Assembly: GCF_017643475.1 (NCBI RefSeq)
Contig: NZ_JAEPNI010000003.1
Span: forward strand, 186,001 to 250,000
Reading direction: 5' to 3'
DNA length: 64,000 bases
Source: Maricaulis sp.
GTDB taxonomy: Bacteria > Pseudomonadota > Alphaproteobacteria > Caulobacterales > Maricaulaceae
Each line of letters starts with the position of its first letter. Position 1 is the first letter of the stretch. Made by a program: the position numbers and the translations under genes. Positions 1 to 64,000 of this stretch are shown piece by piece. The notes beneath the pieces are model-generated. The model made no database searches. It was given only the letters and a program-made list of their open reading frames with translations, and had not been told where the DNA came from.

Positions 1-2
1 TG

Positions 3-224
<222 letters not shown>

Positions 225-231
225 GAGACTT

Positions 232-360
232 ATCCTCCCCACCGGGGAGGTGACGGCGTAGCCGTCGGAGGGGCCGGAGGACGGAGTCCGGAGGACAGCT
301 CGCTGCGCTCGCCCCCTTCGCCTTCACTTCGTTTCGGCACTTCCCCATGGGGGAAGATAG
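232..360 (+). repeat. Palindrome-rich interspersed repeat, copy A
   Basis: About 125 bp made of nested short hairpins. CCTCCCC/GGGGAGG opens it (234-250), GACGGC/GCCGTC follows (252-266), a GGAGGAC/GTCC-rich core and CGCCCCCTTC come next, and CTTCCCC/GGGGAAG closes it (340-356). The outer ends are complementary (TATCCTCCCC against GGGGAAGATA), so the unit is an imperfect inverted repeat. Related copies lie at 15495-15638, 50908-51053, 51155-51265 and partly 58691-58766. It sits directly after hemB. Similar GGGGAGG/CTTCCCC elements are common between genes in many alphaproteobacteria. No coding potential is apparent. Confidence 0.8.
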
Positions 361-437
361 GACCGTCTTGCCCTCGTCCGCCATCCATGCGACATCGGCC
401 CTTCAACGGAGATTTTATGACTCTTGAGTCCTGACGT

Positions 438-456
438 GCCCGCCGTTCTGGCGGGC
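438..456 (+). other. Short perfect hairpin upstream of GNAT gene
   Basis: GCCCGCC (438-444), loop GTTCT, GGCGGGC (450-456) is a perfect 7-bp stem. It is not followed by a T-run, so it is a weak terminator candidate at best. The string ACGTGCCCGCC occurs at 434-444 and again at 474-484, just before the GTG start of the acetyltransferase. This could be an mRNA leader structure or the transcription end after the repeat. Confidence 0.4.
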
Positions 457-486
457 TTCACGAGAACTGAATAACGTGCCCGCCTT

Positions 487-1008
487 GTGAGCGCAGTGTT
501 TTCTCATGTCAGGAACAAGACATTGAATACGAATTTGAAATCTGAAATTTCCCTGCGTCCGGCCACTCTCGATGATGTCGATGCGCTGACCGCCCTGTCC
601 TACAAGACCATTCGCCAGAAACACCCCGAAGTGATCGGGTCGGATGCGGTCGAGGACTACATCGCCTCCGGTGCGGTGCCCAAATACTATACCGAGCGCA
701 ACGCGTTTCTCTGGGTGGCAGAGCGGGGCGAAGAACCGGTCGGCGCTGTGGCCATCAAGGACAATGAAATCCACCTGATGATGGTCACCGTAGACCATCA
801 CCGCAAAGGCATTGGCGAAGCCCTGCTGGAGCATGGCGAGCGTCTGCTCTACGACACGTTCGGGACCATCGAGCTGGAGAGTTTTCGGGATAATGCCCAG
901 GCGGTGAATTTCTACCGCAAACACGGCTGGCAAGCGGTCTCGGAATATCCGATGCCGGAGGTCGGCATTCCCATGGTTCGGATGGGGAAGCAGCGTATCA
1001 GTCGCTGA
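487..1008 (+). CDS. GNAT-family N-acetyltransferase
   Basis: A 173-residue protein of the GNAT fold, which transfers acetyl from acetyl-CoA to an amine on a small molecule, peptide or protein. The acceptor cannot be told from sequence. The acetyl-CoA-binding loop is visible as VDHHRKGIGEALLEHGE (about residues 98-114), following a beta-strand IHLMMVTV. The C-terminal ESFRDNAQAVNFYRKHGW is the classic end of the domain, where an asparagine and tyrosine line the active site. The start is uncertain. GTG at 487 gives the full frame, but the conserved domain begins near ISLRPATLDD, so TTG at 523 is also possible. The 3' end overlaps the convergent TRIC-type gene by 11 bp. Confidence 0.85.
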   Translation: MSAVFSHVRNKTLNTNLKSEISLRPATLDDVDALTALSYKTIRQKHPEVIGSDAVEDYIASGAVPKYYTERNAFLWVAERGEEPVGAVAIKDNEIHLMMVTVDHHRKGIGEALLEHGERLLYDTFGTIELESFRDNAQAVNFYRKHGWQAVSEYPMPEVGIPMVRMGKQRISR

Positions 1009-1630
1009 TCTTCATCGCAGGCAATGACCATTTGAAAACGATCGCGCAGCCGCGAAGGACGAGTGCCAGAGCGGCTGCGCCCAGCGTCACCCATTCCACC
1101 GGCAGGCCCAGCGACAGGCCGGCCACATAGGCACCGGCGCCGGCCAGCGCTGCGAGGGCATAGATGTCCTCTTTCAGCACCAGCGGCACATCATTGACGA
1201 TGATATCGCGAATAAGTCCGCCAAAGGCCGCGCTCATCACGCCGGTCAGAAGCGCGATTGACCAGTGGGCACCGGCGGCCAGACCAGCCCGGGCACCGAT
1301 TACGCAAAAGACGGACAGCCCCACCGCATCCGCCCAGTTCAGCACGATCCGCCGCGAGGCCAGGGATTGCGCCCAAGGCGAGGTGAAATAACCCAGCAAG
1401 GCGCCCACGAGTGCGACGCCCAGATAGCTTGGTTCGGCAATCCAGTAGACCGGCAGCGAGCCCAGGAGGATGTCGCGCAGCGTGCCTCCACCCATGCCGG
1501 TGACCGCGCCGACAATCGCCGCTCCGAACGGGTCCAGGGACTTGCGCGCGGCCAGCATGCCGCCGGAATAGGCAAAAAACCCGATCCCGGCATAGTCCAG
1601 GATAGCAAAGAGGAGATCGATGCTCATCAT
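998..1630 (-). CDS. Trimeric intracellular cation channel (TRIC/UPF0126) family membrane protein
   Basis: A 210-residue inner-membrane protein with about seven hydrophobic segments arranged as two homologous three-helix units. Each unit carries the family's glycine-rich motif: GGGTLRD at residues 47-53 and GGLIRD in the second half. Bacterial TRIC homologues (E. coli YadS/YicG relatives) form potassium-permeable homotrimers in vitro; their physiological role is poorly defined. The ATG overlaps the stop of the gene at 1627-2163 (ATGA), so the two are translationally coupled and probably co-transcribed with the dehydrogenase further upstream. The length is normal for the family. Confidence 0.88.
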   Translation of the reverse strand: MMSIDLLFAILDYAGIGFFAYSGGMLAARKSLDPFGAAIVGAVTGMGGGTLRDILLGSLPVYWIAEPSYLGVALVGALLGYFTSPWAQSLASRRIVLNWADAVGLSVFCVIGARAGLAAGAHWSIALLTGVMSAAFGGLIRDIIVNDVPLVLKEDIYALAALAGAGAYVAGLSLGLPVEWVTLGAAALALVLRGCAIVFKWSLPAMKISD

Positions 1631-2163
1631 TGAGTGGTCTTGGTGTTCGCCAACTTGCGCCGCGCGACCTCAAACGCCATGAAATCCACCAGGTCGCGTG
1701 ACCGCCAGGCCACCAGCATGAGATATCCGACCACGACACCCCAACCGGTCATCAGACCTATGAAAAACGGTTCATCTCCGAATCCGAGATCTTCCATGAG
1801 CGTTGGGGAAACTTCATTAATGGCAACAATAGCACCGACGGGGATCGTGATCAGCAACAGTGCCGTCGTCCGAAAGACCCGCTCCACTCGCTCTGCGTTC
1901 AAACGCGCATACTCCAGCAGGAAGTCGACCTGCCCATCGCTCAGCCCGCCCAACAGGCCGAGCCCGACTTTCCAATGCTTCGATCGCGTCAATATCGTGA
2001 GCTGGTCGTTGGAGGCTTGCATCCACGTCCGCTTCCTCGTTCCGGCAAAGAAGATCAGTTTCCAGGTCACGAAAAGCTTCACCAGACGCACCCAAACACC
2101 CATCGCAACCTTGTCAGTTTCGATATAGCGACCGTATTCGCCCTTGCCCGCGGGATCACTCAC
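1627..2163 (-). CDS. Hypothetical membrane protein with two C-terminal transmembrane helices
   Basis: A 178-residue protein that I do not recognise. The N-terminal about 90 residues are charged and soluble, with a leucine-rich stretch (VGLGLLGGLSDGQVDFLLEY) before the membrane part. Two hydrophobic segments follow, at about residues 98-117 (TTALLLITIPVGAIVAINE) and 133-152 (FFIGLMTGWGVVVGYLMLVA), then a basic tail. GTG at 2163 is supported by GGAGAAG about 5 nt upstream, inside the preceding gene, which it overlaps by 8 bp. It is embedded in a three-gene minus-strand operon between a beta-hydroxyacid dehydrogenase and a TRIC-type channel. No function can be proposed. Confidence 0.75.
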   Translation of the reverse strand: MSDPAGKGEYGRYIETDKVAMGVWVRLVKLFVTWKLIFFAGTRKRTWMQASNDQLTILTRSKHWKVGLGLLGGLSDGQVDFLLEYARLNAERVERVFRTTALLLITIPVGAIVAINEVSPTLMEDLGFGDEPFFIGLMTGWGVVVGYLMLVAWRSRDLVDFMAFEVARRKLANTKTTQ

Positions 2164-3022
2164 CGGGCTTCTCCAGGCGGGCGATCAGGCTGGACGTATC
2201 CCAGCGATTGCCGCCCATCTCCTGAACATCGCCATAGAATTGATCCACCTGCGCGGTGACCGGCAGCCTGGCGCCATTTCGACGAGCTTCTTCAAGTGTG
2301 ATGCGAAGATCCTTGCGCATCCAGTCAATGGCAAAGCCATAATCGAATTTGCCCGCGACCATCGTCTCCCAGCGATTTTCCATCTGCCAGGACTGGGCCG
2401 CGCCCTTGGAGATCGCGCCGATCACCAATTCCGGATCAAGGCCCGCGCGCTTGGCAAAGTGCAGACCTTCCGACAGCCCCTGGACGACACCGGCGATACA
2501 GATCTGGTTGACCATCTTGGCCAATTGCCCCGATCCCGCCGGACCGATCAGCGACATCGCCTTGGCGTAGGCATCCATGACCGGTTCGGCGCGGGCGAAG
2601 GTATCCGGCTCGCCGCCGCACATGATGGTCAGCTGACCGTTCTCGGCGCCGGCCTGACCACCGGAGACCGGCGCATCGATGAAACCGATTCCGGCATCGC
2701 GCGCATCCATGTCCAGTTCGCGGGCAAGTTCTGCGGATGCTGTTGTGTGATCAATCAGGATGGCGCCGGGCTTCATCGCCGGAATGGCCTGCTCGGCAAT
2801 CGCGAGCACATCGGGATCGTCGCCCAGGCACATCATGACGAGGTCCGCATCCGCAACAGCAGCCTCGACAGTGTCCGCGGCCTGACCGCCATGTTCCTCC
2901 GCCCAGGCCAGTGACTTTGCACCCGTGCGGTTCCAAACGGTGACGTCATGTCCTGCTGCCTTGAGGTGGCCGGCCATGGGATACCCCATCACGCCGAGCC
3001 CAAGGAAAGTACAGCTTGCCAT
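2156..3022 (-). CDS. NAD(P)-dependent beta-hydroxyacid dehydrogenase (3-hydroxyisobutyrate dehydrogenase family)
   Basis: A 288-residue cytoplasmic oxidoreductase that oxidises a beta-hydroxyacid such as 3-hydroxyisobutyrate, tartronate semialdehyde or gamma-hydroxybutyrate (in the reverse direction). The substrate cannot be fixed from sequence. The N-terminal Rossmann motif is FLGLGVMGYPMAGHL (residues 6-20). The substrate-binding signature is DAPVSGGQAGAENGQLTIM (about 115-133), and the catalytic lysine lies in GQLAKMVNQ (about 164-172). GGGAGGG sits about 5 nt before the ATG. It is the first gene of a minus-strand trio, each overlapping the next, and is transcribed divergently from the penicillin acylase gene at 3084. 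Confidence 0.88.
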   Translation of the reverse strand: MASCTFLGLGVMGYPMAGHLKAAGHDVTVWNRTGAKSLAWAEEHGGQAADTVEAAVADADLVMMCLGDDPDVLAIAEQAIPAMKPGAILIDHTTASAELARELDMDARDAGIGFIDAPVSGGQAGAENGQLTIMCGGEPDTFARAEPVMDAYAKAMSLIGPAGSGQLAKMVNQICIAGVVQGLSEGLHFAKRAGLDPELVIGAISKGAAQSWQMENRWETMVAGKFDYGFAIDWMRKDLRITLEEARRNGARLPVTAQVDQFYGDVQEMGGNRWDTSSLIARLEKPGE

Positions 3023-3083
3023 CTTGCCCTCCCATCGCTTTCACTCACTTGCTAGTGTGTGCCGCAAGGGGGGGCAAGACATC

Positions 3084-5405
3084 ATGACGAATTCGATTGT
3101 GCGCTTTGCAGCCTGGGCTGCCGGCATCATCCTAGCACTGCTGGCATTGCTGGCCTTCAGTTTTGTGATTCGTCTGTACGCGTCCCTGCCTCAAACCTCT
3201 GGCCGCCTAGAGCTGGCCGGATTGCGCGCCGAGGCCCAGATCGTCCGTGACGAACATGCGGTGCCGCATATCTTCGCGAGCAATTCCCATGATGCGTATT
3301 ACGCCCTTGGCGTCGCCCACGCGCAGGACCGCCTCTGGCAGATGGAAATCACCCGCCGCGCACTGCGCGGTCGCCTCTCGGAGTTTCTCGGGGAAGCCGG
3401 GCTGGAGAGCGATATCTGGTTTCGCACCATGGGGCTGGGCGAAGCCGCGGACACGGCCGTAGCCAATCTTCCGCCGGATGTTCAAGGCGCGCTGCAGGCT
3501 TACTCTGATGGCGTCAACGCCGTTATCTCAGCGCCCGGTTTTGTCGCCCCGCCGGAATACCAGATCCTGATGTTCGAGCCGGAAGCCTGGACGCCCGGCG
3601 ACACGGTGACCGTCTACAAGGCCATCGCGCTGGACCTGTTCGGCAATGCCTTCTCAGAGCCCCGATTGAACGCCTTGATCGAGCAGCTCGGCGAAGAGCA
3701 GGCGCGCCAGTTCATGGGCCGCTACCCGGATGAAACCCCGCGCTCCCTGTCCATGGCCGATCTCGGTCTGGAAGATACTCCGGACGCGCAATACGATGAG
3801 GCCATCCCCACGCTTGGCCCGAATGAGGAAGCCCGTGACGGCTCCAATAACTGGGTCGTGTCCGGGCGTTTGACCGAAAGCGGCCATCCGATTTTGGCCA
3901 ATGACCCGCATCTGGGCCTGCGCGCACCGGCGATCTGGTATCTGACCCGGCTGACGACGCCGGAAGGCTCAACGGTCGGGGTCACCCTGCCCGGCACGCC
4001 TTTTGTAACGCTGGGCCGCAATGATCACATGGCCTGGGGGTTCACCAATACCGCGCCCGATGTCGGTGACCTGCACGCCGTGACCGAAGACGCCGTGATC
4101 GACAGCCGCGAGGAAATCATCCAGGTTCGCTTCAGCGACGCTGTCACCATCACCCGCCGCACCACCGCAACCGGCCCGGTGCTGGATCCGGAACATTTCG
4201 ATTATCCCGTTCCGGAGGGCGCAGACTTCCTTGCCCTGCAATGGATGCTTGATGAACCCGATGATACGACCGCCGGTGTCGGCATGCGCATTCTCAGCGG
4301 CGAAAACTGGGATGATTTTGTCAATGCGCTGCGCGGCTTCATCGCGCCCCAGCAAAGCATGGTTTTTGCGGCGGTGGACGGCGATATCGGCCTTTACGCC
4401 CCGGCTCGCATCCCGGTCCGCGACGAGTCCGGCGCCTGGGTCGACATCATCCCGTTCGAGGAACTGCCGCACACGCGCAATCCCGAGCGCGGCTTCATCG
4501 CGACGGCCAACAACAAGATCATCCCTGACGGTTATCCGCACTACCTGACCAGCGATTGGTATGGCGTCAGCCGCATCACCCGGATTTACGAGGGGCTGGA
4601 AACCAGCGAGCGCCATACCCTCTCGAGCATGGCCGAACTGCAATACGACACAGTCTCGACGGTCGCGCGCAATCTCCTGCCTGTTCTGCTCACCGCGACA
4701 CCGCAATCACCGGAGGGCCAGCGCGCCATCGCGCTGCTTGCCGAGTGGGATGCGGACATGGCGATCGATATCCCCCAGCCGCTGATCTTCTCGGCCTGGA
4801 TGCAGCATCTTGGCCCGGCAATCTACAATGATGAGCTGGGCGACCAGGCGGATCGCTGGGTCGGCTACCGGCAGCAATTCATGGAAGATGTACTGCTGGG
4901 TGATGCAGCGCACTGGTGTGCAGATGTCGAGACAGGCGAAGGCGCGTGCGATGACCTGCTGGGGCCGACCCTGGATGCGGCCATGGCCGAGCTGGTGCAG
5001 GAGATGGGCGGCGATATCGCGGCCTGGCAATGGGGCGATGTGCACTATGCGCGCCATGCCCATGCGCCCTTCTCTGACATCCCGCTGCTGGCCGGTCTCT
5101 TCACGATCGAGACCCCTATCCCCGGTGACGGTTCAACGGTGAATGTCGCGCATCACAGCTGGCGGCGCGGCGATTATGCCGTGGTCCATGCAGCATCCTA
5201 CCGGGCGCTTTATGATCTGGGTGACCTCGACAGCTCGCTCTACATGATCACGACCGGGCAATCAGGGCATTTCCTCTCAGAGCATTATGATGATCTGGCC
5301 CCGCAATGGGGACGTGGCGACTACATCCAGATCCGCACCGACTGGACCCCGGCATCCGCGCCGGAGGGCAGCGAAACGCTGAGGCTTTACCCGGCCACGC
5401 CGTAA
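3084..5405 (+). CDS. Penicillin acylase family protein (Ntn hydrolase, peptidase S45)
   Basis: A 773-residue precursor of the S45 Ntn-hydrolase family: penicillin G/cephalosporin acylases, AHL acylases and aculeacin acylases. These enzymes cleave themselves and use the freed N-terminal serine to hydrolyse amides. A hydrophobic segment at residues 11-30 is a signal anchor, so the enzyme is periplasmic or membrane-anchored. The A-chain signature GVAHAQDRLWQMEITRRA lies at 76-93. The autocleavage site is DGSNNW with Ser254 as the expected nucleophile, followed by the typical SGRLTESGHPILANDPH. I chose ATG 3084 because the earlier in-frame extension has no signal peptide and overlaps the divergent gene's leader. 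The natural substrate is unknown; acyl-homoserine lactones or cell-wall amides are possible. Its 3' end overlaps the convergent flavin reductase by 19 bp. Confidence 0.88.
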   Translation: MTNSIVRFAAWAAGIILALLALLAFSFVIRLYASLPQTSGRLELAGLRAEAQIVRDEHAVPHIFASNSHDAYYALGVAHAQDRLWQMEITRRALRGRLSEFLGEAGLESDIWFRTMGLGEAADTAVANLPPDVQGALQAYSDGVNAVISAPGFVAPPEYQILMFEPEAWTPGDTVTVYKAIALDLFGNAFSEPRLNALIEQLGEEQARQFMGRYPDETPRSLSMADLGLEDTPDAQYDEAIPTLGPNEEARDGSNNWVVSGRLTESGHPILANDPHLGLRAPAIWYLTRLTTPEGSTVGVTLPGTPFVTLGRNDHMAWGFTNTAPDVGDLHAVTEDAVIDSREEIIQVRFSDAVTITRRTTATGPVLDPEHFDYPVPEGADFLALQWMLDEPDDTTAGVGMRILSGENWDDFVNALRGFIAPQQSMVFAAVDGDIGLYAPARIPVRDESGAWVDIIPFEELPHTRNPERGFIATANNKIIPDGYPHYLTSDWYGVSRITRIYEGLETSERHTLSSMAELQYDTVSTVARNLLPVLLTATPQSPEGQRAIALLAEWDADMAIDIPQPLIFSAWMQHLGPAIYNDELGDQADRWVGYRQQFMEDVLLGDAAHWCADVETGEGACDDLLGPTLDAAMAELVQEMGGDIAAWQWGDVHYARHAHAPFSDIPLLAGLFTIETPIPGDGSTVNVAHHSWRRGDYAVVHAASYRALYDLGDLDSSLYMITTGQSGHFLSEHYDDLAPQWGRGDYIQIRTDWTPASAPEGSETLRLYPATP

Positions 5406-5851
5406 TTGCCACGAAAGAATTCCAGGGCCGGAACATCACGCGGGGTTGTCATCTCGATGACCTCGCCCACCAGGATGTCGTGGTCACCGCCCGCATAGAC
5501 CGCATAGGGTTTGCACAGGAAGGTCGCGACGGCGTCATGGACGAGTGGGGCCTTGTCACCATCCCAACGGATCTCGCAGGCATTGAAGTCTGCATCCTGG
5601 GCACAGGAATGGGCCAGGTGGGACTGGTCGTGTGCGAGGATGGAAATGCCGTAATACGGCGCAGCTTCGAAAATCGAGCAGCGTTCGGAGTTCTTTTCGA
5701 TCGACCAGAGCACCAGCGGCGGATCAAGCGAAACCGAAGCAAAGGAATTGATCGTCATGCCCAGCGCCTCGCCATCCACGAACGCACCGACAATGGCTAC
5801 GCCCGTTGGATAGCGCCCGAGCGCATTGCGGAAATCCCGGCTGTTAATCAC
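5387..5851 (-). CDS. Flavin reductase-like FMN-binding protein
   Basis: A 154-residue protein of the flavin reductase-like (HpaC/RutF/ActVB) family, which reduces free FMN or FAD with NAD(P)H for a partner monooxygenase or acts as a small FMN-binding oxidoreductase. The signature GRYPTGVAIVG (residues 12-22), MTINSFASVSLDPPLVLWSI (about 32-51) and C-terminal DHDILVGEV (about 122-130) are all present. It starts with GTG, preceded by GAGGG at 7 nt. No monooxygenase gene lies beside it, so the partner is unknown. It is transcribed divergently from motB. Confidence 0.87.
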   Translation of the reverse strand: MINSRDFRNALGRYPTGVAIVGAFVDGEALGMTINSFASVSLDPPLVLWSIEKNSERCSIFEAAPYYGISILAHDQSHLAHSCAQDADFNACEIRWDGDKAPLVHDAVATFLCKPYAVYAGGDHDILVGEVIEMTTPRDVPALEFFRGNYGVAG

Positions 5852-5938
5852 GAATTTGCCCTCAATGCGGGTTCGGAAACCTGACCTTAACTGTGATCCA
5901 ATATTGAGGAGTCAGAAAAATATACAAGGTGGGTAGTC

Positions 5939-6856
5939 ATGGCGGGCACAGATCAGCCAATTATCATCAAGAAAGTCGTCAAGGGCGGCGGGGGCGGACA
6001 CCATGGTGGCGCCTGGAAAGTGGCCTATGCCGACTTCGTGACCGCGATGATGGCCTTCTTCCTGCTGATGTGGCTCATCAACACCACCACGCCGGAACAA
6101 AAGCGCGGTATCGCTGACTATTTTGCGCCTGCCTCGGTTTCGCCGGCGAACTCCGGTTCCGGTGCTCCGCTTCAAGGTACGTCCCCGGGTGATGATGGCG
6201 TACAGGGGTCCGGTGATAGTTCCCAGCGCCAGCGTCTCGCCCCGACCGCCCCGCAGCGCAATGACCGCCGCCAGCAACAAACCCCCGAGGCATCTCCGGC
6301 AGAGGACGGCGAACCAGCCGTTGCCATGGATGCTGTGATGGAGGCGCAGGAGCGCCGCGCCGAAGCTCAGCTCTACAGCGCCTCCCAGTCGCTGCGCCAG
6401 GCGATGCAGGAAATGCCGGAGCTTGCCGAGCTCTCCAATCACGTTCTCATGGACATCACGCCGGAAGGCCTGCGCATTCAGCTGATCGACCAGGAAGGTC
6501 GCCCGATGTTCGATCCGGGGTCTGTCGAGCCGAATGATCGCGCCGTGGCCCTCTTGCGTGCCGTCGCCCGTATCGCAGACCGCCTGCCCAACCGGGTCGC
6601 CATCGCCGGCCACACTGACAGCGGACCAACCTCGGCGGTTGGCTATTCCAACTGGGATCTCTCTTCCGACCGCGCCAATGCCGCCCGCGCCGTTCTGCAG
6701 AGCGAAGGCATCACGGATGACCGCATCTATGAAGTGCGTGGCAAAGCGGGCTCCGAACCGCTTTATCCGGACGACCCGTTCATGCCGGGCAATCGTCGGA
6801 TTTCGATTACGCTGCTACGTGAAGCGCCGGTCCTGCCAAACGGACACCGCCTCTAA
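5939..6856 (+). CDS. motB: Flagellar motor stator protein MotB
   Basis: A 305-residue MotB, the stator subunit that pairs with MotA to conduct protons and anchors to peptidoglycan. A glycine/histidine-rich N-terminus precedes the single transmembrane helix, which begins AYADFVTAMMAFFLLMWLIN. The proton-carrying aspartate is Asp32, at the same position as in E. coli. A plug-like segment (PEQKRGIADYF) follows, then a long proline/glutamine-rich linker and a C-terminal OmpA-like peptidoglycan-binding domain (about 170-295) with VAIAGHTDSG and NWDLSSDRANAARAVL. AAGGTGGG lies before the ATG. No motA or other flagellar gene is adjacent, so it is an orphan at this locus. Confidence 0.93.
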   Translation: MAGTDQPIIIKKVVKGGGGGHHGGAWKVAYADFVTAMMAFFLLMWLINTTTPEQKRGIADYFAPASVSPANSGSGAPLQGTSPGDDGVQGSGDSSQRQRLAPTAPQRNDRRQQQTPEASPAEDGEPAVAMDAVMEAQERRAEAQLYSASQSLRQAMQEMPELAELSNHVLMDITPEGLRIQLIDQEGRPMFDPGSVEPNDRAVALLRAVARIADRLPNRVAIAGHTDSGPTSAVGYSNWDLSSDRANAARAVLQSEGITDDRIYEVRGKAGSEPLYPDDPFMPGNRRISITLLREAPVLPNGHRL

Positions 6857-6959
6857 CGCCGCGATAATTCAGCGCAATACGATTTCGGACTTCAATTTGG
6901 ACAGGCAAGCGTGTTAGCGTTTTGCCTTGTCCAATCTGGAATCGAGCTCTCCTTAATTC

Positions 6960-8801
6960 ATGCAAGAACTGGCGTCTGTAGATTTCTGGCAGATGTGGGT
7001 CGTCCTCGCGGGCGTCATCACGGCGGTTGTCTTTTATTGCTGGGACAGGTTTGCCATCGAAGTGGTCTCCGCCTCGATTGTTGTCTCGCTCATGGCGTTT
7101 TTCCATTTCTTCCCGCTCGAGACTGGAAACCCGACAGCGACACAACTGCTTGCAGGTTTCGCCAATCCGGCGCTGATCACGATCCTCGCCCTGTTGATTG
7201 TCGGCCAGGGCATATTCCAGACCGGCGCCATGGATGGGCCGACGCGCTTCCTTCTCAATTCCTATGAAATCCATCCCAGGTCGACGCTGCTGGCGATGTT
7301 CGGCTTCGTCTTTGCGGTCAGCGCCTTCATCAACAACACGCCCGTCGTGGTGATGTTTGTTCCAATCCTGGTCGCCATCGCCAAGCGAATGGAACAAAGC
7401 CCGTCCAAGCTGATGATTCCGCTGAGCTATGTGTGCATTCTGGCGGGCATGACGACACTGATCGGTTCCTCGACCAATCTCCTGGTCGCCGACAGCCTGT
7501 TCATGACCACCGGCCAGACGCTAGGTTTCTTCGCCCCCTCCGGTATCGGCGCTTTCCTGGCGGCTGTAGGCCTTATCTACATCCTGACCATCCTGCCGCG
7601 GCTGCTGCCCGATCGTGCAGGCATGGAGGAAAGCCTGCACGGCGCTGACGGCCGCCAATACATCGCCCAGCTGGAAATCACCCCCGGACACCCGCTCGAC
7701 GGCAAACAGCCGGTCGCCGGCATGTTCCCGGATCTGCCGGACATGACCGTTCGCATGATCCAGCGCGGCGAACACGCCATCCTGCCCCCCTTCTTCGAGC
7801 TTACCTTGAAGCCGGGTGACCTGGTGATCGTCGCCGCGACACGCCAGAAACTTCAGGACCTGCTTTCCAAGAATGCCGACATGGTCAAAGGCCTGATTGA
7901 AACCTCTTCGGACGGCGAGGACGACGCTCCGGGTGATCAGCTGGGGCTGACCGAAGCGGTTGTCGCGCCGGGCTCACGCCTGATTGGCCGTACAATCGAA
8001 CAGATCGGTTTCAGGCATAATACCGGTAGTGTCGTGCTGGGCATTCAACGCCGCAGCCGCATGATCCGTTCGCGCATGGGCGAAATTCGCTTGGAAGCCG
8101 GTGACACGCTCTTGCTGTTCGGATCCGGCCGGGCCATGCGCCGCTTGCGGGCCGACCGCGACCTCCTGTTGCTGGAATGGTCAAAATCCTCCATCGCGGA
8201 TCCACGCAAAACCCTGTCAGCGCGCATCATATTCGGCTCGGTGGTCTTTCTGGCTGCGACTGGCATCGCACCCATTGTATTGGCGAGCTTCCTGGGCGCC
8301 GTCGCCATGTTGGCGACAGGCTGTCTCAACACGCGTCAAGCAGCGCGTGCGGTGGACATGCGCATCTATCTTCTCATCGGCTCAGCCTTCGCCTTGGGCA
8401 GTGCCCTGCAGGTCACCGGAGGCGCCAATCTTCTGGCGAGCGGCGTTGTCGCGGCGTTTTCACCGTTTGGACCCGTCGTCCTGCTGTCCGCGCTCTTCAT
8501 TTTCGTTGCCGCGCTGACCAATGTGCTCTCCAACAGTGCCACGGCCATCCTGTTTACGCCGATCGCGGTCGGCGCTGCCGAACAGCTGGGCCAGGACCCA
8601 ACCCTGTTCGCCCTCACCGTGCTCTTCGCCGCGAACACCTGTTTCGCGACACCAATCGGATACCAGACCAATCTCCTGGTCATGGGGCCTGGTCACTACA
8701 CATTCGGAGACTACCTCAAGGCAGGCACACCGCTGGTGATTGTCATCTGGCTGGCCTTCACCGGATATCTGGCCCTGCGTTACGCAGCGGGCTGGATGTA
8801 A
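6960..8801 (+). CDS. SLC13/DASS-family permease with central TrkA-C (RCK_C) domains
   Basis: A 613-residue inner-membrane transporter of the divalent anion:sodium symporter superfamily. Five to six N-terminal helices end in the signature SAFINNTPVVVMFVPI (about residues 121-136) and GSSTNLLVADS. Two soluble RCK_C/TrkA-C modules occupy about 225-310 and 320-400. A second membrane half repeats the hairpin motif ALTNVLSNSATAILFTPI and ends TPIGYQTNLLVMGPG. This architecture belongs to the subgroup proposed to carry sulfate, dicarboxylates or other anions; the substrate is not deducible. The start has no strong Shine-Dalgarno sequence but matches the beginning of the hydrophobic region. It is followed by bpt after a 53-bp gap. 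Confidence 0.88.
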   Translation: MQELASVDFWQMWVVLAGVITAVVFYCWDRFAIEVVSASIVVSLMAFFHFFPLETGNPTATQLLAGFANPALITILALLIVGQGIFQTGAMDGPTRFLLNSYEIHPRSTLLAMFGFVFAVSAFINNTPVVVMFVPILVAIAKRMEQSPSKLMIPLSYVCILAGMTTLIGSSTNLLVADSLFMTTGQTLGFFAPSGIGAFLAAVGLIYILTILPRLLPDRAGMEESLHGADGRQYIAQLEITPGHPLDGKQPVAGMFPDLPDMTVRMIQRGEHAILPPFFELTLKPGDLVIVAATRQKLQDLLSKNADMVKGLIETSSDGEDDAPGDQLGLTEAVVAPGSRLIGRTIEQIGFRHNTGSVVLGIQRRSRMIRSRMGEIRLEAGDTLLLFGSGRAMRRLRADRDLLLLEWSKSSIADPRKTLSARIIFGSVVFLAATGIAPIVLASFLGAVAMLATGCLNTRQAARAVDMRIYLLIGSAFALGSALQVTGGANLLASGVVAAFSPFGPVVLLSALFIFVAALTNVLSNSATAILFTPIAVGAAEQLGQDPTLFALTVLFAANTCFATPIGYQTNLLVMGPGHYTFGDYLKAGTPLVIVIWLAFTGYLALRYAAGWM

Positions 8802-8854
8802 GGATGAGCCTTTGTGTTATAGTGCCCTGACAAGCCAGCAGTAACAGGTTTCCG

Positions 8855-9610
8855 GTGACCCACCCGTTCGCGACGCGACAAATCCCCTTCTTCCTCACGG
8901 CGTCCACGCCCTGCCCCTATCTTCCGGGCAAGATGGAACGGAAGGTGTTTACGCGGATCGAGCCCGGTGAGGGTCCGGCCCTTAATGACAACCTGACCCA
9001 TGCCGGTTTTCGCCGCAGCCAGTCAGTACTCTACCGACCCGCCTGCGAGGCCTGTGACGCCTGCAAATCCGTTCGCATCGATACCAATACGTTCGAGTGG
9101 TCCCGCAAGTGGCGCAAACTGATCAAAAAGAACCGCGACCTCACACTTTGCACCGATAACAATGTCGCCACTGCAGAACAATATGAGCTGATGACCCGCT
9201 ATCTCGCCTCGCGACACCATGATGGCGACATGGTCGGGATGAGTTTCGGCGAGTTCGTCATGATGATCGAAGAAGGCGCCCAGCGCACGCATGTGGCCGA
9301 ATATCGTGATCCAGCAGGCCAGCTGATCGCCTGCGCCCTCACGGATGTCCTCAAAGACGGCATCTCGCTGATCTACAGCTTTTTCGATCCGGATCTGGCC
9401 CGGCGGAGCCTGGGCAGCTATGTGATCCTGGATGCGATTCGCCAGGCGGCTGCTCTTGGGCTGCCGCATGTGTATCTGGGTTACTGGGTCTCGGGCAGCC
9501 GGAAGATGGAATACAAGGCAAAATTCCAACCTCTGCAGGTTTTGACGCCTGCAGGCTGGACGGGCTTCGATACGCTCGATATCGATGAGGACACAGATTT
9601 CAACGGGTAA
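8855..9610 (+). CDS. bpt: Aspartate/glutamate leucyltransferase (bacterial ATE homologue)
   Basis: A 251-residue aminoacyl-tRNA-protein transferase that adds leucine from Leu-tRNA to N-terminal Asp or Glu, creating an N-degron for ClpS/ClpAP. The family features are all there: CPYLPGKMERKVFTRI (about residues 21-36), the NDNLTHAGFRRSQSVLYRP block, cysteines in ACEACDACKSVRI, and C-terminal YLGYWVSGSRKMEYKAKFQP. Older annotations call this family arginyl-tRNA-protein transferase; the bacterial Bpt branch has leucyl specificity. It starts with GTG. The length is normal (about 240-250). Confidence 0.93.
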   Translation: MTHPFATRQIPFFLTASTPCPYLPGKMERKVFTRIEPGEGPALNDNLTHAGFRRSQSVLYRPACEACDACKSVRIDTNTFEWSRKWRKLIKKNRDLTLCTDNNVATAEQYELMTRYLASRHHDGDMVGMSFGEFVMMIEEGAQRTHVAEYRDPAGQLIACALTDVLKDGISLIYSFFDPDLARRSLGSYVILDAIRQAAALGLPHVYLGYWVSGSRKMEYKAKFQPLQVLTPAGWTGFDTLDIDEDTDFNG

Positions 9611-9645
9611 CCTGCCCGACCGCCAGTCCTCGGGGGAGAGAGTTC

Positions 9646-10764
9646 ATGGACAGACGTACATTCCTCAGCGGAGCCGCCATTGCCGGCGCCTCCATCGCTT
9701 CGGCTTGCGGCGATACCAGCCAGCAGGGTTCTGACGTCGCCTCTCCGGCGATCAATCGCGGCGTGAAACGCCTGCGCATGGTCACGACCTGGCCGGCCAA
9801 CTTCCCGGGACTGGGCACGGCGGCCAACAATGTCGCGGCCTACGCCAATGCCGCCTCAGGCGGCACGCTGGACATTCGTGTCTACGCGGCAGGCGAGATT
9901 GTCAGTGCGTTCGAGGCCTTTGATGCGGTCTCCGAGGGCACGGCAGACATGTATCACGGCGCGGAGTACTACTGGCAGGGTAAGTCGCCGGCCTTCAACT
10001 TCTTCACCGCTGTACCGCTGGGCATGACAGCCACCGAGATCATGGGCTGGGTGGAGTTCGGTGGCGGCCAGGCGCTCTGGGACGAGCTGTCCGGCCAGTT
10101 CAATATCAAGCCGTTCCAGGCCGGTAATTCCGGCCACCAGATGGGCGGCTGGTTCAAACGCGAGATCAATTCGCTGGAAGACTTCCGCGGCCTGCGCATG
10201 CGTATTCCGGGCCTGGGCGGCAATGTCCTGCGCGAACTGGGCGGTGCAGCTGTCACGCTCTCCGGCGGCGAGATCTATCCGGCGCTCCAGTCCGGCGCCA
10301 TCGACGCGACCGAGTGGGTGGGCCCTTGGAATGACCTGGCCTTCGGCTTCTATCGGGAAGCGCCCTTCTATTATGGCCCGGGTTTCCACGAGCCGGGCTC
10401 CTGTCTCGGTGTCGGCATGAATCTGGGTGTCTGGAATGACCTCGACGAGGATCACAAGGCGATCATCCAGGCGGCCTGCCGTGCGGCCAACAATGTCTCG
10501 CTGGCCGAGTTCACCTATCAGAATGCCCAGGCGCTCGACGTGCTGCTCAACGAGCATGGTGTCCAGCTGCGCTCCTTCACCGACGAGATGTGGAGCCGGA
10601 TCGGTGAGATTTCCGAACAGGTCGTCTCCGACACCGGTAATGCCGATGCCATGACGCGCCGCGTCTATGACAGCTATCTCACCGCGCGCAACCAGATGCA
10701 GAACTGGGGCCGGATCTCGGAAATGCCGTACATGGCGCATCGCGACCGCATTCTGCGCGGCTAG
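9646..10764 (+). CDS. dctP: TRAP transporter substrate-binding protein (DctP family, TakP-like)
   Basis: A 372-residue periplasmic binding protein for a tripartite ATP-independent transporter. The N-terminus combines a twin-arginine-type start (MDRRTFLSG) with a lipobox-like ASAC at residues 18-21, so it may be Tat-exported and lipid-anchored. The mature domain contains GGWFKREI, LRMRIPGLGGNVLRELGG and TEWVGPWNDLAFG. These resemble the branch that includes the 2-oxo-acid binding protein TakP and the so-called mannitol/chloroaromatic binding proteins. A carboxylate ligand is therefore likely, but the exact ligand is unknown. A strong GGGGGAGAGAG precedes the ATG. The permease gene follows after 3 nt. 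Confidence 0.9.
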   Translation: MDRRTFLSGAAIAGASIASACGDTSQQGSDVASPAINRGVKRLRMVTTWPANFPGLGTAANNVAAYANAASGGTLDIRVYAAGEIVSAFEAFDAVSEGTADMYHGAEYYWQGKSPAFNFFTAVPLGMTATEIMGWVEFGGGQALWDELSGQFNIKPFQAGNSGHQMGGWFKREINSLEDFRGLRMRIPGLGGNVLRELGGAAVTLSGGEIYPALQSGAIDATEWVGPWNDLAFGFYREAPFYYGPGFHEPGSCLGVGMNLGVWNDLDEDHKAIIQAACRAANNVSLAEFTYQNAQALDVLLNEHGVQLRSFTDEMWSRIGEISEQVVSDTGNADAMTRRVYDSYLTARNQMQNWGRISEMPYMAHRDRILRG

Positions 10765-10767
10765 ATC

Positions 10768-11550
10768 ATGCGGCAGGGCGACGGATTTCTTCTCGTTCTG
10801 GTCCTGGTCGGGATCGGACTGAGTATTGTGGACGGGATGACCGGTGGCAGTGTTGCCAGCTGGTTCCAGGCCAATCTCCCCAGCATCGCGCAGGCGATGG
10901 GCGGATCGCTGGCCCTGGCAGCACGCTATCTCTGGCCCGTCCTCACCATCCCCCTGATCATGGCCGTTCTCGGCCGTTTCATTGCCTTGCCGAGCGCCTG
11001 GCACGCCTTCCAGCGCAGCCTCATCGGTTTCATCGAAAACGTCACCGGCGCCTTTGGCGGTGCTGCGCGCTGGTTTGCGCTCGGCCTGGTGGTCGTCACC
11101 GCCACGATCGTCATCCAGCGTTACGTCTTCGGCTTTGCCTCCACCAAGCTGCAGGAAAGCGTCATCTACATGCACGCCCTGCTCTTCCTGCTCGCCTCGG
11201 CCTCCACCCTGCTCGCGGACGGGCATGTGCGCGTGGACATCTTCTATTCCAAGGCCAGCGAACGCGGCAAAGCCTGGATCGACCTGCTGGGCGTCTATCT
11301 CACCCTGATCCCGATGAGCGCGCTCATCCTGTGGGCGTCGACCGGCTATATGAATTCCACCTGGCGTATTCTTGAACGCTCGCGTGAGAGTGACGGTCTG
11401 CCCTATGTCTTTCTGCTCAAGACCGCTATCCCGCTGTTTGCCGTTCTGATGATCCTGCAGGGTATCGCCATGGCAGCGCGCTCGGGCCTCAAACTAGCCG
11501 GCCAGGAAACGCCACCGCGCCCGAAAAATCTCGGTGAGGGAGAAGTCTGA
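10768..11550 (+). CDS. dctQ: TRAP transporter small permease (DctQ)
   Basis: A 260-residue inner-membrane protein, longer than ordinary DctQ (about 160-200 residues) because of extra N-terminal hydrophobic segments, as in the TakQ-like subgroup. The conserved DctQ region begins around residue 95 (GAARWFALGLVVVTATIVIQ RYVFG). It continues LQESVIYMHALLFLLASAST and DGHVRVDIFY, where the HVRVD motif is the family hallmark. It scaffolds the large permease in a membrane complex. Its TGA overlaps the ATG of dctM by one base, implying coupled translation. Confidence 0.9.
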   Translation: MRQGDGFLLVLVLVGIGLSIVDGMTGGSVASWFQANLPSIAQAMGGSLALAARYLWPVLTIPLIMAVLGRFIALPSAWHAFQRSLIGFIENVTGAFGGAARWFALGLVVVTATIVIQRYVFGFASTKLQESVIYMHALLFLLASASTLLADGHVRVDIFYSKASERGKAWIDLLGVYLTLIPMSALILWASTGYMNSTWRILERSRESDGLPYVFLLKTAIPLFAVLMILQGIAMAARSGLKLAGQETPPRPKNLGEGEV

Positions 11551-13145
11551 TGTCGACCCTCATTGAAATCCTGCCCTTCCTGATGTTCGCAGCGGCTTTC
11601 GCCGCCCTGCTGCGCGGTTATCCGGTCGCCTTCACCCTGGCCGGTGTCGCCCTGCTTTTTGCCCTCATTGGCATGGCGCTGGACGTGTTCGACCCGATCC
11701 ACTTCCGCGCCTTCCCGCAGCGTATCTACGGCAATCTGATGGAGATGGACCGCCAGATCCTGGTCGCGGTTCCTCTTTTTGTCTTCATGGGGGTGATGCT
11801 GGAGAAATCCAAGGTCGCCGAGGAATTGCTCGAGGCCATGGGCGCGCTTTTCGGCACCATGCGCGGCGGGCTGGGCATCTCGGTCGTGGTCGTGGGCGCC
11901 CTGCTGGCTGCCTCCACCGGCATTGTTGGTGCAACGGTTGTGACCATGGGCTTGTTGTCCCTGCCGACCATGCTCAAGCGCGGTTATTCACCGGAACTCG
12001 CAGCCGGTTCAATCGCCGCTTCCGGCACTCTCGGACAGATCATTCCGCCCTCCATCGTGCTGGTTCTTCTGGGTGACCAGATCTCCAACGCCTACCAGGA
12101 AGCCCAGCGCGCCCAGGGCATTTTCTCACCGGATATTGTCTCGGTCGGAGACCTGTTTGCCGGCGCCCTCATCCCGGGCCTGCTGCTGGTGGGCCTCTAT
12201 ATCGGCTATCAGGTCTTTATTGCCATCACGCGACCGAACAGCGCCCCGGCCGCTCCGGCGGCGGAAGGCGGTACGGACTGGGGCAAGATCCTGCACGCGC
12301 TGCTGCCACCCCTGGGCCTGATCTTTGCCGTTCTGGGCTCCATTCTCGCCGGTCTGGCAACACCGACCGAAGCCGCCGGGATCGGCGCGGTCGGCGCGAC
12401 TTTCCTCGCGGGCGCCCGCAATGCCGGCTCTGACAATAATCCGCGCCTGGGACAGCTGGTTTCTTTTGTAGGGTTGGCTGCCCTCGTGGGACTTTTCCTA
12501 CTCGTGGTCTTCGCCAATCTGGGTCAGGACCGCCGTCTCTTCGTGGCCGATCTCGGGGCCATGGGCAGCCTGTTCGCCTGGGTCCTTGTCGGTCTGACCG
12601 TGCTGGGTGCCGCACTCTCGCTCTGGCGTCTGAAAAAGTCCGGCGTGCTCGACGAGGTGATGAGTTCCACCGCAAATATCTCGGCCATGGTCTTTGTCAT
12701 CCTGATCGGGGCCTCGCTCTTCTCGCTGATCTTCCGCGAGCTGGGCGGCGATGAAGTGGTGCAGCACGCGCTTGAAGCCGTTCCCGGCGGCAAGTGGGGC
12801 GCGCTGGCCATCGTCATGCTGGTCATGTTCATCTTGGGCTTCTTCCTCGACTTTATCGAGATCACTTTCGTGGTCGTGCCGATCGTGGCGCCGATCCTGT
12901 TGATGATGGGCATTGATCCGGTCTGGCTGGGCGTGCTGATGGCAATGAACCTGCAGACCAGCTTCCTGACGCCGCCCTTCGGGTTTGCGCTTTTCTATCT
13001 CAGGGGCGTTGCACCACCGGAAGTCACCACCGCTGCCATCTATCGCGGCGCCATCCCCTTCGTGATCATCCAGCTGATCGGCATCCTCGCCGTCGCCCTG
13101 GTCCCGTGGCTGGCGACCGGTCTGCCGGAATGGCTGTATGGCTAG
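11550..13145 (+). CDS. dctM: TRAP transporter large permease (DctM)
   Basis: A 531-residue polytopic membrane protein forming the sodium-coupled translocation channel of the TRAP system. Characteristic segments include VAVPLFVFMGVMLEKS (about residues 71-86), GIVGATVVTMGLLSLPTM, GSIAASGTLGQIIPPSIVLV (about 153-172) and near the end TSFLTPPFGFALFYLRG. It is about 100 residues longer than a typical DctM. The extra length is a central insertion with two or three additional hydrophobic stretches (about 295-360), as in the large TRAP subtype that goes with TakP-like binding proteins. The stop is followed 12 nt later by the AI-2E-type gene. Confidence 0.92.
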   Translation: MSTLIEILPFLMFAAAFAALLRGYPVAFTLAGVALLFALIGMALDVFDPIHFRAFPQRIYGNLMEMDRQILVAVPLFVFMGVMLEKSKVAEELLEAMGALFGTMRGGLGISVVVVGALLAASTGIVGATVVTMGLLSLPTMLKRGYSPELAAGSIAASGTLGQIIPPSIVLVLLGDQISNAYQEAQRAQGIFSPDIVSVGDLFAGALIPGLLLVGLYIGYQVFIAITRPNSAPAAPAAEGGTDWGKILHALLPPLGLIFAVLGSILAGLATPTEAAGIGAVGATFLAGARNAGSDNNPRLGQLVSFVGLAALVGLFLLVVFANLGQDRRLFVADLGAMGSLFAWVLVGLTVLGAALSLWRLKKSGVLDEVMSSTANISAMVFVILIGASLFSLIFRELGGDEVVQHALEAVPGGKWGALAIVMLVMFILGFFLDFIEITFVVVPIVAPILLMMGIDPVWLGVLMAMNLQTSFLTPPFGFALFYLRGVAPPEVTTAAIYRGAIPFVIIQLIGILAVALVPWLATGLPEWLYG

Positions 13146-13157
13146 GAGCTTCCGCTG

Positions 13158-14306
13158 ATGACCCCGCAACGCAAACTCGAGCTTGAACGGGGATTTGTAG
13201 CCGTGCTCGCCATCGTGATCTCGGCGATCTTCTTCTGGATGATCCGGGATTACCTGGCGGCGCTTTTCCTGGCCGCAGTGCTGACCATCTTCCTGCAGAA
13301 ACCGCAGGACTGGCTCGCCGACAAGCTGGGCGGGCGCCAGGGCATTTCCGCCGGTCTTCTGGTCACCGGCTCCGTGCTCGCCTTTGTCATCCCGACCGCG
13401 ATCATCATGGGTGTCGTTGCGGAGCAGGCCATCGAGGTCACCGGCCTCGTTACCCCATGGGTGCAGGAACAAGTGGCTGCGATCCGAGAGGAAGGCCTGG
13501 ATGGTCTGCCGGAGTGGTTGCCCTTCCGCGAGGAACTGATCCGCTATCAGGCCACCGTGGCTGCCCAGCTGGGCAGCCTGGCGGGAACCGTGGGCAATAT
13601 CCTCGTCTCCAGCTTGCGCGCCGGCACCGGCGGAGTGCTAATCGCGACGCTGAATTTCTTCATCCTGATCTATGCCCTGTTCTTCTTCCTGCTGACCGGC
13701 CGCGAGACCGGGCGCAAGGCCATCACGCTTATCCCGATGACCAAGGCGGATCGCGACCTGCTGGCCGAACGTGCGCTCTCCACCATTCGCGCCACGGTCA
13801 AGGGCTCCTTCCTGATTGCGCTGGTCCAGGGCGGCCTGACCGGACTGGGCCTGTTTGTCGCCGGCGTGCCGGGGGCGATTTTCTGGGGGGCCATTGCCGC
13901 CCTTCTCTCCATCATCCCGATGGTCGGTCCGCCGCTGATCTGGGTACCCTCGGCGATCTGGCTGTTTGCCACGGGCAATGTTGTGCCGGCGATAGGCCTC
14001 TCGATCTGGGGCGGGGTCGTGGTCTCGACTTCCGACAACATCCTGCGCCCCATCCTGGTGGGCAAGGATGCCAAGATGTCGGACCTGATGGTGTTGTTAT
14101 CCACACTTGGCGGTCTCACCCTTTTCGGCGCTGTGGGGATAATCCTGGGCCCGGTCATCGCCGCCCTCTTCTCCTCCGTCTGGTTCATCTTCCGCGAGGC
14201 CTTTGAGGGACTGCTTGAGGAAGAGGAGGGCGAGGAAGATGAGGAGTTCGAAGCGGAACTAGCCGAAGCCTCCGATCCGCCCGACGAGCCCACGCCGGGC
14301 CTCTAG
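13158..14306 (+). CDS. AI-2E family transporter (PerM-like membrane protein)
   Basis: A 382-residue membrane protein of the AI-2E transporter/PerM family. Eight predicted helices include the N-terminal pair (FVAVLAIVISAIFFWMI and LAALFLAAVLTIFL), a long periplasmic amphipathic region (about 80-150), and the conserved C-terminal block PGAIFWGAIAALLSIIPMVG, STSDNILRPILVG and LLSTLGGLTLFGAVGIILGP. Members export AI-2 in E. coli (TqsA) or act as Na+/H+ exchangers in some bacteria; substrate assignment here is not possible. The last 40 residues are strikingly acidic (EEEEGEEDEEFEAELAEA). The 12-nt gap to dctM suggests co-transcription with the TRAP genes. Confidence 0.87.
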   Translation: MTPQRKLELERGFVAVLAIVISAIFFWMIRDYLAALFLAAVLTIFLQKPQDWLADKLGGRQGISAGLLVTGSVLAFVIPTAIIMGVVAEQAIEVTGLVTPWVQEQVAAIREEGLDGLPEWLPFREELIRYQATVAAQLGSLAGTVGNILVSSLRAGTGGVLIATLNFFILIYALFFFLLTGRETGRKAITLIPMTKADRDLLAERALSTIRATVKGSFLIALVQGGLTGLGLFVAGVPGAIFWGAIAALLSIIPMVGPPLIWVPSAIWLFATGNVVPAIGLSIWGGVVVSTSDNILRPILVGKDAKMSDLMVLLSTLGGLTLFGAVGIILGPVIAALFSSVWFIFREAFEGLLEEEEGEEDEEFEAELAEASDPPDEPTPGL

Positions 14307-14309
14307 GTC

Positions 14310-15029
14310 TCAGACCAGTAACTCATTTCCGGCCAGCACGCTGTCGAACGCTTCTTTCGGCAACAGGCGAAAACTGGTGTCCGTCATCTCGCTTTCCAGT
14401 ATCCGGTCACAGCGAAATGTCCGCGGCGCATCACGCAGGCCATCCATCGCGATGACATACCAGACAGGGTATTTGAGCAGCAGGTAATGCGGTTCGATCT
14501 CGCGTTTCGAGACAGCCCCGTCCTCACGCCGATAACGGATCGCGAGACGCTGCTGGTCGATAAATCCCTGGTGAACATGCCGCACAACCGTCTCCGGCGG
14601 TGAGGAGAAGCCGGACTGCACCTGGGTCGACGCGGTCACACCAATCAGGATGCGCGATTTCAGTCGCTCGATCCGGTGACGCTTCTCCGGCGAAAAGGAT
14701 GCGATCAGCTGGCGTTTCACCGTGCCGAGATTGGCCAGGAAAAGCGGTGAGTTCATCCTCTCGGCGACCTCGATACTGATCAGCAGGTCCACCGCTTCGT
14801 GATAGGCCAGGTTCAGGCGCCCGACTCCCCAGTTCCGATCCAGGCGCACGCCGCCGCCGCGGCCTCTGTCTGCATCGATAGGCAGGCCCTGTTCGCGCAT
14901 CAAATCCAGGTCACGCGCAATCGTCCGCTCGCTGACACCGTGCTGCGCGGCAAGTTCCTTCACCGTGCACAGGCATTCCTGTTTCAGCTGGGCGGCCAGC
15001 AATTCCAGACGGCGCAGTCGCTTGCTCAC
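14310..15029 (-). CDS. YafY-type transcriptional regulator (HTH-WYL)
   Basis: A 239-residue transcription factor. The N-terminal winged helix (about residues 1-60) has CTVKELAAQHGVSERTIARD as its recognition unit, and a WYL-type ligand-sensing domain covers about 140-225 (IRYRREDGAVSKREIEPHYL and YPVWYVIAMDG). WYL regulators commonly sense nucleic acids or small ligands and often repress divergent genes. This gene is divergent from a VOC protein across 100 bp that contains an AATATG-N13-CATATT inverted repeat. It converges on the AI-2E-type gene with only 3 nt between the stops. Confidence 0.88.
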   Translation of the reverse strand: MSKRLRRLELLAAQLKQECLCTVKELAAQHGVSERTIARDLDLMREQGLPIDADRGRGGGVRLDRNWGVGRLNLAYHEAVDLLISIEVAERMNSPLFLANLGTVKRQLIASFSPEKRHRIERLKSRILIGVTASTQVQSGFSSPPETVVRHVHQGFIDQQRLAIRYRREDGAVSKREIEPHYLLLKYPVWYVIAMDGLRDAPRTFRCDRILESEMTDTSFRLLPKEAFDSVLAGNELLV

Positions 15030-15048
15030 AGACAGGCTCCAACAAACA

Positions 15049-15073
15049 AATATGCCATTTTATGTCACATATT
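15049..15073. promoter_or_regulatory. Candidate operator between WYL regulator and VOC gene
   Basis: AATATG at 15049-15054 and CATATT at 15068-15073 form an inverted repeat separated by 13 bp of AT-rich sequence in an otherwise GC-rich region. It lies 20 bp upstream of the regulator start and 56 bp upstream of the VOC start, the expected place for an autoregulatory operator. The assignment is inferred from position and symmetry only. Confidence 0.45.
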
Positions 15074-15128
15074 AGCCTAGGGCACCAGAAGCGCTCACCG
15101 ACGCGCTGGAAACGACAGGAAACCTCCC

Positions 15129-15485
15129 ATGGACATGAATTATTTTGTTGTCGGCACCAATGATCTGGACGCGGCAAAAACCTTCTATGACGCGATGTTT
15201 GACAGCGGGACGCCGCCGCTGGTTATGACAACCGATCGCATGGTCTACTGGCAGCACAAAAGCTTTGCCTTCGCCATCGCCATTCCCTTCGACAAACAAC
15301 CGGCCACCAACGGCAATGGCACAATGGTGGGCCTGAAACTGGGTTCTGCGGACGAGGTGCGCCGCCTTCACAAACTGGCCCAGGAACTGGGCGGGCGCTG
15401 CGACGGTGAACCCGGACCGCGAGGCCCGTTTTTCTCGGCCTATGTGCGGGATCTGGATAACAACAAGATTTGCCTGTTCGAATAG
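15129..15485 (+). CDS. VOC (glyoxalase/bleomycin resistance-like) family protein
   Basis: A 118-residue single-domain vicinal-oxygen-chelate protein with the start FVVGTNDLDAAKTFYDAMF (residues 5-23) and the end FFSAYVRDLDNNKICLFE, the paired beta-alpha-beta pattern of the fold. Proteins of this size dimerise and may be lyases, dioxygenases or ligand-binding proteins; the activity is unknown. It is divergent from and probably controlled by the WYL regulator. The stop is immediately followed by an interspersed repeat. Confidence 0.83.
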   Translation: MDMNYFVVGTNDLDAAKTFYDAMFDSGTPPLVMTTDRMVYWQHKSFAFAIAIPFDKQPATNGNGTMVGLKLGSADEVRRLHKLAQELGGRCDGEPGPRGPFFSAYVRDLDNNKICLFE

Positions 15486-15494
15486 ATCACAGAA

Positions 15495-15638
15495 CCTTTC
15501 TTCCCCTTTTCAAGGGGAAGTGGGCCGGTGCGAAACAACGGGTCGAAGGGGTTTTGGGCCGCGAACGGGCAATACCGACCGCGCTCACGCCCCCTCCGAC
15601 GGATTCGCCGCCACCTCTCCCCAAGCGCGGAGGAAAAC
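15495..15638 (-). repeat. Palindrome-rich interspersed repeat, copy D
   Basis: Read on the minus strand it opens with CCTCCGCGCTTGGGGAGAGGTGG, runs through GGAGGGGGCGTGAGCGCGG and ends with CACTTCCCC/GGGGAAG (15500-15520 on the plus strand). The order and orientation match copy A but the core has diverged (ACGGGTCGAAGGGG, CGCGAACGGGC). It lies 9 bp after the VOC stop and fills most of the gap before the LOG gene, so it is probably part of the 3' or 5' untranslated RNA. Confidence 0.7.
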
Positions 15639-15713
15639 CGTTATTTCAACAATAACTTGCACTTATCGATTTACACGCGCACTATGGATCATCCGTTCCG
15701 TATTGGAGGATGG

Positions 15714-16538
15714 ATGTCCCAGGAAAAACCGTACAACACCCCGCCTCGCGCCTATCGCGACGAGGTGTTCATCAATTCGCCCGATGCCCGCCCGTTGCGC
15801 ATCCTGGCGGAGTATCTCGAACCCAAACAGCGTTTCGCCAAACACGATATCCAGGACACGATCCTGTTTTTCGGGTCTGCGCGTTTTGTGGCCGAGGATG
15901 AGGCGCAGACTGCCCTCGAGTCGGCGAGACAATCCGGCGAGGGTCTGGAAGACGCCGAACGCAAGCTGCGCCAGTCGAAATACTATGAAGCTACGCGTGA
16001 GCTCGCGCACAAGCTGACCAGCTGGTCCAACAGCCTGGAAGACAAGAGCGGACGCCGTTTTGTCGTGTGTACGGGGGCTGGCCCCGGCATCATGGAAGCT
16101 GCCAACCGCGGTGCATCCGAGGCCCGTGGCGAGACCATCGGCCTGGGCATCTCCCTGCCCTTCGAGGAAGGCAATAATCCCTGGGTCAGTGCGCAGCTGA
16201 ACTTCGAATTCCACTATTTCTTCACGCGGAAATTCTGGTTCCTCTATCCGGCCAAGGCGCTGGTATTGATGCCCGGCGGGTTCGGCACGATGGACGAGCT
16301 GTTTGAAACGCTCACCCTGTTACAGACCAAGAAAATGAGCAAACGCCTTCCGGTCGTGCTTTTTGGCACAGAATACTGGGACAAGGTGTTCAACCTGGAT
16401 GCCATGGTCGAGTTCGGCACCATCAATGCCGAGGACAAGGATCTGCTTTATCGTACGGATGATGTCGACGAGGCGTTCAAATACATCACCGAACAACTCA
16501 CTGAATGGGCTCTGCCACACCCGGGCAGTCAGCTTTAA
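15714..16538 (+). CDS. LOG family protein (TIGR00730, cytokinin riboside 5'-monophosphate phosphoribohydrolase-like)
   Basis: A 274-residue cytoplasmic protein. The nucleotide-binding core begins DTILFFGSARFVA, continues VCTGAGPGIMEAANRGA and contains the catalytic LOG signature PGGFGTMDELFE with the conserved glutamate. LOG enzymes hydrolyse nucleoside 5'-monophosphates to base and ribose 5-phosphate. The N-terminal 50 residues and the helical insertion (SARQSGEGLEDAERKLRQS) mark the longer bacterial subfamily. I chose ATG 15714 because GGAGGA (15705-15710) lies just before it; the open frame continues upstream into repeat D, which is unlikely to be coding. The stop overlaps the M48 protease stop by 4 bp, convergently. 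Confidence 0.86.
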   Translation: MSQEKPYNTPPRAYRDEVFINSPDARPLRILAEYLEPKQRFAKHDIQDTILFFGSARFVAEDEAQTALESARQSGEGLEDAERKLRQSKYYEATRELAHKLTSWSNSLEDKSGRRFVVCTGAGPGIMEAANRGASEARGETIGLGISLPFEEGNNPWVSAQLNFEFHYFFTRKFWFLYPAKALVLMPGGFGTMDELFETLTLLQTKKMSKRLPVVLFGTEYWDKVFNLDAMVEFGTINAEDKDLLYRTDDVDEAFKYITEQLTEWALPHPGSQL

Positions 16539-17527
16539 CGCTGTGGCACGCTCGGATGGGATCGCTTACCACCGGCGTGCTCCACCAGCATCTCGATGCG
16601 TTTCTCGATCGGTGGGTGCGTGGCAAACACGCCCATGAAACCGGCCTTCGGGTTTTCAATAAAGAGCTCCCTCACCTCGCTTGGCGCTTTTTCGATCTCG
16701 GCCTGGCCGGAGATTTTCTGAAGCGCCGAGATCATGGCGTCCGGGTTCTTGGTCAGTGCCACTGCCCCCGCATCCGCCATGTATTCCCGTCTGCGCGAGA
16801 GGGAAAAACGGATCAGGATCGCCAGAATCCAGGCCAGGGCGATCATGGCGAAGGCCGCCAGGATCAGCACGCCGCCACCGCGTCGCCCTCCGCGCATGCC
16901 ACCATGAAGCAATCCGCGAAACGCGATCTCTGCCGCAAAGGAAATGATGCCGACAAAGATGATGGCGATGACCATCATGCGCACATCAGCGTGGCGGATA
17001 TGGCTGAGTTCATGCGCCAGCACGGCCTCCAGCTCGGCCCGGTCGAGCCGGTTCATCAGGCCGCGGGTTACGGTGACGGTATACTGGTCCTCGCGGATAC
17101 CGGACGCATAGGCATTCATCGCCTCGGTCTCGATAATGGCCAGGCGTGGCATGATCATGCCGCGTGAAACGCACAGGTTTTCAAGCAGATTGTAGAGTTC
17201 TTTCTCGTCCTCGCGCCGGACAGTCCGCGCGCCCGTCGAGGCGTCGATCATACGTTGGTGAAAGAACCAGGCGATGATGAACCAGATACCAGCAATGCCC
17301 AGGGAAACAAGCCCGATCACCGGCAACTGCTCAAAGGCACCGGCCATCGCCGCGCCGGTTACATCACCCTTGACCGCATCATAGCCATCACCGGCGATGC
17401 CCATCCACACCAGTGTGATGGCAAAGCCGATCAGGACAAGCAGCACCGGGAATCCGGCCAGCAGGATCAACGAGCGCAGGTTATTGTTCCAGATATGTGT
17501 GCGAAGTCCGGCTGCCCCGAACACCAT
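16535..17527 (-). CDS. M48 family zinc metallopeptidase (HtpX-like)
   Basis: A 330-residue integral-membrane protease. Two hydrophobic segments precede the catalytic domain (about residues 18-42 and 68-90). The zinc motif HELSH is at 172-176, and two further helices follow at 184-205 and 221-240. A downstream glutamate in SRRREYMADAGAV is the likely third zinc ligand. HtpX-like enzymes take part in membrane-protein quality control. The lemA gene lies 13 nt upstream on the same strand, a pairing seen in many bacteria. Confidence 0.88.
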   Translation of the reverse strand: MVFGAAGLRTHIWNNNLRSLILLAGFPVLLVLIGFAITLVWMGIAGDGYDAVKGDVTGAAMAGAFEQLPVIGLVSLGIAGIWFIIAWFFHQRMIDASTGARTVRREDEKELYNLLENLCVSRGMIMPRLAIIETEAMNAYASGIREDQYTVTVTRGLMNRLDRAELEAVLAHELSHIRHADVRMMVIAIIFVGIISFAAEIAFRGLLHGGMRGGRRGGGVLILAAFAMIALAWILAILIRFSLSRRREYMADAGAVALTKNPDAMISALQKISGQAEIEKAPSEVRELFIENPKAGFMGVFATHPPIEKRIEMLVEHAGGKRSHPSVPQR

Positions 17528-17540
17528 CGCACCCCGCCCC

Positions 17541-18092
17541 CTAGAACTTCACATTCGGGGCGCCGCGCTCGGCTTCGCCCACCTCGAAATAGTCCTTGGC
17601 GGAAAACCCGAACATGTTGGCGATCAGCACAGCCGGGAATTGCTCCACGGCGGTATTGAATTCCTGGACCGCATTGTTGAAGAACCGGCGCGCTGCGGCG
17701 ATCTTGTTTTCAAGGTCCGCCAGCTCGTTTTGCAGCGACAGAAAATTCTCGTTCGCCTTGAGATCCGGATAGCTTTCCGAAAGCGCGAAAAGCTGACGCA
17801 ATGCACCGGAGAGCAGGTTTTCCGCCTCGGCCAGATCCTTCAGAGAAGAGGCATCGATCGCCGTTTGACGCGCCTTGATGACGCCTTCCAGCGTACCTTT
17901 TTCGTGTTCGGCATACCCCTTCACCGTCTCGACGAGATTGGGCACCAGGTCGTGACGCTGTTTCAGCTGGACATCAATATCGCCCCAGGCCTGATTGCAG
18001 GTCTGTTTGAGAGCCACCAGCCGGTTGTAGATCATCACCAGGATGAGCGGGATGCCGACAAAGACGACCAGAAGGATGATCCAGGATTCCAT
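17541..18092 (-). CDS. LemA family protein
   Basis: A 183-residue protein with an N-terminal signal-anchor helix (residues 2-22) and the family signature NRLVALKQTCNQAWGDIDVQ LKQRHDLVPNLVETVKGYA, followed by long amphipathic helices forming a helical bundle. LemA proteins sit in the periplasmic face of the inner membrane; their function is unclear, though association with M48 proteases is common. The C-terminal segment EQFPAVLIANMFGFSAKDYF is conserved. It is probably co-transcribed with the downstream protease gene. Confidence 0.9.
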   Translation of the reverse strand: MESWIILLVVFVGIPLILVMIYNRLVALKQTCNQAWGDIDVQLKQRHDLVPNLVETVKGYAEHEKGTLEGVIKARQTAIDASSLKDLAEAENLLSGALRQLFALSESYPDLKANENFLSLQNELADLENKIAAARRFFNNAVQEFNTAVEQFPAVLIANMFGFSAKDYFEVGEAERGAPNVKF

Positions 18093-18127
18093 TTAAAAAC
18101 GCTCCAGTTAGGGGGACTTGATCCCTT

Positions 18128-20404
18128 TTATTCCGATTTCGCCTGCGAGGCGAGGAATTCCGATCCACGCGGGGCAAAACGCAGCGACCGCGGGAAACCG
18201 CGCGGTGCCATCTTGCCAGCCTGGGCACGCTTGGCCGTCCACAGCTCCCAGTCATCGAGGTTGAAACGACGCCCGGCGCCATCCAGCCAGCTCAATCCAT
18301 CCTCGGCATTGAAGATAGTCGCATCTGCCAGTTCCGCGCCCTTGCCACCCAACAGGCGCACACCTTTGCCGCGAGACATCATCGGAATTTCATCGGCCTG
18401 GAAGACCAGGAGTTTCTTGTTCTCACCGACCAGGGCGCAGCGATCACCCATTGCCGGAATGCACAGGAGCGCCTCGTCACCATCAACCAGATTGAGGATC
18501 TGTTTGCCGCCCTTCTTGGCCGCCATACAGTCCTTTTCGGCGATCCGGAAGCCGGTGCCCGCGCCAGAGGCGACCAGCAGCACCCGTTCCGGATCATATT
18601 TGAACAGACCGATCGGCGCGGCGTCCTCGGGCAGGTCGACATGCAGGCGCACCGGCTCGCCATGGCCACGTCCGCCCGGCAATTTGGACGCATCGAGCGT
18701 GTAGAACTTACCGTCCGTCGCGAACATCAAAAGCTTGTCGGTCGTCTCGCATTTCACCGCAAAGGCGGATTTGTCGCCTTCCTTGAACTTGAGGCCGGTG
18801 ACGTCCGAGGAATGCCCCTTCAGCGCCCGCACCCAGCCCTTTTCCGAGAGGACGGCGGTAATCGGTTCGCGCACCACGAAGGCCTCGATGGAGGCGGCAT
18901 CCGCCACAGCCGGCGCTTCGCCGAAATGCGTACGACGGGCACCCAGCTCGGTCTCCGGCCCGTAATACGCCTCGACCTCGGCAATCTCGCCATCAACCTT
19001 TTCCCATTGCAGGGTTTCCGAACCGATCAGGTCCTTCAGGGATTTGCGCTCACCGCGGAGCTTCTTGTCTTCCTCGCGGATTTCCAGCTCTTCCAGCTTG
19101 CGCAGGGCCCGCAGGCGCATGTTCAGGATCGCTTCGGTCTGACGCTCGGTCAGCTTGAAGGTCTCCATCAATGTCTCTTTGGGCTTGTCCTCGAAGCGGA
19201 TGATGCGGATGACCTCATCCAGATCCGCGTAGACAATCAGATAGCCGGCCAGGACTTCCAGGCGGTCTTCCACCTTGGCCAGGCGTGTGCGCGCTCGGCG
19301 CACAACGACTTCGCGGCGGTGATTGACCCAGATACGCAGCGTTTCCTTCAGCGGCATGACACGCGGCGTTCCGGTCGGGTCGAGCACATTGAGGTTCAGC
19401 GAGATCCGGTTTTCCAGATCCGTCAGCTTGAACAGGCTCTCCATCATCATGTCCGGATCAACCAGCTTGGATTTCGGCTCGATGACAAGGCGAATATCCT
19501 CGGTGGACTCGTCAAGAATGTCGTCCACCAGCGGCAGTTTCTTGGCGTCCATGAGCTGCGCGATACGTTCGACCAGCTTGGACTTCTGCACCAGGTACGG
19601 GATCTCGGTGACAATCACGCGCCACATGCCGCGACCGAGATCCTCCTTCTCCCACTTGGCCCGTGTGCGGAAACCGCCGCGGCCGGTTTCATAGGCCTCG
19701 CGGATGCTCTCCGGGCTTTCGACACAGATACCGCCGGTCGGGAAATCAGGTCCCTTGACGTGAGTCAGCAACGTATCGGTGGTGACCTCCGGATCAGCGA
19801 TCAAGGCACGGGCCGCCCCACAGATCTCGGCGGCATTGTGCGGAGGGATGGACGTTGCCATGCCCACTGCAATCCCGGTGGACCCATTGGCCAGCAAGTT
19901 CGGAAAAGCGCCCGGCAGCACGATCGGCTCGCTCTCGGAACCATCATACGTGTCCTCGAAATCGACCGTGCCGTTCTCGATATCCTGCAGCAGAAGTTCA
20001 GCCGCCTTGGTCAGGCGCGCTTCGGTGTAACGCATGGCGGCTGCATTATCGCCGTCGATATTGCCGAAATTGCCCTGCCCCTCGACCAGCGGGTAGCGCG
20101 CCGCGAAGTCCTGGCTGAGACGCACCAGTGCGTCATAGACCGACTGATCACCGTGGGGGTGGTATTTACCGATCACGTCACCGACGACACGGGCCGATTT
20201 CTTGAAGGCTGCATCCGGGTTCAGCTTGAGCTCGCGCATGGCGTAAAGCAGGCGGCGGTGAACCGGTTTCAGACCATCTCGCGCATCGGGAAGCGCCCGC
20301 TGGGTGATCGTCGACAGCGCATAGGCCAGATAGCGTTTCGAGAGCGCTTCATCGAACGCTTCCTCGATAATATGACCACCTTGAGGATCGAAATTCTCGC
20401 CCAT
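18128..20404 (-). CDS. parC: DNA topoisomerase IV subunit A
   Basis: A 758-residue type IIA topoisomerase subunit that decatenates daughter chromosomes with ParE. The breakage-reunion domain contains [18 protein letters not shown] and the catalytic tyrosine in [11 protein letters not shown] (Tyr126). The C-terminal half forms the DNA-wrapping propeller. In the quinolone region, [10 protein letters not shown] replaces the E. coli HPHGDSACYE, so glutamine stands where Ser80 is in E. coli; this looks like the natural alphaproteobacterial form. I prefer ATG 20404 over the in-frame GTG 20428, because the sequence [10 protein letters not shown] starts the conserved region. Two hairpins lie between recO and this gene. 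Confidence 0.95.
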
Positions 20405-20447
20405 GACCTGCACCTTTTTGATTCGCACCGGTCAGTATAGGTGATTT

Positions 20448-20496
20448 GCCTGTCCACACAGGCCTGGAGCGCAGGATTTGCCGGGGAAAACCCGGC
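20448..20496 (-). other. Two short hairpins between recO and parC
   Basis: GCCTGT/ACAGGC with a 4-nt loop (20448-20463) and GCCGGG/CCCGGC with a 5-nt loop (20480-20496) fill the leader of parC. The second touches the recO stop codon. Neither is followed by a long U-run on the minus strand, so I read them as possible RNA processing or attenuation structures rather than clear terminators. Confidence 0.35.
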
Positions 20497-21224
20497 TACA
20501 ACCGCGCCACCCGTTCCAGCTCGTTGACCAAACGCTCGCGGGCATCCGGCAATTGTTTATCGACCGGCCACAGAACACGGCGTTCGAGGAAATAGCCGGT
20601 CAGGTCCAGTCCCTTGGCGATATCACCCTCACCGATCTGGCCCGTGCCACGCATAAAGGCCGGGAGCTCCAGCAGTTTGGCGACATAGGGCGCAGCTTCC
20701 TCCGCACAGACCGCACGGCCGGTGCGCGGGCTGATATGGGTGAGTTCTTCGGTTTCGCCTGTCACCGCGCATTTTTCCCAGTCCAGGCCATACCCCAGAT
20801 CGGACAGCAGCCCCGCCTCCCAGCGCACATAGAGCGCCGGCCAGATATCGATATCCTCCAGCGCGGACAGGAAGACGCGGAAACCATGATAAACCGCTTC
20901 ATGGGTCTCGCGTTCCGGCAGGGCAAGAATGGCCATGGCACAGGCAGAATTGAGCGCCGCCAGCGAGGTCCGGTCATCCATGACGATACCCGCGCCCAGC
21001 TCGTCCGGCTCGATCTGGAACTGGCCGAGATGTTCTGCCAGCCGCGCGCGCCAGTGCAGGCGCACCTGATTACCCGGTTGAAGAACCGGCCGCAGTGTGC
21101 GCGATCGCGCGCCCTTCACCAGACCGGCATGACGGCCATGCTCCAGCGTCAGCGCCTCGATGATGGCGCTGGTTTCACCATGCGGACGCACGGAGAGAAT
21201 GATGCCGTTATCGGTCCAATCCAT
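20496..21224 (-). CDS. recO: DNA repair protein RecO
   Basis: A 242-residue recombination mediator that works with RecR to load RecA on SSB-coated single-stranded DNA. The N-terminal OB fold starts MDWTDNGIILSVRPHGETSAIIEALT, split here as MDWTDNGIILSVRPHGE and TSAIIEALT. The middle has LERFEIRLLAELGYG-like YVRWEAGLLSDLGYGLDW (about residues 130-147) and a C-terminal helical region. The length is normal. It is part of the minus-strand era-recO block with a 40-nt gap to era. Confidence 0.92.
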   Translation of the reverse strand: MDWTDNGIILSVRPHGETSAIIEALTLEHGRHAGLVKGARSRTLRPVLQPGNQVRLHWRARLAEHLGQFQIEPDELGAGIVMDDRTSLAALNSACAMAILALPERETHEAVYHGFRVFLSALEDIDIWPALYVRWEAGLLSDLGYGLDWEKCAVTGETEELTHISPRTGRAVCAEEAAPYVAKLLELPAFMRGTGQIGEGDIAKGLDLTGYFLERRVLWPVDKQLPDARERLVNELERVARL

Positions 21225-21264
21225 GGCGTTGTTCTAGGTGAGTCTCGTCACCAAGGCGAACGGC

Positions 21265-22212
21265 CTAGACGTCGAAGTCCAGTCCAACATCAGAATAGTG
21301 CCCGCGGCGGTTCATCCATTTCGGATCTACCTTCACATTGAGGAAGAGATGCACCTTGCAGCCCAGTACTTCCTCCAGCTCCTTGCGGGAGGCCTCGCCG
21401 ATGGTTTTGAGCGCAGATCCGCCCTTGCCGATAACGATCGGCTTCTGGCTGTCGCGCTCGATGATGATGGACTGCTCCACCCGGATCGAGCCATCGCGCA
21501 GGCGTTTCCACACTTCAGTGTCGACCATGGAAGCGTAGGGCAATTCCTCGTGCAGGCGCAGATAGACTTTCTCGCGCGTGATCTCCGCCGCCAGGATGCG
21601 TGACGGCAAGTCCGCGACCTGATCTTCCGGATAATGCCAGACTCCTTCCGGCATCAGGCCGGACAGATGGGTTTTCAGCGTATCAACGCCATATCCCCGT
21701 TTGGCCGAGACCATGAAGACATCACTGTAACAACCTGTCTCGAAAAGGTTTTGCGAGATTGCGAGCAGGCGATCGCGTTCCAACAGGTCGATCTTGTTGA
21801 GCGCCAGGATCGCCTTGCCGCCCGTGCGTTTGAGCCCTTCGGTGACGCGCTCATCGTCCTCGATCATCTTGCTGTCACCCGACTTGCTCTCGCCGCGCGC
21901 CATGCGGTCGCGCGCGCTGGCATCAACGACGTGGATCACCGCGTCCGCATCGGCAACGCCGGCCCACGCCGCATTGACCATGGCCTTGTCCAGGCGGCGC
22001 TTGGGCGCGAACACGCCGGGTGTATCCACCAGCACGATCTGGCTGGGACCATCAATCGCCACACCGCGCACGGCAAAGCGCGTGGTCTGGACCTTGTGCG
22101 TCACAATGGTGACCTTCTCACCGACCAGTGCGTTTACCAGCGTCGACTTGCCGGCATTGGGGGAACCGATAACGGCGACAAAACCGCAGCGGAGTGGAGT
22201 ATCAGCGGACAT
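21265..22212 (-). CDS. era: GTPase Era
   Basis: A 315-residue GTPase that binds 16S rRNA and supports 30S ribosome assembly. Visible G motifs are GSPNAGKST (G1), DTPGV (G3) and NKIDL (G4), and a C-terminal KH domain carries IVIGKGGSALKTIGEASRKE. I chose ATG 22212 ([10 protein letters not shown]), which overlaps the rnc stop by 11 bp; the open frame upstream is rnc in another reading frame. It belongs to the acpS-rnc-era-recO block. Confidence 0.95.
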   Translation of the reverse strand: MSADTPLRCGFVAVIGSPNAGKSTLVNALVGEKVTIVTHKVQTTRFAVRGVAIDGPSQIVLVDTPGVFAPKRRLDKAMVNAAWAGVADADAVIHVVDASARDRMARGESKSGDSKMIEDDERVTEGLKRTGGKAILALNKIDLLERDRLLAISQNLFETGCYSDVFMVSAKRGYGVDTLKTHLSGLMPEGVWHYPEDQVADLPSRILAAEITREKVYLRLHEELPYASMVDTEVWKRLRDGSIRVEQSIIIERDSQKPIVIGKGGSALKTIGEASRKELEEVLGCKVHLFLNVKVDPKWMNRRGHYSDVGLDFDV

Positions 22213-22891
22213 GCACGCCCTCCCGGGCCAATAGATTGGTTGCGGCTTCACGCTCAGCCGCCTGTTTTGACTTGCCTTCGCCGGTTTCCGGATCAAGCGG
22301 CGCGACCATGACCTCAACCGTGAAAATCGGTCGGTGGTCCGGGCCGGAGCGTTCTCTCAGATCATAACGCGGCTGGGTATAACCCTTCTTGGCCGCCCAT
22401 TCCTGCAGCGCAGACTTGGCGTCCTTGGGCTTGTGTTTGAGATCCTCGATCTTGGATCCCCAGTGCTGGTCGTAAAAGGCCTGTACCGCCGGGCGACCGC
22501 CATCGAGATAAATCGCCGCGATCAGCGACTCGCAGGCATCGCCGAGGATCGAGGTCTTGTCGCGCCCCCCGCCCTTTTCTTCCGAGCGACCGATTTTCAG
22601 CGCAGATCCGATATCCACCTCACGGGCGACATCGGCGCAGGTTTCCTTGCGCACCAGCGAGTTGAGACGCGGCGCCAGCGCGCCTTCGTCAGCCCCCTCA
22701 AAGGCATTGAACAGGGCTTCCGCCGTCATCAGTCCCAGAACACGATCGCCAAGGAATTCCAGGCGTTCGTAATTGCGGTGGGTCTTGCGGCCTTCGCCGA
22801 AGCTGGAATGAGTCAGCGCGCGCTCCAGCAACTCCCGGCTCTGGAAGCTGTAGCCAATGCGCTTTTCAAGATCCGCGATCGGGTCAGACAT
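22202..22891 (-). CDS. rnc: Ribonuclease III
   Basis: A 229-residue endonuclease that cuts double-stranded RNA in rRNA maturation and regulation. The catalytic signature is [16 protein letters not shown] with the conserved acidic residues; the second acidic cluster is [17 protein letters not shown]. The C-terminal double-stranded RNA-binding domain covers about residues 158-229. I chose ATG 22891 ([11 protein letters not shown]), which overlaps the acpS stop by 8 bp. In many alphaproteobacteria lepB lies between acpS and rnc; here it is absent. Confidence 0.95.
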
Positions 22892-23297
22892 CGGGCGCAT
22901 TCTCCGGCACGGCTTCCAGCACCACAAAGGCCTGGGCCCAGGGGTGGTCATCCGTGATGGTGATATGGATGCGGTGCTTCATACCTGCTGGCGTCAGCGC
23001 TTGAGCTCGTTCCAGCGCCCGCCCCTTCAGCTCCAGTGTCGGCTTGCCCGACGGCAGGTTCACCACACCGATTTCCTTCCAGGACACACCACGCGCAATG
23101 CCCGTGCCCAGCGCCTTGGCGCCCGCCTCCTTGGCTGCGAAACGCTTGGCATAACTCTCCGCCCGGCGACGCCGCCGTTCGGACTTGGCCTGTTCAATCT
23201 CGGTAAAACAGCGCTGCACAAACCGGTCCCCAAACCGGTCCAGCGATCCCTGTATGCGCTCGATATTGCACAGATCAGAGCCGAGACCGATGATCAC
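22884..23297 (-). CDS. acpS: Holo-[acyl-carrier-protein] synthase
   Basis: A 137-residue AcpS-type phosphopantetheinyl transferase that moves phosphopantetheine from CoA to apo-ACP. Diagnostic motifs are the N-terminal [13 protein letters not shown] with the magnesium-binding aspartate and the central [18 protein letters not shown] with the conserved KE pair. It starts with GTG inside a GTGA overlap with the pdxJ stop, so translation is coupled to pdxJ. Confidence 0.94.
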
Positions 23298-24049
23298 GTG
23301 TCCACCGCGCTTTCCTTGCGTGCCTCGACCATCAGGCCGCGCATAGTGGTGACCGCTTCGCGCAGGCCGCGGAAGATGGCTTCACCGATCAGGAAGTGAC
23401 CGATATTGAGCTCGATGATCTCCGGAATAGCCGCGACCGGTTTGACAGTGTCATAGGTCAGACCGTGACCGGCATGGACTTCCAGCCCTCGCTTGTGAGC
23501 CTCTACAGCACCGGCCCGGATCAGTTCCAGGTGACGTTTGACCTCGGCCTCATCGCCCGCCAGCGCCGCCTCGCAATAGGCCCCGGTGTGCAGTTCAACA
23601 ACGGCAGCTCCCATGGCTTCGGCGACGGCAATCTGGACCGGGTCGGGTTCGATGAACAGCGAGACGCGAATACCGGAATCGGCCAGCTGACGCACATAGG
23701 GCGCGATGTGATTATGGCCCGCAGCCACATCCAGCCCGCCTTCAGTCGTGCGCTCCTCGCGCTTTTCCGGCACCAGGCAGACCGCGTGCGGCTTGTGCCG
23801 CAGGGCGATCTCGAGCATTTCCTCGGTCGTCGCCATTTCAAGGTTCAGCGGCAGCTCGATCTCGGCCATCAGCCGGTCGATATCCCCATCCGTGATGTGA
23901 CGACGGTCCTCGCGCAGGTGTGCGGTAATGCCGTCGGCACCACTTTCGGCCGCCTGGCGCGCTGCACGAACCGGGTCCGGGTGCGCACCTCCGCGGGCAT
24001 TGCGGATGGTTGCCACGTGATCGATATTGACGCCCAGGCGTAAGGTCAT
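23294..24049 (-). CDS. pdxJ: Pyridoxine 5'-phosphate synthase
   Basis: A 251-residue TIM-barrel enzyme that condenses 1-deoxyxylulose 5-phosphate with 3-amino-2-oxopropyl phosphate to pyridoxine 5'-phosphate. Family motifs are the start [17 protein letters not shown], then [18 protein letters not shown] and the end [15 protein letters not shown] with [16 protein letters not shown] overlap with pyrE upstream and GTGA overlap with acpS downstream show an operon; the pdxJ-acpS pairing is widespread. Confidence 0.95.
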
Positions 24050-24630
24050 TTCAGGCCACGGCTCCCGGGTTTGATGGCCGGAATGGCTTCCAGCTCCGGC
24101 GGCAGATTGTCCGGCTCGTAAGCGGGTACTTTATACTGGGTCAGTGAAATCAGCGGCACGCCGACATCGGCTTCGCCGGCAGAACGATCAACCAGGCAGC
24201 CTTCGGCAATGACCGTGGCGCCCGTGGCGTTGATCGCCTCGATGCATTCGCGGGAACTCAGACCCGTGGAGACGATATCCTCGACCACCAGGACCTTGTC
24301 ATCACTGGAAAGTTCAAAGCCGCGACGCAGGGTGAACTCGCCGCCCTCGCGCTCCACGTACAGCGCCTTGAGGCCCATATGGCGTGCGGTCTCATACCCT
24401 GGGATCAGGCCGCCCACTGCGGGAGAGACGATCACGGTCGGCTGTTCGGTGAGCTCGGCCTTGAGCTTTTCCGCCAGCGCCTTGCACAGACGTTCGGTGC
24501 GCTCCGGTTCGGCAAAGACCTTGGCCTTTTGCAGGAAAACCGGGCTGCGCAGGCCCGATGACAGGATGAAATGACCTTCCAGCAGCGCGCCCGCCTCGCG
24601 GAACTCGTGCAATACTTCCTCGCGTGTCAT
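24046..24630 (-). CDS. pyrE: Orotate phosphoribosyltransferase
   Basis: A 194-residue enzyme that joins orotate to PRPP to give OMP in pyrimidine synthesis. The PRPP-binding motif is [13 protein letters not shown] (about residues 117-129), and the N-terminal [16 protein letters not shown] fits the family. I chose ATG 24630, which forms an ATGA overlap with the relA/spoT stop; the slightly longer frame from 24642 lacks support. It sits between the stringent-response gene and pdxJ. Confidence 0.92.
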
Positions 24631-26858
24631 TCCTCGTCCCACTCCTCTGTTTCGCCGCGCATGCGTTCAGCCGACACGACAATCTCGTTCATTTTCAGGG
24701 CAGCCAGCAGATTGGCCAGGTGCCGGGCGTCATACACCTCGACATCAAACAGCATCTCAAAGAAATCTGGTGCGCGGTGCAGCGTACGCACATTGGCGAT
24801 ATTGCCGCGGTTCTCGCCCACGGTCTGGGCCACCCGCGCCAGCGCGCCCGGCTCATTGTGAAGCACCGCCTGGATACGCGCCATGGAGACGGCGTTTTCT
24901 TCCGCCTCCGCGGTCCAGGCCAGGTCCAGCCACTCATCCATCTTGTCTTCGTCGTAACGCGCCAGCGTCTCGCAATCGATGGTGTGGATCTCGACCCCGC
25001 GCTCCGGCCTGAGCAGTCCGATGATACGATCTCCCGGCAGCGGCGAGCAGCATTCGCCGAAATGCAGCGTCACGCCCGGTGTCAGGCCCCGCCCGCGCAC
25101 ATAGAGCCGCGCCTTGTCATCATCGATCAGCTCGCGATCGGTGACATCCTCGCGCTCGTCCAGGCGTCCCGGGAAAGCGGCATTGAGCAAGTCCGCCGAG
25201 GTAATGCGACCGCGGCCCAGCGTCTCGTAGAGCTCCTCCACATCCTTCAGCTCCAGCCGTGCGATGGCGTCCTGGAGGTCCCGCTCGATCAGCGTACGGC
25301 CCTCGCGGCGGAAGGCGTGATCGGCCATGATCCGGCCAATGCGCGAAAACTCGTCGCGCTCGGACTCGCGGATGAGGCGGCGGATGGCGGCGCGCGCCTT
25401 ACCGGTAATCGCCAGATTTTCCCAGCCGGCCGGGGGCTGACGCACCCCGCCCTTGACGATCGAGACCACGTCCCCATTGCGCAATTGCGTGCGCAGCGGA
25501 CGTTCCCGGCCATTGATCTTGGCAGCAACGGTCGTGTGTCCCAGCTCGGTGTGGACCGCATAGGCAAAGTCCAGCGGAGTCGCGCCGGTCGGCAGCGAGA
25601 TGAGATCGCCCTTGGGCGTGAAACAATAGACCTGGTCAGCGAACATCTCGAGCTTGGCATGCTCGAGAAACTCGTCCGGATCGCCACCCTGGTTGAGGAT
25701 TTCCACGAAGGGGCGCAGGCGTTCCAGAGGGTCGCCACCGGCCGCCTGGGCCGCGTCCGGATCATACTTGTAGGTCTCGTTCTTGTAGCGCCAGTGTGCG
25801 GCGACACCGCTCTCGGCCACCGACTCCATTTCCTCGGTGCGGATCTGCAGCTCAATGCGTACGCTGTTCGGACCGATCACCGTGGTGTGCAGGGAGCGAT
25901 AATTATTCGGCTTGGGCACCGAGATGAAATCGCGGAAGCGTTCCGGCACACAGCGCCAAGTCTGGTGAATCACGCCCATCGCCCGGTAACAGTCATCGGG
26001 ATGCGGCACGATCAGCCGGAAGGCATAAATGTCGGCGATCTCGTCAAAGGTCAGCCCCTTGCGGTCCAGCTTGCGCCAGATCGAATAGGCCCGTTTCTGA
26101 CGCCCGAAAATCCGCGCATCAATGCCGTAACTCATTAACAGCTCAGTGATCGCCTGGGAGACCGCAGCCACTTCCTCGGTATGCTGGTCGCGCACCAGTT
26201 TGAGACGCCGGGTGATGGATTCATACGCCGCCGGATTGACGTGTTTGAAGGCCAGGTCTTCCAGCTCGACACAGACGCGATTGATACCGATCCGGCGCGC
26301 CAGCGGCGCGTAGATTTCCAGCGTCTCCAGCGCGATACGCTCACGCTTTTCCGCCCGCCCGATGGCGTCCAGCGTCTTCATGTTGTGCAGGCGGTCGCAC
26401 AGCTTGACGATCAGAACGCGCACATCGTCGGAGATCGCGACGACCAGTTTTTGCAGGTTCTCCGCCTGTTTGGTGCGTTTGGAGCGCAGCTCCATCTGGC
26501 CCAGCTTGGTAACGCCGGCGACCAGGTTGGCCACTTCCTCGCCGAACAGCTCGATCAGCTGTTCATGTGTGGCTGGCGTATCCTCGACCGTGTCGTGCAG
26601 CAGGCCCGTGCACACGGTTGCTACATCCATGCGCAGATCGGCAAGGATCATCGCCACTGCGGCGACATGAGCAAAATAGGGTTCGCCGGACTGGCGTCGC
26701 TGTGGCCGGTGCGCCTCTTCCGCAAAGTCATACGCTTTACGCACGTAGTCGCCGTCGACCTGCGGAAAATAGTTCCGGATACGGTCAACCAGCTCGTCCG
26801 CGCTGGGAATGGCGGGCGGCGGCGATGCCAGTTCGTTTGACGTCGCGCCCGAACTCAA
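24627..26858 (-). CDS. rel: Bifunctional (p)ppGpp synthetase/hydrolase (RelA/SpoT homologue)
   Basis: A 743-residue long RSH protein that makes and degrades (p)ppGpp. The N-terminal HD hydrolase domain is intact (FAHVAAVA with His64; LLHDTVED with His88-Asp89). The synthetase domain (about 230-345) includes DIYAFRLIV and [17 protein letters not shown] (about 400-465) and C-terminal ACT (about 665-735) domains follow. Because both halves look active, this is probably the only long RSH of the organism, as is usual in alphaproteobacteria. It lies 6 nt downstream of rpoZ, the conserved rpoZ-spoT arrangement. Confidence 0.95.
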
Positions 26859-26864
26859 CGGAGC

Positions 26865-27239
26865 TTAAAGGCGGCCGTCAGGCGCGCCGTCCCGGTCAGC
26901 CTGGAGGGCTTTGAGCATTTCCGTCTCGTCCAGCTCGATGGCCGGCGCCGGCAGAGCTTCCATTTCAGCAGCCGGGGTCGGCGCTTCCGTGGTCTCTTCG
27001 TCGTCTTCCGACGGCAGGACGCGCTGCAGGCCGGTGACCAGGCTGTCTTTCAGCATGTCCATATCCAGCGTTTCGTCAGCGATTTCACGCAGGGCAACGA
27101 CAGGGTTCTTGTCATTGTCGCGATCAATCGTCAGGGCGGAACCTGCGGAAATATTGCGAGCGCGATGCGCCGCCATCAGGACCAGACGGAAACGGTTCGG
27201 GATTTTTTCGATGCAGTCTTCGACAGTAACGCGAGCCAT
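26865..27239 (-). CDS. rpoZ: RNA polymerase omega subunit
   Basis: A 124-residue omega subunit that stabilises the beta-prime subunit and contributes to the ppGpp binding site. The N-terminal [17 protein letters not shown] and [15 protein letters not shown] are diagnostic. The C-terminal 45 residues are an acidic, alanine/proline-rich tail longer than in E. coli. It leads the minus-strand run towards rel, pyrE and pdxJ; the 100 bp upstream probably hold the promoter, though I cannot define the boxes with confidence. Confidence 0.95.
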
Positions 27240-27339
27240 GCGCGCGATCTCCTTAAGCCAACGCTGAAGCTTGGAACCGCGTTACCTATCCCTGACGGCC
27301 TGCAATAGCAAGAGCGTGCGGACACGAATTCATCAGAGA

Positions 27340-27855
27340 TTACAGCGCGACTTCCAGCCTGGATGTCGCAGCTACATCGCCCGCATCAAGTGCAGCAACC
27401 AGATCGTTAATATGACGCCCCCTGACGGGATCAATCCAGTCCGGCGCGATTTCAGCCAGTGGCAACAGGACGAAGGCGCGCTCATGCGCTCGCGGGTGCG
27501 GCAGGTCCAGTCGTTCATCCGAGCGTTCCAGGCCGCGAAAATCGATGATGTCCAGATCCACCGTACGCGAGGCCCAGCGCTTTTCACGCACGCGCCCGAA
27601 GACATTTTCGATGCCTTGCATGATGTTGAGCAGGCGCTCCGGAGACAGGTCCGTATCCAGCTCGATAACGCTGTTGGTATAGGCAGGGTCGATGGGATCC
27701 GGCCAGGCGGGGCTCGTCCAGAAAGACGATCGCGCGACAACCGGTCCAGCGAGCTTGTGCAGTTCGTTTGCGGCGGCCTCAAGCGTCTGCGCAGGCGTGG
27801 ATCCCTCGCGGGCTAGATTGGCGCCCAGCCCGATATATACTCCGTTCGATTTCAT
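27340..27855 (-). CDS. folK: 2-amino-4-hydroxy-6-hydroxymethyldihydropteridine pyrophosphokinase
   Basis: A 171-residue HPPK that transfers pyrophosphate from ATP to the pterin in folate synthesis. Family motifs are VYIGLGANLA at the start, SSFWTSPAWPDP, EKRWASRTVDLDIIDF and LPHPRAHERAFVLLPLAEIAP. I chose ATG 27855 (MKSNGVYIGLG); upstream in-frame ATGs at 27879 and 27894 would add residues that do not belong to the family. It is divergent from the NYN gene across only 46 bp, so the promoters must be close together. Confidence 0.93.
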   Translation of the reverse strand: MKSNGVYIGLGANLAREGSTPAQTLEAAANELHKLAGPVVARSSFWTSPAWPDPIDPAYTNSVIELDTDLSPERLLNIMQGIENVFGRVREKRWASRTVDLDIIDFRGLERSDERLDLPHPRAHERAFVLLPLAEIAPDWIDPVRGRHINDLVAALDAGDVAATSRLEVAL

Positions 27856-27901
27856 ATTTCGCTTTTCTATTTCAGCCATTTCCCAACCAGGCATTTTCCA
27901 G

Positions 27902-28432
27902 ATGACATTCTACCCCGATGAACGCATCGGCCTTTTCATCGACGGCGCCAATCTGCACTCCACGACACGCGCCCTCAAATTCGATATCGATTTCAGCCGG
28001 CTCCGCAGCCATTTCGAGAAACAGGGCCGTCTGATCCGGGCGAATTACTACACCGCCCTCATCGATCAGGATGACTACAACCCTTTGCAGCCCCTCGTCG
28101 ACTGGCTGGACTATAATGGCTACAGCCTCGTCACCAAGCCGGCCAAGGAATTCACCGACGACCAGGGCCGCAAGCGCATCAAGGGTGACATGGATATCGA
28201 GATCGCCATCGACATACTCGAGGCGGCTGACTATCTCGATCACATCATCCTGTTTACCGGCGACGGGGATTTCTGCCGGGCTGTGAAAGCGGCACAGGCA
28301 CGAGGCGTTCGGGTAACGGTCGTCTCTTCGCTGAAAACCCGTCCGCCCATGATCGCGGACGAATTACGGCGCACCGCTGACACTTTCATCGAATTGCTCG
28401 ATCTTGATCCCATGATCACCCGGGAGGCCTGA
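27902..28432 (+). CDS. NYN domain ribonuclease-like protein (LabA/DUF88 family)
   Basis: A 176-residue PIN-like NYN protein. The acidic active-site residues are visible in GLFIDGANLHS (Asp14), KGDMDIEIAIDILEA and LFTGDGDFCRAVKAAQ. Members are metal-dependent ribonucleases or signalling proteins; LabA affects circadian output in cyanobacteria and LimD-type proteins occur across alphaproteobacteria. It is followed 3 nt later by a type-5 uracil-DNA glycosylase, suggesting co-transcription. The role in this organism is unknown. Confidence 0.87.
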   Translation: MTFYPDERIGLFIDGANLHSTTRALKFDIDFSRLRSHFEKQGRLIRANYYTALIDQDDYNPLQPLVDWLDYNGYSLVTKPAKEFTDDQGRKRIKGDMDIEIAIDILEAADYLDHIILFTGDGDFCRAVKAAQARGVRVTVVSSLKTRPPMIADELRRTADTFIELLDLDPMITREA

Positions 28433-28435
28433 GCC

Positions 28436-29098
28436 ATGACCAAACTCGCCGAAGCTCCGCTCGATTGCGATCTCTGCCCTCGCCTGGTCGAGTTCCGAGA
28501 GAAAAACGCCGAACTCTATCCGGACTGGTTCAATGCGCCGGTTCCTTCCTTTGGCGGCGAGGATGCACGTTTTCTCGTGGTTGGCCTGGCGCCAGGTCTG
28601 CGCGGCGCCAATCGCACAGGCCGCCCCTTCACCGGAGACTGGGCGGGCGATCTTCTTTACAAGACGGCCGGAAAGTTTGGTTTCACGACCGGAGAATACG
28701 CTTCACACGCCGATGACGGCCTGGCGCTGGTCGATGCGATGATCACCAATGCCGTGCGCTGCGTGCCGCCGGAAAACAAGCCGGTCGGCGCGGAAGCCAA
28801 TGCCTGCCGCCCCTTCCTGACCCAGAGGTTTGCGCAATTACCCAACCTCAAAGCCGTGCTGGTGCTGGGCAAGATCGCCCATGACAACACGCTTCGGGCG
28901 CTGGGTCACAAGGTCTCCTCGGTGAAATTCGAACATGCCGGATCCGCCGACATTGCAGGGCCAAACGGAACGCTGCGCCTGTTCTCCAGCTATCACTGTT
29001 CGCGATACAATACGAACACAGGTCGGCTGACCGAGGAGATGTTCGACGCGGTTTTCAAACAGGTCCGCGATTATCTCGACGCCCTGCCCGCCGACTGA
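28436..29098 (+). CDS. Uracil-DNA glycosylase, family 5 (UDGb-like) iron-sulfur protein
   Basis: A 220-residue glycosylase that removes uracil and other deaminated bases from DNA. Motif A reads GLAPGLRGANRTGRPFTGD (residues 50-68), the family-5 hallmark. Motif B reads SYHCSRYNTNTGRLT, where most relatives have SYHPS. The four cluster cysteines are likely Cys11 and Cys14 (CDLCP) with Cys at NAVRC and NACRP. GGGAGG precedes the ATG. It is cotranscribed with the NYN gene and overlaps the convergent YHS-like gene by 28 bp. Confidence 0.9.
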   Translation: MTKLAEAPLDCDLCPRLVEFREKNAELYPDWFNAPVPSFGGEDARFLVVGLAPGLRGANRTGRPFTGDWAGDLLYKTAGKFGFTTGEYASHADDGLALVDAMITNAVRCVPPENKPVGAEANACRPFLTQRFAQLPNLKAVLVLGKIAHDNTLRALGHKVSSVKFEHAGSADIAGPNGTLRLFSSYHCSRYNTNTGRLTEEMFDAVFKQVRDYLDALPAD

Positions 29099-29268
29099 TC
29101 GATCAGCGCGTCAAAAACCTTCGCCGCCGCCTCGAACTTGTCGCGACAACCTGGATTGCAAAAACCGACGACCCGGCCGCGATAGCGGGTCGGGCTGTCA
29201 TCGCTGACCGGTTTGCCCGACCAGGGGCAGGTTGTGTTGATAACCTCCTTGATTTCACTGGCAGACAT
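29071..29268 (-). CDS. Small YHS/TRASH-like cysteine protein
   Basis: A 65-residue protein with a conserved metal-binding pattern: CPWSGKPV near the start, YRGRVVGFCNPGC in the middle, then an amphipathic helix DKFEAAAKVFDALI. The three cysteines and the GFCNPGC turn resemble YHS/TRASH-like metal-binding domains. I chose ATG 29268, which has GGAG 6 nt upstream; an in-frame GTG at 29280 overlaps that Shine-Dalgarno. The function is unknown, perhaps metal handling. The 3' end overlaps the UDG gene by 28 bp. Confidence 0.75.
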   Translation of the reverse strand: MSASEIKEVINTTCPWSGKPVSDDSPTRYRGRVVGFCNPGCRDKFEAAAKVFDALIDQSAGRASR

Positions 29269-29293
29269 CATTTTCTCCACACCTTAACCAACA

Positions 29294-29310
29294 ATATCGC
29301 TAGATATCGC
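29294..29310. promoter_or_regulatory. Direct repeat upstream of GlxA-type regulator
   Basis: ATATCGC occurs at 29294-29300 and again at 29304-29310, a 10-bp period that places both on one face of the helix. It lies between the divergent YHS-like gene and the AraC-type regulator gene. AraC-family proteins typically bind direct repeats, so autoregulation is possible; this is inferred from position only. Confidence 0.35.
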
Positions 29311-29336
29311 GGGTTGTTTTTGGCACAAACGCCAAC

Positions 29337-30344
29337 ATGCCCACGTTTTCTGCCACACACACCTCTGAGCTCCGCCAGGAGCCTCGTCGCATCGCCTTTA
29401 TCACCTATGACGGTGTGAAGATGCTCGACATTACGGGGCCCTTGCAGGTGTTTGCAGATGCCAATGAGATCCTGGGTTTTGAAGCCTACACGACGACGCT
29501 GGCTTCGCTTTATGGCGGCCCCGTGGAAACCGACACCGGTGTGGCCCTGAATACACGTCGTCTGGCTGGCGTCGGCCTGGACGATGCCGGCACGCTGATC
29601 GCCTGCGGCGGCAAGGGCGTGCATGATGCCTGTCGTGACAACCGTCTGGTCGGCGCCATCCGCCTGGCAGCCCAGAAATGCGGACGTGTGGGCGCGACCT
29701 GTACCGGCGCTTTCCTGCTGGGCGCATCGGATCTTCTGGATGGTCGCCGCAGCGTCACTCACTGGAAGGATTGTGATCGGCTAGCCGAGGCCTATCCGCA
29801 GACCCAGGTCGACCCGGATCCGATTTTCATCGAGGACCGCGGCGTGTGGACTTCGGCCGGCGTCACGGCCGGTATCGATCTGGCCCTGACCATGATCGAG
29901 CGGGATCATTCCCGCGACGTCGCCATGGAACTGGCGCGTCATCTGCTGGTCTATGTCAAACGCCCGGGAGGCCAGTCCCAGTTTTCCGAGGCACTGCAGC
30001 AACAGACCCGCACAGCCAGCGGCCGTTTCGGCGCCCTGCACCTTTGGATGAAGGATAATCTGGTCGCAGATCTGCGCGTTGAGGAACTGGCCAAGCGTGT
30101 CGGCATGAGCCCGCGCAATTTTGCCCGCATCTATGCCGATGACACCGGCCAGACACCGGCCCGCGCCGTGGAAATGATGCGGATCGAAGCGGCCCGCATC
30201 GCCCTGGAAGATCCCGAGCTGACGGTGAAACAGGTCTCTGTCCAGTGTGGCTTTGGCAGCGATGAACGCATGCGCCGCAGCTTCATCCGCCAGCTGGGCG
30301 TCTCACCACAGGCTTACCGGAACTCGTTTGCACTGAGTCAGTAG
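29337..30344 (+). CDS. GlxA family transcriptional regulator (DJ-1/PfpI-AraC)
   Basis: A 335-residue regulator. The N-terminal DJ-1/PfpI-like domain covers about residues 15-195 (FITYDGVKMLDITGPLQVFA and GATCTGAFLLGASDLL, where the cysteine is at the nucleophile-elbow position). The C-terminal AraC domain (about 235-333) has two helix-turn-helix units, VEELAKRVGMSPRNFARIY and VKQVSVQCGFGSDERMRRSF. Relatives control choline, carnitine, arginine or aldehyde metabolism; the inducer is not deducible. No obvious target operon lies downstream, since smpB-dapA are convergent. Confidence 0.9.
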   Translation: MPTFSATHTSELRQEPRRIAFITYDGVKMLDITGPLQVFADANEILGFEAYTTTLASLYGGPVETDTGVALNTRRLAGVGLDDAGTLIACGGKGVHDACRDNRLVGAIRLAAQKCGRVGATCTGAFLLGASDLLDGRRSVTHWKDCDRLAEAYPQTQVDPDPIFIEDRGVWTSAGVTAGIDLALTMIERDHSRDVAMELARHLLVYVKRPGGQSQFSEALQQQTRTASGRFGALHLWMKDNLVADLRVEELAKRVGMSPRNFARIYADDTGQTPARAVEMMRIEAARIALEDPELTVKQVSVQCGFGSDERMRRSFIRQLGVSPQAYRNSFALSQ

Positions 30345-30350
30345 GCGCCC

Positions 30351-30815
30351 CTACCCCAGATTCTTCATCAGGCGGGCTTTCTGCTTGTTCCAGTCGCGAT
30401 CCTTGATGGTCTGCCGCTTGTCGACGGTTTTCTTGCCGCGGGCGAGGCCGATGAGGATCTTGGCCATGCCGCGAGCATTGAAGAAGAGACGCAACGCGAT
30501 GATGGTACGGCCTTCCTTGGCCACAGCGCCCTGCAGCTTGGCGATCTCGCGGCGTTTCAGCAGGAGTTTGCGGTGACGCCGCGGATCGTGATTGAACCGG
30601 TTGGCCGGGCCATAGGTCGGGATATCGGAATTGATCAGCCAGATCTCGTCATTTTCCGGACTTACATAGCTCTCGGCGATGTTTGCACGACCTTCGCGCA
30701 GGGACTTCACTTCCGAGCCTGTCAGAACCAGGCCGGCTTCGAATGTCTCTTCAATCTCGTAGTCGAAATTGGCACGGCGATTGATCGCTACCGCGCCGTC
30801 CTGTCGTTTGCTCAT
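30351..30815 (-). CDS. smpB: SsrA-binding protein SmpB
   Basis: A 154-residue tmRNA partner required for trans-translation of stalled ribosomes. Motifs include [29 protein letters not shown], split by the family pattern, then [18 protein letters not shown] near the end, the basic C-terminal tail that enters the mRNA channel. The ATG overlaps the dapA stop (ATGA). The dapA-smpB order is conserved in alphaproteobacteria. No ssrA gene is visible nearby. Confidence 0.95.
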
Positions 30816-31693
30816 GCTTGATCCAGCAAGCCGGCAATCACCAGCGCCTCACGGACGGCGGCGTTGGAGGCTTCATTGGGTTCGGTCAGCGGCAGGCGCA
30901 GCTCGGAATTCATCACACCCAGAACGGACATGGCGTATTTTGTCGGGCCCGGGCTGGACGAGGTGAACAGCGCGTAGTGAAGCGGCAAGAGCTTGTCATT
31001 GATCTCGCGCGCCGTGTCCCAGTCACCCTTCAGGGTCGCGTCCTGGAACTGCGCGCACAGGGCTGGAGCGACGTTCGAAGTCACAGAAATCGCGCCTACA
31101 CCGCCCGTGGCATTGAAACCCAGCGCCGTCGGATCATCACCGGAGAGCTGCACAAAATCATGGCCGATCAACCGGCGGTGGGCAGAAACCCGGCCCATAT
31201 CGCCCGTGGCATCCTTGATACCGACGACATGATCCAGCTCCGCGATGCGCGCGACGGTGTCTGCATCAATGTCGACTACCGTCCTGCCTGGAACATTATA
31301 AACAATGATCGGCAGGTCGACGGCGTCATTGATCGCCTTGAAGTGCTGATAGAGCCCCTCGGCATTGGGTTTATTGTAATACGGCGCCACGACCAGCCCT
31401 GCATCAGCACCCAACTCCTTGGCGCGCTTTTGATTCTGGATGGCGACGGCAGTCGAGTTGGAACCGGTGCCGGCGATCACGGGAATGTGTCCGCCCGCCG
31501 TTTCGATTACAATTTCGACAACCCGCATGTGTTCTTCAAAGGTCAGCGTGGCGGATTCACCGGTGGTTCCGCATGGCACAAGGCCATGCGTTCCGGCTGC
31601 AATTTGACGTTCCGTCAACGCAACTACTTGATCTTCATCGACGGCACCGTTCTTGAATGGTGTGACCAGCGCGGTGATGGAGCCCTTGAACAT
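30812..31693 (-). CDS. dapA: 4-hydroxy-tetrahydrodipicolinate synthase
   Basis: A 293-residue aldolase that condenses pyruvate with aspartate semialdehyde in lysine and diaminopimelate synthesis. Key motifs are [30 protein letters not shown] (catalytic tyrosine) and [10 protein letters not shown], whose lysine forms the Schiff base. The length is normal. It is transcribed with smpB and is divergent from the lytic transglycosylase gene across about 145 bp. Confidence 0.95.
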
Positions 31694-31838
31694 GTCTCAA
31701 TCTCGACTTCTGTTTGGTAAGCGGCGGACCATATCGACGCTTGAGCACTTGGCCAAGCGTTCTCGAACAGGCTGGACAGTCGGCGCGATTTGCGGTGAAG
31801 TTCGTTTACCCCAAAACCCAGGAAGCGTATTGCGAAAC

Positions 31839-33866
31839 ATGATCGCTCGTTGTGTACCCGCGCTGCTCGCATTTGCGGTGATCGCGCCCGTAGAGGCCCA
31901 GATCCCGACCCCGCGCATGCGACCGGAGCCCGTGAATTTTTCCCAGCATCTTTCAGACGCCGATTTTGGCCTGTTCAGGCAAGGTCTTGATGCCGCCGAA
32001 GACGAAGACTGGTCGCTCGTGCGTGATGTGCGCGACCAGCTCACCGATCCGGCCAGCCGTAATATCATGTTGTGGCTGATCGCGCTCAATGATCCACGCG
32101 CCACTTTCCTCGAACTGGACCTCGCGCTCGGCGAACTGCAGGACTGGCCACGCGACAGCTTCATCCGCACCGAAGCCGAATCCAAGATTTCAGCTTCAGG
32201 CCTGTCTGCGCCCTTCATCGTCAGCTGGTTTGAAGACAATGCCCCGATTTCCGGACGTGGCCGTGTGGCCTTTGCCGAGGCGCTGATCGAAATGGGCCGT
32301 GTTGATGAGGGCGAGAGCCTGCTGCGCGAGACCTGGCGCGGTGGTCGCCTGCCGCTGCCGGAACAGCGCCGCGTCTATCAAACGCACCGCGACCGTTTCA
32401 CCGAGGATGATCATCTCGCCCGTGTCGACTATCTGATCTGGTCGGGTCAGCGTACCGCCGCCCGGCGCGTCGTGCCTCTGCTGCAGGGTGGTGAGCGTAA
32501 TGTGGCGGAAGCCCGCCTTCGCCTAGCCGGTCGCCAGAGTGGTGTGGACCGGGCCGTACAGCGCGTCCCCACCAGCATGATGAATGATCCAGGCCTGGTC
32601 TTTGAACGCGCCCGCTGGCGCCGCCGGTCCGGTCTGCGCGACAGTGTCCTGCCCCTGTTGCTGCAATTGCCGGACGAACACACCGACACCAATGCACTGG
32701 ACCTGATGTGGACCGAGCGCAAGCTGATGATCCTGACGCTCATCCGCGACGAGGACTATCAGACCGCCTACGAATTGGCCCGTGCCCACGGCATGGAACG
32801 CGGTGCCGATTTTGCCGATGCGGAATTCCTCGCGGGCTGGCTGGCCCTGGTGCACCTGGACGACGCACAGGCCGCAATGGCGCACTTCACCACGCTGCGC
32901 AACAATGTCTCCACCACCGTGTCGGTCTCCCGCGCCGCCTACTGGATGGCCCGCGCTGCAGACGCACTCGGAGATCCAAACCTCGCGGCCCAGTATTATG
33001 CCGAGGCTGGTACACACTCGACCGCCTACTACGGTCAGCTGGCAATCGCCCAGATCTCCGGCGATGAAGCGGTGCTGGCGTTCGAAGCCGATCCGGAACC
33101 GTCCGATGAGACACGTGTACGGTTCGAAAATCGCTCCATGATCCAGGCGATGCGTCGCCTTGGCGAACAGGGTGAGGATTATTACTACCGGCTGTTCAGC
33201 TATCGCGCTGATGATCTGCTGACCGATCCTGAAGAAGCTGTTTTGTTGGCGGCTTTGGCGAATGAGTATCTTTATGTCCGCCAGTCGGTGCGCGCTGCCA
33301 AAGCCGCCCGTCAGCGCGGGATTGTGCTACCGCAGAGCGCCTATCCAACCATTGATCTGCCAAGCGAAACTTCGGGCGACCAGCCCAATCCGGAAGTCGT
33401 GCACTCCGTCATCCGCCAGGAAACCGAGTTCTCGCAACACGCTGTCAGTGGCGCCGGTGCCCGCGGCATGATGCAGATGATGCCCGCCACGGCCCGCCAG
33501 ACTGCCCGCTCAATCGGCGAAGGATATCGCCGCAACTGGCTGACCGATGATCTGGAATACAATCTGACCCTGGGCATGCACCACCTCAACGAGGTACTCG
33601 AGGATTATGACGGTTCCTATGTCATGGCCCTCGCCGCCTACAATGCTGGCGGACATCGTGTGCGCCGCTGGGTTGAGGATTATGGCGACCCACGTGATCC
33701 CGATGTCGATCCGATCGACTGGGTGGAAAGCATTCCCTTCTCCGAAACCCGCAATTATGTGATGCGCGTGATCGAGAACATGCAGGTCTACCGGACCCGT
33801 CTTGCTGATGACACGGCCACGCCGCTGATGATCGAGCACGATCTGAGAGCCGGCACACCTGAGTAA
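31839..33866 (+). CDS. Soluble lytic murein transglycosylase (Slt family)
   Basis: A 675-residue periplasmic enzyme that cleaves peptidoglycan to 1,6-anhydromuropeptides. A signal peptide covers residues 1-21 (MIARCVPALLAFAVIAPVEAQ). A long superhelical alpha-repeat domain (U-shaped, about 30-480) is followed by the catalytic SLT domain (about 500-660) with the glutamate in VIRQETEFSQHAVSGAGARG, then MMQMMPATA and ALAAYNAGGHRVRRW. The start may instead be TTG 31830, which has AGGAAG 4 nt upstream. A strong terminator follows the stop. Confidence 0.92.
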   Translation: MIARCVPALLAFAVIAPVEAQIPTPRMRPEPVNFSQHLSDADFGLFRQGLDAAEDEDWSLVRDVRDQLTDPASRNIMLWLIALNDPRATFLELDLALGELQDWPRDSFIRTEAESKISASGLSAPFIVSWFEDNAPISGRGRVAFAEALIEMGRVDEGESLLRETWRGGRLPLPEQRRVYQTHRDRFTEDDHLARVDYLIWSGQRTAARRVVPLLQGGERNVAEARLRLAGRQSGVDRAVQRVPTSMMNDPGLVFERARWRRRSGLRDSVLPLLLQLPDEHTDTNALDLMWTERKLMILTLIRDEDYQTAYELARAHGMERGADFADAEFLAGWLALVHLDDAQAAMAHFTTLRNNVSTTVSVSRAAYWMARAADALGDPNLAAQYYAEAGTHSTAYYGQLAIAQISGDEAVLAFEADPEPSDETRVRFENRSMIQAMRRLGEQGEDYYYRLFSYRADDLLTDPEEAVLLAALANEYLYVRQSVRAAKAARQRGIVLPQSAYPTIDLPSETSGDQPNPEVVHSVIRQETEFSQHAVSGAGARGMMQMMPATARQTARSIGEGYRRNWLTDDLEYNLTLGMHHLNEVLEDYDGSYVMALAAYNAGGHRVRRWVEDYGDPRDPDVDPIDWVESIPFSETRNYVMRVIENMQVYRTRLADDTATPLMIEHDLRAGTPE

Positions 33867-33870
33867 CAAG

Positions 33871-33898
33871 AAAGCCCCCGGACTTCCGGGGGCTTTTT
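33871..33898 (+). terminator. Intrinsic terminator after slt (possibly bidirectional)
   Basis: AAAGCCCCCGG (33871-33881), loop ACTT, CCGGGGGCTTT (33886-33896), then TT and C. An 11-bp perfect stem with a five-T run ends the transglycosylase transcript. The A-rich left arm lets it serve the convergent TolB-like gene too. Confidence 0.92.
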
Positions 33899-33908
33899 CG
33901 TTATGCCA

Positions 33909-34790
33909 TCAATCCGTACCGGTCAGCCGGACTTCTTCCATCGTTTCCATGTCCAGCCGGATAAGGTCATACCCATTACCCTCATTGCGGCCGAACACCA
34001 TGAAACGTCCGTCCGGCGAAATAGCCGGCGAGCTGTCGATATTCACGCGCACGCCCCGCGAGACCGTTTCGCCTCCGGCCAGGTCGCGCCGGTGCAGGAT
34101 ATAGTTGGGCCCGTCCTGGACACCCCAGTAGAGCTGCTGCCCATCCGGGGAAAGTGTCGCTGAAACATCATCGCCGGCACCATGGGTCAGCCGGTGTACC
34201 GATTGCTCGGACACATCATACATCATCACATCGAGACTGCCGCCCTCGCCATTATCGCGGGTGAACAGGAAACGTGTCTCCGACACCCAGCGCGACCACA
34301 TCCCGCCCTCAATGATCAGGCGCGTTGAACCGCTTGCCGGGTCGTAGGCCAGGATGTCGGACTGGAACTCCTCCTGGTCGCGGTTTTGGGCGTAGACGAT
34401 TTCACCGCTGTCAGAGATTGCGCCACCCAGATTGAACACGCTGGTATCGCTGAGCAATTCCACATCACCGCCCGTACGGCCGACGTGATAGACCGACCAG
34501 CGCCGGTCCCGGGTGGAGATAAAGACGATGTCCTGGCTGCCATGCCCGACACCGGGCCAGCGATCCATGTAACGACTGTCGGTGATCTGCCGCAGGATGT
34601 TTCCATCCAGGTCCATTTCATAGATACCGCCACGCTCGCCATCATGACGATGGAACAGCAGCGTGCCTTCCGGCGTGAAAACCGCACCGTTTTCCAGCTC
34701 CGCCTGGCTCTCTTGCGTCGTGAACACGAACACTCCGGCAAGTGCAAGCACACCGGCTGCCGCGCCCAGCAATCGGGATTTGAGGGTCAT
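33909..34790 (-). CDS. TolB-like WD40/beta-propeller periplasmic protein
   Basis: A 293-residue exported protein with a signal peptide at 1-30 (LLGAAAGVLALAGVFVF then TQESQA) and repeated propeller strands: GERGGIYEMDLDGN, ISPDGRFMVFGRNEGNGYDL, LSPDGQQLYWGVQDG. The SPDG motifs mark PD40/TolB-type blades. Unlike TolB it lacks the N-terminal domain and the Tol-Pal gene context, so it is a related propeller of unknown partner. AGAAGGA lies 7 nt before the ATG. Confidence 0.85.
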   Translation of the reverse strand: MTLKSRLLGAAAGVLALAGVFVFTTQESQAELENGAVFTPEGTLLFHRHDGERGGIYEMDLDGNILRQITDSRYMDRWPGVGHGSQDIVFISTRDRRWSVYHVGRTGGDVELLSDTSVFNLGGAISDSGEIVYAQNRDQEEFQSDILAYDPASGSTRLIIEGGMWSRWVSETRFLFTRDNGEGGSLDVMMYDVSEQSVHRLTHGAGDDVSATLSPDGQQLYWGVQDGPNYILHRRDLAGGETVSRGVRVNIDSSPAISPDGRFMVFGRNEGNGYDLIRLDMETMEEVRLTGTD

Positions 34791-34828
34791 ATTTGGTCCT
34801 TCTCGTCAAACTCTGCGCGAGAAGTAAC

Positions 34829-34844
34829 CGGGCCGTGGCCCGGC
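34829..34844. other. Perfect hairpin in intergenic spacer
   Basis: CCGGGCC/GGCCCGG with a 2-nt loop lies between the threonine dehydratase stop and the TolB-like start. The neighbouring CCGGACGCCGGGACG is also GC-rich and dyad-like. There is no T-run, so it is a structural element of uncertain role. Confidence 0.3.
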
Positions 34845-34900
34845 GACACCGGACGCCGGGACGAACAGCCTGTTTTCAAGGATGAGTACGGCTTGAGGCG

Positions 34901-35893
34901 CTAAACCCGTTCCAGGGCCCGGGCAAACATCGCCGGGTCGACATTCCCACCGGAGAGGACCGCACAGGCTGTGCGCCCCTTTACATCAGCCTTGCCGGAA
35001 AGAATCGAGGCGAGTGCCACGGCACCGCCCGGTTCGACCACGACCTTGAGATGACGCCAGGCAAAGGCCATTGCGTCGAGCACTTCTTCATCCGTCACAG
35101 CGTAGCCGCCGGACAGCTGTCGCTTGTTCAACGACCACGTCAGCTTGCCATGGGTCGGGGTTATGACTGCGTCGCAGATGGATCCGGTAAGCTTCTTGTT
35201 GACGACATGCTCACCCGTCTCGAAAGTCAGCTTCATATCGTCGAAATCAACGGGTTCCGCGGCCCAGACCTCGGTCTCGGAATTCATTGACTTGGCAGCC
35301 AGGCCAACACCCGCAATCAAGCCACCGCCTCCGGCACAACACACGATCTTGTCGATCTCCTGACCGAAACCACGCGCCTGGGACATCAATTCACGGCCAA
35401 GCGTGCCCTGGCCAGCGATGATGTACTTGTTCTCGAAAGGCGGAACGAGCGTCCGGCCTTCATCATCGGCAATCCGGGCGGCGATCTCCTCCCGGATTTC
35501 GGTGGCACGATCGTAAAACACCACGCTGCCACCCCAGAAATGCACACCCTCGACTTTTGCTTTGGGCGCGTCGTTGGGCATGATGATGGTCGCATTGGAG
35601 CCCATCAGACGGGCTGCAGCGGAAACCCCCTGGGCATGATTTCCGGAGGAATATGCCACCACGCCCCGCTTGAGTTCCGCCTCACCCAGGCGAGAGATAC
35701 GGTTATAGGCGCCGCGGAATTTGAAACTTCCGGTGCGCTGGAGGCATTCAGGCTTTACGAAAACCCGACCGCCCACACGTTCATCCAGGACATCGCTGCG
35801 CAACAAGGGCGTTTCAACCGCCACGCCTTTTACACGGTCCGCTGCATCCTCGATATCGGCAAACGCGGGAACATCATTCTGATCAAAAGCCAT
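34901..35893 (-). CDS. Threonine/serine dehydratase (PLP-dependent, no ACT domain)
   Basis: A 330-residue fold-type II PLP enzyme that deaminates threonine or serine to the 2-oxoacid. The Schiff-base lysine lies in TGSFKFRGAYN (about residue 56), the asparagine loop is SSGNHAQGVS, and the phosphate-binding loop is CAGGGGLIAG. Its length and the lack of an ACT regulatory domain match catabolic TdcB-like or serine racemase-like enzymes rather than biosynthetic IlvA. I set the start at ATG 35893, with GGAG 6 nt upstream. A much longer open frame extends through it but is antisense to the acyl-CoA ligase. Confidence 0.9.
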   Translation of the reverse strand: MAFDQNDVPAFADIEDAADRVKGVAVETPLLRSDVLDERVGGRVFVKPECLQRTGSFKFRGAYNRISRLGEAELKRGVVAYSSGNHAQGVSAAARLMGSNATIIMPNDAPKAKVEGVHFWGGSVVFYDRATEIREEIAARIADDEGRTLVPPFENKYIIAGQGTLGRELMSQARGFGQEIDKIVCCAGGGGLIAGVGLAAKSMNSETEVWAAEPVDFDDMKLTFETGEHVVNKKLTGSICDAVITPTHGKLTWSLNKRQLSGGYAVTDEEVLDAMAFAWRHLKVVVEPGGAVALASILSGKADVKGRTACAVLSGGNVDPAMFARALERV

Positions 35894-35934
35894 ACTGCAC
35901 TCCACTCGAATCTGCCCCGGCGCACTGGCAGAAA

Positions 35935-35974
35935 TGCTTAAGCAATATATTCTCCTTGCGCAAAGGGATTGCGC
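35935..35974. promoter_or_regulatory. Candidate regulatory sites between threonine dehydratase and acyl-CoA ligase
   Basis: The 156-bp divergent spacer contains a perfect 10-bp palindrome TGCTTAAGCA (35935-35944), then TTGCGCAA (35956-35963) and a second TTGCGC (35969-35974). The two TTGCGC boxes are 13 bp apart. AT-rich AATATATT lies between. Such dyads in a divergent promoter are good operator candidates; the regulator is unknown. Confidence 0.35.
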
Positions 35975-36049
35975 CGCGGGCGCGGAAGGCCTTTGATACA
36001 GAAAAGAGTAAAACGTCCAACCGGTTGTTCGAAGGGGAGATTGAGAACG

Positions 36050-37687
36050 ATGCGCGCACACATGATGGATTGTCCGCTGATGATTTCGGACATTCTTGTC
36101 CACGCCGCCAAATGCCATGGCGATACCGAAATTGTTACGCGTCTGCCGGAAAGCGGCGAAACCCACCGCCAAGGTTATGCTGCCACCCATGAAAGAACCA
36201 AACAGCTGGCCAATGCGCTGCTGACTGATCTGGGCATCCAGGACGGTGATGTCGTCTCGACGATCGCCTGGAACTCCCATCGCCATTTCGAGCTCTATTA
36301 CGCCATCTCCGGCGTCGGCGCCGTAGTGCACACGGTCAATCCGCGCCTCGACCCGAAACAGCTTATCTGGATGCTGGCGCACGCTGAATCCAAGGCCGTC
36401 TTCTTCGACATCCAGTTCGCCCCGCTGATCGACGGCATTGCCGCGCATTGCCCGGGCGTGAAGAACTGGATCTTGATGACCGACAGCGCTCACAAGGGTG
36501 CGGTCAAGACAGAATGCCTGACCTATGAAGAACTGATCGGCGCCCATTCCAGTGACTACACCTGGCCGGTCTTCGACGAGAACAAGGCCGCTGGCCTGTG
36601 TTACACCTCGGGCACGACGGGTGACCCCAAGGGAGCACTCTACTCCCACCGTTCGAACGTCCTCCACGCGCTGACTACCTCGGCGGCAGACGTGATCGGT
36701 GTCGGTGCACGTGGCACGCTGTTGCCGGTCGTACCGATGTTCCACGTCAATGCCTGGGGCATTCCCTACGCCGCGCCAATGAACGGTGCCAAGCTGGTTA
36801 TGCCGGGTCCGCTGCTGGACGGGCCAAACCTGCACAAGATGATCGAGGAAGAAAAAGTCAATTACGTCGCCGGCGTACCCACGGTCTGGCTCGGACTTCT
36901 CAACCATCTCGAGCAGAACAATTTGCGTATCGACGGTGTCGAGCGCGTACTCATCGGCGGCTCTGCCCTGCCCGAAGCCCTGCTGCGGGCCTATGAGGAC
37001 AAGTATGGCGTCACCATGCAGCAAGGCTGGGGCATGACCGAGATGAGCCCGCTGGGAACGGTCAACGCCGCGCTTCCCAAGCATGACGGCCTGAGCCGCG
37101 AGGAAGAGATCAAGATCAAGCTGAAACAGGGGCGGCTCGTCTTTGGTGTCGGCATGCGTATTGTTGACGATGAAGGCAAGGAACTGCCTTGGGACGGCCA
37201 GTCCTCCGGTCACGTCCAGGTCCGTGGTCCATGGATCGTTTCGTCCTATTTCAAGGGTGCGGGCGCCGAGGCCTTTACCGATGATGGCTGGTTCAAAACC
37301 GGTGATGTGGCACATCTCGATGGCGATGGTTTCATGACCATCACCGACCGCTCCAAGGACGTTATCAAGACCGGGGGCGAATGGATCTCCTCCATTGACC
37401 TGGAAAACGCCGCCATGGGCCATCCGGACGTGGAGATGGCGGCCGCCGTCGGCATGCCGCACCCTAAATGGCAGGAACGCCCCTTGCTGGTCGTCCAGGC
37501 CAAGGAAGGCGCTCCCAGGGACGCGGACAGCATCATCGAGTATCTGCGCGGAGAAGTTCCGAAATGGTGGTTGCCCGATGCGGTCGAGTTTATCGACGCT
37601 ATGCCGATCGGCGCGACCGGCAAGATGCTCAAGACCAAGCTGCGCGAGATTTACGCGGATTACGACTTTCCGACAGTAGATGCGTAA
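36050..37687 (+). CDS. Acyl-CoA synthetase (AMP-dependent, medium/long-chain)
   Basis: A 545-residue adenylating enzyme that activates a fatty acid to acyl-CoA. The P-loop-like motif is GLCYTSGTTGDPKGALYSHR, the A5 motif is QGWGMTEMSP, the A7 motif is DGWFKTGDVAHLDGDGF, A8 is DRSKDVIKTGGEWISS and the catalytic lysine is in PIGATGKMLKTKL. I chose ATG 36050 because AGGGGAG lies about 10 nt upstream and the extra upstream residues are basic and unrelated. The chain-length preference is unknown; the HVNAWGIPYAAPM pattern resembles LcfB/DmdB-like enzymes. Confidence 0.92.
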   Translation: MRAHMMDCPLMISDILVHAAKCHGDTEIVTRLPESGETHRQGYAATHERTKQLANALLTDLGIQDGDVVSTIAWNSHRHFELYYAISGVGAVVHTVNPRLDPKQLIWMLAHAESKAVFFDIQFAPLIDGIAAHCPGVKNWILMTDSAHKGAVKTECLTYEELIGAHSSDYTWPVFDENKAAGLCYTSGTTGDPKGALYSHRSNVLHALTTSAADVIGVGARGTLLPVVPMFHVNAWGIPYAAPMNGAKLVMPGPLLDGPNLHKMIEEEKVNYVAGVPTVWLGLLNHLEQNNLRIDGVERVLIGGSALPEALLRAYEDKYGVTMQQGWGMTEMSPLGTVNAALPKHDGLSREEEIKIKLKQGRLVFGVGMRIVDDEGKELPWDGQSSGHVQVRGPWIVSSYFKGAGAEAFTDDGWFKTGDVAHLDGDGFMTITDRSKDVIKTGGEWISSIDLENAAMGHPDVEMAAAVGMPHPKWQERPLLVVQAKEGAPRDADSIIEYLRGEVPKWWLPDAVEFIDAMPIGATGKMLKTKLREIYADYDFPTVDA

Positions 37688-37708
37688 CACGTGCTGATAT
37701 CAAACGAG

Positions 37709-37736
37709 AAAGCCCCGGTCGGACCGGGGCTTTTTT
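37709..37736 (+). terminator. Intrinsic terminator after acyl-CoA ligase (bidirectional)
   Basis: AAAGCCCCGGT (37709-37719), 3-nt loop, ACCGGGGCTTT (37723-37733) then more T. The six-T run on the plus strand ends the ligase transcript. The A-run on the left arm lets it act on the convergent minus-strand gene at 37744. Confidence 0.92.
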
Positions 37737-37743
37737 GTAGGTG

Positions 37744-38127
37744 TCAGCTGTCGGTCAACCAGGCCAGGGCGGCCTCTTCACTCGAAAAGGCCCGGATGTC
37801 GAACCCCACCGCCTTGAGAACCCGGGTAACTCCCATCCAGGCATCATCGGGCTGATCAACATCGCGCAGCATGGCAATGCGCTCGAGCACGCCAACAACA
37901 TCCGCGCCAAACTCCGCAAGGTCCACCAATTGGTTCTCTGAGAAAGAACCATTGGCATGACGCGCCTCGACCAGGACACGCAACACCCCGCAAGTTTGCG
38001 CAAGATGAGCGACTTCCCTCATCCGGTTCTTAATGTCCTCGATCTCGCTGACATAGGATTCCACGACATGGATATAGTCGCCACGTAAAACCGAGAAGCC
38101 TTCTACGCTGACTGAGGGTTCCGACAT
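37744..38127 (-). CDS. Hypothetical protein resembling SpoIIAA-like/STAS-type domain proteins
   Basis: A 127-residue cytoplasmic protein. The central alternation of strand and helix (IHVVESYVSEIEDI, LRVLVEARH, VGVLERIAMLRDV) and the end FDIRAFSSEEAALAWLT resemble SpoIIAA/STAS-like domains that sit beside signalling or stress proteins. The similarity is at the level of pattern only. I chose ATG 38127 (MSEPSVSVEGF); the open frame continues 34 codons upstream without a better Shine-Dalgarno sequence. No partner gene is apparent. Confidence 0.55.
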   Translation of the reverse strand: MSEPSVSVEGFSVLRGDYIHVVESYVSEIEDIKNRMREVAHLAQTCGVLRVLVEARHANGSFSENQLVDLAEFGADVVGVLERIAMLRDVDQPDDAWMGVTRVLKAVGFDIRAFSSEEAALAWLTDS

Positions 38128-38323
38128 TCCGGATATCCATTCGAATCTGTTCGTGCAAATTCTAGCAAAATCTCGGTCGAGCACGGAATAATCTGATCCG
38201 GCGGAATTTGGGGGGACAAACGCATGCACGTTCCCCTATCCGTCCCCCTTGCGAGCGCCGGGGTCGACTCGTATCTTCATATCGTAATTCGATAAGACCT
38301 GAACGGGTCGCTCAGAGGAAGAA

Positions 38324-38527
38324 ATGGAAATCTATTACATGGGAGCTGAAGCTGCGATTGTTGGACTGATCCTCGGATTTTTGCCGACGCTTATCGCCCT
38401 GCTGCGCGGACACGACAATACGTTCGCCATCTTCCTGACCAATCTGCTTCTGGGCTGGACCGGCATCGGTTGGATCATTGCCCTGATCTGGTCTTTCACA
38501 GCCATCCGCAGACGCGTGCGGACATAG
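38324..38527 (+). CDS. Superinfection immunity protein family (Imm-like) small membrane protein
   Basis: A 67-residue protein with two transmembrane segments, about residues 8-26 and 36-58. The conserved block is LPTLIALLRGHDNTFAIFLT followed by NLLLGWTGIGWIIALIWS, which is the signature of the superinfection-immunity family. Phage T4 Imm blocks DNA entry of a second phage; chromosomal homologues are widespread and their role is mostly untested. AGAGGAAG sits just before the ATG. No phage genes lie nearby. Confidence 0.85.
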   Translation: MEIYYMGAEAAIVGLILGFLPTLIALLRGHDNTFAIFLTNLLLGWTGIGWIIALIWSFTAIRRRVRT

Positions 38528-38593
38528 TCGACGATCTTACCCCTCCCCAAGTCGACACATAAAAACAAGAATACGCGTCTCCTTCCCCAAGAG

Positions 38594-38626
38594 AAACGCC
38601 CGGGTATCCTCACACCCGGGCGTTTT
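38594..38626 (+). terminator. Intrinsic terminator after the Imm-like gene
   Basis: AAACGCCCGGGT (38594-38605), 8-nt loop, ACCCGGGCGTTT (38614-38625), then one more T. A perfect 12-bp stem with four T ends the immunity-family transcript before the DUF4287 gene. Confidence 0.85.
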
Positions 38627-38660
38627 GCTGTTATCCTGCCACTTAAGACCGGAGGACAGG

Positions 38661-39227
38661 ATGAGCACCGGCACCAAACCAAGCCCGCTGGACAGCATGA
38701 TCGCCAACATGCCGGAGAAGACCGGCAAGAGCCTGGAGGAATGGGTCGGGCTGCTTGGGCCTGTCGGGACACGCAAACATGGCGAGTTGATGAAAGTGCT
38801 CAAAGGCGATCACGGGCTCAGCCATGGTTATGCCAATCTGGTCGCGCACACGGCCCGTGACAGCATGCCCTCTAACGACAAGCCGGACGATCCGGTCGCA
38901 ACGCAATATGCCGGCAAGGAAGCACTGAAACCGGTCTACGACGCGCTCATTGCTGCCGTCAGCGCCTTTGGCGGCGATGTCGAGATCGCGCCCAAGAAAG
39001 CCTATGTCAGCCTGCGCCGGGCCAAACAGTTCGCCCTGATCCAGCCCACGACCAAGTCCCGCGTGGATGTCGGTATCAAGCTCAAGGATGTCGAGCCTGG
39101 CGACCGGCTGGAAGCCTCGGGCAGTTTCAATTCCATGGTTACACATCGCGTTCGCACGGCGAATGTGCATGACATCGACGACGAGCTGAAAGCCTGGCTG
39201 AAGACAGCCTATGACTCGGCGGGCTAG
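38661..39227 (+). CDS. DUF4287/DUF5655 domain protein
   Basis: A 188-residue cytoplasmic protein. The N-terminal DUF4287 region is recognisable from TGKSLEEWVGLL and KGDHGLSHGYANLVAHTA (about residues 20-70). The C-terminal DUF5655 region covers about 85-185 (APKKAYVSLRRAKQFALI QPTTKSRVDVGIKL). The biochemical function of both domains is unknown. GGAGGA lies 4 nt before ATG 38661. The 3' end runs into the hybrid kinase gene 3 nt away, convergently. Confidence 0.85.
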   Translation: MSTGTKPSPLDSMIANMPEKTGKSLEEWVGLLGPVGTRKHGELMKVLKGDHGLSHGYANLVAHTARDSMPSNDKPDDPVATQYAGKEALKPVYDALIAAVSAFGGDVEIAPKKAYVSLRRAKQFALIQPTTKSRVDVGIKLKDVEPGDRLEASGSFNSMVTHRVRTANVHDIDDELKAWLKTAYDSAG

Positions 39228-39229
39228 CT

Positions 39230-40873
39230 TTAGGACGCCTTGCGGTTGTGCGTATCCGGCGTGCCCTGAGCATCCGATTTTGCATGAGCGACACCTTCCA
39301 GCGTCCCGCGTAATTCCTCGACATTGATCGGCTTTCCAAGCGCGCCATCCATGCCGCACTCCAGGTATTGCGCGACCTGTTCGCGCATCAGATTGGCCGT
39401 GAGCGCATGGATCGGAACCGGTTTCGCATCCGAATTGCTTTCCAGTTGCCTGATAGCCCGTGTCGCTTCGAGGCCGCTCATTTCCGGCATCATCACATCC
39501 ATCAGGATTACATCGAAGGATTCCTCGCGGAACATCTCAACAGCTTCGCGACCATTCTCGGCAAAGGCTGGCTCCACCCCCATGGGTTTGAGCAATGCGC
39601 CCAGCACAATGCGGTTGGTCGCATTGTCCTCGGCCGCCAGAACGCGAAGCGAGGCGAGAGAGACCTGCTGCCCACTCTCCGACGTATCATCGCCGGCCAG
39701 CGCAGGGGCCTCGGCAGCTTGGAGAGCCAATTCGACCCGGAAAACAGAACCGCGGCCATTCTCGCTTCGAACCGAGATCTCCCCCCCCATTTTCTCGACG
39801 AGGTTTTTGCAGATTGCCAATCCCAGCCCGGTACCGCCGAACTTGCGGGCCGTGGTAACCTCGCCCTGCTGAAAAGGTTTGAACAGGCGGGCCTGAACCT
39901 CCTCCGACATGCCGATCCCGCTGTCCTCGACCTCGAAAACCAATGGTGTCATGCCATCATCGCGCACTTCACCAAACTCGACTCGTAATTCGACACCGCC
40001 GAACTGAGTAAATTTGATCGCGTTGAAAACCAGGTTAGACAGGATTTGGCGCAGGCGAGTTTCGTCACCCATGAACCAGCCCCGGGCCGGAGATGAGACA
40101 TAGTGGAGGCCTTTTTCAACGGCTTTCACGTGAAAAAGACCGGATGCTCCCTTTATCAGCGCGGCCAGATCAAAGGCGCGATTTTCCAGCTCGAGCTCAC
40201 CCGCCTCGACCTTGGAGTAGTCGAGAACGTCGTTGAGAATGGTTAGCAAACCTTGTCCACTGTCGATAACGATGCTCAGCGCTTCGCGCTGTTCCGGTGC
40301 CAGTTCCGTGCCCGCAAGGAAATCGGCCATGCCCAGCACGCCATTGAGCGGCGTACGGATTTCATGGCTGACAGTGGCCAAAAACTGGGTCTTTGCCTCG
40401 TTGGCCGCTTCGGCCTGCCGAGATTTGGCCTTGAGCTCTTTCGAGATGCGCTGGGCATCCTCGAGCAATTGCTGATGTATCACACTGATCAGATGAGTAT
40501 CCAGGGTGCTGTCTGTCGGTGCAAAGTCACTAAAGACAAGCATCTGTCCGCCGACCTTGCCATCAGCAGTGGGGATATGCCCTACGAGCAGGTGCAGGAG
40601 GCCATCCTGGACCTTGACCAGCCCGCGCAGACGTAGATCCGAATTGAAGAGCGATTGCAGTATGATGGACTGCTTGCAGCCAATCAGTTCGGCCACATCG
40701 TGTATGCGCGGCCGTTCGAACTTGAAAGCATCCAGAAACTTTCTCCCGACCAAACCCTCTCCGAGATGGCGCACAAGCGACGGCCCCGCAGCCTCGATCA
40801 GCCCTTCAGGTGTTACAGCCAAGCGAGCTGGATACAACTCATCTAACAGCTCCTTGTTTAATTCAAGCGCCAT
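39230..40873 (-). CDS. HNOBA-type hybrid sensor histidine kinase (H-NOX partner)
   Basis: A 547-residue cytoplasmic hybrid kinase. Residues 1-120 form an HNOBA (heme-NO-binding-associated) domain ending in [20 protein letters not shown] coiled helix (about 130-160) leads to HisKA with the phosphorylated His170 in [13 protein letters not shown]. The HATPase domain (about 270-405) has [20 protein letters not shown], and a receiver domain (about 415-535) has the aspartate in [13 protein letters not shown]. It lies 8 nt downstream of the H-NOX gene, so the heme protein is expected to gate kinase activity in response to NO. No output response regulator or cyclic-di-GMP enzyme is adjacent. Confidence 0.93.
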
Positions 40874-40881
40874 GATCCACC

Positions 40882-41430
40882 TCAGGCTACCTTGGCGGCT
40901 CGTCGATCAACTGTGAATGCAACATGATCTTCTCGGACGTCAAAACTGACGTCGCCCTCATCGTCAAAGCGTTCTAGAAGGCCTTCGAGAAGGCCCTTCA
41001 CGAACATTTCCAGCCCGCTGCGCGAAGAGCGATATTCAACTTCCAGCCGCTGCGCATCGCTATGCACCACGATGAAAGACGGCATGTCCGCGTCCGGCAT
41101 GGTCGACTTGATACTGGTATGCATGCGATCAAGATTGTTGAGCAGGCTTTCCAAGTCGTTGCCGGCCATCTCCATGACCGATCGGTAACTGGTAGAGGCT
41201 GCGAACTCGATCCAGTACCTGCCAAACGCGGTCAGCAGGTCCCCGATCGGCATCCCGGTGACGCCCTGTATGGCACCGATCAGGGCAAAGGTTACATCAT
41301 CGGTGTAGGTCTGAGCACTGATGAAATGCTCTTCATCCAGACCAGATTTCTCAAGAATTACCGACCATGTCTCTGCATCCGCGACCGTGTGAACCATTTC
41401 GCGCGCGGCCTGGTGGATCATCCCATACAT
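40882..41430 (-). CDS. hnoX: H-NOX heme nitric oxide-binding protein
   Basis: A 182-residue stand-alone H-NOX domain, the bacterial relative of the soluble guanylate cyclase heme domain. It starts MYGMIHQAAREMV, has the proximal heme ligand His104 in NNLDRMH, and has the propionate-binding YxSxR motif at Tyr133, Ser135 and Arg137 (VEYRSSRSGL). Such proteins bind NO and inhibit or activate a partner kinase or diguanylate cyclase. The partner here is the downstream hybrid kinase. GAGGGGGG lies before the ATG. The gene is the first of the two-gene unit. Confidence 0.93.
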   Translation of the reverse strand: MYGMIHQAAREMVHTVADAETWSVILEKSGLDEEHFISAQTYTDDVTFALIGAIQGVTGMPIGDLLTAFGRYWIEFAASTSYRSVMEMAGNDLESLLNNLDRMHTSIKSTMPDADMPSFIVVHSDAQRLEVEYRSSRSGLEMFVKGLLEGLLERFDDEGDVSFDVREDHVAFTVDRRAAKVA

Positions 41431-41492
41431 CTATACCCCCCTCATTGGATGACAAAAGGTTTCACGAAGATACAAACTAGCTGTTAACGGCG

Positions 41493-42167
41493 TCAGATCC
41501 AGCTTGAGATGTCGTCGAGCGATTTCTTGATCAGGGCGTGCTCTGGCACGGTCGCATCAGCAGTCGGATATCCGGCGACGATCAGCATGTAGGCCTTTTC
41601 ATCACCGGGACGGTCGCAGACCTCGTTGAGAAAGCGCATCGGATTAGGCGTGTGGGTCAGCGTCACCAGCCCCGCCTGGTGCAGGGCTGCCAGCATGAAG
41701 CCGCAGGCGATGCCGACACTTTCGTTGATGTAGTAGTTCTTGCGCTTTTCCTCGACCGTCACACCACCGCGTTTCTGGGCGAAGATGGCGATGATCACGG
41801 GCGCATGTTCCAGGAAGGGTTTGTCCGCATCGGTTCCCAGCGGCGAAAGCGCGTCCAGCCATTCATCACCCGCCTTGCCGGCATAAAAGGCCCGCTCCTC
41901 CTCCTCGGCGGCTTCGCGCAAAGCCTTGCGCTTGCCAGGATCCTCGATGACGGAGAAATGCCAGGGCTGGTGGTTGGCGCCCGACGGCGCAGACCCCGCC
42001 GCCTTGATGGCTTCCTCGACAATACGGCGATCAACCGGCCGCTCGTCAAAATCACGCACCGTGCGGCGACGCTTGAGGTCTTCGGTAAACGTCGTCACCC
42101 GGGAGAGCATCTCCTCGGCCGGGTATTCAACATAGTTTTCAAGCGGAACGCGTTTTTCAGAACTCAT
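41493..42167 (-). CDS. Nitroreductase family protein, iodotyrosine deiodinase-like
   Basis: A 224-residue FMN-dependent oxidoreductase. The core begins RRRTVRDFDERPVD, continues AIKAAGSAPSGANHQPWHFS and includes YYINESVGIACGFMLAALHQ and TLTHTPNP. This set is close to the iodotyrosine deiodinase branch, whose bacterial members can reductively dehalogenate halotyrosines; nitro or quinone reduction is an alternative. ATG 42167 starts 1 nt after the tdh stop, so the two are an operon. Confidence 0.87.
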   Translation of the reverse strand: MSSEKRVPLENYVEYPAEEMLSRVTTFTEDLKRRRTVRDFDERPVDRRIVEEAIKAAGSAPSGANHQPWHFSVIEDPGKRKALREAAEEEERAFYAGKAGDEWLDALSPLGTDADKPFLEHAPVIIAIFAQKRGGVTVEEKRKNYYINESVGIACGFMLAALHQAGLVTLTHTPNPMRFLNEVCDRPGDEKAYMLIVAGYPTADATVPEHALIKKSLDDISSWI

Positions 42168-42168
42168 A

Positions 42169-43200
42169 TCAGCCCCAGTCCAGCACGACCTTACCGGACT
42201 TGCCGGAACGCATGGCGTCGAACCCCTTCTGGAACTCGTCGGCGGCATAGTGGTGGGTGATGATGCGGGACACATCCAGACCGCTCTCCAGCATGGCGAT
42301 CATCTTGTACCAGGTCTCGAACATCTCTCGGCCATAGATGCCTTCAAGACGAATGGCCTTGAGCACCAGCTTGCCGAAATCAACCGGGATCGGCTTGGAG
42401 GGCAGGCCGAGCATGGCGATCTTGCCGCCCATGATCATCTTGTCGAGCATGGTGTCGAAAGCCTGTGGCGCGCCGGACATTTCCAGGCCGACATCGAAAC
42501 CCTCGGTCATTTTCAGCTCGTGCATGACATCGCTAAGATCTTCCTTGGAGACGTCCACGGTGCGGATATTCGGGGCGACCTGGCCAGCCAGGTGCAGGCG
42601 ATGGGTATTGATGTCTGTCAGCACGACATGACGCGCGCCGACATGGCGTGCAATTGCGGCCGCCATGATACCGATCGGACCGGCACCAGTGATCAGCACA
42701 TCCTCGCCGATCAGATCAAACTTCAGCGCGGTGTGAACGGCATTGCCCAGCGGATCGAGAATGGACCCAAGCTCGTCCGTTACCGCGTCCGGCAGTGGCA
42801 CGACATTGAAGGCCGGCAGGCAGAGATATTCAGCAAAAGCGCCCGGCGCGTTGACGCCGATACCTCGGGTTTCCGGGTCCAGATGGAAACGCCCTGCCCG
42901 CACGGCACGCGACGCATCGCCCACGACATGCCCTTCGCCAGAGACACGCTGGCCGATTTTGACTCGGGTGACATTGCCGCCGATATCGACGATCTCACCG
43001 GCATATTCATGACCGACGACCATGGGAGTGGGAACGTTTTTCGCCGCCCAGTCATCCCAGTTATAGATGTGGATGTCGGTTCCGCAGATCGCCGTCTTGC
43101 GGATCTTGATCAGGACATCATCCGGGCCGATCTGCGGCTCGGGAACATCCTCCATCCACATACCTTCTTCAGGCTTCGCCTTCACCAGCGCTTTCATCAT
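42169..43200 (-). CDS. tdh: L-threonine 3-dehydrogenase lacking the structural zinc cysteines
   Basis: A 343-residue zinc-dependent MDR dehydrogenase that oxidises threonine to 2-amino-3-ketobutyrate, the substrate of Kbl. Catalytic zinc ligands and helpers are kept: Cys39, Thr41, His44 ([13 protein letters not shown]), His64-Glu65 (VVGHEYAG). The NAD-binding motif is [18 protein letters not shown]. The structural zinc lobe, which in E. coli is CGHCRNCRGGRTHLC, is here [15 protein letters not shown]. All four cysteines are replaced by Gly94, Ser97, Val100 and Asp108. Overall similarity to true Tdh remains high. kbl lies 5.7 kb away on the same strand, not beside it. Confidence 0.9.
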
Positions 43201-43885
43201 CGCCCTCCGCGGATTCGTCTTTGGCGCGAAGATACATCACCGCAGCGACAGGGAAAGTCAGCATGAAGGGCACAAGCAGTTGATTGGCCCAGTTGAACAC
43301 GGCCGGATCCGCGCCGGAGAAATAGCTCGCGCCCACGCCAAACGCCGCCAGCGCGGGAAAAACAGCCAGAAGCCGCCGCCGCGCCAGTGCCATGATCATC
43401 GCGAGTACCGCCGCATATCCCGCGATTGCCCCCCATTTGATCCAGGTATGCCCCCACATCGCATCGAGCCGTTCAGTTGGATCTGCTCCTGCGTCAAGAT
43501 CGGCAAGAATGCGATTGGCGACCTCGTTCTCCGCCCAGTCCGCGCCGATGGTTGCCGCCGCAAGAGCCAGGCCCAGCCAAGCCAGTTTCACACCGCGCAT
43601 TCCGAGTGCAAAGAAGAATGCGATTGCCATGCCGCCATAGGCGAGCGGGAACCATCGGTCCAGGGCCTGCAAATGCATCAGATGTTCGCGCAGCGGCGCG
43701 TTTTCGCTGCCCGCGATGAAGGCAAGGTCTCCAATTGAAGTTGCGAAATAGAGCGCAAACAGTGGACGCTGGTATCCGTTGAGATCCGCTTCCGCCTGCA
43801 TGGGGCCTGGCTGCCCTATGAGGCCGGCAAAACCCAGTATCACCACCGTCAGCACGATGGTCAGAAACAACGCGATGCGCACCAT
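43169..43885 (-). CDS. Hypothetical polytopic membrane protein
   Basis: A 238-residue inner-membrane protein with about six hydrophobic segments (residues 3-25, 41-62, 85-105, 108-125, 150-172 and 195-222) and an acidic, serine-rich tail ([17 protein letters not shown]). I do not recognise the family. ATG 43885 is preceded by AAGGGGAGAGAG, which decides the start over 43903. Its 3' end overlaps the tdh start by 32 bp, so it is upstream in the same operon as tdh and the nitroreductase. Confidence 0.72.
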
Positions 43886-44187
43886 GATCTCTCTCCCCTT
43901 CAACAGTAAACGAGGCTTTCACACCGCTCAGGCCCTGGCAAGCGCGCCGCGAGGACAGTCGACAACTTATCCCCACCCTGCCCGGCGCGTGCATAATGCG
44001 CTGACTGATCCTTGCTCGCGGTGCACAGCGGACGGGTTCAGGGTGGCGCTGACGGGGTAGATCAAACCCGTCTTAATTGGCTTCACCGGGTTGCGTACGG
44101 TCCGCCTGGACACCCGCATTTCCCACCAATGCATATCATCACACCGTCCTTGCGGACCGTCGCAGTGCCCACACACCCTGCCTCAAC
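43886..44187. other. Intergenic region without a recognised gene
   Basis: About 300 bp between the membrane protein start and the terminator of the SPFH-tail gene. It holds a GACGGG/CCCGTC dyad near 44053-44074 and the strings TTGCGGACCGTC and GTACGGTCCGC, a loose inverted pair. I see no coding frame with a plausible start, no tRNA and no repeat copy. Promoter elements of the tdh operon should lie at its left edge. Confidence 0.5.
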
Positions 44188-44216
44188 AAAAAGAGCGGCT
44201 CCGACTGGAACCGCTC
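44188..44216 (-). terminator. Intrinsic terminator of the SPFH-tail gene
   Basis: On the minus strand GAGCGGTTCC, loop AGTC, GGAGCCGCTC and then TTTTT. The 10-bp stem has one G-T pair. It lies 23 nt after the stop at 44239. Confidence 0.85.
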
Positions 44217-44238
44217 CTACAGGCGTGCGTGGCTGGAT

Positions 44239-44625
44239 CTACTGGGCGACGTGTCGCGTCGCTTCCAGGATCGGCAGGCCCGCCTCGGTCGGGATATAGA
44301 TCACATCCTGACCATTCTCGCCCAGCGACTGGATCCACAGATAACGCAGATATCCTTCCGGACCGCCAAGCCCCTCGGCCACGATGGCGTTGGCTTCCGC
44401 CACACCATGTGCGCGGGCAATCTCGGCCTGGGCATTGAGCTCCTCGGCTTCCAGCCGGGCCTGGGCCTCGAGAACGGCAATACGGCGGTTCTGTTCGGCG
44501 CGGACCAGCTCGGCCCGTCCGGCCAGTTCCTGCTGCCAGACGCCGTATTGCGGCAATCCCCACAGCGCACCACCCAGCAAGGCAATGCCCATCACTCCCA
44601 AACTCACTATCGAACCGATTTTCAT
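44239..44625 (-). CDS. Membrane-anchored SPFH C-terminal-tail protein (no SPFH core)
   Basis: A 128-residue protein. Residues 5-24 form a signal anchor (IVSLGVMGIALLGGALWGL). A charged amphipathic helix follows (VRAEQNRRIAVLEAQARLEA) and then the sequence AEIARAHGVAEANAIVAEGL with YLRYLWIQSL and VIYIPTEAGLPILEA. Those last motifs match the C-terminal coil of stomatin/HflK-like proteins, but the SPFH/prohibitin domain that normally precedes it is missing. It may be a small scaffolding or protease-adaptor protein; the role is unknown. It has its own terminator. Confidence 0.78.
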   Translation of the reverse strand: MKIGSIVSLGVMGIALLGGALWGLPQYGVWQQELAGRAELVRAEQNRRIAVLEAQARLEAEELNAQAEIARAHGVAEANAIVAEGLGGPEGYLRYLWIQSLGENGQDVIYIPTEAGLPILEATRHVAQ

Positions 44626-44693
44626 ACAGCTCTCCTGTCAACGCGAAGGAGATTACCTTCGCAATGACAACAGCTTAACCTGACATCGAACAC

Positions 44694-44740
44694 GAAAAAG
44701 AGGGATTGGATACGCCCCAATCCGGGGTATCCAATCCCTC
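44694..44740 (-). terminator. Strong long-stem terminator after the polytopic protein
   Basis: The minus strand reads GAGGGATTGGATAC, a short CCCGG-type inner stem with loop, GTATCCAATCCCTC and TTTTT. The outer stem is 14 bp and perfect (44700-44713 with 44727-44740). It lies 28 nt after the stop at 44769 and points the same way. Confidence 0.9.
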
Positions 44741-44768
44741 CGTCACGAGCACCCAGTGGGTTACTGGC

Positions 44769-45935
44769 CTAGCCCTCGTTGTGGGACACAGGCGGGAAGA
44801 TGCGGGCGAGCGGGCCTTCGCTCGGGAATGGTGCCAGCAGGATGGACCGGACCGGGTTCCAGGCCGCCCCCAGGACGACGACAATGCCACCCAGGACCAG
44901 CATGGTCACGGCGATCGTGGCGCCCTCACCCATTCCGGATTCATTGACGATGACGCTGATCGAGACGCCGGCCGTCAGCAGTCCGGAGACGATCAGGGCA
45001 CGGCGATTGATCAGCAGCGAGATGATGGCGAAGATACCGATCACCGTCAGCGCCGTCGCAGCGACCGTTGCCGAGGAGACATTGTCCTCGCTCATCGCCG
45101 AGAAGATGAAGATCTGCTGGGGGTTCATGACTTCAACCATGTCCAGCGAGAAACCGGCCTGGGTTACGGTGAGAACCGCAAACAGCATGGCCGGAGCCGC
45201 AAAGAAGTGCAGCCAGAAGGCGGTACCGGACAGCCGCGTCTGACGCTGCGGATCACGGGCATCAAACAGGATACCAGCCACCAGCAGGGTCGTCGCAGCC
45301 AGCAGCAAGAGGCCCGGCAGGTAGAGGATGGCGTAGTACGGGAAGACCGCAACAATCACCATCGCCGCCGTGAAGACCAGACCGGCGCCAACCAGGCCAC
45401 CGGTAAACGGCAGGCGGAAGGCCAGGTAATAGGCGACCATCGGCAACAGGCCGATCATGGCGTAGACAATCGGGGCGAAACGCACGACCGGGTTGAGATT
45501 TTCAATGACGGCACTGACCGCGGCAAAGCTGAACTGATCTCCGCTGATCTGGAACTCCCCGCCTTCCTGCATCAGCTGGGCAATGCCCACGCCATTGATG
45601 AGGTAGTCGGTATAGAGCCATCCGAGCACACCACTGGTCGTGATGCCGAATGTCGCGGCCAGGACGATGCCGGGCAGGATGCGGCGCTGACGGCCGACCA
45701 GCAGCGCGGACAAGAGCCAGGCGACCAGGGCGACGCCCGCAAACAGGCCAAGGCGCGCATAGACCAGGCTCTGGCCCTCGCCGAAATCATAGGTGTCCAG
45801 CACCTGGGCGATGCCCATATTCATGCCGACGAGCAAAATCACGACACCGATGGTCGTGAATATGTCGTGGAAATTATTGAGGAATGGCAGCATTTCGTCC
45901 TGTGGACGGGCATTGCTGGTGGTTGTCGTGCTCAT
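44769..45935 (-). CDS. Polytopic membrane protein of unknown function
   Basis: A 388-residue inner-membrane protein with about ten hydrophobic helices, a 20-residue polar N-terminus rich in threonine and serine, and a C-terminus ending in FPPVSHNEG. The segments LPFLNNFHDIFTTIGVVILL and LVYARLGLFAGVALVAWLLS open the membrane part. I see no family signature; the helix pattern is reminiscent of uncharacterised DUF-type membrane proteins. ATG 45935 follows AGGGGGGAGAAG, which decides the start. It is followed by a strong terminator and is probably monocistronic. Confidence 0.75.
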   Translation of the reverse strand: MSTTTTSNARPQDEMLPFLNNFHDIFTTIGVVILLVGMNMGIAQVLDTYDFGEGQSLVYARLGLFAGVALVAWLLSALLVGRQRRILPGIVLAATFGITTSGVLGWLYTDYLINGVGIAQLMQEGGEFQISGDQFSFAAVSAVIENLNPVVRFAPIVYAMIGLLPMVAYYLAFRLPFTGGLVGAGLVFTAAMVIVAVFPYYAILYLPGLLLLAATTLLVAGILFDARDPQRQTRLSGTAFWLHFFAAPAMLFAVLTVTQAGFSLDMVEVMNPQQIFIFSAMSEDNVSSATVAATALTVIGIFAIISLLINRRALIVSGLLTAGVSISVIVNESGMGEGATIAVTMLVLGGIVVVLGAAWNPVRSILLAPFPSEGPLARIFPPVSHNEG

Positions 45936-46088
45936 TATCGCTTCTCCCCCCTGTTGATCGGGATAACCCTGTGATGCCCCCCGGCACGGATTTGGATGCA
46001 AAAACATCCGGCACGCGAGTTTACCGGGCGAAATCTAGCGGGAGTCCAGGGTTTGGGCAGCGGGAACGATAAGGGCAGTGTCCCGCAT

Positions 46089-47147
46089 CTAGTCCGAACG
46101 GCTCGGCGGACGCACAAAATAGGTCACAGGACGGACATCCGGTGTTTGCACCACCAGACCGGCCTCGCGGGCCTGGGACACGGCGGTCCGGGAACTCTCA
46201 CTCAGCGCATACTCGTCGATCGCCAGGTCACCAAGCGCGGGAAAACGCGAAAGATTTCCAGTCTCCTCCAGCGCATTACCATCCAGCATCAGCCATTCCA
46301 GAGCCGGAAGCCCCTCCAGGGCCGCAATCGAACAGATCTGGTTGTCGGACAAAAAGAGCACTGAGAGCGTGTCCATGCCCGACAGGCCGGACACATCACG
46401 AAGCGCATTGCCGCGCAGATCCAGCCGGATCAGGTTTCCCAGCCCCTCAAGCGGAGCAGTGTCTTCCAGTGCCAATCCCTGGAGCGTCAGGCTTTCCAGC
46501 GTATCGAGCTCTGCCAGAGCTGAAAGATCGCGGATCTGCGTGTGATCAATGTTCAGCTGACGAAGACGCAACAGGCCGGCAACCGGTGAGAGATCATCAA
46601 TGGGATTGTCATGCACAATCAGGTGCACAAGCCCCTCGAGCTCCCTCGCCCATTCAAGCGTCTCGATACCATTCTCGCCGATCCACACCCCCGCCATGGC
46701 CGGGATGCTCGCCAGCACGGACCAGTCCGACTGTCCGACATCGCGCGCATTGATCACCCGCAGCGACGGGTGCGCCCGCAAGGGCTCCAGCGAGGCGATC
46801 GGATTATAGCCAAAGGTGACCACGACAAGACTGTCCATCCGGGCCAGCGGGCCCAGGTCCGACACGTTATTGCCGAGAAAATTCAGACGCGTCAGCGCGC
46901 CAAGACCGGACAGCGGCGCCAGGTCGACAATCTCATTGTTGGAGACATCCAGCTGCTCAAGCCCGGAGAACCGCTCAATCCCGTCAAGACTGCGCAAACC
47001 GCTTCCGGCCAGCGACAATTGGGTCAGCTGCGGCCAGTCGGCTTCGGCAAGCTCGGGATGGCGCTCGCGCACCAGATCGGGAAGCGACTGGGCATTTGCG
47101 CCGGCAGGAAACAGAGACAGAAAAACAACCAGGATCAGGCGCAACAT
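46089..47147 (-). CDS. Secreted leucine-rich repeat protein
   Basis: A 352-residue exported protein. The signal peptide is MLRLILVVFLSLFPAGANA (1-19), followed by about twelve LRR units of the LxxLxxLxLxxN type (GLEQLDVSNNEIVDLAPLSG, LTRLNFLGNNVSDLGPLARM, DLRGNALRDVSGLSGM and DLDGNAL-like LMLDGNALEETGNL). LRRs make an interaction surface; the partner and the localisation (periplasm or outside) are unknown. GGGGAG lies before ATG 47147. It is downstream of a WD40 gene on the same strand. Confidence 0.85.
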   Translation of the reverse strand: MLRLILVVFLSLFPAGANAQSLPDLVRERHPELAEADWPQLTQLSLAGSGLRSLDGIERFSGLEQLDVSNNEIVDLAPLSGLGALTRLNFLGNNVSDLGPLARMDSLVVVTFGYNPIASLEPLRAHPSLRVINARDVGQSDWSVLASIPAMAGVWIGENGIETLEWARELEGLVHLIVHDNPIDDLSPVAGLLRLRQLNIDHTQIRDLSALAELDTLESLTLQGLALEDTAPLEGLGNLIRLDLRGNALRDVSGLSGMDTLSVLFLSDNQICSIAALEGLPALEWLMLDGNALEETGNLSRFPALGDLAIDEYALSESSRTAVSQAREAGLVVQTPDVRPVTYFVRPPSRSD

Positions 47148-47218
47148 AACATCACTCCCCAACACGCCCGGCAGAGCTGTTCTAGGCGGATCGAGACACA
47201 TTGCCCAGCTGAAAGCGA

Positions 47219-48883
47219 TCACATCTCGTTGAGCGTTTCATCAGCACGACAGGCAAGCGCAACGGCTCGCGTTTCGGAAACGTCGATGGACCAGTGTTCG
47301 TGTCCAGTATCAGCCCGCCCCTGGACCCGGAACTCAGTGGCGCTCTCGTTGAAGTAAACGTCATTGATTTGCAGCCGAGAGGACAGCTCTGGCCCAATCG
47401 GGAGCCCTGTGGAGCTTTCCCGAAACTGCAGAACATCGTGTTGATCCTGCGTGATAAACACTCCCGATACAGGTGTCGACCATGCATTAATAACGGGATC
47501 TGTTGCGCCTCCAAGGCGGTAGACGACATCTCCCGTTTCCAGATCCATCACAGTCGCTGCCTCGCCTCCGTGCCTGAAGAGTAGCAATCGGGCATTCAGC
47601 ATTGGAACCGGATCAAAAAACCTGTGCGACATTGCGACAGGATCACCAAGTGCCGCTCCTGAATTCATATCAAAGACCTGCGCTCGAAAGCGACCTGGTG
47701 AATCATCCTGATCGGTCTCGGATTCCATTATCTCCGGGTACTCATGCACCTCCCAGCCAAGCAGAATTCGCTCCCGATTTGGCGAAATGAAGACCTCGAA
47801 CATCTCGCCCGGGCTCGCGATTTCCACTCCCAACGGAGTTGCTGAAGACAAGCTCCACAAAAGCCAGAAATCCTCCTTGTCCTGTGTGCGGAGCACAAGG
47901 AAGAGATCGCCCACTCGACCAACGTTGTCGCGGCCGACGAAGAAGACTGAAAACTTGTCGATCTCGTCTGCAAGCAAAGTTTCAGTGCCTGGCACCAGCT
48001 CACCTGATTGGAGGTCCCATATCCGTATAGGTTCGATCGGGCCGTAGTCAGGTTCAGATTCAGTGAGCAAGAAACGGCCGGACGGATCAAAAGTGAAACG
48101 GGCAAAACGGTGATACTTGCCAAGTGTGCGGACAAGCTCGCCGGTCTCCGCATTCCAGAGCTGGATGCCGAAGGGGTTGGCCGTTGTGACTAGTCGGGTA
48201 CCGTCTGGAGAAAAAGCAGCGAACAGGAAGCCTTTCTCAACACCATCTCCAGCGCTTCCCGCTGGAGCGATTTCTGGCTGTACAAAATTCGCGACGATCT
48301 CGCCATCGATCAAGCGGCGGATGCGGACCAAATTGCTCGAATTGGGACCAGCGTCGTCCGCTGTCTCGACCAGGGCGAGTAGCCCATCCTGCTCCCAGTC
48401 GAGACTGAACTGCCTGGCCCCGGAGACTTGAAAGGCCCGCTCACCTGTCTGCGTATTCCATACGCTGGTGCCGCCTGCCAACCGGTTGCGAGTCTGGGAA
48501 ATGGCAAACCGTCCGTCATCGGAGACACTCCCCATTTCGATGGCACTAGCTCCCTCAAAGCGGTGCACAACCTCCCCAGTTTCTACATCCCAATACTCCA
48601 AGCCTTCGCCGGTGTAGAACAGCGCTAGGCTGCGACTTAGGTAAAGGGGGCGAGCTCTATCAATATCTCGCCACTCCGGGTCGAAAACATCGGGCCAGGT
48701 CGAGGGATACCGCACAAGCCGCCGCGTCGCGTCGGTGAGTTGCGCGGCGAGCATGTCGTGAACTTCCGCGCGACAGGCCTTCGGCGTCTCGCGCGGTGCG
48801 CGGTTTACGACCCAGGCACCGGAGACGCTCACCGTCACAATCACAAGCGCTCCAGCAGCAAAAATCCAATCGTGTGCTTTCAT
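47219..48883 (-). CDS. Membrane-anchored WD40-type beta-propeller protein
   Basis: A 554-residue protein with an N-terminal anchor helix (residues 7-25, FAAGALVIVTVSVSGAWVV) and a large periplasmic part of WD40-like repeats: VWNTQTGERAF, IQLWNAETGELVRTLGKYH, RIWDLQSGELVPG, VMDLETGDVVYRLGG and several FSPDGTRL turns. The two cysteines near the start (CRAEVHD) and at the end (ALACRADE) may form a disulfide. The role is unknown; it probably acts with the adjacent LRR protein. Its base composition is slightly less GC-rich than its neighbours, perhaps a sign of recent acquisition. Confidence 0.78.
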   Translation of the reverse strand: MKAHDWIFAAGALVIVTVSVSGAWVVNRAPRETPKACRAEVHDMLAAQLTDATRRLVRYPSTWPDVFDPEWRDIDRARPLYLSRSLALFYTGEGLEYWDVETGEVVHRFEGASAIEMGSVSDDGRFAISQTRNRLAGGTSVWNTQTGERAFQVSGARQFSLDWEQDGLLALVETADDAGPNSSNLVRIRRLIDGEIVANFVQPEIAPAGSAGDGVEKGFLFAAFSPDGTRLVTTANPFGIQLWNAETGELVRTLGKYHRFARFTFDPSGRFLLTESEPDYGPIEPIRIWDLQSGELVPGTETLLADEIDKFSVFFVGRDNVGRVGDLFLVLRTQDKEDFWLLWSLSSATPLGVEIASPGEMFEVFISPNRERILLGWEVHEYPEIMESETDQDDSPGRFRAQVFDMNSGAALGDPVAMSHRFFDPVPMLNARLLLFRHGGEAATVMDLETGDVVYRLGGATDPVINAWSTPVSGVFITQDQHDVLQFRESSTGLPIGPELSSRLQINDVYFNESATEFRVQGRADTGHEHWSIDVSETRAVALACRADETLNEM

Positions 48884-48922
48884 AACCTGCCCTCGAACGG
48901 ATTTTCCGCCTGTGTATACAGG

Positions 48923-50125
48923 CTAGATCACACCCAGTTCCTTGCCCACTTTGGTAAAGGCTGCAACTGCACGGTCGATCATCTCCGGGGTGTGAGCAGC
49001 AGACATCTGCGTGCGGATACGCGCCTGGCCCTTGGGCACAACCGGATAGAAGAAGCCGATCACATAGACGCCCTCCTCCATCAGCTTGCTCGCCATCTGC
49101 TGGGACAGGGCGGCATCGCCCAGCATCACCGGAATGATCGGGTGTTCGCCCGGCAGCAGGTCAAAACCGGCGGCGCTCATGCCGGCACGGAAACGCTTGG
49201 CATTGTCGAACAGGCGAGCACGCAGATCATCACCCTCATTGACCATGTCCAGCGCCTTGAGCGATGCGCCGACAATGGACGGGGCCAGCGAGTTGGAGAA
49301 GAGATAAGGCCGTGAACGCTGGCGCAGCATGTCGATGACTTCCTTGCGACCAGCGGTGAAACCGCCCATCGCACCACCCAGCGCCTTGCCCAGCGTCCCG
49401 GTGACGATGTCGATCTTGCCAAACACTCCGCAATGTTCCGGCGTGCCGCGGCCTTTCGCGCCCATGAAACCGTGGGCGTGACAATCATCGACCATGGTCA
49501 GCGCGTCGTACTTTTCTGCCAGCGCGACGATCTCGGGAAGCTTGGCGATATAGCCATCCATCGAGAACACACCATCGGTGACGATCAGGATGTGACGGCA
49601 GCCATCGACACGCGCCTGTTTGAGCTGGTCTTCCAGCGCATTAATGTCGGAATTGGCATAACGATAGCGCTTGGCCTTGCACAGGCGCACACCGTCAATG
49701 ATGGACGCATGGTTCAGCGCGTCGGAAATGATCGCGTCTTCCGGTCCCAGCAGCGGTTCAAACACGCCGCCATTGGCGTCGAAAGCCGCGGCATAGAGGA
49801 TCGCATCCTCGCAGCCGGTAAATTCGGCAATCTTGGCCTCGAGCTGTTTGTGAATGTCCTGGGTACCACAGATAAAGCGCACTGATGCCACGCCGAAACC
49901 GTGCGTATCCAGCGTTGCCTTGGCTGCGTCGATCAGCTCCGGGCGATTGGCGAGGCCGAGATAGTTGTTGGCGCAGAAATTGATGACATGACTGTCCTCA
50001 CCATCCTGGTTCACATCAATCTCGGAGAACTGTTCCGAGGTGATGATGCGCTCGCGCTTGTAGAGACCATCGGCCTCGATCTGCTTGAGTTCACCGCTGA
50101 GGAAATCATAAAAGCCAGACGACAT
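48923..50125 (-). CDS. kbl: 2-amino-3-ketobutyrate CoA ligase (glycine C-acetyltransferase)
   Basis: A 400-residue PLP enzyme that splits 2-amino-3-ketobutyrate with CoA into glycine and acetyl-CoA, completing threonine breakdown after Tdh. Motifs include [39 protein letters not shown] and the PLP lysine in [16 protein letters not shown] chose ATG 50125 (GGAG 6 nt upstream), giving the standard length of about 398. It is the last gene before the HAD gene and is separated from tdh by about 5.7 kb. Confidence 0.94.
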
Positions 50126-50248
50126 TGCGCGCTCCAAATCAGATGCTTGCCGCCTATCTAATTCGACGCGCGAGGATTGTCATCCCGCTTGACTTTACCC
50201 GGCAGTCAGGCCGCAATCTGCCCTTCTCGCCTCACCTCCGGACCGCCC

Positions 50249-50908
50249 ATGCTCAAACCCTTTCGCGCCGTCGTCTTCGACATGGACGGCACCCTCCTGG
50301 ACACGGAAAACCTCTACCTTATCGCCATGAAACAGGCGGCAAGCGAATTCGGGCACGTAATGACCGATGCCCTGCACCGCTCCCAGGTCGGTGTGCCCAA
50401 CGCCCAGTGCCGCGATATCATGCTGGACGCGCTGGGCACGGACTTCCCCTTTGAGGCCTACAACACCCGCATGCACGCCATTCTCGACGTACACATGGCC
50501 GATGCTGTGCCGGTTAAACCGGGGGTCTACGAGATGATGGATGCACTGGATGCGCGCGGCATCGCCGCGGCCGTCGCCACCTCGACCAGCCGCCCGGCGG
50601 CGCCTGAGCGTCTGGAGCGTGCTGGATTGCTGGACCGACTGCAAACCCTGGTGACCCGCTGTGATGTCAGCGAAGGCAAACCGCATCCTGAACCATTTCT
50701 GTTGGCCGCCAGCCAGCTCGGTGTGCATCCGCGCGATTGCCTCGCCCTGGAAGACAGTTTCACCGGCGTCCGCGCCGCCCACGCTGCGGGCATGCAAACC
50801 GTAATGATCCCGGACCTGATTGAGCCGGTCGCCGAGATCGAGGCCTTGTGCCAGGCGGTGATGGAGGATTTGCACGCGGTGAGAGAGGCGGCGTTTGGAG
50901 CAGGGTGA
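50249..50908 (+). CDS. HAD superfamily hydrolase (beta-phosphoglucomutase/phosphatase-like)
   Basis: A 219-residue HAD enzyme. Motif I is VVFDMDGTLLDTEN with the nucleophilic and acid/base aspartates, motif II is AVATSTSRP (threonine/serine), motif III is the lysine in SEGKPHPEPF, and motif IV is ALEDSFTGVRAAHAAGM. Cap type and motif spacing fit the phosphoglucomutase/phosphonatase subfamily, so small sugar phosphates or similar are likely substrates. The stop codon TGA directly begins interspersed repeat copy B. Confidence 0.88.
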   Translation: MLKPFRAVVFDMDGTLLDTENLYLIAMKQAASEFGHVMTDALHRSQVGVPNAQCRDIMLDALGTDFPFEAYNTRMHAILDVHMADAVPVKPGVYEMMDALDARGIAAAVATSTSRPAAPERLERAGLLDRLQTLVTRCDVSEGKPHPEPFLLAASQLGVHPRDCLALEDSFTGVRAAHAAGMQTVMIPDLIEPVAEIEALCQAVMEDLHAVREAAFGAG

Positions 50909-51053
50909 TCCTCCCCACCGGGGAGGTGGCTGCGCCGTAGCCTTGGCGAAGGCGGAGACGGAGGGGCCGGAGGACGAAGTCCGTAGGTCAGCTCGCTATC
51001 GCTCGCCCCCTTCGCCTCCACTTTGTTCCGGCACTTCCCCTGAGGGGAAGATA
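50908..51053 (+). repeat. Palindrome-rich interspersed repeat, copy B
   Basis: Begins inside the HAD stop codon and runs ATCCTCCCCACCGGGGAGGTGG, a core with GGAGGGGCCGGAGGACG and CGCCCCCTTCGCC, and ends CACTTCCCC/GGGGAAGATA. It is the closest match to copy A. Copy C lies about 100 bp downstream in the opposite orientation, so B and C face each other. Confidence 0.8.
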
Positions 51054-51154
51054 ATGGGCCTTGAATGTCCTGCCAGCCAGTCCGCCGTATGGGGTTTAAG
51101 GATGGTTGGGGGAGCACCCCGCTTATCCACTCACGTTTTCATCCCGGATACTTT

Positions 51155-51265
51155 CTTCTTCCCCAATTTCGGGGGAAGTGGCCGCGAAGCGGTCGAAGGG
51201 GGTCGTGGCGCTCCCCCCACCGGCCTCGCTACGCTCACCCACCTCCCCCAAGATGGGGTAGGAAA
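51155..51265 (-). repeat. Palindrome-rich interspersed repeat, copy C
   Basis: On the minus strand it reads CCTACCCCATCTTGGGGGAGGTGGG, then GTAGCGAGGCCGGTGGGGGG, CCCCCTTCGACCGCTTCGCGG and ends CACTTCCCCC/GGGGAAG. It directly follows the hutU stop codon (5 bp), so it forms the 3' end of the hut transcript. The 100 bp between B and C hold no recognisable gene. Confidence 0.75.
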
Positions 51266-51269
51266 AACG

Positions 51270-52937
51270 CTAGACGCTCGGCAAATCCAGCCCCTGCTCG
51301 CGCGCGCAATCCTTCGCGATCTCGTATCCTGCATCGGCATGGCGCATCACGCCAGTGCCGGGATCGTTCCACAGCACACGGCCAACACGCTCCGCCGCCT
51401 CGTCGGTGCCGTCGGCCATGACGACCTGGCCGGAGTGGATGGAATAGCCCATGCCGACGCCGCCGCCATGGTGCAGCGAAACCCAGGTCGCGCCGGAGGC
51501 TGTATTGAGCAGGGCGTTGAGCAGAGGCCAGTCGGCGACGGCGTCGGAGCCGTCCATCATGGATTCGGTTTCACGATTGGGACTGGCCACGGAGCCACTG
51601 TCCAGGTGATCGCGGCCGATGACGACGGGCGCTGACAGTTCACCGTTCTTGACCATCTCGTTGAAGGCCAGGCCCAGCTTGTGGCGCTCGCCCAGACCAA
51701 CCCAGCAAATACGCGCCGGCAGGCCCTGGAAATGGATACGCTCCTTGGCCATGTCGAGCCAGCGGTGCAGGTGCGGATTGTCCGGGATCAGCTCCTTCAC
51801 CTTGGCGTCGGTCTTGTAGATATCCTCCGGGTCACCGGACAGCGCGGCCCAGCGGAAGGGACCAATGCCCCGGCAGAAGAGCGGGCGGATATAGGCGGGT
51901 ACAAAGCCCGGGAAATCAAACGCGTCCTCGACGCCCTCATCCTGGGCCATCTGGCGGATATTGTTTCCGTAATCGAGCGTCGGGATGCCCTGTTTCCAGA
52001 AATCGAGCATGGCACGCACATGGAGCGCCATGGATTTCTTGGCAGCAACCGATACCGCGTCGGGATCACTTTCGCGCTTGGCTTCCCATTCCGCCAGCGT
52101 CCAGCCCAGCGGCAGATAGCCATTGACCGGGTCATGGGCCGAGGTCTGGTCGGTGACCATGTCCGGGCGCTCGCCGCGCTTGACCAGTTCCGGGAACACC
52201 TCAGCTGCATTGCCCAGCAGACCGACCGAGATCGCCTCACCCTTGGCACAGGCGTCCTTGATCATGGCCAGAGCCTCGTCGAGATCACTGGCCTGCTTGT
52301 CCAGATATCCTGTGCGCAGACGCATCTCGATCCGGCTCGGCTGACATTCCACGGCCAGCATGCAGGCACCGGCCATCGTCGCCGCGAGCGGCTGCGCCCC
52401 GCCCATGCCGCCCAGTCCACCGGTCAGGATCCACTTGCCGGTCAGATCGCCATTGTAATGCTGACGCCCGGCCTCCACGAAGGTCTCGTAGGTTCCCTGC
52501 ACAATGCCTTGAGAGCCGATATAGATCCACGATCCCGCCGTCATCTGGCCGTACATCATCAGGCCTTTCTGATCGAGCTCGCGGAAATGCTCCCAGGTCG
52601 CCCAGTTCGGCACCAGGTTGGAATTGGCCAGCAGTACGCGCGGCGCATCCTTGTGGGTGCGGAACACGCCGACCGGCTTGCCGGACTGGACCAGCAGGGT
52701 CTCGTCTTCCTTGAGGCGCTTCAGCGTGGAGACGATGCGATCGAAACTCTCCCAGTCGCGCGCGGCACGGCCGATACCGCCGTAGACAACCAGCTCTTCC
52801 GGCTTTTCCGCGACATCCGGGTCGAGATTGTTCATCAGCATGCGCAGCGGCGCTTCCGCAGCCCAGTTGAGAGCGTCCAGCTCGGGGCCGGTCTTGGCGC
52901 GAATGACGCGGGCATTGTCGATACGGGTGTGGCTCAT
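51270..52937 (-). CDS. hutU: Urocanate hydratase
   Basis: A 555-residue NAD-containing enzyme that hydrates urocanate to 4-imidazolone-5-propionate, step two of histidine breakdown. The N-terminal [20 protein letters not shown] and the [19 protein letters not shown] dinucleotide-binding region are diagnostic, as is [20 protein letters not shown] near the end. The length is standard. It is the last gene of the hutIHGU operon, 2 nt after hutG, and is followed by repeat copy C. Confidence 0.95.
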
Positions 52938-52939
52938 GA

Positions 52940-53761
52940 CTAGTCTCCGGCGTGAAGGCGGGCCGCCGCGTCAAGCGCGGCCTGGATGATGGATTTCAGG
53001 ACGGGGCGCAGGCGCTCGGCCTTGCCCGCGTCGAATGTGTAGGGCGCGCCCTCGGCCATGTAGGCAATCTGGGCGATCTCCATTTGCAGGGCATGCACAT
53101 TGTGTTTTGGCTGGCCATAATGGCGGGTGATCCAGCCGCCCTTGAACCGGCCATTGGAAATCGTCTCGTAGTCGCCGGTTGCCGCCATGGCGGCTTCGGC
53201 GGCGGCCTGGATCTCCGGCGCGCAGGACTGGCCGCTATTCGTACCCAGATTGAGATCGGGCAAACGCCCCTCGAACAGGCGCGGTACGACGCTGGCAATG
53301 GAATGGGCATCCCACAGAACTGCATAACCATGACGGGACCGGGCATCGGCCAGGAGTTCAGCTAACGCATTGTGATAGGGTTCGAAATATTCTTGTCGGC
53401 GTGTCTCTATCTCGGGCCCATCGGGCTCCATGCCATCGCAATAGATCGGCGAACCATCAAAGAGTGTCGTCGGCACAAGCCCGGTGGTCGCCTGGCCGGG
53501 ATAGAGTGACTGGCCCGACGGGTCGCGATTGAGATCAACCACATAACGCGAATAACTTGCGCGGATCACCGACGCCCCCATGGGCTCTATGAAGTCGTAA
53601 AGCTGGGGGATATGCCAGTCCGTGTCCGGGATGCCATATGCCTCATCCGTGATAACCTTCTCCCAGTCATCGTGGATCATCTCGTACGCGAGCTCCGTGC
53701 CGGAGTGCGGCATGGAAACAACCAGAGGGCTCTCGCCGCGCGTCAGCGAATAGACATCCAT
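52940..53761 (-). CDS. hutG: N-formylglutamate deformylase
   Basis: A 273-residue metalloenzyme (N-formylglutamate amidohydrolase family) that releases formate and glutamate from N-formylglutamate. Typical stretches are [12 protein letters not shown] at the start, [20 protein letters not shown] and [20 protein letters not shown]. Together with hutF it marks the five-step pathway that makes formate and ammonia. TAATG links it to hutH upstream. Confidence 0.93.
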
Positions 53762-55278
53762 TACGCCACGCCCGGCAGATCCAGGTCCGCCACCAGCTCG
53801 CCCGAGGCGATCAGCGCCGAGGCTGCATTGATGTCATCAGCGAAATAGCGGTCATCGCTATAGGCAGGCACATCCCGGCGCAGGCGGGATTTGGCGGTCT
53901 CCAGCTTGGCCGATGATTTCAGCGGTGCGTGGAAATCCGCGCCCTGCGCGCCGCACAACAGCTCCACCGCCACCACATCACGCAGGTTCTGCGTCATCTG
54001 CAGCAGGCGATAGGCACCGTGCGTCGCCATGGAGACATGGTCTTCCTGGTTGGCACTGGTCGGGATCGAGTCGACGGAGGCCGGATAGGCTTTCTGCTTG
54101 TTTTCGCTGACCAGGGCTGCCGCCGTGACATGCGCGATCATGAAACCGGAATTGATGCCCGGATTGGGCGTCAGGAAAGCCGGCAGGCCGGAGACCGCCG
54201 GGTCTGTCAGCAGCGCCACGCGACGTTCGGAGATAGAGCCGATTTCACACACCGCCATGGCGATCTGGTCGGCGGCGAACGCCACCGGTTCGGCGTGGAA
54301 ATTGCCGCCGGAAATCGCGTCGCCCTCTTTTGAGAAGACGAGCGGATTGTCCGTGACGGCATTAGCTTCGGTCTGAAGGGTTTCACCGGCCTGGCGAAGA
54401 ATACCCAGCACCGCCCCCATGACCTGGGGCTGGCAGCGCAGGCAGTACGGATCCTGGATTTTCTCACAGCCGGTATGGCTGTCGAGGATCTGCGACCCCT
54501 CGAGCAGGCCGCGCAAGGCCGCAGCCGCATCGATCTGGCCCTGATGACCGCGCAGCGCATGGATACGCTCATCGAACGGTGCGATCGAGCCCTTGGCCGC
54601 GTCGACCGAGAGAGCACCGGACAGCAGCGTGTTCCGGTAGGCGTTCTCGGCTTCAAACAGACCTGCCAGCGCCAGTGCCGTTGAACACTGCGTGCCGTTG
54701 AGCAAGGCCAGGCCCTCTTTTGGTCCCAGCTGAACCGGTTCGAGACCGGCCTTGGCCAATGCCTCGGCAGCAGGCAATCGTTCGCCCTTGCAGAAAGCCT
54801 CACCGGAACCAATCAGCGCGGCGGACATATGGGCCAGCGGCGCAAGGTCGCCGGATGCACCAACCGAACCGCGCGCCGGAACAACCGGCAGGACATCCGC
54901 CTTCAGCATGGCTTCCAGCGCCTTGACCGTCGACCAGCGAATGCCCGAAGCACCACGCGACAGGCTGGAAATCTTCAGACTCATCAACAGGCGTGTGACA
55001 TCGCGGCCCAGCGGTTCGCCTACTCCGGCGGCGTGGGAGAGGACGAGGCGTTCCTGCAGGACGGCCAGCTCATCATCGGCGATACGCGTCTGGGCGAGTT
55101 TGCCGAAACCGGTATTGAGACCATAGACCGCGCGACCGGAGGCGATAAGGTCTTCCACCGTCTTCGCCGACGCATCGACACCCTGTTTGGCAAAATCCGA
55201 CAGCGCGACACCGCCACCGCGATAGATCTCGCGCCAGTCTGCCAGCGCCATCTGGCCCGGTTGGATAAGAACCGCCAT
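53761..55278 (-). CDS. hutH: Histidine ammonia-lyase
   Basis: A 505-residue enzyme that removes ammonia from histidine to give urocanate, using the self-made MIO group. The MIO-forming Ala-Ser-Gly triad lies in [14 protein letters not shown] (residues 138-151). Other conserved blocks are [11 protein letters not shown] and [20 protein letters not shown] chose ATG 55278 (MAVLIQPG), which forms a TAATG overlap with hutI, mirroring the hutH-hutG junction; the frame continues 3 codons upstream. Confidence 0.95.
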
Positions 55279-56486
55279 TACACCCACTCTCCTTCAAGGA
55301 TGCGACCATGCAGCGGTCGCCGTCCGATCCATTGTACCAGCTCTGCCGGGCGTTCGATGTCCCATACAGCCAGATCCGCGATCTTGCCGGTTTCAATGGT
55401 GCCCAGCTTGTCCTGCAGCCCCAGGGCCCGGGCCGCTTCCCGCGTCATGCCGGCCACAGCCTCCTCGACCGTGAAGCCGAACAGCGTGCAGGCCATGTTG
55501 GCCGCCGTCAGCAGCGAGACCATGGGCGAAGAGCCCGGATTGCTGTCGGTGGACACCGCCATGGGAATGCCCAGCTCGCGCATGCGCGCCACCGGCGGTT
55601 TCTGTGTCTCACGGATCGAGTAGAAAGCGCCGGGCAGGATAACGGCAACGGTTCCGGCGTTCGCCATCGCCTGCAGCCCCTCCTCGCTCGTGTATTCAAC
55701 GTGATCAGCCGAGAGGCCGCCGAACTCTGCCACAAGGCGTGCGCCGCCTGTGTCGGACAGCTGGTCCGCATGAAGTTTGACCGGCAGGCCTGCGGCCTTG
55801 GCTGCGATGAACAGCCGACGGGTTTCCTCCGGCGAAAAGGCAATGCCCTCGCAATAAGCATCCACCGCATCGGCCAGCCCCTCCTGGGCGGCCTGGCGCA
55901 CCAGCGGAATACAGACCTCGTCGATATAGGCGCCAGACCGACCCTGGTATTCCCGGGGGATTGAATGCGCGGCCAGAAGCGTCGGCGAAACCCGCATGCC
56001 CGAAGCGATCCCCGCCCCACGCGCAGCCTTCAGCATGGTCAGCTCGCTGTCGATGGTCAGGCCATAGCCCGACTTGATCTCGACCGTGCCGACGCCCTCC
56101 TCGGCCAGCGCTTCCAGACGGCGCAGGGCCGCGGCAGCGAGCTGGGCGGAATTCGCCTGGCGGGTGGCTTCCACTGTTTTCGCGATGCCGCCTCCGGATT
56201 TGGCGATCTCGGCATAACTCTCACCGGCGAGGCGGCGCTCGTATTCATCCGATCGATCACCCGCAAACACCAGGTGGGTGTGGCAATCAATCAGCGCCGG
56301 TGTGACCCAGCGCCCTTCCAGCGAGTGTGCGTTTTCAAACGCCGTGGGCGCATCACGTCGCTCGCCCACCCAGGAGATCGTATTGCCGGAGATAGCGATG
56401 GCACCGTCCTCGATAACGCCATAGGGCGTATCACCGGGAACCATGCTAGCGATGCGGGCGTCTGTAATGAGTGTATCGATGCGCAT
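55278..56486 (-). CDS. hutI: Imidazolonepropionase
   Basis: A 402-residue amidohydrolase that opens imidazolonepropionate to N-formimidoylglutamate. The metal-binding HTHLVF motif is at about residues 69-74, with [21 protein letters not shown] and [10 protein letters not shown] as further active-site blocks. It is the first gene of the minus-strand hut operon, and its start faces hutF across 91 bp that contain a HutC-like operator. Confidence 0.95.
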
Positions 56487-56522
56487 ACGGTTTCAGCGTG
56501 TTGGGGGTTCGCAAATCTTTAT

Positions 56523-56534
56523 TTGTCTATACAA
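56523..56534. promoter_or_regulatory. Candidate HutC operator between hutI and hutF
   Basis: TTGTCTATACAA (56523-56534) is a near-perfect 12-bp palindrome with one mismatch, resembling the TTGTATATACAA-type sites reported for HutC/GntR repressors. It lies in the 91-bp divergent spacer, so one site could control both hut transcripts. Urocanate is the usual inducer that releases HutC. The HutC family assignment of hutC supports the reading. Confidence 0.65.
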
Positions 56535-56577
56535 TTAATCAAGGCTCGAGATTCTTGTCCAGAGGCAGAACTGAAAC

Positions 56578-57948
56578 ATGACCGGATTCTTCTTCAACGA
56601 AGCCCTGCTTCCTGGCGGCTGGGCGCGCAATGTGCGTGTGACCATGGACAAAAGCGGCCGTATCGAACGTTGCGAGATCGACACCTCCGCCCACGCAGGC
56701 GATATCCGGCACACCAACGCCCTGCCCGGCATGGCCAATCTGCACAGCCATGCCTTCCAGCGCGGCATGGCCGGACTTGCGGAACGGCGCGGCACGTCCG
56801 ATGACAGTTTCTGGACCTGGCGCGAGGTAATGTACGCCTTTAACGACCACCTCACCCCGGATGATGTGGAGGCGATCGCGGCGCTGGTTTATTGCGAGAT
56901 GCTGGAGAGCGGCTTCACCAGCGTGGGCGAGTTTCACTATCTGCACCATGACCGCGATGGATCACCCTTCGCCGATCTAGCGGAAATGGCCGGCCGGATC
57001 TGTGCGGCGGCCGAAACGACGGGCATCGCGCTGACCCTGTTGCCGGTATTTTATCGCTGGTCCGGGTTTGGCGATCAGCCCGCCCATGAGGGCCAGCGTC
57101 GCTTCTTCAATGATCCGGATCGTTACGCCCGTCTGAGCGATGCCAGCCTTGCCCACACCAGCAAGCTTCGCCATGGACGCCTGGGCGTCGCGCCACACAG
57201 CCTGCGCGCCGCCAATCTTGAGGATTTGCGCTGGCTGGCGGGCTTGCGTCCGGATGATCCGGTCCACATCCACATTGCCGAACAGCTCAGGGAAGTCGCT
57301 GAGTGCGAGGCCGCTCACGGCAAACGTCCTGTCCAGTTGCTGGCCGAGAGCGTGGAACTCGATCCGCGCTGGTGTCTTGTCCACGCCACGCATATCGACG
57401 CCGCTGAAACCCGCGACCTTGCCCGCTCCGGCGCGATTGCAGGCCTGTGCCCGCTGACCGAGGCCAATCTGGGCGACGGTGTTTTCCCTGCACCGGATTA
57501 TCGCGCCCAGGCGGGACAATGGGGCATTGGCTCGGACAGTCATATCCGCATCGATTTGGCGGAAGAGTTGCGCCTTTTGGAATACGGTCAACGCCTGACC
57601 TTGCGTCAGCGCAATGTGCTGGCCGAACCGGACCAGCATGTCGGCCGCGCGCTCTACCAGTCCTGCGCCACCGGCGGCGCCCAGGCGCTGGGCCAGCCCA
57701 CCGGCCGGATCGAAATCGGCGCGCGTGCAGATTTTGTCGTGCTGGACAGCAAGGCACCGGTGCTTGCCGGGCGGTCATCTGACACGCTGCTGGACAGCTG
57801 GCTGTTCAGCGGGGATGGACGTCAGGTCGAGACAGTCTATGTCGGTGGGGAGCGTGTTGTTGAAGCCGGGTCTTGCCTGGCTAGGGACATGATTTCCGGG
57901 CGTTATTGCGACCGCCTGACCCAGCTGATGCAGAGGATTAATGCGTGA
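56578..57948 (+). CDS. hutF: Formimidoylglutamate deiminase
   Basis: A 456-residue amidohydrolase that turns N-formimidoylglutamate into N-formylglutamate and ammonia. The metal site is LPGMANLHSHAFQRGMAGL (about residues 50-68), followed by HDRDGSPFADLAEMAG and GSDSHIRIDLAEELRLLEYG. This enzyme, rather than a direct formiminohydrolase, defines the branch that feeds HutG. It overlaps hutC by 4 bp (GTGA). Confidence 0.94.
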   Translation: MTGFFFNEALLPGGWARNVRVTMDKSGRIERCEIDTSAHAGDIRHTNALPGMANLHSHAFQRGMAGLAERRGTSDDSFWTWREVMYAFNDHLTPDDVEAIAALVYCEMLESGFTSVGEFHYLHHDRDGSPFADLAEMAGRICAAAETTGIALTLLPVFYRWSGFGDQPAHEGQRRFFNDPDRYARLSDASLAHTSKLRHGRLGVAPHSLRAANLEDLRWLAGLRPDDPVHIHIAEQLREVAECEAAHGKRPVQLLAESVELDPRWCLVHATHIDAAETRDLARSGAIAGLCPLTEANLGDGVFPAPDYRAQAGQWGIGSDSHIRIDLAEELRLLEYGQRLTLRQRNVLAEPDQHVGRALYQSCATGGAQALGQPTGRIEIGARADFVVLDSKAPVLAGRSSDTLLDSWLFSGDGRQVETVYVGGERVVEAGSCLARDMISGRYCDRLTQLMQRINA

Positions 57949-58688
57949 ACCGGCAGGACTGGCAGAGTGAAATCGGCCTGGATGGCGCAGGACCGGTCTA
58001 TGAACAGATCAAGCGTGCGCTGACTGAACGGATCCGCTCTGGCGGCTGGCAGACCGGCGATCGCATTCCCGGCGAGGAAGAGCTTGCCGAACATTTCAAT
58101 TCCGCCCGCATGACGGTCCACCGCGCCCTGCGGGAATTGACCGATACCGGTCTTCTCATCCGCAAGCGCCGCGCCGGCACTTTCGTGGCACCACCGCCGG
58201 CGCCCGCTGCGATGCTGGAAATCGTGGACATGTCCAAACTCATCCCGGCGCGGGGCCAGGACTATGCCTTCGAGATGATCGACAGTGCCGTCGTCGAAGC
58301 GAGTGAGGAATTGCGGCAGCGTTTCGATCTGCCTGACGGCGGGATGCTGCGACGGCTGATCTGTCTGCACCGCGCAGACGCTATCCCGCTGGAGCTGGAA
58401 GAACGCTGGATCAATCTCGCCGTGCTGCCCGACGCCCGGGACGCAGATTTCAGCCAGACCCCGCCAGGCGCCTGGCTGTTGCAACAAGCCCCGTGGACCC
58501 AGGCCGAGCACACTATTTCGGCCCGCAATGCCAGCGCCGCAACCGCCGATCGTCTCGATATCGATGCCGGAGATGCTTGCCTCGTGCTGGAACGCCGCAC
58601 CTTCCTGGATCAGCAGGTGGTCACCTTCGCCCGCCTGACCCACCCGGGCAGCCGGCACGCCCTGACCGAACGTTTTACACCGGGCTGA
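57945..58688 (+). CDS. hutC: Histidine utilization repressor (GntR family)
   Basis: A 247-residue HutC-type repressor. The winged helix (about residues 18-85) reads YEQIKRALTERIRSGGWQTG and MTVHRALRELTDTGLLIRKR. The C-terminal UTRA ligand-binding domain covers about 95-240, which in relatives binds urocanate. It starts with GTG inside a 4-bp overlap with hutF, so it is translated from the hutF transcript and would repress its own operon. A repeat fragment follows. Confidence 0.93.
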   Translation: MNRQDWQSEIGLDGAGPVYEQIKRALTERIRSGGWQTGDRIPGEEELAEHFNSARMTVHRALRELTDTGLLIRKRRAGTFVAPPPAPAAMLEIVDMSKLIPARGQDYAFEMIDSAVVEASEELRQRFDLPDGGMLRRLICLHRADAIPLELEERWINLAVLPDARDADFSQTPPGAWLLQQAPWTQAEHTISARNASAATADRLDIDAGDACLVLERRTFLDQQVVTFARLTHPGSRHALTERFTPG

Positions 58689-58690
58689 GT

Positions 58691-58766
58691 TTCGCCCGGC
58701 CCTTCGGGCCGCACCCTATCCGCCCGCTTCGCGGCCACCTTTCCCATCAAGGGAAAGGAGGATTAG
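58691..58766. repeat. Partial interspersed repeat, copy E
   Basis: Contains CGGCCC/GGGCCG, CCCGCTTCGCGGCC and CCTTTCCC/GGGAAAGG, which match the core and closing hairpin of copies C and D but lack the left part. It follows the hutC stop by a few bases and may end that transcript. Confidence 0.55.
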
Positions 58767-58939
58767 TGCCTACCTTCTCGTCTTCCGTGGGGATGACCGA
58801 GCCCGGGACAAGCCGGGTGATGACGATAGAGAAGACCGGGAGGTGAAACGCCCCACCCCGTCAAATTCTCCCGCATGCCTTCAGTCCCTGTTAGGGCAAT
58901 CTCAAGGCCGCGCTCGCACTTACATTACCGCGAATTAAA
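58767..58939. other. Intergenic region before the small secreted protein
   Basis: About 170 bp with no coding frame. The stretch CGGGACAAGCCGGGTGATGACG (near 58805-58825) resembles the GGGAC/CCGGGTGATGACG fragments found in another common alphaproteobacterial interspersed element. The promoter of the small ORF should lie in the AT-richer part around 58915-58940. Confidence 0.4.
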
Positions 58940-58983
58940 GATGAGTCCCGGTTAGCGGCCTCCCCAGCTAACGTCGACTCATC
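58940..58983 (+). promoter_or_regulatory. Imperfect long hairpin directly before a Shine-Dalgarno
   Basis: Outer arms GATGAGTC (58940-58947) and GACTCATC (58976-58983) are perfectly complementary; inner arms GTTAGC (58951-58956) and GCTAAC (58967-58972) are too, with small internal loops between. The AGGAG Shine-Dalgarno of the next gene begins 1 nt after the stem. The placement suggests an RNA leader that could hide or expose the ribosome binding site, or a transcript-start stabiliser. It could also be a protein-binding dyad. Confidence 0.6.
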
Positions 58984-58999
58984 TAGGAGCGCCCCCATT

Positions 59000-59188
59000 A
59001 TGCGCACACTGATTATCTATTCCGCCGTTGCAGGCGCTCTGTTTCTGGTTCCGGGCAATCAGGACGGTCATGCACTGACCGCTACCGAGACCCGTACCGA
59101 CTACCAGGTCGCATGTGTAGACACCTTGCCGGAGCTGGCTGAGACGGCTGCCCCGGAAGGTGAAACCGAGATCCTTTACTGCAGCTAG
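59000..59188 (+). CDS. Small secreted protein of unknown function
   Basis: A 62-residue protein with a hydrophobic N-terminus (TLIIYSAVAGALFLVPG) and two cysteines in the mature part (VACVDTLPEL and ILYCS), which could form one disulfide. AGGAG lies about 10 nt before the ATG, after a prominent leader hairpin. I know no family. It ends 6 nt before the convergent hisIE stop. The presence of a signal peptide, a Shine-Dalgarno and a structured leader make it a likely real gene. Confidence 0.6.
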   Translation: MRTLIIYSAVAGALFLVPGNQDGHALTATETRTDYQVACVDTLPELAETAAPEGETEILYCS

Positions 59189-59194
59189 GCTGGC

Positions 59195-59818
59195 CTATTT
59201 GTTCTGGGCCCGGATGGCGTGGCGCTTGCGCAGCACCGCAACGACATCATCCAGGCTGAGATCACGGGATTCCAGCAGCACCATCAGGTGGAAAATCAGA
59301 TCCGCCGCCTCTCCTGCCAGTTCCGACTTGCCTTCGGATACGGCAGCCATGGCGACCTCGACGCCTTCCTCACCCACTTTCTGAGCCGGTTTCTTGGGCG
59401 CCTTGGCCAGCAAAGCCCCGACATAGCTGTCCTTGGGTTTTTCCTTGCGGCGTTTCTTGATGATCGCACGCAAATGCGCCAGGAAGCCCAGACCCGGTGC
59501 CGGGTCATCACCGAAACAGGTCACCGTACCCGTGTGACAAGCCGGTCCCTTGGGTTTGACCTCGACCAGCAGCGCGTCACCATCACAATCCGGGGCCATC
59601 TGGACCAGTTTGAACGTGTTTCCGGAGGTCTCGCCCTTTTTCCAGATACGTTGTTTGGTACGGCTGTAAAAATGCACCTTGCTGGTTTCCAGGGTCAGTT
59701 CGACCGCCTCTGCGTTCATGTAACCCAGCATGAGAACCTGGCGCGTGGCCACGTCCTGGATGATCGCCGGGATCAGGCCATCGACCTTTTCCCAGTTGAG
59801 ATTTTCAGCGTTGATCAT
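59195..59818 (-). CDS. hisIE: Bifunctional phosphoribosyl-AMP cyclohydrolase / phosphoribosyl-ATP pyrophosphatase
   Basis: A 207-residue fusion catalysing steps two and three of histidine synthesis. The HisI half (about residues 1-112) has the metal/active-site motifs [21 protein letters not shown] and [12 protein letters not shown]. The HisE half (about 113-207) has [18 protein letters not shown] and [20 protein letters not shown]. Many alphaproteobacteria carry separate hisI and hisE, so the fusion is noteworthy. ATGA overlap with hisF places it last in the operon. Confidence 0.93.
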
Positions 59819-60582
59819 GGCCGAATGCCCAATCCTTCATCAATCAAATAGGACTTCAGATTTCCTATATTAATCAGCCCCTTGTGAAAGACGCTGGCAG
59901 CCAGCGCGCCATCCACATTGGCCTGATTGAATACAGTTTTGAAGTGTTCTTTTCGGCCAGCCCCACCCGATGCAATCAGCGGTGTGGAACACAGCGCCCG
60001 CGCCTCGGCCAGCTGGTCGATATCATAACCATCGCGCACACCATCCTGGTCCATGCAGTTGAGCACGATTTCGCCGGCGCCCCGGTCGGCCACTTCGGTG
60101 ATCCAGTCGAGCGTTTTGCGATTGGCCTCCTGCGTCTTGTCAGGGTCGCCGGTGAACTGATGCACACGCCAGGCGCCGTCAATCTCACGACTGTCGATAC
60201 CCACCACCACGCATTGCGAGCCGAACTCCGCGGCCAACTTGTCGACCAGGGACGGGTTCTGGAGCGCAGGCGTGTTGATCGAGATCTTGTCCGCGCCTGC
60301 AAACAGGCGTGCCCGCGCATCATCGACAGACTTGATACCGCCAGCGACGCAAAACGGAATGTCGATCACACGTGCAACCGCACTGACCCAGGCCGGCTCG
60401 ACCGTCTCGCCACGCGTCGAAGCCGCAATGTCATAAAAGACCAGCTCGTCGGCCCCCTCTTGCGCATAACGCCGGGCCAGCTCGACGATATCCCCGACGA
60501 TCTCGTGATTGCGGAATTTCACGCCCTTGACGACCTGGCCGTCCTTGACGTCGAGACAGGGAATTATACGGCGCGCAAGCAC
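59815..60582 (-). CDS. hisF: Imidazole glycerol phosphate synthase cyclase subunit
   Basis: A 255-residue TIM-barrel enzyme that joins ammonia from HisH with PRFAR to make IGP and AICAR. The start [18 protein letters not shown] carries the first catalytic aspartate; [16 protein letters not shown] carries the second. ALIASGGAG-type phosphate loops are seen at [12 protein letters not shown]. It begins with GTG and overlaps the hisA end by 19 bp. Confidence 0.95.
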
Positions 60583-61298
60583 GACAGGGCCTCCTCGACG
60601 CTGAACCGGCCCTCATAGATCGCCCGGCCGGTAATCGCTCCGGCTGCACCCGCATCCCGCGCCGCTTCCAGATCGGACAGCGAGGACACGCCACCGGAGG
60701 CCTGCCAACTCACGTTTGGATATGTGCGCGCGAGGTATTGATAGAGCTCGATATTGGGTCCGGAAAGATCACCATCCCGCCCGATATCGGTCACCAGGGC
60801 GTGCTGCAGATCTGCGCCATCATAGGCCTTGATCACATCATCAAGGGTCACGGTGAGGACATCCGTCCAGCCCTTGATGGCCGGGCGATAGGCACCCCCG
60901 ACATATTGCACGTCAAAGGCCAGCGTCAGGCGGTCCGATCCGAAACGGTCCAGCCAGGGCAAAACCTGTTCCGGCGCCGAAATGGCGAGCGATCCGATCA
61001 CCACCCGCGAGACGCCCGCTTCAAAAAAGGCCTCGATATCCTCGCTGCCCCGCACCCCGCCACCGGACTGCACCTTGAGGCCGGTCGCCGCGATATCGCG
61101 GATCAAAGACGTCTGGCGACGGGCGCCGTCTCGAGCCCCGGCCAGGTCCACGACATGGATCCATTCCGCGCCCTCGGCCTTGAGCTGTTTGGCGACCTCG
61201 ACAGGATCAGTTGCGTATTCAGTGACCGCGTCGAACTTGCCGTGCATCAGGCGCACCACACGGTCTTCCAGTAGATCAATGGCAGGATAGAGGATCAT
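60564..61298 (-). CDS. hisA: ProFAR isomerase
   Basis: A 244-residue barrel enzyme isomerising ProFAR to PRFAR. It begins [20 protein letters not shown] with the catalytic aspartate in PAIDL and keeps the phosphate-binding [14 protein letters not shown], and second half [24 protein letters not shown] overlap with hisH upstream. Its length is standard. Confidence 0.95.
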
Positions 61299-61894
61299 CG
61301 GACCAGCTCCGCAAAATTCGTGAGAATGCGCGCGCCCGCCTCGCCCGACCGTTCCGGGTGAAACTGGCAGCCATAGACATGGCGCGATTTGACGATGGCG
61401 GTGATATCCGCGCCATACTCGGCTCGCGCCAGGGTGAAGGTGGAAGTCGGCACATAAAACCCGTGCACAAAATACATGTAGGCGCCATTCTCGACACCTG
61501 AGAGCAGGACGTTTTCCGGCTCGACAATGTCCAGCGAATTCCAGCCCATATGCGGCCAGACCAGGCCTTCGCTCGATGGCAGGCGCTCGACATGACCGGG
61601 GATAAGCCCCAGACAGGCAACATCGCTCTCGCTGGAGTATTCAAACAATAATTGCATCCCCAGACAGATGCCCAGCAAGGGACGTTCGTCGCGTCGCAAG
61701 GCAGCCGCCCAGCCAGAGGCTTCCAGCTGGTTCATCGCAGGCGCTGCGGCGCCTACGCCAGGCAGGATCAAACGACCACAGGCACCGGCCTGTCCCGGCG
61801 TCACCGCGACACGATAGTCGATCCCGGCCCGTTCGAGCGCGAACCGCACCGAGGCCAGATTGGCGCAACCGGTATCAATCAGCCCCACCGTCAT
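61295..61894 (-). CDS. hisH: Imidazole glycerol phosphate synthase glutamine amidotransferase subunit
   Basis: A 199-residue class-I glutaminase feeding ammonia to HisF. The catalytic triad is visible: cysteine in LGICLGMQLLFEYS, histidine and glutamate in GCQFHPERSGEAG. The oxyanion/tunnel loop reads YFVHGFYVP where many relatives have FVHSYY. ATGA overlaps on both sides place it between hisDB and hisA. Confidence 0.94.
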   Translation of the reverse strand: MTVGLIDTGCANLASVRFALERAGIDYRVAVTPGQAGACGRLILPGVGAAAPAMNQLEASGWAAALRRDERPLLGICLGMQLLFEYSSESDVACLGLIPGHVERLPSSEGLVWPHMGWNSLDIVEPENVLLSGVENGAYMYFVHGFYVPTSTFTLARAEYGADITAIVKSRHVYGCQFHPERSGEAGARILTNFAELVR

Positions 61895-63783
61895 GCCAGG
61901 TGCTCCTTGGTCGAAGGCAGGCGGTCTCCCTCGACACGCACAGCCTGGCGCAAGGCACGACCAAAGGCCTTGAAACAGCCTTCGATCATGTGGTGGGCAT
62001 TATCGCCCTCGACCTTCACATGCACGGCCGCCTTGAGACTTTCGGCGATGGAGCGAAACGCGTGCGCGGTCATCTCGACCGGGAATTCGCCGACACGATC
62101 GCCCAGGATCTCACCCTCGAATTTGGCATAGGGGCGCCCAGAAAGGTCAATCCAGACCCCTGCCCGCGTTTCATCCATCGGCAGCTCAAACCCGAAACGG
62201 GCTATGCCGCGCTTGTCGCCCAGGGCTTCCGCCAACGCCTCACCAAAGGTCAGGCAGACATCTTCGATTGTGTGATGCGCGTCGATCTCCAGATCGCCTT
62301 CCACATCAATGGACAGCGAAATACCGGCATGACGTGCGATCTGGTCCAGCATGTGATCGAAATAACCGACACCGGTGTCGATGCGATTTGGGCCGTCGCG
62401 ATCGAGATTGATCGACAGGGCAATATCCGTCTCCGCAGTCTTGCGGCGACGCGCAGCGGCACGCGGCCCCCTCTGCCCGGTCGCGGTCTCTTCCGAGGCC
62501 GTTTCGCGGCGCTTGGCCATCGCGATGCGGTGGGCGTCGAGGCCTTCGAGTGCGGCCAGGCGTTCCACGGTCGGTGCCAGATTACGAGCGCCTGCCTTGC
62601 TGGCGCGCAGGATCGTCGTGGTCTTCTGGAATGCTTCCACGGTTACGCCGCCATAGGCGCGCGCGGATCCACCGGTTGGCAGTGTGTGGTTGGGGCCCGC
62701 AGCATAGTCACCTGCTGCTTCCGGTGCCCAGCGCCCCACAAAGATTGATCCGGCGTGGCGAACCTTGTCGGCCAGTGTCTCAGGATTGGCTGTCTGGATA
62801 ATCAGGTGTTCGGCCGCATAGAGATTGGCGGCCTCGGCCATATCACCCTCATCGGGGCAGACCAGGCAGAGTGAGTTCTCCAGCGCAGCTCGTGCAATGT
62901 CAGCACGGGGCAGTGTGTCGAGTTGTGTTTCCACTTCCGCCATCACGGCCCGGGCCGTCGCCTCGGCATCTGCCAGCAGCACGACCTGGGCATTGGCATC
63001 GTGTTCAGCCTGGCTGAGCAGATCACTGGCCACAAAACCTGCATCCGCCGAGGTGTCCGCAGCCACCATCACCTCGCTGGGCCCGGCTGGCAGGTCCACA
63101 GCGGGACCGCCGGGCAAAGCAGTGACATAGGCCTTGGCCGCAGCCACATAGGCATTGCCTGGCCCAAAGATCTTGTCCGCCCGCGGGATATCGGCAACGC
63201 CGAACGCCAGGGCAGCAATGGCCTGGGCGCCTCCGACGGCATAGACCTCGTCTATGCCGATCAGTTTCGCAGCCGCGAGCAGAGCAGCATTGACGCCGTC
63301 ACTGCCGTTTGGCGGCGCGACGACGGCGATGCGTGGCACGCCGGCCAGCTGGGCCGGAATGGCGAGCATGATCAGGCTGGACACCAGGGGTGCACTGCCG
63401 GCGGGCACATAGAGCGCCGCAACGTCGACCGGCGTCGCGCGACGCGAGGCTTTCACGCCCGACCAGGTCTCGACTTCATAGGCGGAATAGCCCTGTTTCA
63501 CATGGAAACGACGCACGGCATCAGCGGCTGCCCTGATCGCTTCCTGGTCCGCCGGATCCATGGCCTCCAGCGCTGCGTCAAAAGCCGCCTCAGGCACGCG
63601 GAACTGTTCAGGCGCATGCCCGTCCAGTCGCGCTGCATAGGCGCGCAGCGCGGGCTCGCCCTGCGCGCGGATGGCATCAACAATATCGCGCGCGGCTCCG
63701 GCTGCCGCACCGGTTTCTTCCGGTCGGGCGAGAGCGGCAACGCGCTGATCCTGATCAAGGTCTGCCCAGTTGAGAGTTTTCAT
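61891..63783 (-). CDS. hisDB: Histidinol dehydrogenase-imidazoleglycerol-phosphate dehydratase fusion
   Basis: A single uninterrupted 630-codon frame joins two enzymes of the same pathway that act five steps apart. Residues 1-425 are HisD, which oxidises histidinol to histidine. Its zinc ligands Gln258, His261, Asp359 and His418 and catalytic Glu325-His326 are all present (LLSQAEHD, AAEHLII, AGDYAAGPNHTLPT, LDAHRIAM). A basic, alanine-rich linker (about 422-450) leads to HisB dehydratase (451-630) with metal-binding HHTIED (503-508), FDHML and DNAHHMIEG. The ATG at codon 422 (62520) could in principle give separate HisB, but no clear Shine-Dalgarno precedes it. ATGA overlap with hisH downstream; hisG ends 9 nt upstream. 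Confidence 0.93.
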   Translation of the reverse strand: MKTLNWADLDQDQRVAALARPEETGAAAGAARDIVDAIRAQGEPALRAYAARLDGHAPEQFRVPEAAFDAALEAMDPADQEAIRAAADAVRRFHVKQGYSAYEVETWSGVKASRRATPVDVAALYVPAGSAPLVSSLIMLAIPAQLAGVPRIAVVAPPNGSDGVNAALLAAAKLIGIDEVYAVGGAQAIAALAFGVADIPRADKIFGPGNAYVAAAKAYVTALPGGPAVDLPAGPSEVMVAADTSADAGFVASDLLSQAEHDANAQVVLLADAEATARAVMAEVETQLDTLPRADIARAALENSLCLVCPDEGDMAEAANLYAAEHLIIQTANPETLADKVRHAGSIFVGRWAPEAAGDYAAGPNHTLPTGGSARAYGGVTVEAFQKTTTILRASKAGARNLAPTVERLAALEGLDAHRIAMAKRRETASEETATGQRGPRAAARRRKTAETDIALSINLDRDGPNRIDTGVGYFDHMLDQIARHAGISLSIDVEGDLEIDAHHTIEDVCLTFGEALAEALGDKRGIARFGFELPMDETRAGVWIDLSGRPYAKFEGEILGDRVGEFPVEMTAHAFRSIAESLKAAVHVKVEGDNAHHMIEGCFKAFGRALRQAVRVEGDRLPSTKEHLA

Positions 63784-63792
63784 CTCGCGCCC

Positions 63793-64000
63793 CTAGGCCA
63801 GCATTTTTTCGATCGGAAGCACGAGGATGGCGCGCGCGCCTTCCGCTTCCAGGGCTTCAAGCGTCTCCCAGAAAACGCGCTCGCGACAAACCGCGTGCAG
63901 TGCGACGACATCGTCCCGGCCTGCGATCTGGGCGACGGTCGGCGCGTCAGACCCCGGCAACAGGGCCTTGATCGCATCGAGACGGTCCGTCGGCGCATTG
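63793..64000 (-). CDS. hisG: ATP phosphoribosyltransferase, C-terminal part
   Basis: The gene runs off the right edge; 68 C-terminal codons are visible. They read NAPTDRLDAIKALLPG, then TVAQIAGRDDVVALHAVC, and end ILVLPIEKMLA before TAG. The LPGSDAPTV and ILVLPIEKM motifs are those of the HisG C-terminal region. HisG joins ATP and PRPP in the first step of histidine synthesis and is feedback-inhibited by histidine. It is the first visible gene of the his operon. Confidence 0.88.
   Translation of the reverse strand, partial: NAPTDRLDAIKALLPGSDAPTVAQIAGRDDVVALHAVCRERVFWETLEALEAEGARAILVLPIEKMLA

Follow-up and report, generated by a model that had tools for sequence, protein, structure and literature searches.

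Among pathways shaped by gene fusions, histidine synthesis is the textbook example. In this pathway, imidazoleglycerol-phosphate dehydratase (HisB, or IGPD) catalyzes step 6, the aminotransferase HisC step 7, and histidinol dehydrogenase (HisD) steps 9-10. The window analyzed here, a stretch of 64,000 nucleotides from the genome of the marine bacterium Maricaulis sp., raises the question of whether HisD and HisB are made as one polypeptide, and if so, how such an arrangement arose and how its two halves could be assembled.

HisD and HisB encoded by a single gene

A single ATG-started ORF at 61891-63783 on the minus strand codes for 630 amino acids, which comprise HisD, a linker of approximately 15 residues, and HisB. 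It belongs to a compact cluster in the order hisG-[hisD-hisB]-hisH-hisA-hisF-hisIE, in which the neighbours were named by eye. The features are as follows.

61891..63783, minus strand: fused hisD-hisB, 630 amino acids, ATG at 63783, stop at 61891-61893
62509..63783, minus strand: HisD part, residues 1-425 (PF00815 at 26-425; TIGR00069; E. coli HisD 1k75)
62464..62508, minus strand: variable, Ala/Arg-rich linker, residues 426-440 (model pLDDT below 50 at 432-439)
61894..62463, minus strand: HisB part, residues 441-630 (PF00475 at 470-611; NF002111; IGPD structures)
63793..64000, minus strand: 3' end of the upstream gene hisG, by eye (full ORF in the genome 293 amino acids, L136:3794-4675)
61295..61894, minus strand: hisH, by eye; start codon shared in part with the stop of hisD-hisB (ATGA)
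60564..61298, minus strand: hisA, by eye
59815..60582, minus strand: hisF, by eye
59195..59818, minus strand: hisIE, by eye

Just past the his cluster, at 57945-58688 on the plus strand, there is an ORF resembling a HutC-type GntR/UTRA regulator (by eye).

The fused protein matched Pfam Histidinol_dh (PF00815) at residues 26-425 (E 1.5e-140, 469.3 bits against a cut-off of 27, profile positions 10-410 of 411) and IGPD (PF00475) at residues 470-611 (E 1.1e-55, 188.2 bits against a cut-off of 27, profile positions 1-144 of 144). Among the NCBIfam models, TIGR00069 (hisD) scored 472.1 bits against a cut-off of 243.8, as a full-length HisD does, and the HisB equivalog NF002111 scored 234.4 bits against 231; matches to the remaining HisB equivalog models stayed under their own cut-offs. 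In addition, the HisD part aligned with the E. coli HisD structure 1k75 (E 3e-100) and the HisB part with IGPD structures, including plant IGPD (E down to 2.9e-45). A profile search of the whole genome (G000; 3.26 Mb, 99.99% complete) gave one PF00815 match and one PF00475 match, both in the same 633-codon frame, which has no internal stops, and no second hisD or hisB copy was detected elsewhere in the 3.26 Mb. The HisD-HisB fusion in Maricaulis is confirmed to be real. A preliminary description made from the window had claimed an in-frame fusion of 630 residues with an Ala/Arg-rich linker, and both Pfam domains were indeed found in one chain; 19/19 genomes of the genus carry the fusion.

The zinc and catalytic residues that the same description had placed in both halves are present as well. 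Aligned to 1k75, the HisD part carries Q258, H261, E325, H326, D359, and H418, which we take, from the E. coli numbering, to be the Zn ligands and the catalytic Glu and His. Aligned to plant IGPD, the HisB part carries H477, H503, H504, E507, H574, H597, H598, and E601, the His/Glu set of a two-Mn site, and this set fits the ligand pattern in the excerpts of PMC10978614; the Zn ligands of plant HisD are given in the excerpts of PMC5585171. All these residues are identical in 39/39 aligned fused proteins from three groups, except for Q258 and H261 (38/39), where the one gap is presumably due to the contig-truncated L021.

The fusion as a trait of the genus and the nature of its linker

The sample consisted of 61 genomes, namely the window's own and 60 relatives. 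The fusion was present in one open frame in all 19 Maricaulis genomes; it was complete in 18 and cut by a contig end in G012, and in two genomes (G009 and G015) it lay within a single contig. Among the 18 other genomes of the family, G034 had no match, and HisD and HisB were fused in none of the 17 with a match.

The junction between fixed anchors was 32-34 residues long in 19/19 Maricaulis genomes. In eight close Maricaulis pairs, the linker was the least conserved part, with a pN/pS of 0.35 compared with 0.10 for HisD and 0.03 for HisB. The linker differences at codon positions 1, 2, and 3 numbered 30, 24, and 69, respectively, and no in-frame stop was found in the linker of the 19 Maricaulis genomes. 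From the pN/pS value, the codon-position bias, and the absence of stops, we conclude that the linker appears to be translated and to evolve as protein under purifying selection.

A quick HisD tree placed the Maricaulis genome L020 outside the rest; a single clade was not rejected (AU p 0.276), and the HisB tree kept Maricaulis together with a support of 92. The contig-truncated L021 and L194, whose hisD frame contains stops, were omitted from the trees.

HisB of the relatives behind HisC or a shortened N-terminal half

The 17 unfused family genomes encode a separate HisD, and its stop is directly followed by a composite gene with HisB as the C-terminal half. In 37 of 38 loci, the composite has its first in-frame start no more than 13 nucleotides away from the stop of HisD; starts more than approximately 25 nucleotides before that stop were outside the count. 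The N-terminal half was full length (355-370 residues) in 10 of the 17, with a HisC match over the hisC equivalog cut-off in a frame of 551-594 codons; in the L120 composite, for example, Aminotran_1_2 (E 3.9e-47) and IGPD (E 6.6e-58) were found in one chain. In the other 7 of 17, including Woodsholea (L118 and L039), it was reduced to 187-230 residues. HisC-HisB is widespread among the relatives of Maricaulis (L119-L128, L132, and rows of the order survey). Among the matches listed in that survey of 299 genomes, at least 29 rows span HisC-HisB from residue 28 or earlier to 544/545, and at least three further rows start at residues 37-52, two of which are copies from genus g31 that lack the lysine binding pyridoxal phosphate (PLP). 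Loci in which HisB was not found (L186, L191-L193, L195, and L212) were left out of the composite counts.

Pfam and NCBIfam searches with the remnants of L039 and L113 gave nothing significant. For a profile of 15 remnants of approximately 200 residues against a profile of full and decayed HisC, hhalign gave a probability of 92, an E-value of 6.7e-7, and a score of 53, with a collinear match over 134 columns. The best score from 200 column shuffles was 22.5, the reversed profile scored 19.0, and a HisD control scored 18.5. Parts of the HisC profile gave weaker matches: with only the full-length HisC sequences the probability was 34.6 (E 4e-4); against g31 HisC the probability was 78.8 (E 1.7e-5), and against that of family f3 alone it was 30.6. 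The remnant thus seems to derive from HisC, the link being a remote one. HisN was also considered as a source of the remnant and was rejected, as L039 and L113 contain no phosphatase domain and the profile match is to HisC. A single-sequence AlphaFold model of the Woodsholea remnant had a mean pLDDT of 53.5 and was too poor for use.

Decay was also seen in HisC modules that are still recognizable. The PLP lysine is kept in 11/11 full-length HisC sequences and lost in 12/12 decayed ones (three from family f3 and nine from genus g31), while HisC is still clearly recognized in the decayed f3 and g31 groups (E 4e-36 and 2.6e-42, respectively). The shrunken modules without this lysine in L130, L131, L133, L182-L185, L187-L190, and L194 may be pseudoenzymes retained as extensions at the N-terminus of HisB. 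In the HisD tree, the remnant-bearing genus G021 (L129) is placed with the f3/f4/f5 clade and not with the sisters of Maricaulis, a position which suggests that the shrinkage of HisC happened more than once. In L211, from a genome (G694) assigned to another family of the class, HisD and the remnant-HisB nest with those of the family of Maricaulis; this may reflect a transfer or a misplaced genome.

A second, distant HisC gene over the hisC cut-off was detected in 17/19 Maricaulis genomes and in 7/7 remnant genera. Ten sampled separate HisC sequences are united in one clade (support 100) to the exclusion of eleven that are fused, and G020 and G024 possess both kinds. Overall, HisC over the cut-off was found in 58 of the 61 genomes, the exceptions being G054, just under the cut-off, and Maricaulis G006 and G007 (90% and 69% complete).

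The reading frames demonstrate that the closest relatives have a second gene starting at the end of HisD or only a few bases from it, and that the predicted product of this gene has HisB as its C-terminal half, together with a full-length or shrunken HisC.

HisD-HisB fusions in other lineages

Among the matches listed for the order sample, the full fusion occurs in at least 22 of 299 genomes, which are 12 Maricaulis and 10 members of genus g31 in family f4. Thirty g31 genomes were sampled, and 18 of the 20 not fully fused were searched again. Among the matches listed, three more g31 genomes (G579, G559, and G537) have fused junctions that are incomplete or broken; ten have a decayed HisC before HisB, nine of them reading through and G555 in part; G593 and G607 have HisD only; and four are without a match. 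The fused g31 species do not carry the decayed HisC that the unfused g31 species keep. G449 has a different gene pair, lying apart: its HisD and HisB (L195 and L209) are on different contigs and its HisB is more distant, so that the locus may have been replaced. Broken hisD frames were seen in G537 (L196 and L208) and G522 (L194), and these are either draft errors or real decay.

A single fusion origin shared by Maricaulis and g31 was rejected by the AU test (p 5.85e-42 for HisD and 4.3e-4 for HisB). As judged from the gene trees, g31 gained HisD-HisB independently.

A third group belongs to the class of G062, a Bacteroidota bacterium, the sample of which also holds G061 (Rhodothermales). At least 19 of 195 genomes there have a nearly full-length fusion, in addition to two partial ones, and at least 9 of 296 in the phylum sample of G062 are fused among the matches listed. 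In a HisD tree with outgroups, ten fusions of this class join two unfused genomes of that phylum (support 96). On the other hand, among the matches listed for the window's own class (289 genomes) and phylum (329), there was no further full fusion except the window's own; since these listings are ordered by score, a full fusion would be expected among their first entries. G914 comes close to a full fusion but has a stop inside.

The viral contig collection contained no match to the fused protein. Of 391 matching plasmid records, 13 had one place covering at least 80% of the query. By annotation, on which the reading of the plasmids is based, the genes are separate in nine of the 13; an aminotransferase gene is listed for three of these nine, and HisB is annotated as phosphatase-dehydratase in one. 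The other four show no features.

Both domains are predicted in one chain in all 19 Maricaulis genomes and in at least two further groups. Neither these further groups nor the existing fusion of the relatives' HisB to HisC, as read from their genes, was visible to the preliminary description, which was made without relatives.

One chain, two products, or an artefact

The preliminary description had considered initiation at Met422. Free HisB would then be made beside the full-length product, from this codon or from a GTG or TTG in the linker, and would ease the assembly of the 24-mer; an in-frame ATG stands at the Met422 position in 18/19 Maricaulis genomes. However, none of six tested Shine-Dalgarno-like motifs was found at normal spacing in the 18 ATG-bearing genomes, L008, L010, and L015 having one only at −19/−18, and L011 has Ile at this position, with no ATG, GTG, or TTG among the 28 codons that precede its HisB core. 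One genome (L004) has a GTG in the linker preceded by a motif at −15/−14, which is not shared. Moreover, Met422 lies within a predicted helix (416-434) closing the HisD part, and the same Met belongs to the C-terminal stretch of HisD in unfused relatives such as L113. The proposed start thus found little support, and the production of free HisB is quite improbable. It is also improbable that the whole chain is made and its linker then cut by a protease into HisD and HisB. The linker shows the lowest conservation of the three parts, is poorly ordered in the AlphaFold model of the fused protein (mean pLDDT 78.6, from an alignment of only six sequences), and has a conserved basic RRKT after it. 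Nevertheless, a similar basic motif, RRTTKETD, precedes HisB in the unfused L113 and is hence not specific to the fusion, the linker still appears to be under purifying selection, and we know of no protease for such a cleavage.

The preliminary description had also named a sequencing error hiding a stop or frameshift at the junction. Although one draft relative (G537) does have a broken hisD frame, sequencing error is excluded because all 19 Maricaulis genomes are fused, two of them within a single contig, and the probability of an assembly or sequencing artefact is negligible. Horizontal transfer of a ready-made fusion, as opposed to its formation in the Maricaulis lineage, could be imagined from the presence of this architecture both in g31 and in the G062 class. 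It is very unlikely, however: HisD and HisB of Maricaulis group with remnant-HisB genera that are nearly all of its own family (support 100 and 97, respectively), and the AU test rejected the joining of Maricaulis with the g31 fusions for both proteins.

Proposed origin and assembly of the fused protein

We consider it very probable that Maricaulis makes one polypeptide with both enzymes, that this arose from a HisC-HisB precursor with a decayed HisC through a deletion joining HisD, and that HisB forms a 24-mer core with HisD outside. An independent HisC gene elsewhere would have taken over the aminotransferase step, and the redundant HisC module in HisC-HisB would then have decayed. In the ancestor of Maricaulis, a deletion may have removed the HisC remnant together with the HisD stop, so that the tail of HisD became joined in frame to a short segment before HisB. 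Since HisD would have been joined to HisB by this deletion, HisB would never have passed through a free stage. It seems that one N-terminal partner of HisB was exchanged for another in Maricaulis. A living series is preserved, from full-length HisC-HisB through HisC-HisB without the PLP lysine and the remnant of approximately 200 residues to HisD-HisB.

In the putative assembly, up to 24 HisD domains would be carried on flexible linkers outside a 24-mer HisB core of 432 symmetry, and they would form dimers either on the same core or across different cores, with the ratio of the two enzymes fixed at 1:1. According to the excerpts of PMC10978614, the N-terminal sheet of the plant IGPD 24-mer is external; HisD would therefore hang outside, as HisN must in HisN-HisB. 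The geometry problem that the preliminary description saw in joining a HisD dimer to a HisB 24-mer is weaker than had been stated, because a partner at the N-terminus can be accommodated on the outer side of the shell. The excerpts of PMC5585171 describe plant HisD as a dimer with the C-terminal domain IV swapped onto its mate; the tether would then leave from an interface region, which speaks against the proposed assembly.

Direct channelling is unlikely as the reason for the fusion because HisD and HisB catalyze non-neighbouring steps; candidate reasons are a fixed ratio of the two enzymes or the absence of a separate start for HisB. We give even chances to a broader account. In it, the formation of HisC-HisB left HisB of these bacteria without a start of its own and thereby confined to the C-terminal side of a fusion. 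A HisC module that had become redundant could then only decay in frame, as a dead aminotransferase serving as a tether, until HisD took its place through deletions; this would have occurred two or more times within the order and once more beyond it. The resulting chains would build a large assembly of a new sort, in which HisD dimers decorate or cross-link a shell of HisB, with the tether and not channelling being selected. Natural matched pairs, such as fused and unfused g31 species, allow it to be asked what a fusion is for when the enzymes are non-consecutive, and the system offers a tractable test of the capacity of a 24-mer to bear an obligate dimer in 24 copies.

Comparison with known fusions

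HisN-HisB (E. coli hisB, PRK05446) likewise has HisB C-terminal behind another histidine enzyme, but the partner is a phosphatase, whereas that in Maricaulis is HisD. PRK05446 gave the lowest E-value among the matching HisB models (3e-81, in the HisB part); its match covers only positions 163-353 of the profile, with 273.2 bits against a cut-off of 443. Pfam gave only HisD and IGPD in the fused protein, without an N-terminal histidinol-phosphate phosphatase domain, and the protein is not of the HisN-HisB type. In the fungal HIS4 (HisI-HisE-HisD), HisD is also fused to other histidine enzymes, according to the excerpts of PMC1963479. There, HisD is C-terminal behind HisI-HisE, whereas in Maricaulis it is N-terminal and its partner is HisB; with a HisD match starting at residue 26 and no HisI or HisE domain before it in Pfam, the protein is not of the HIS4 type either. 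The HisC-HisB of the relatives shares the C-terminal place of HisB and the operon position directly after hisD, and is likely to be the precursor, but its partner is a full or decayed HisC and HisD is a separate protein.

The preliminary description had called the HisD-HisB arrangement unfamiliar, and we found no description of a HisD-HisB or HisC-HisB fusion in the excerpts of the open-access main texts searched. Fusions of the hisNB, hisIE, HIS4, and HIS7 types are named in the excerpts of PMC1963479, PMC8305728, PMC7284861, PMC10138114, PMC11237513, and PMC10978614, and the excerpts of PMC7284861 and PMC10138114 list seven his genes as fusion participants, hisC not being among them. Text hits to the terms themselves were hisD-hisB in PMC3828012 and hisC-hisB in PMC6432763. 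Annotation databases may already carry such proteins under a two-part name.
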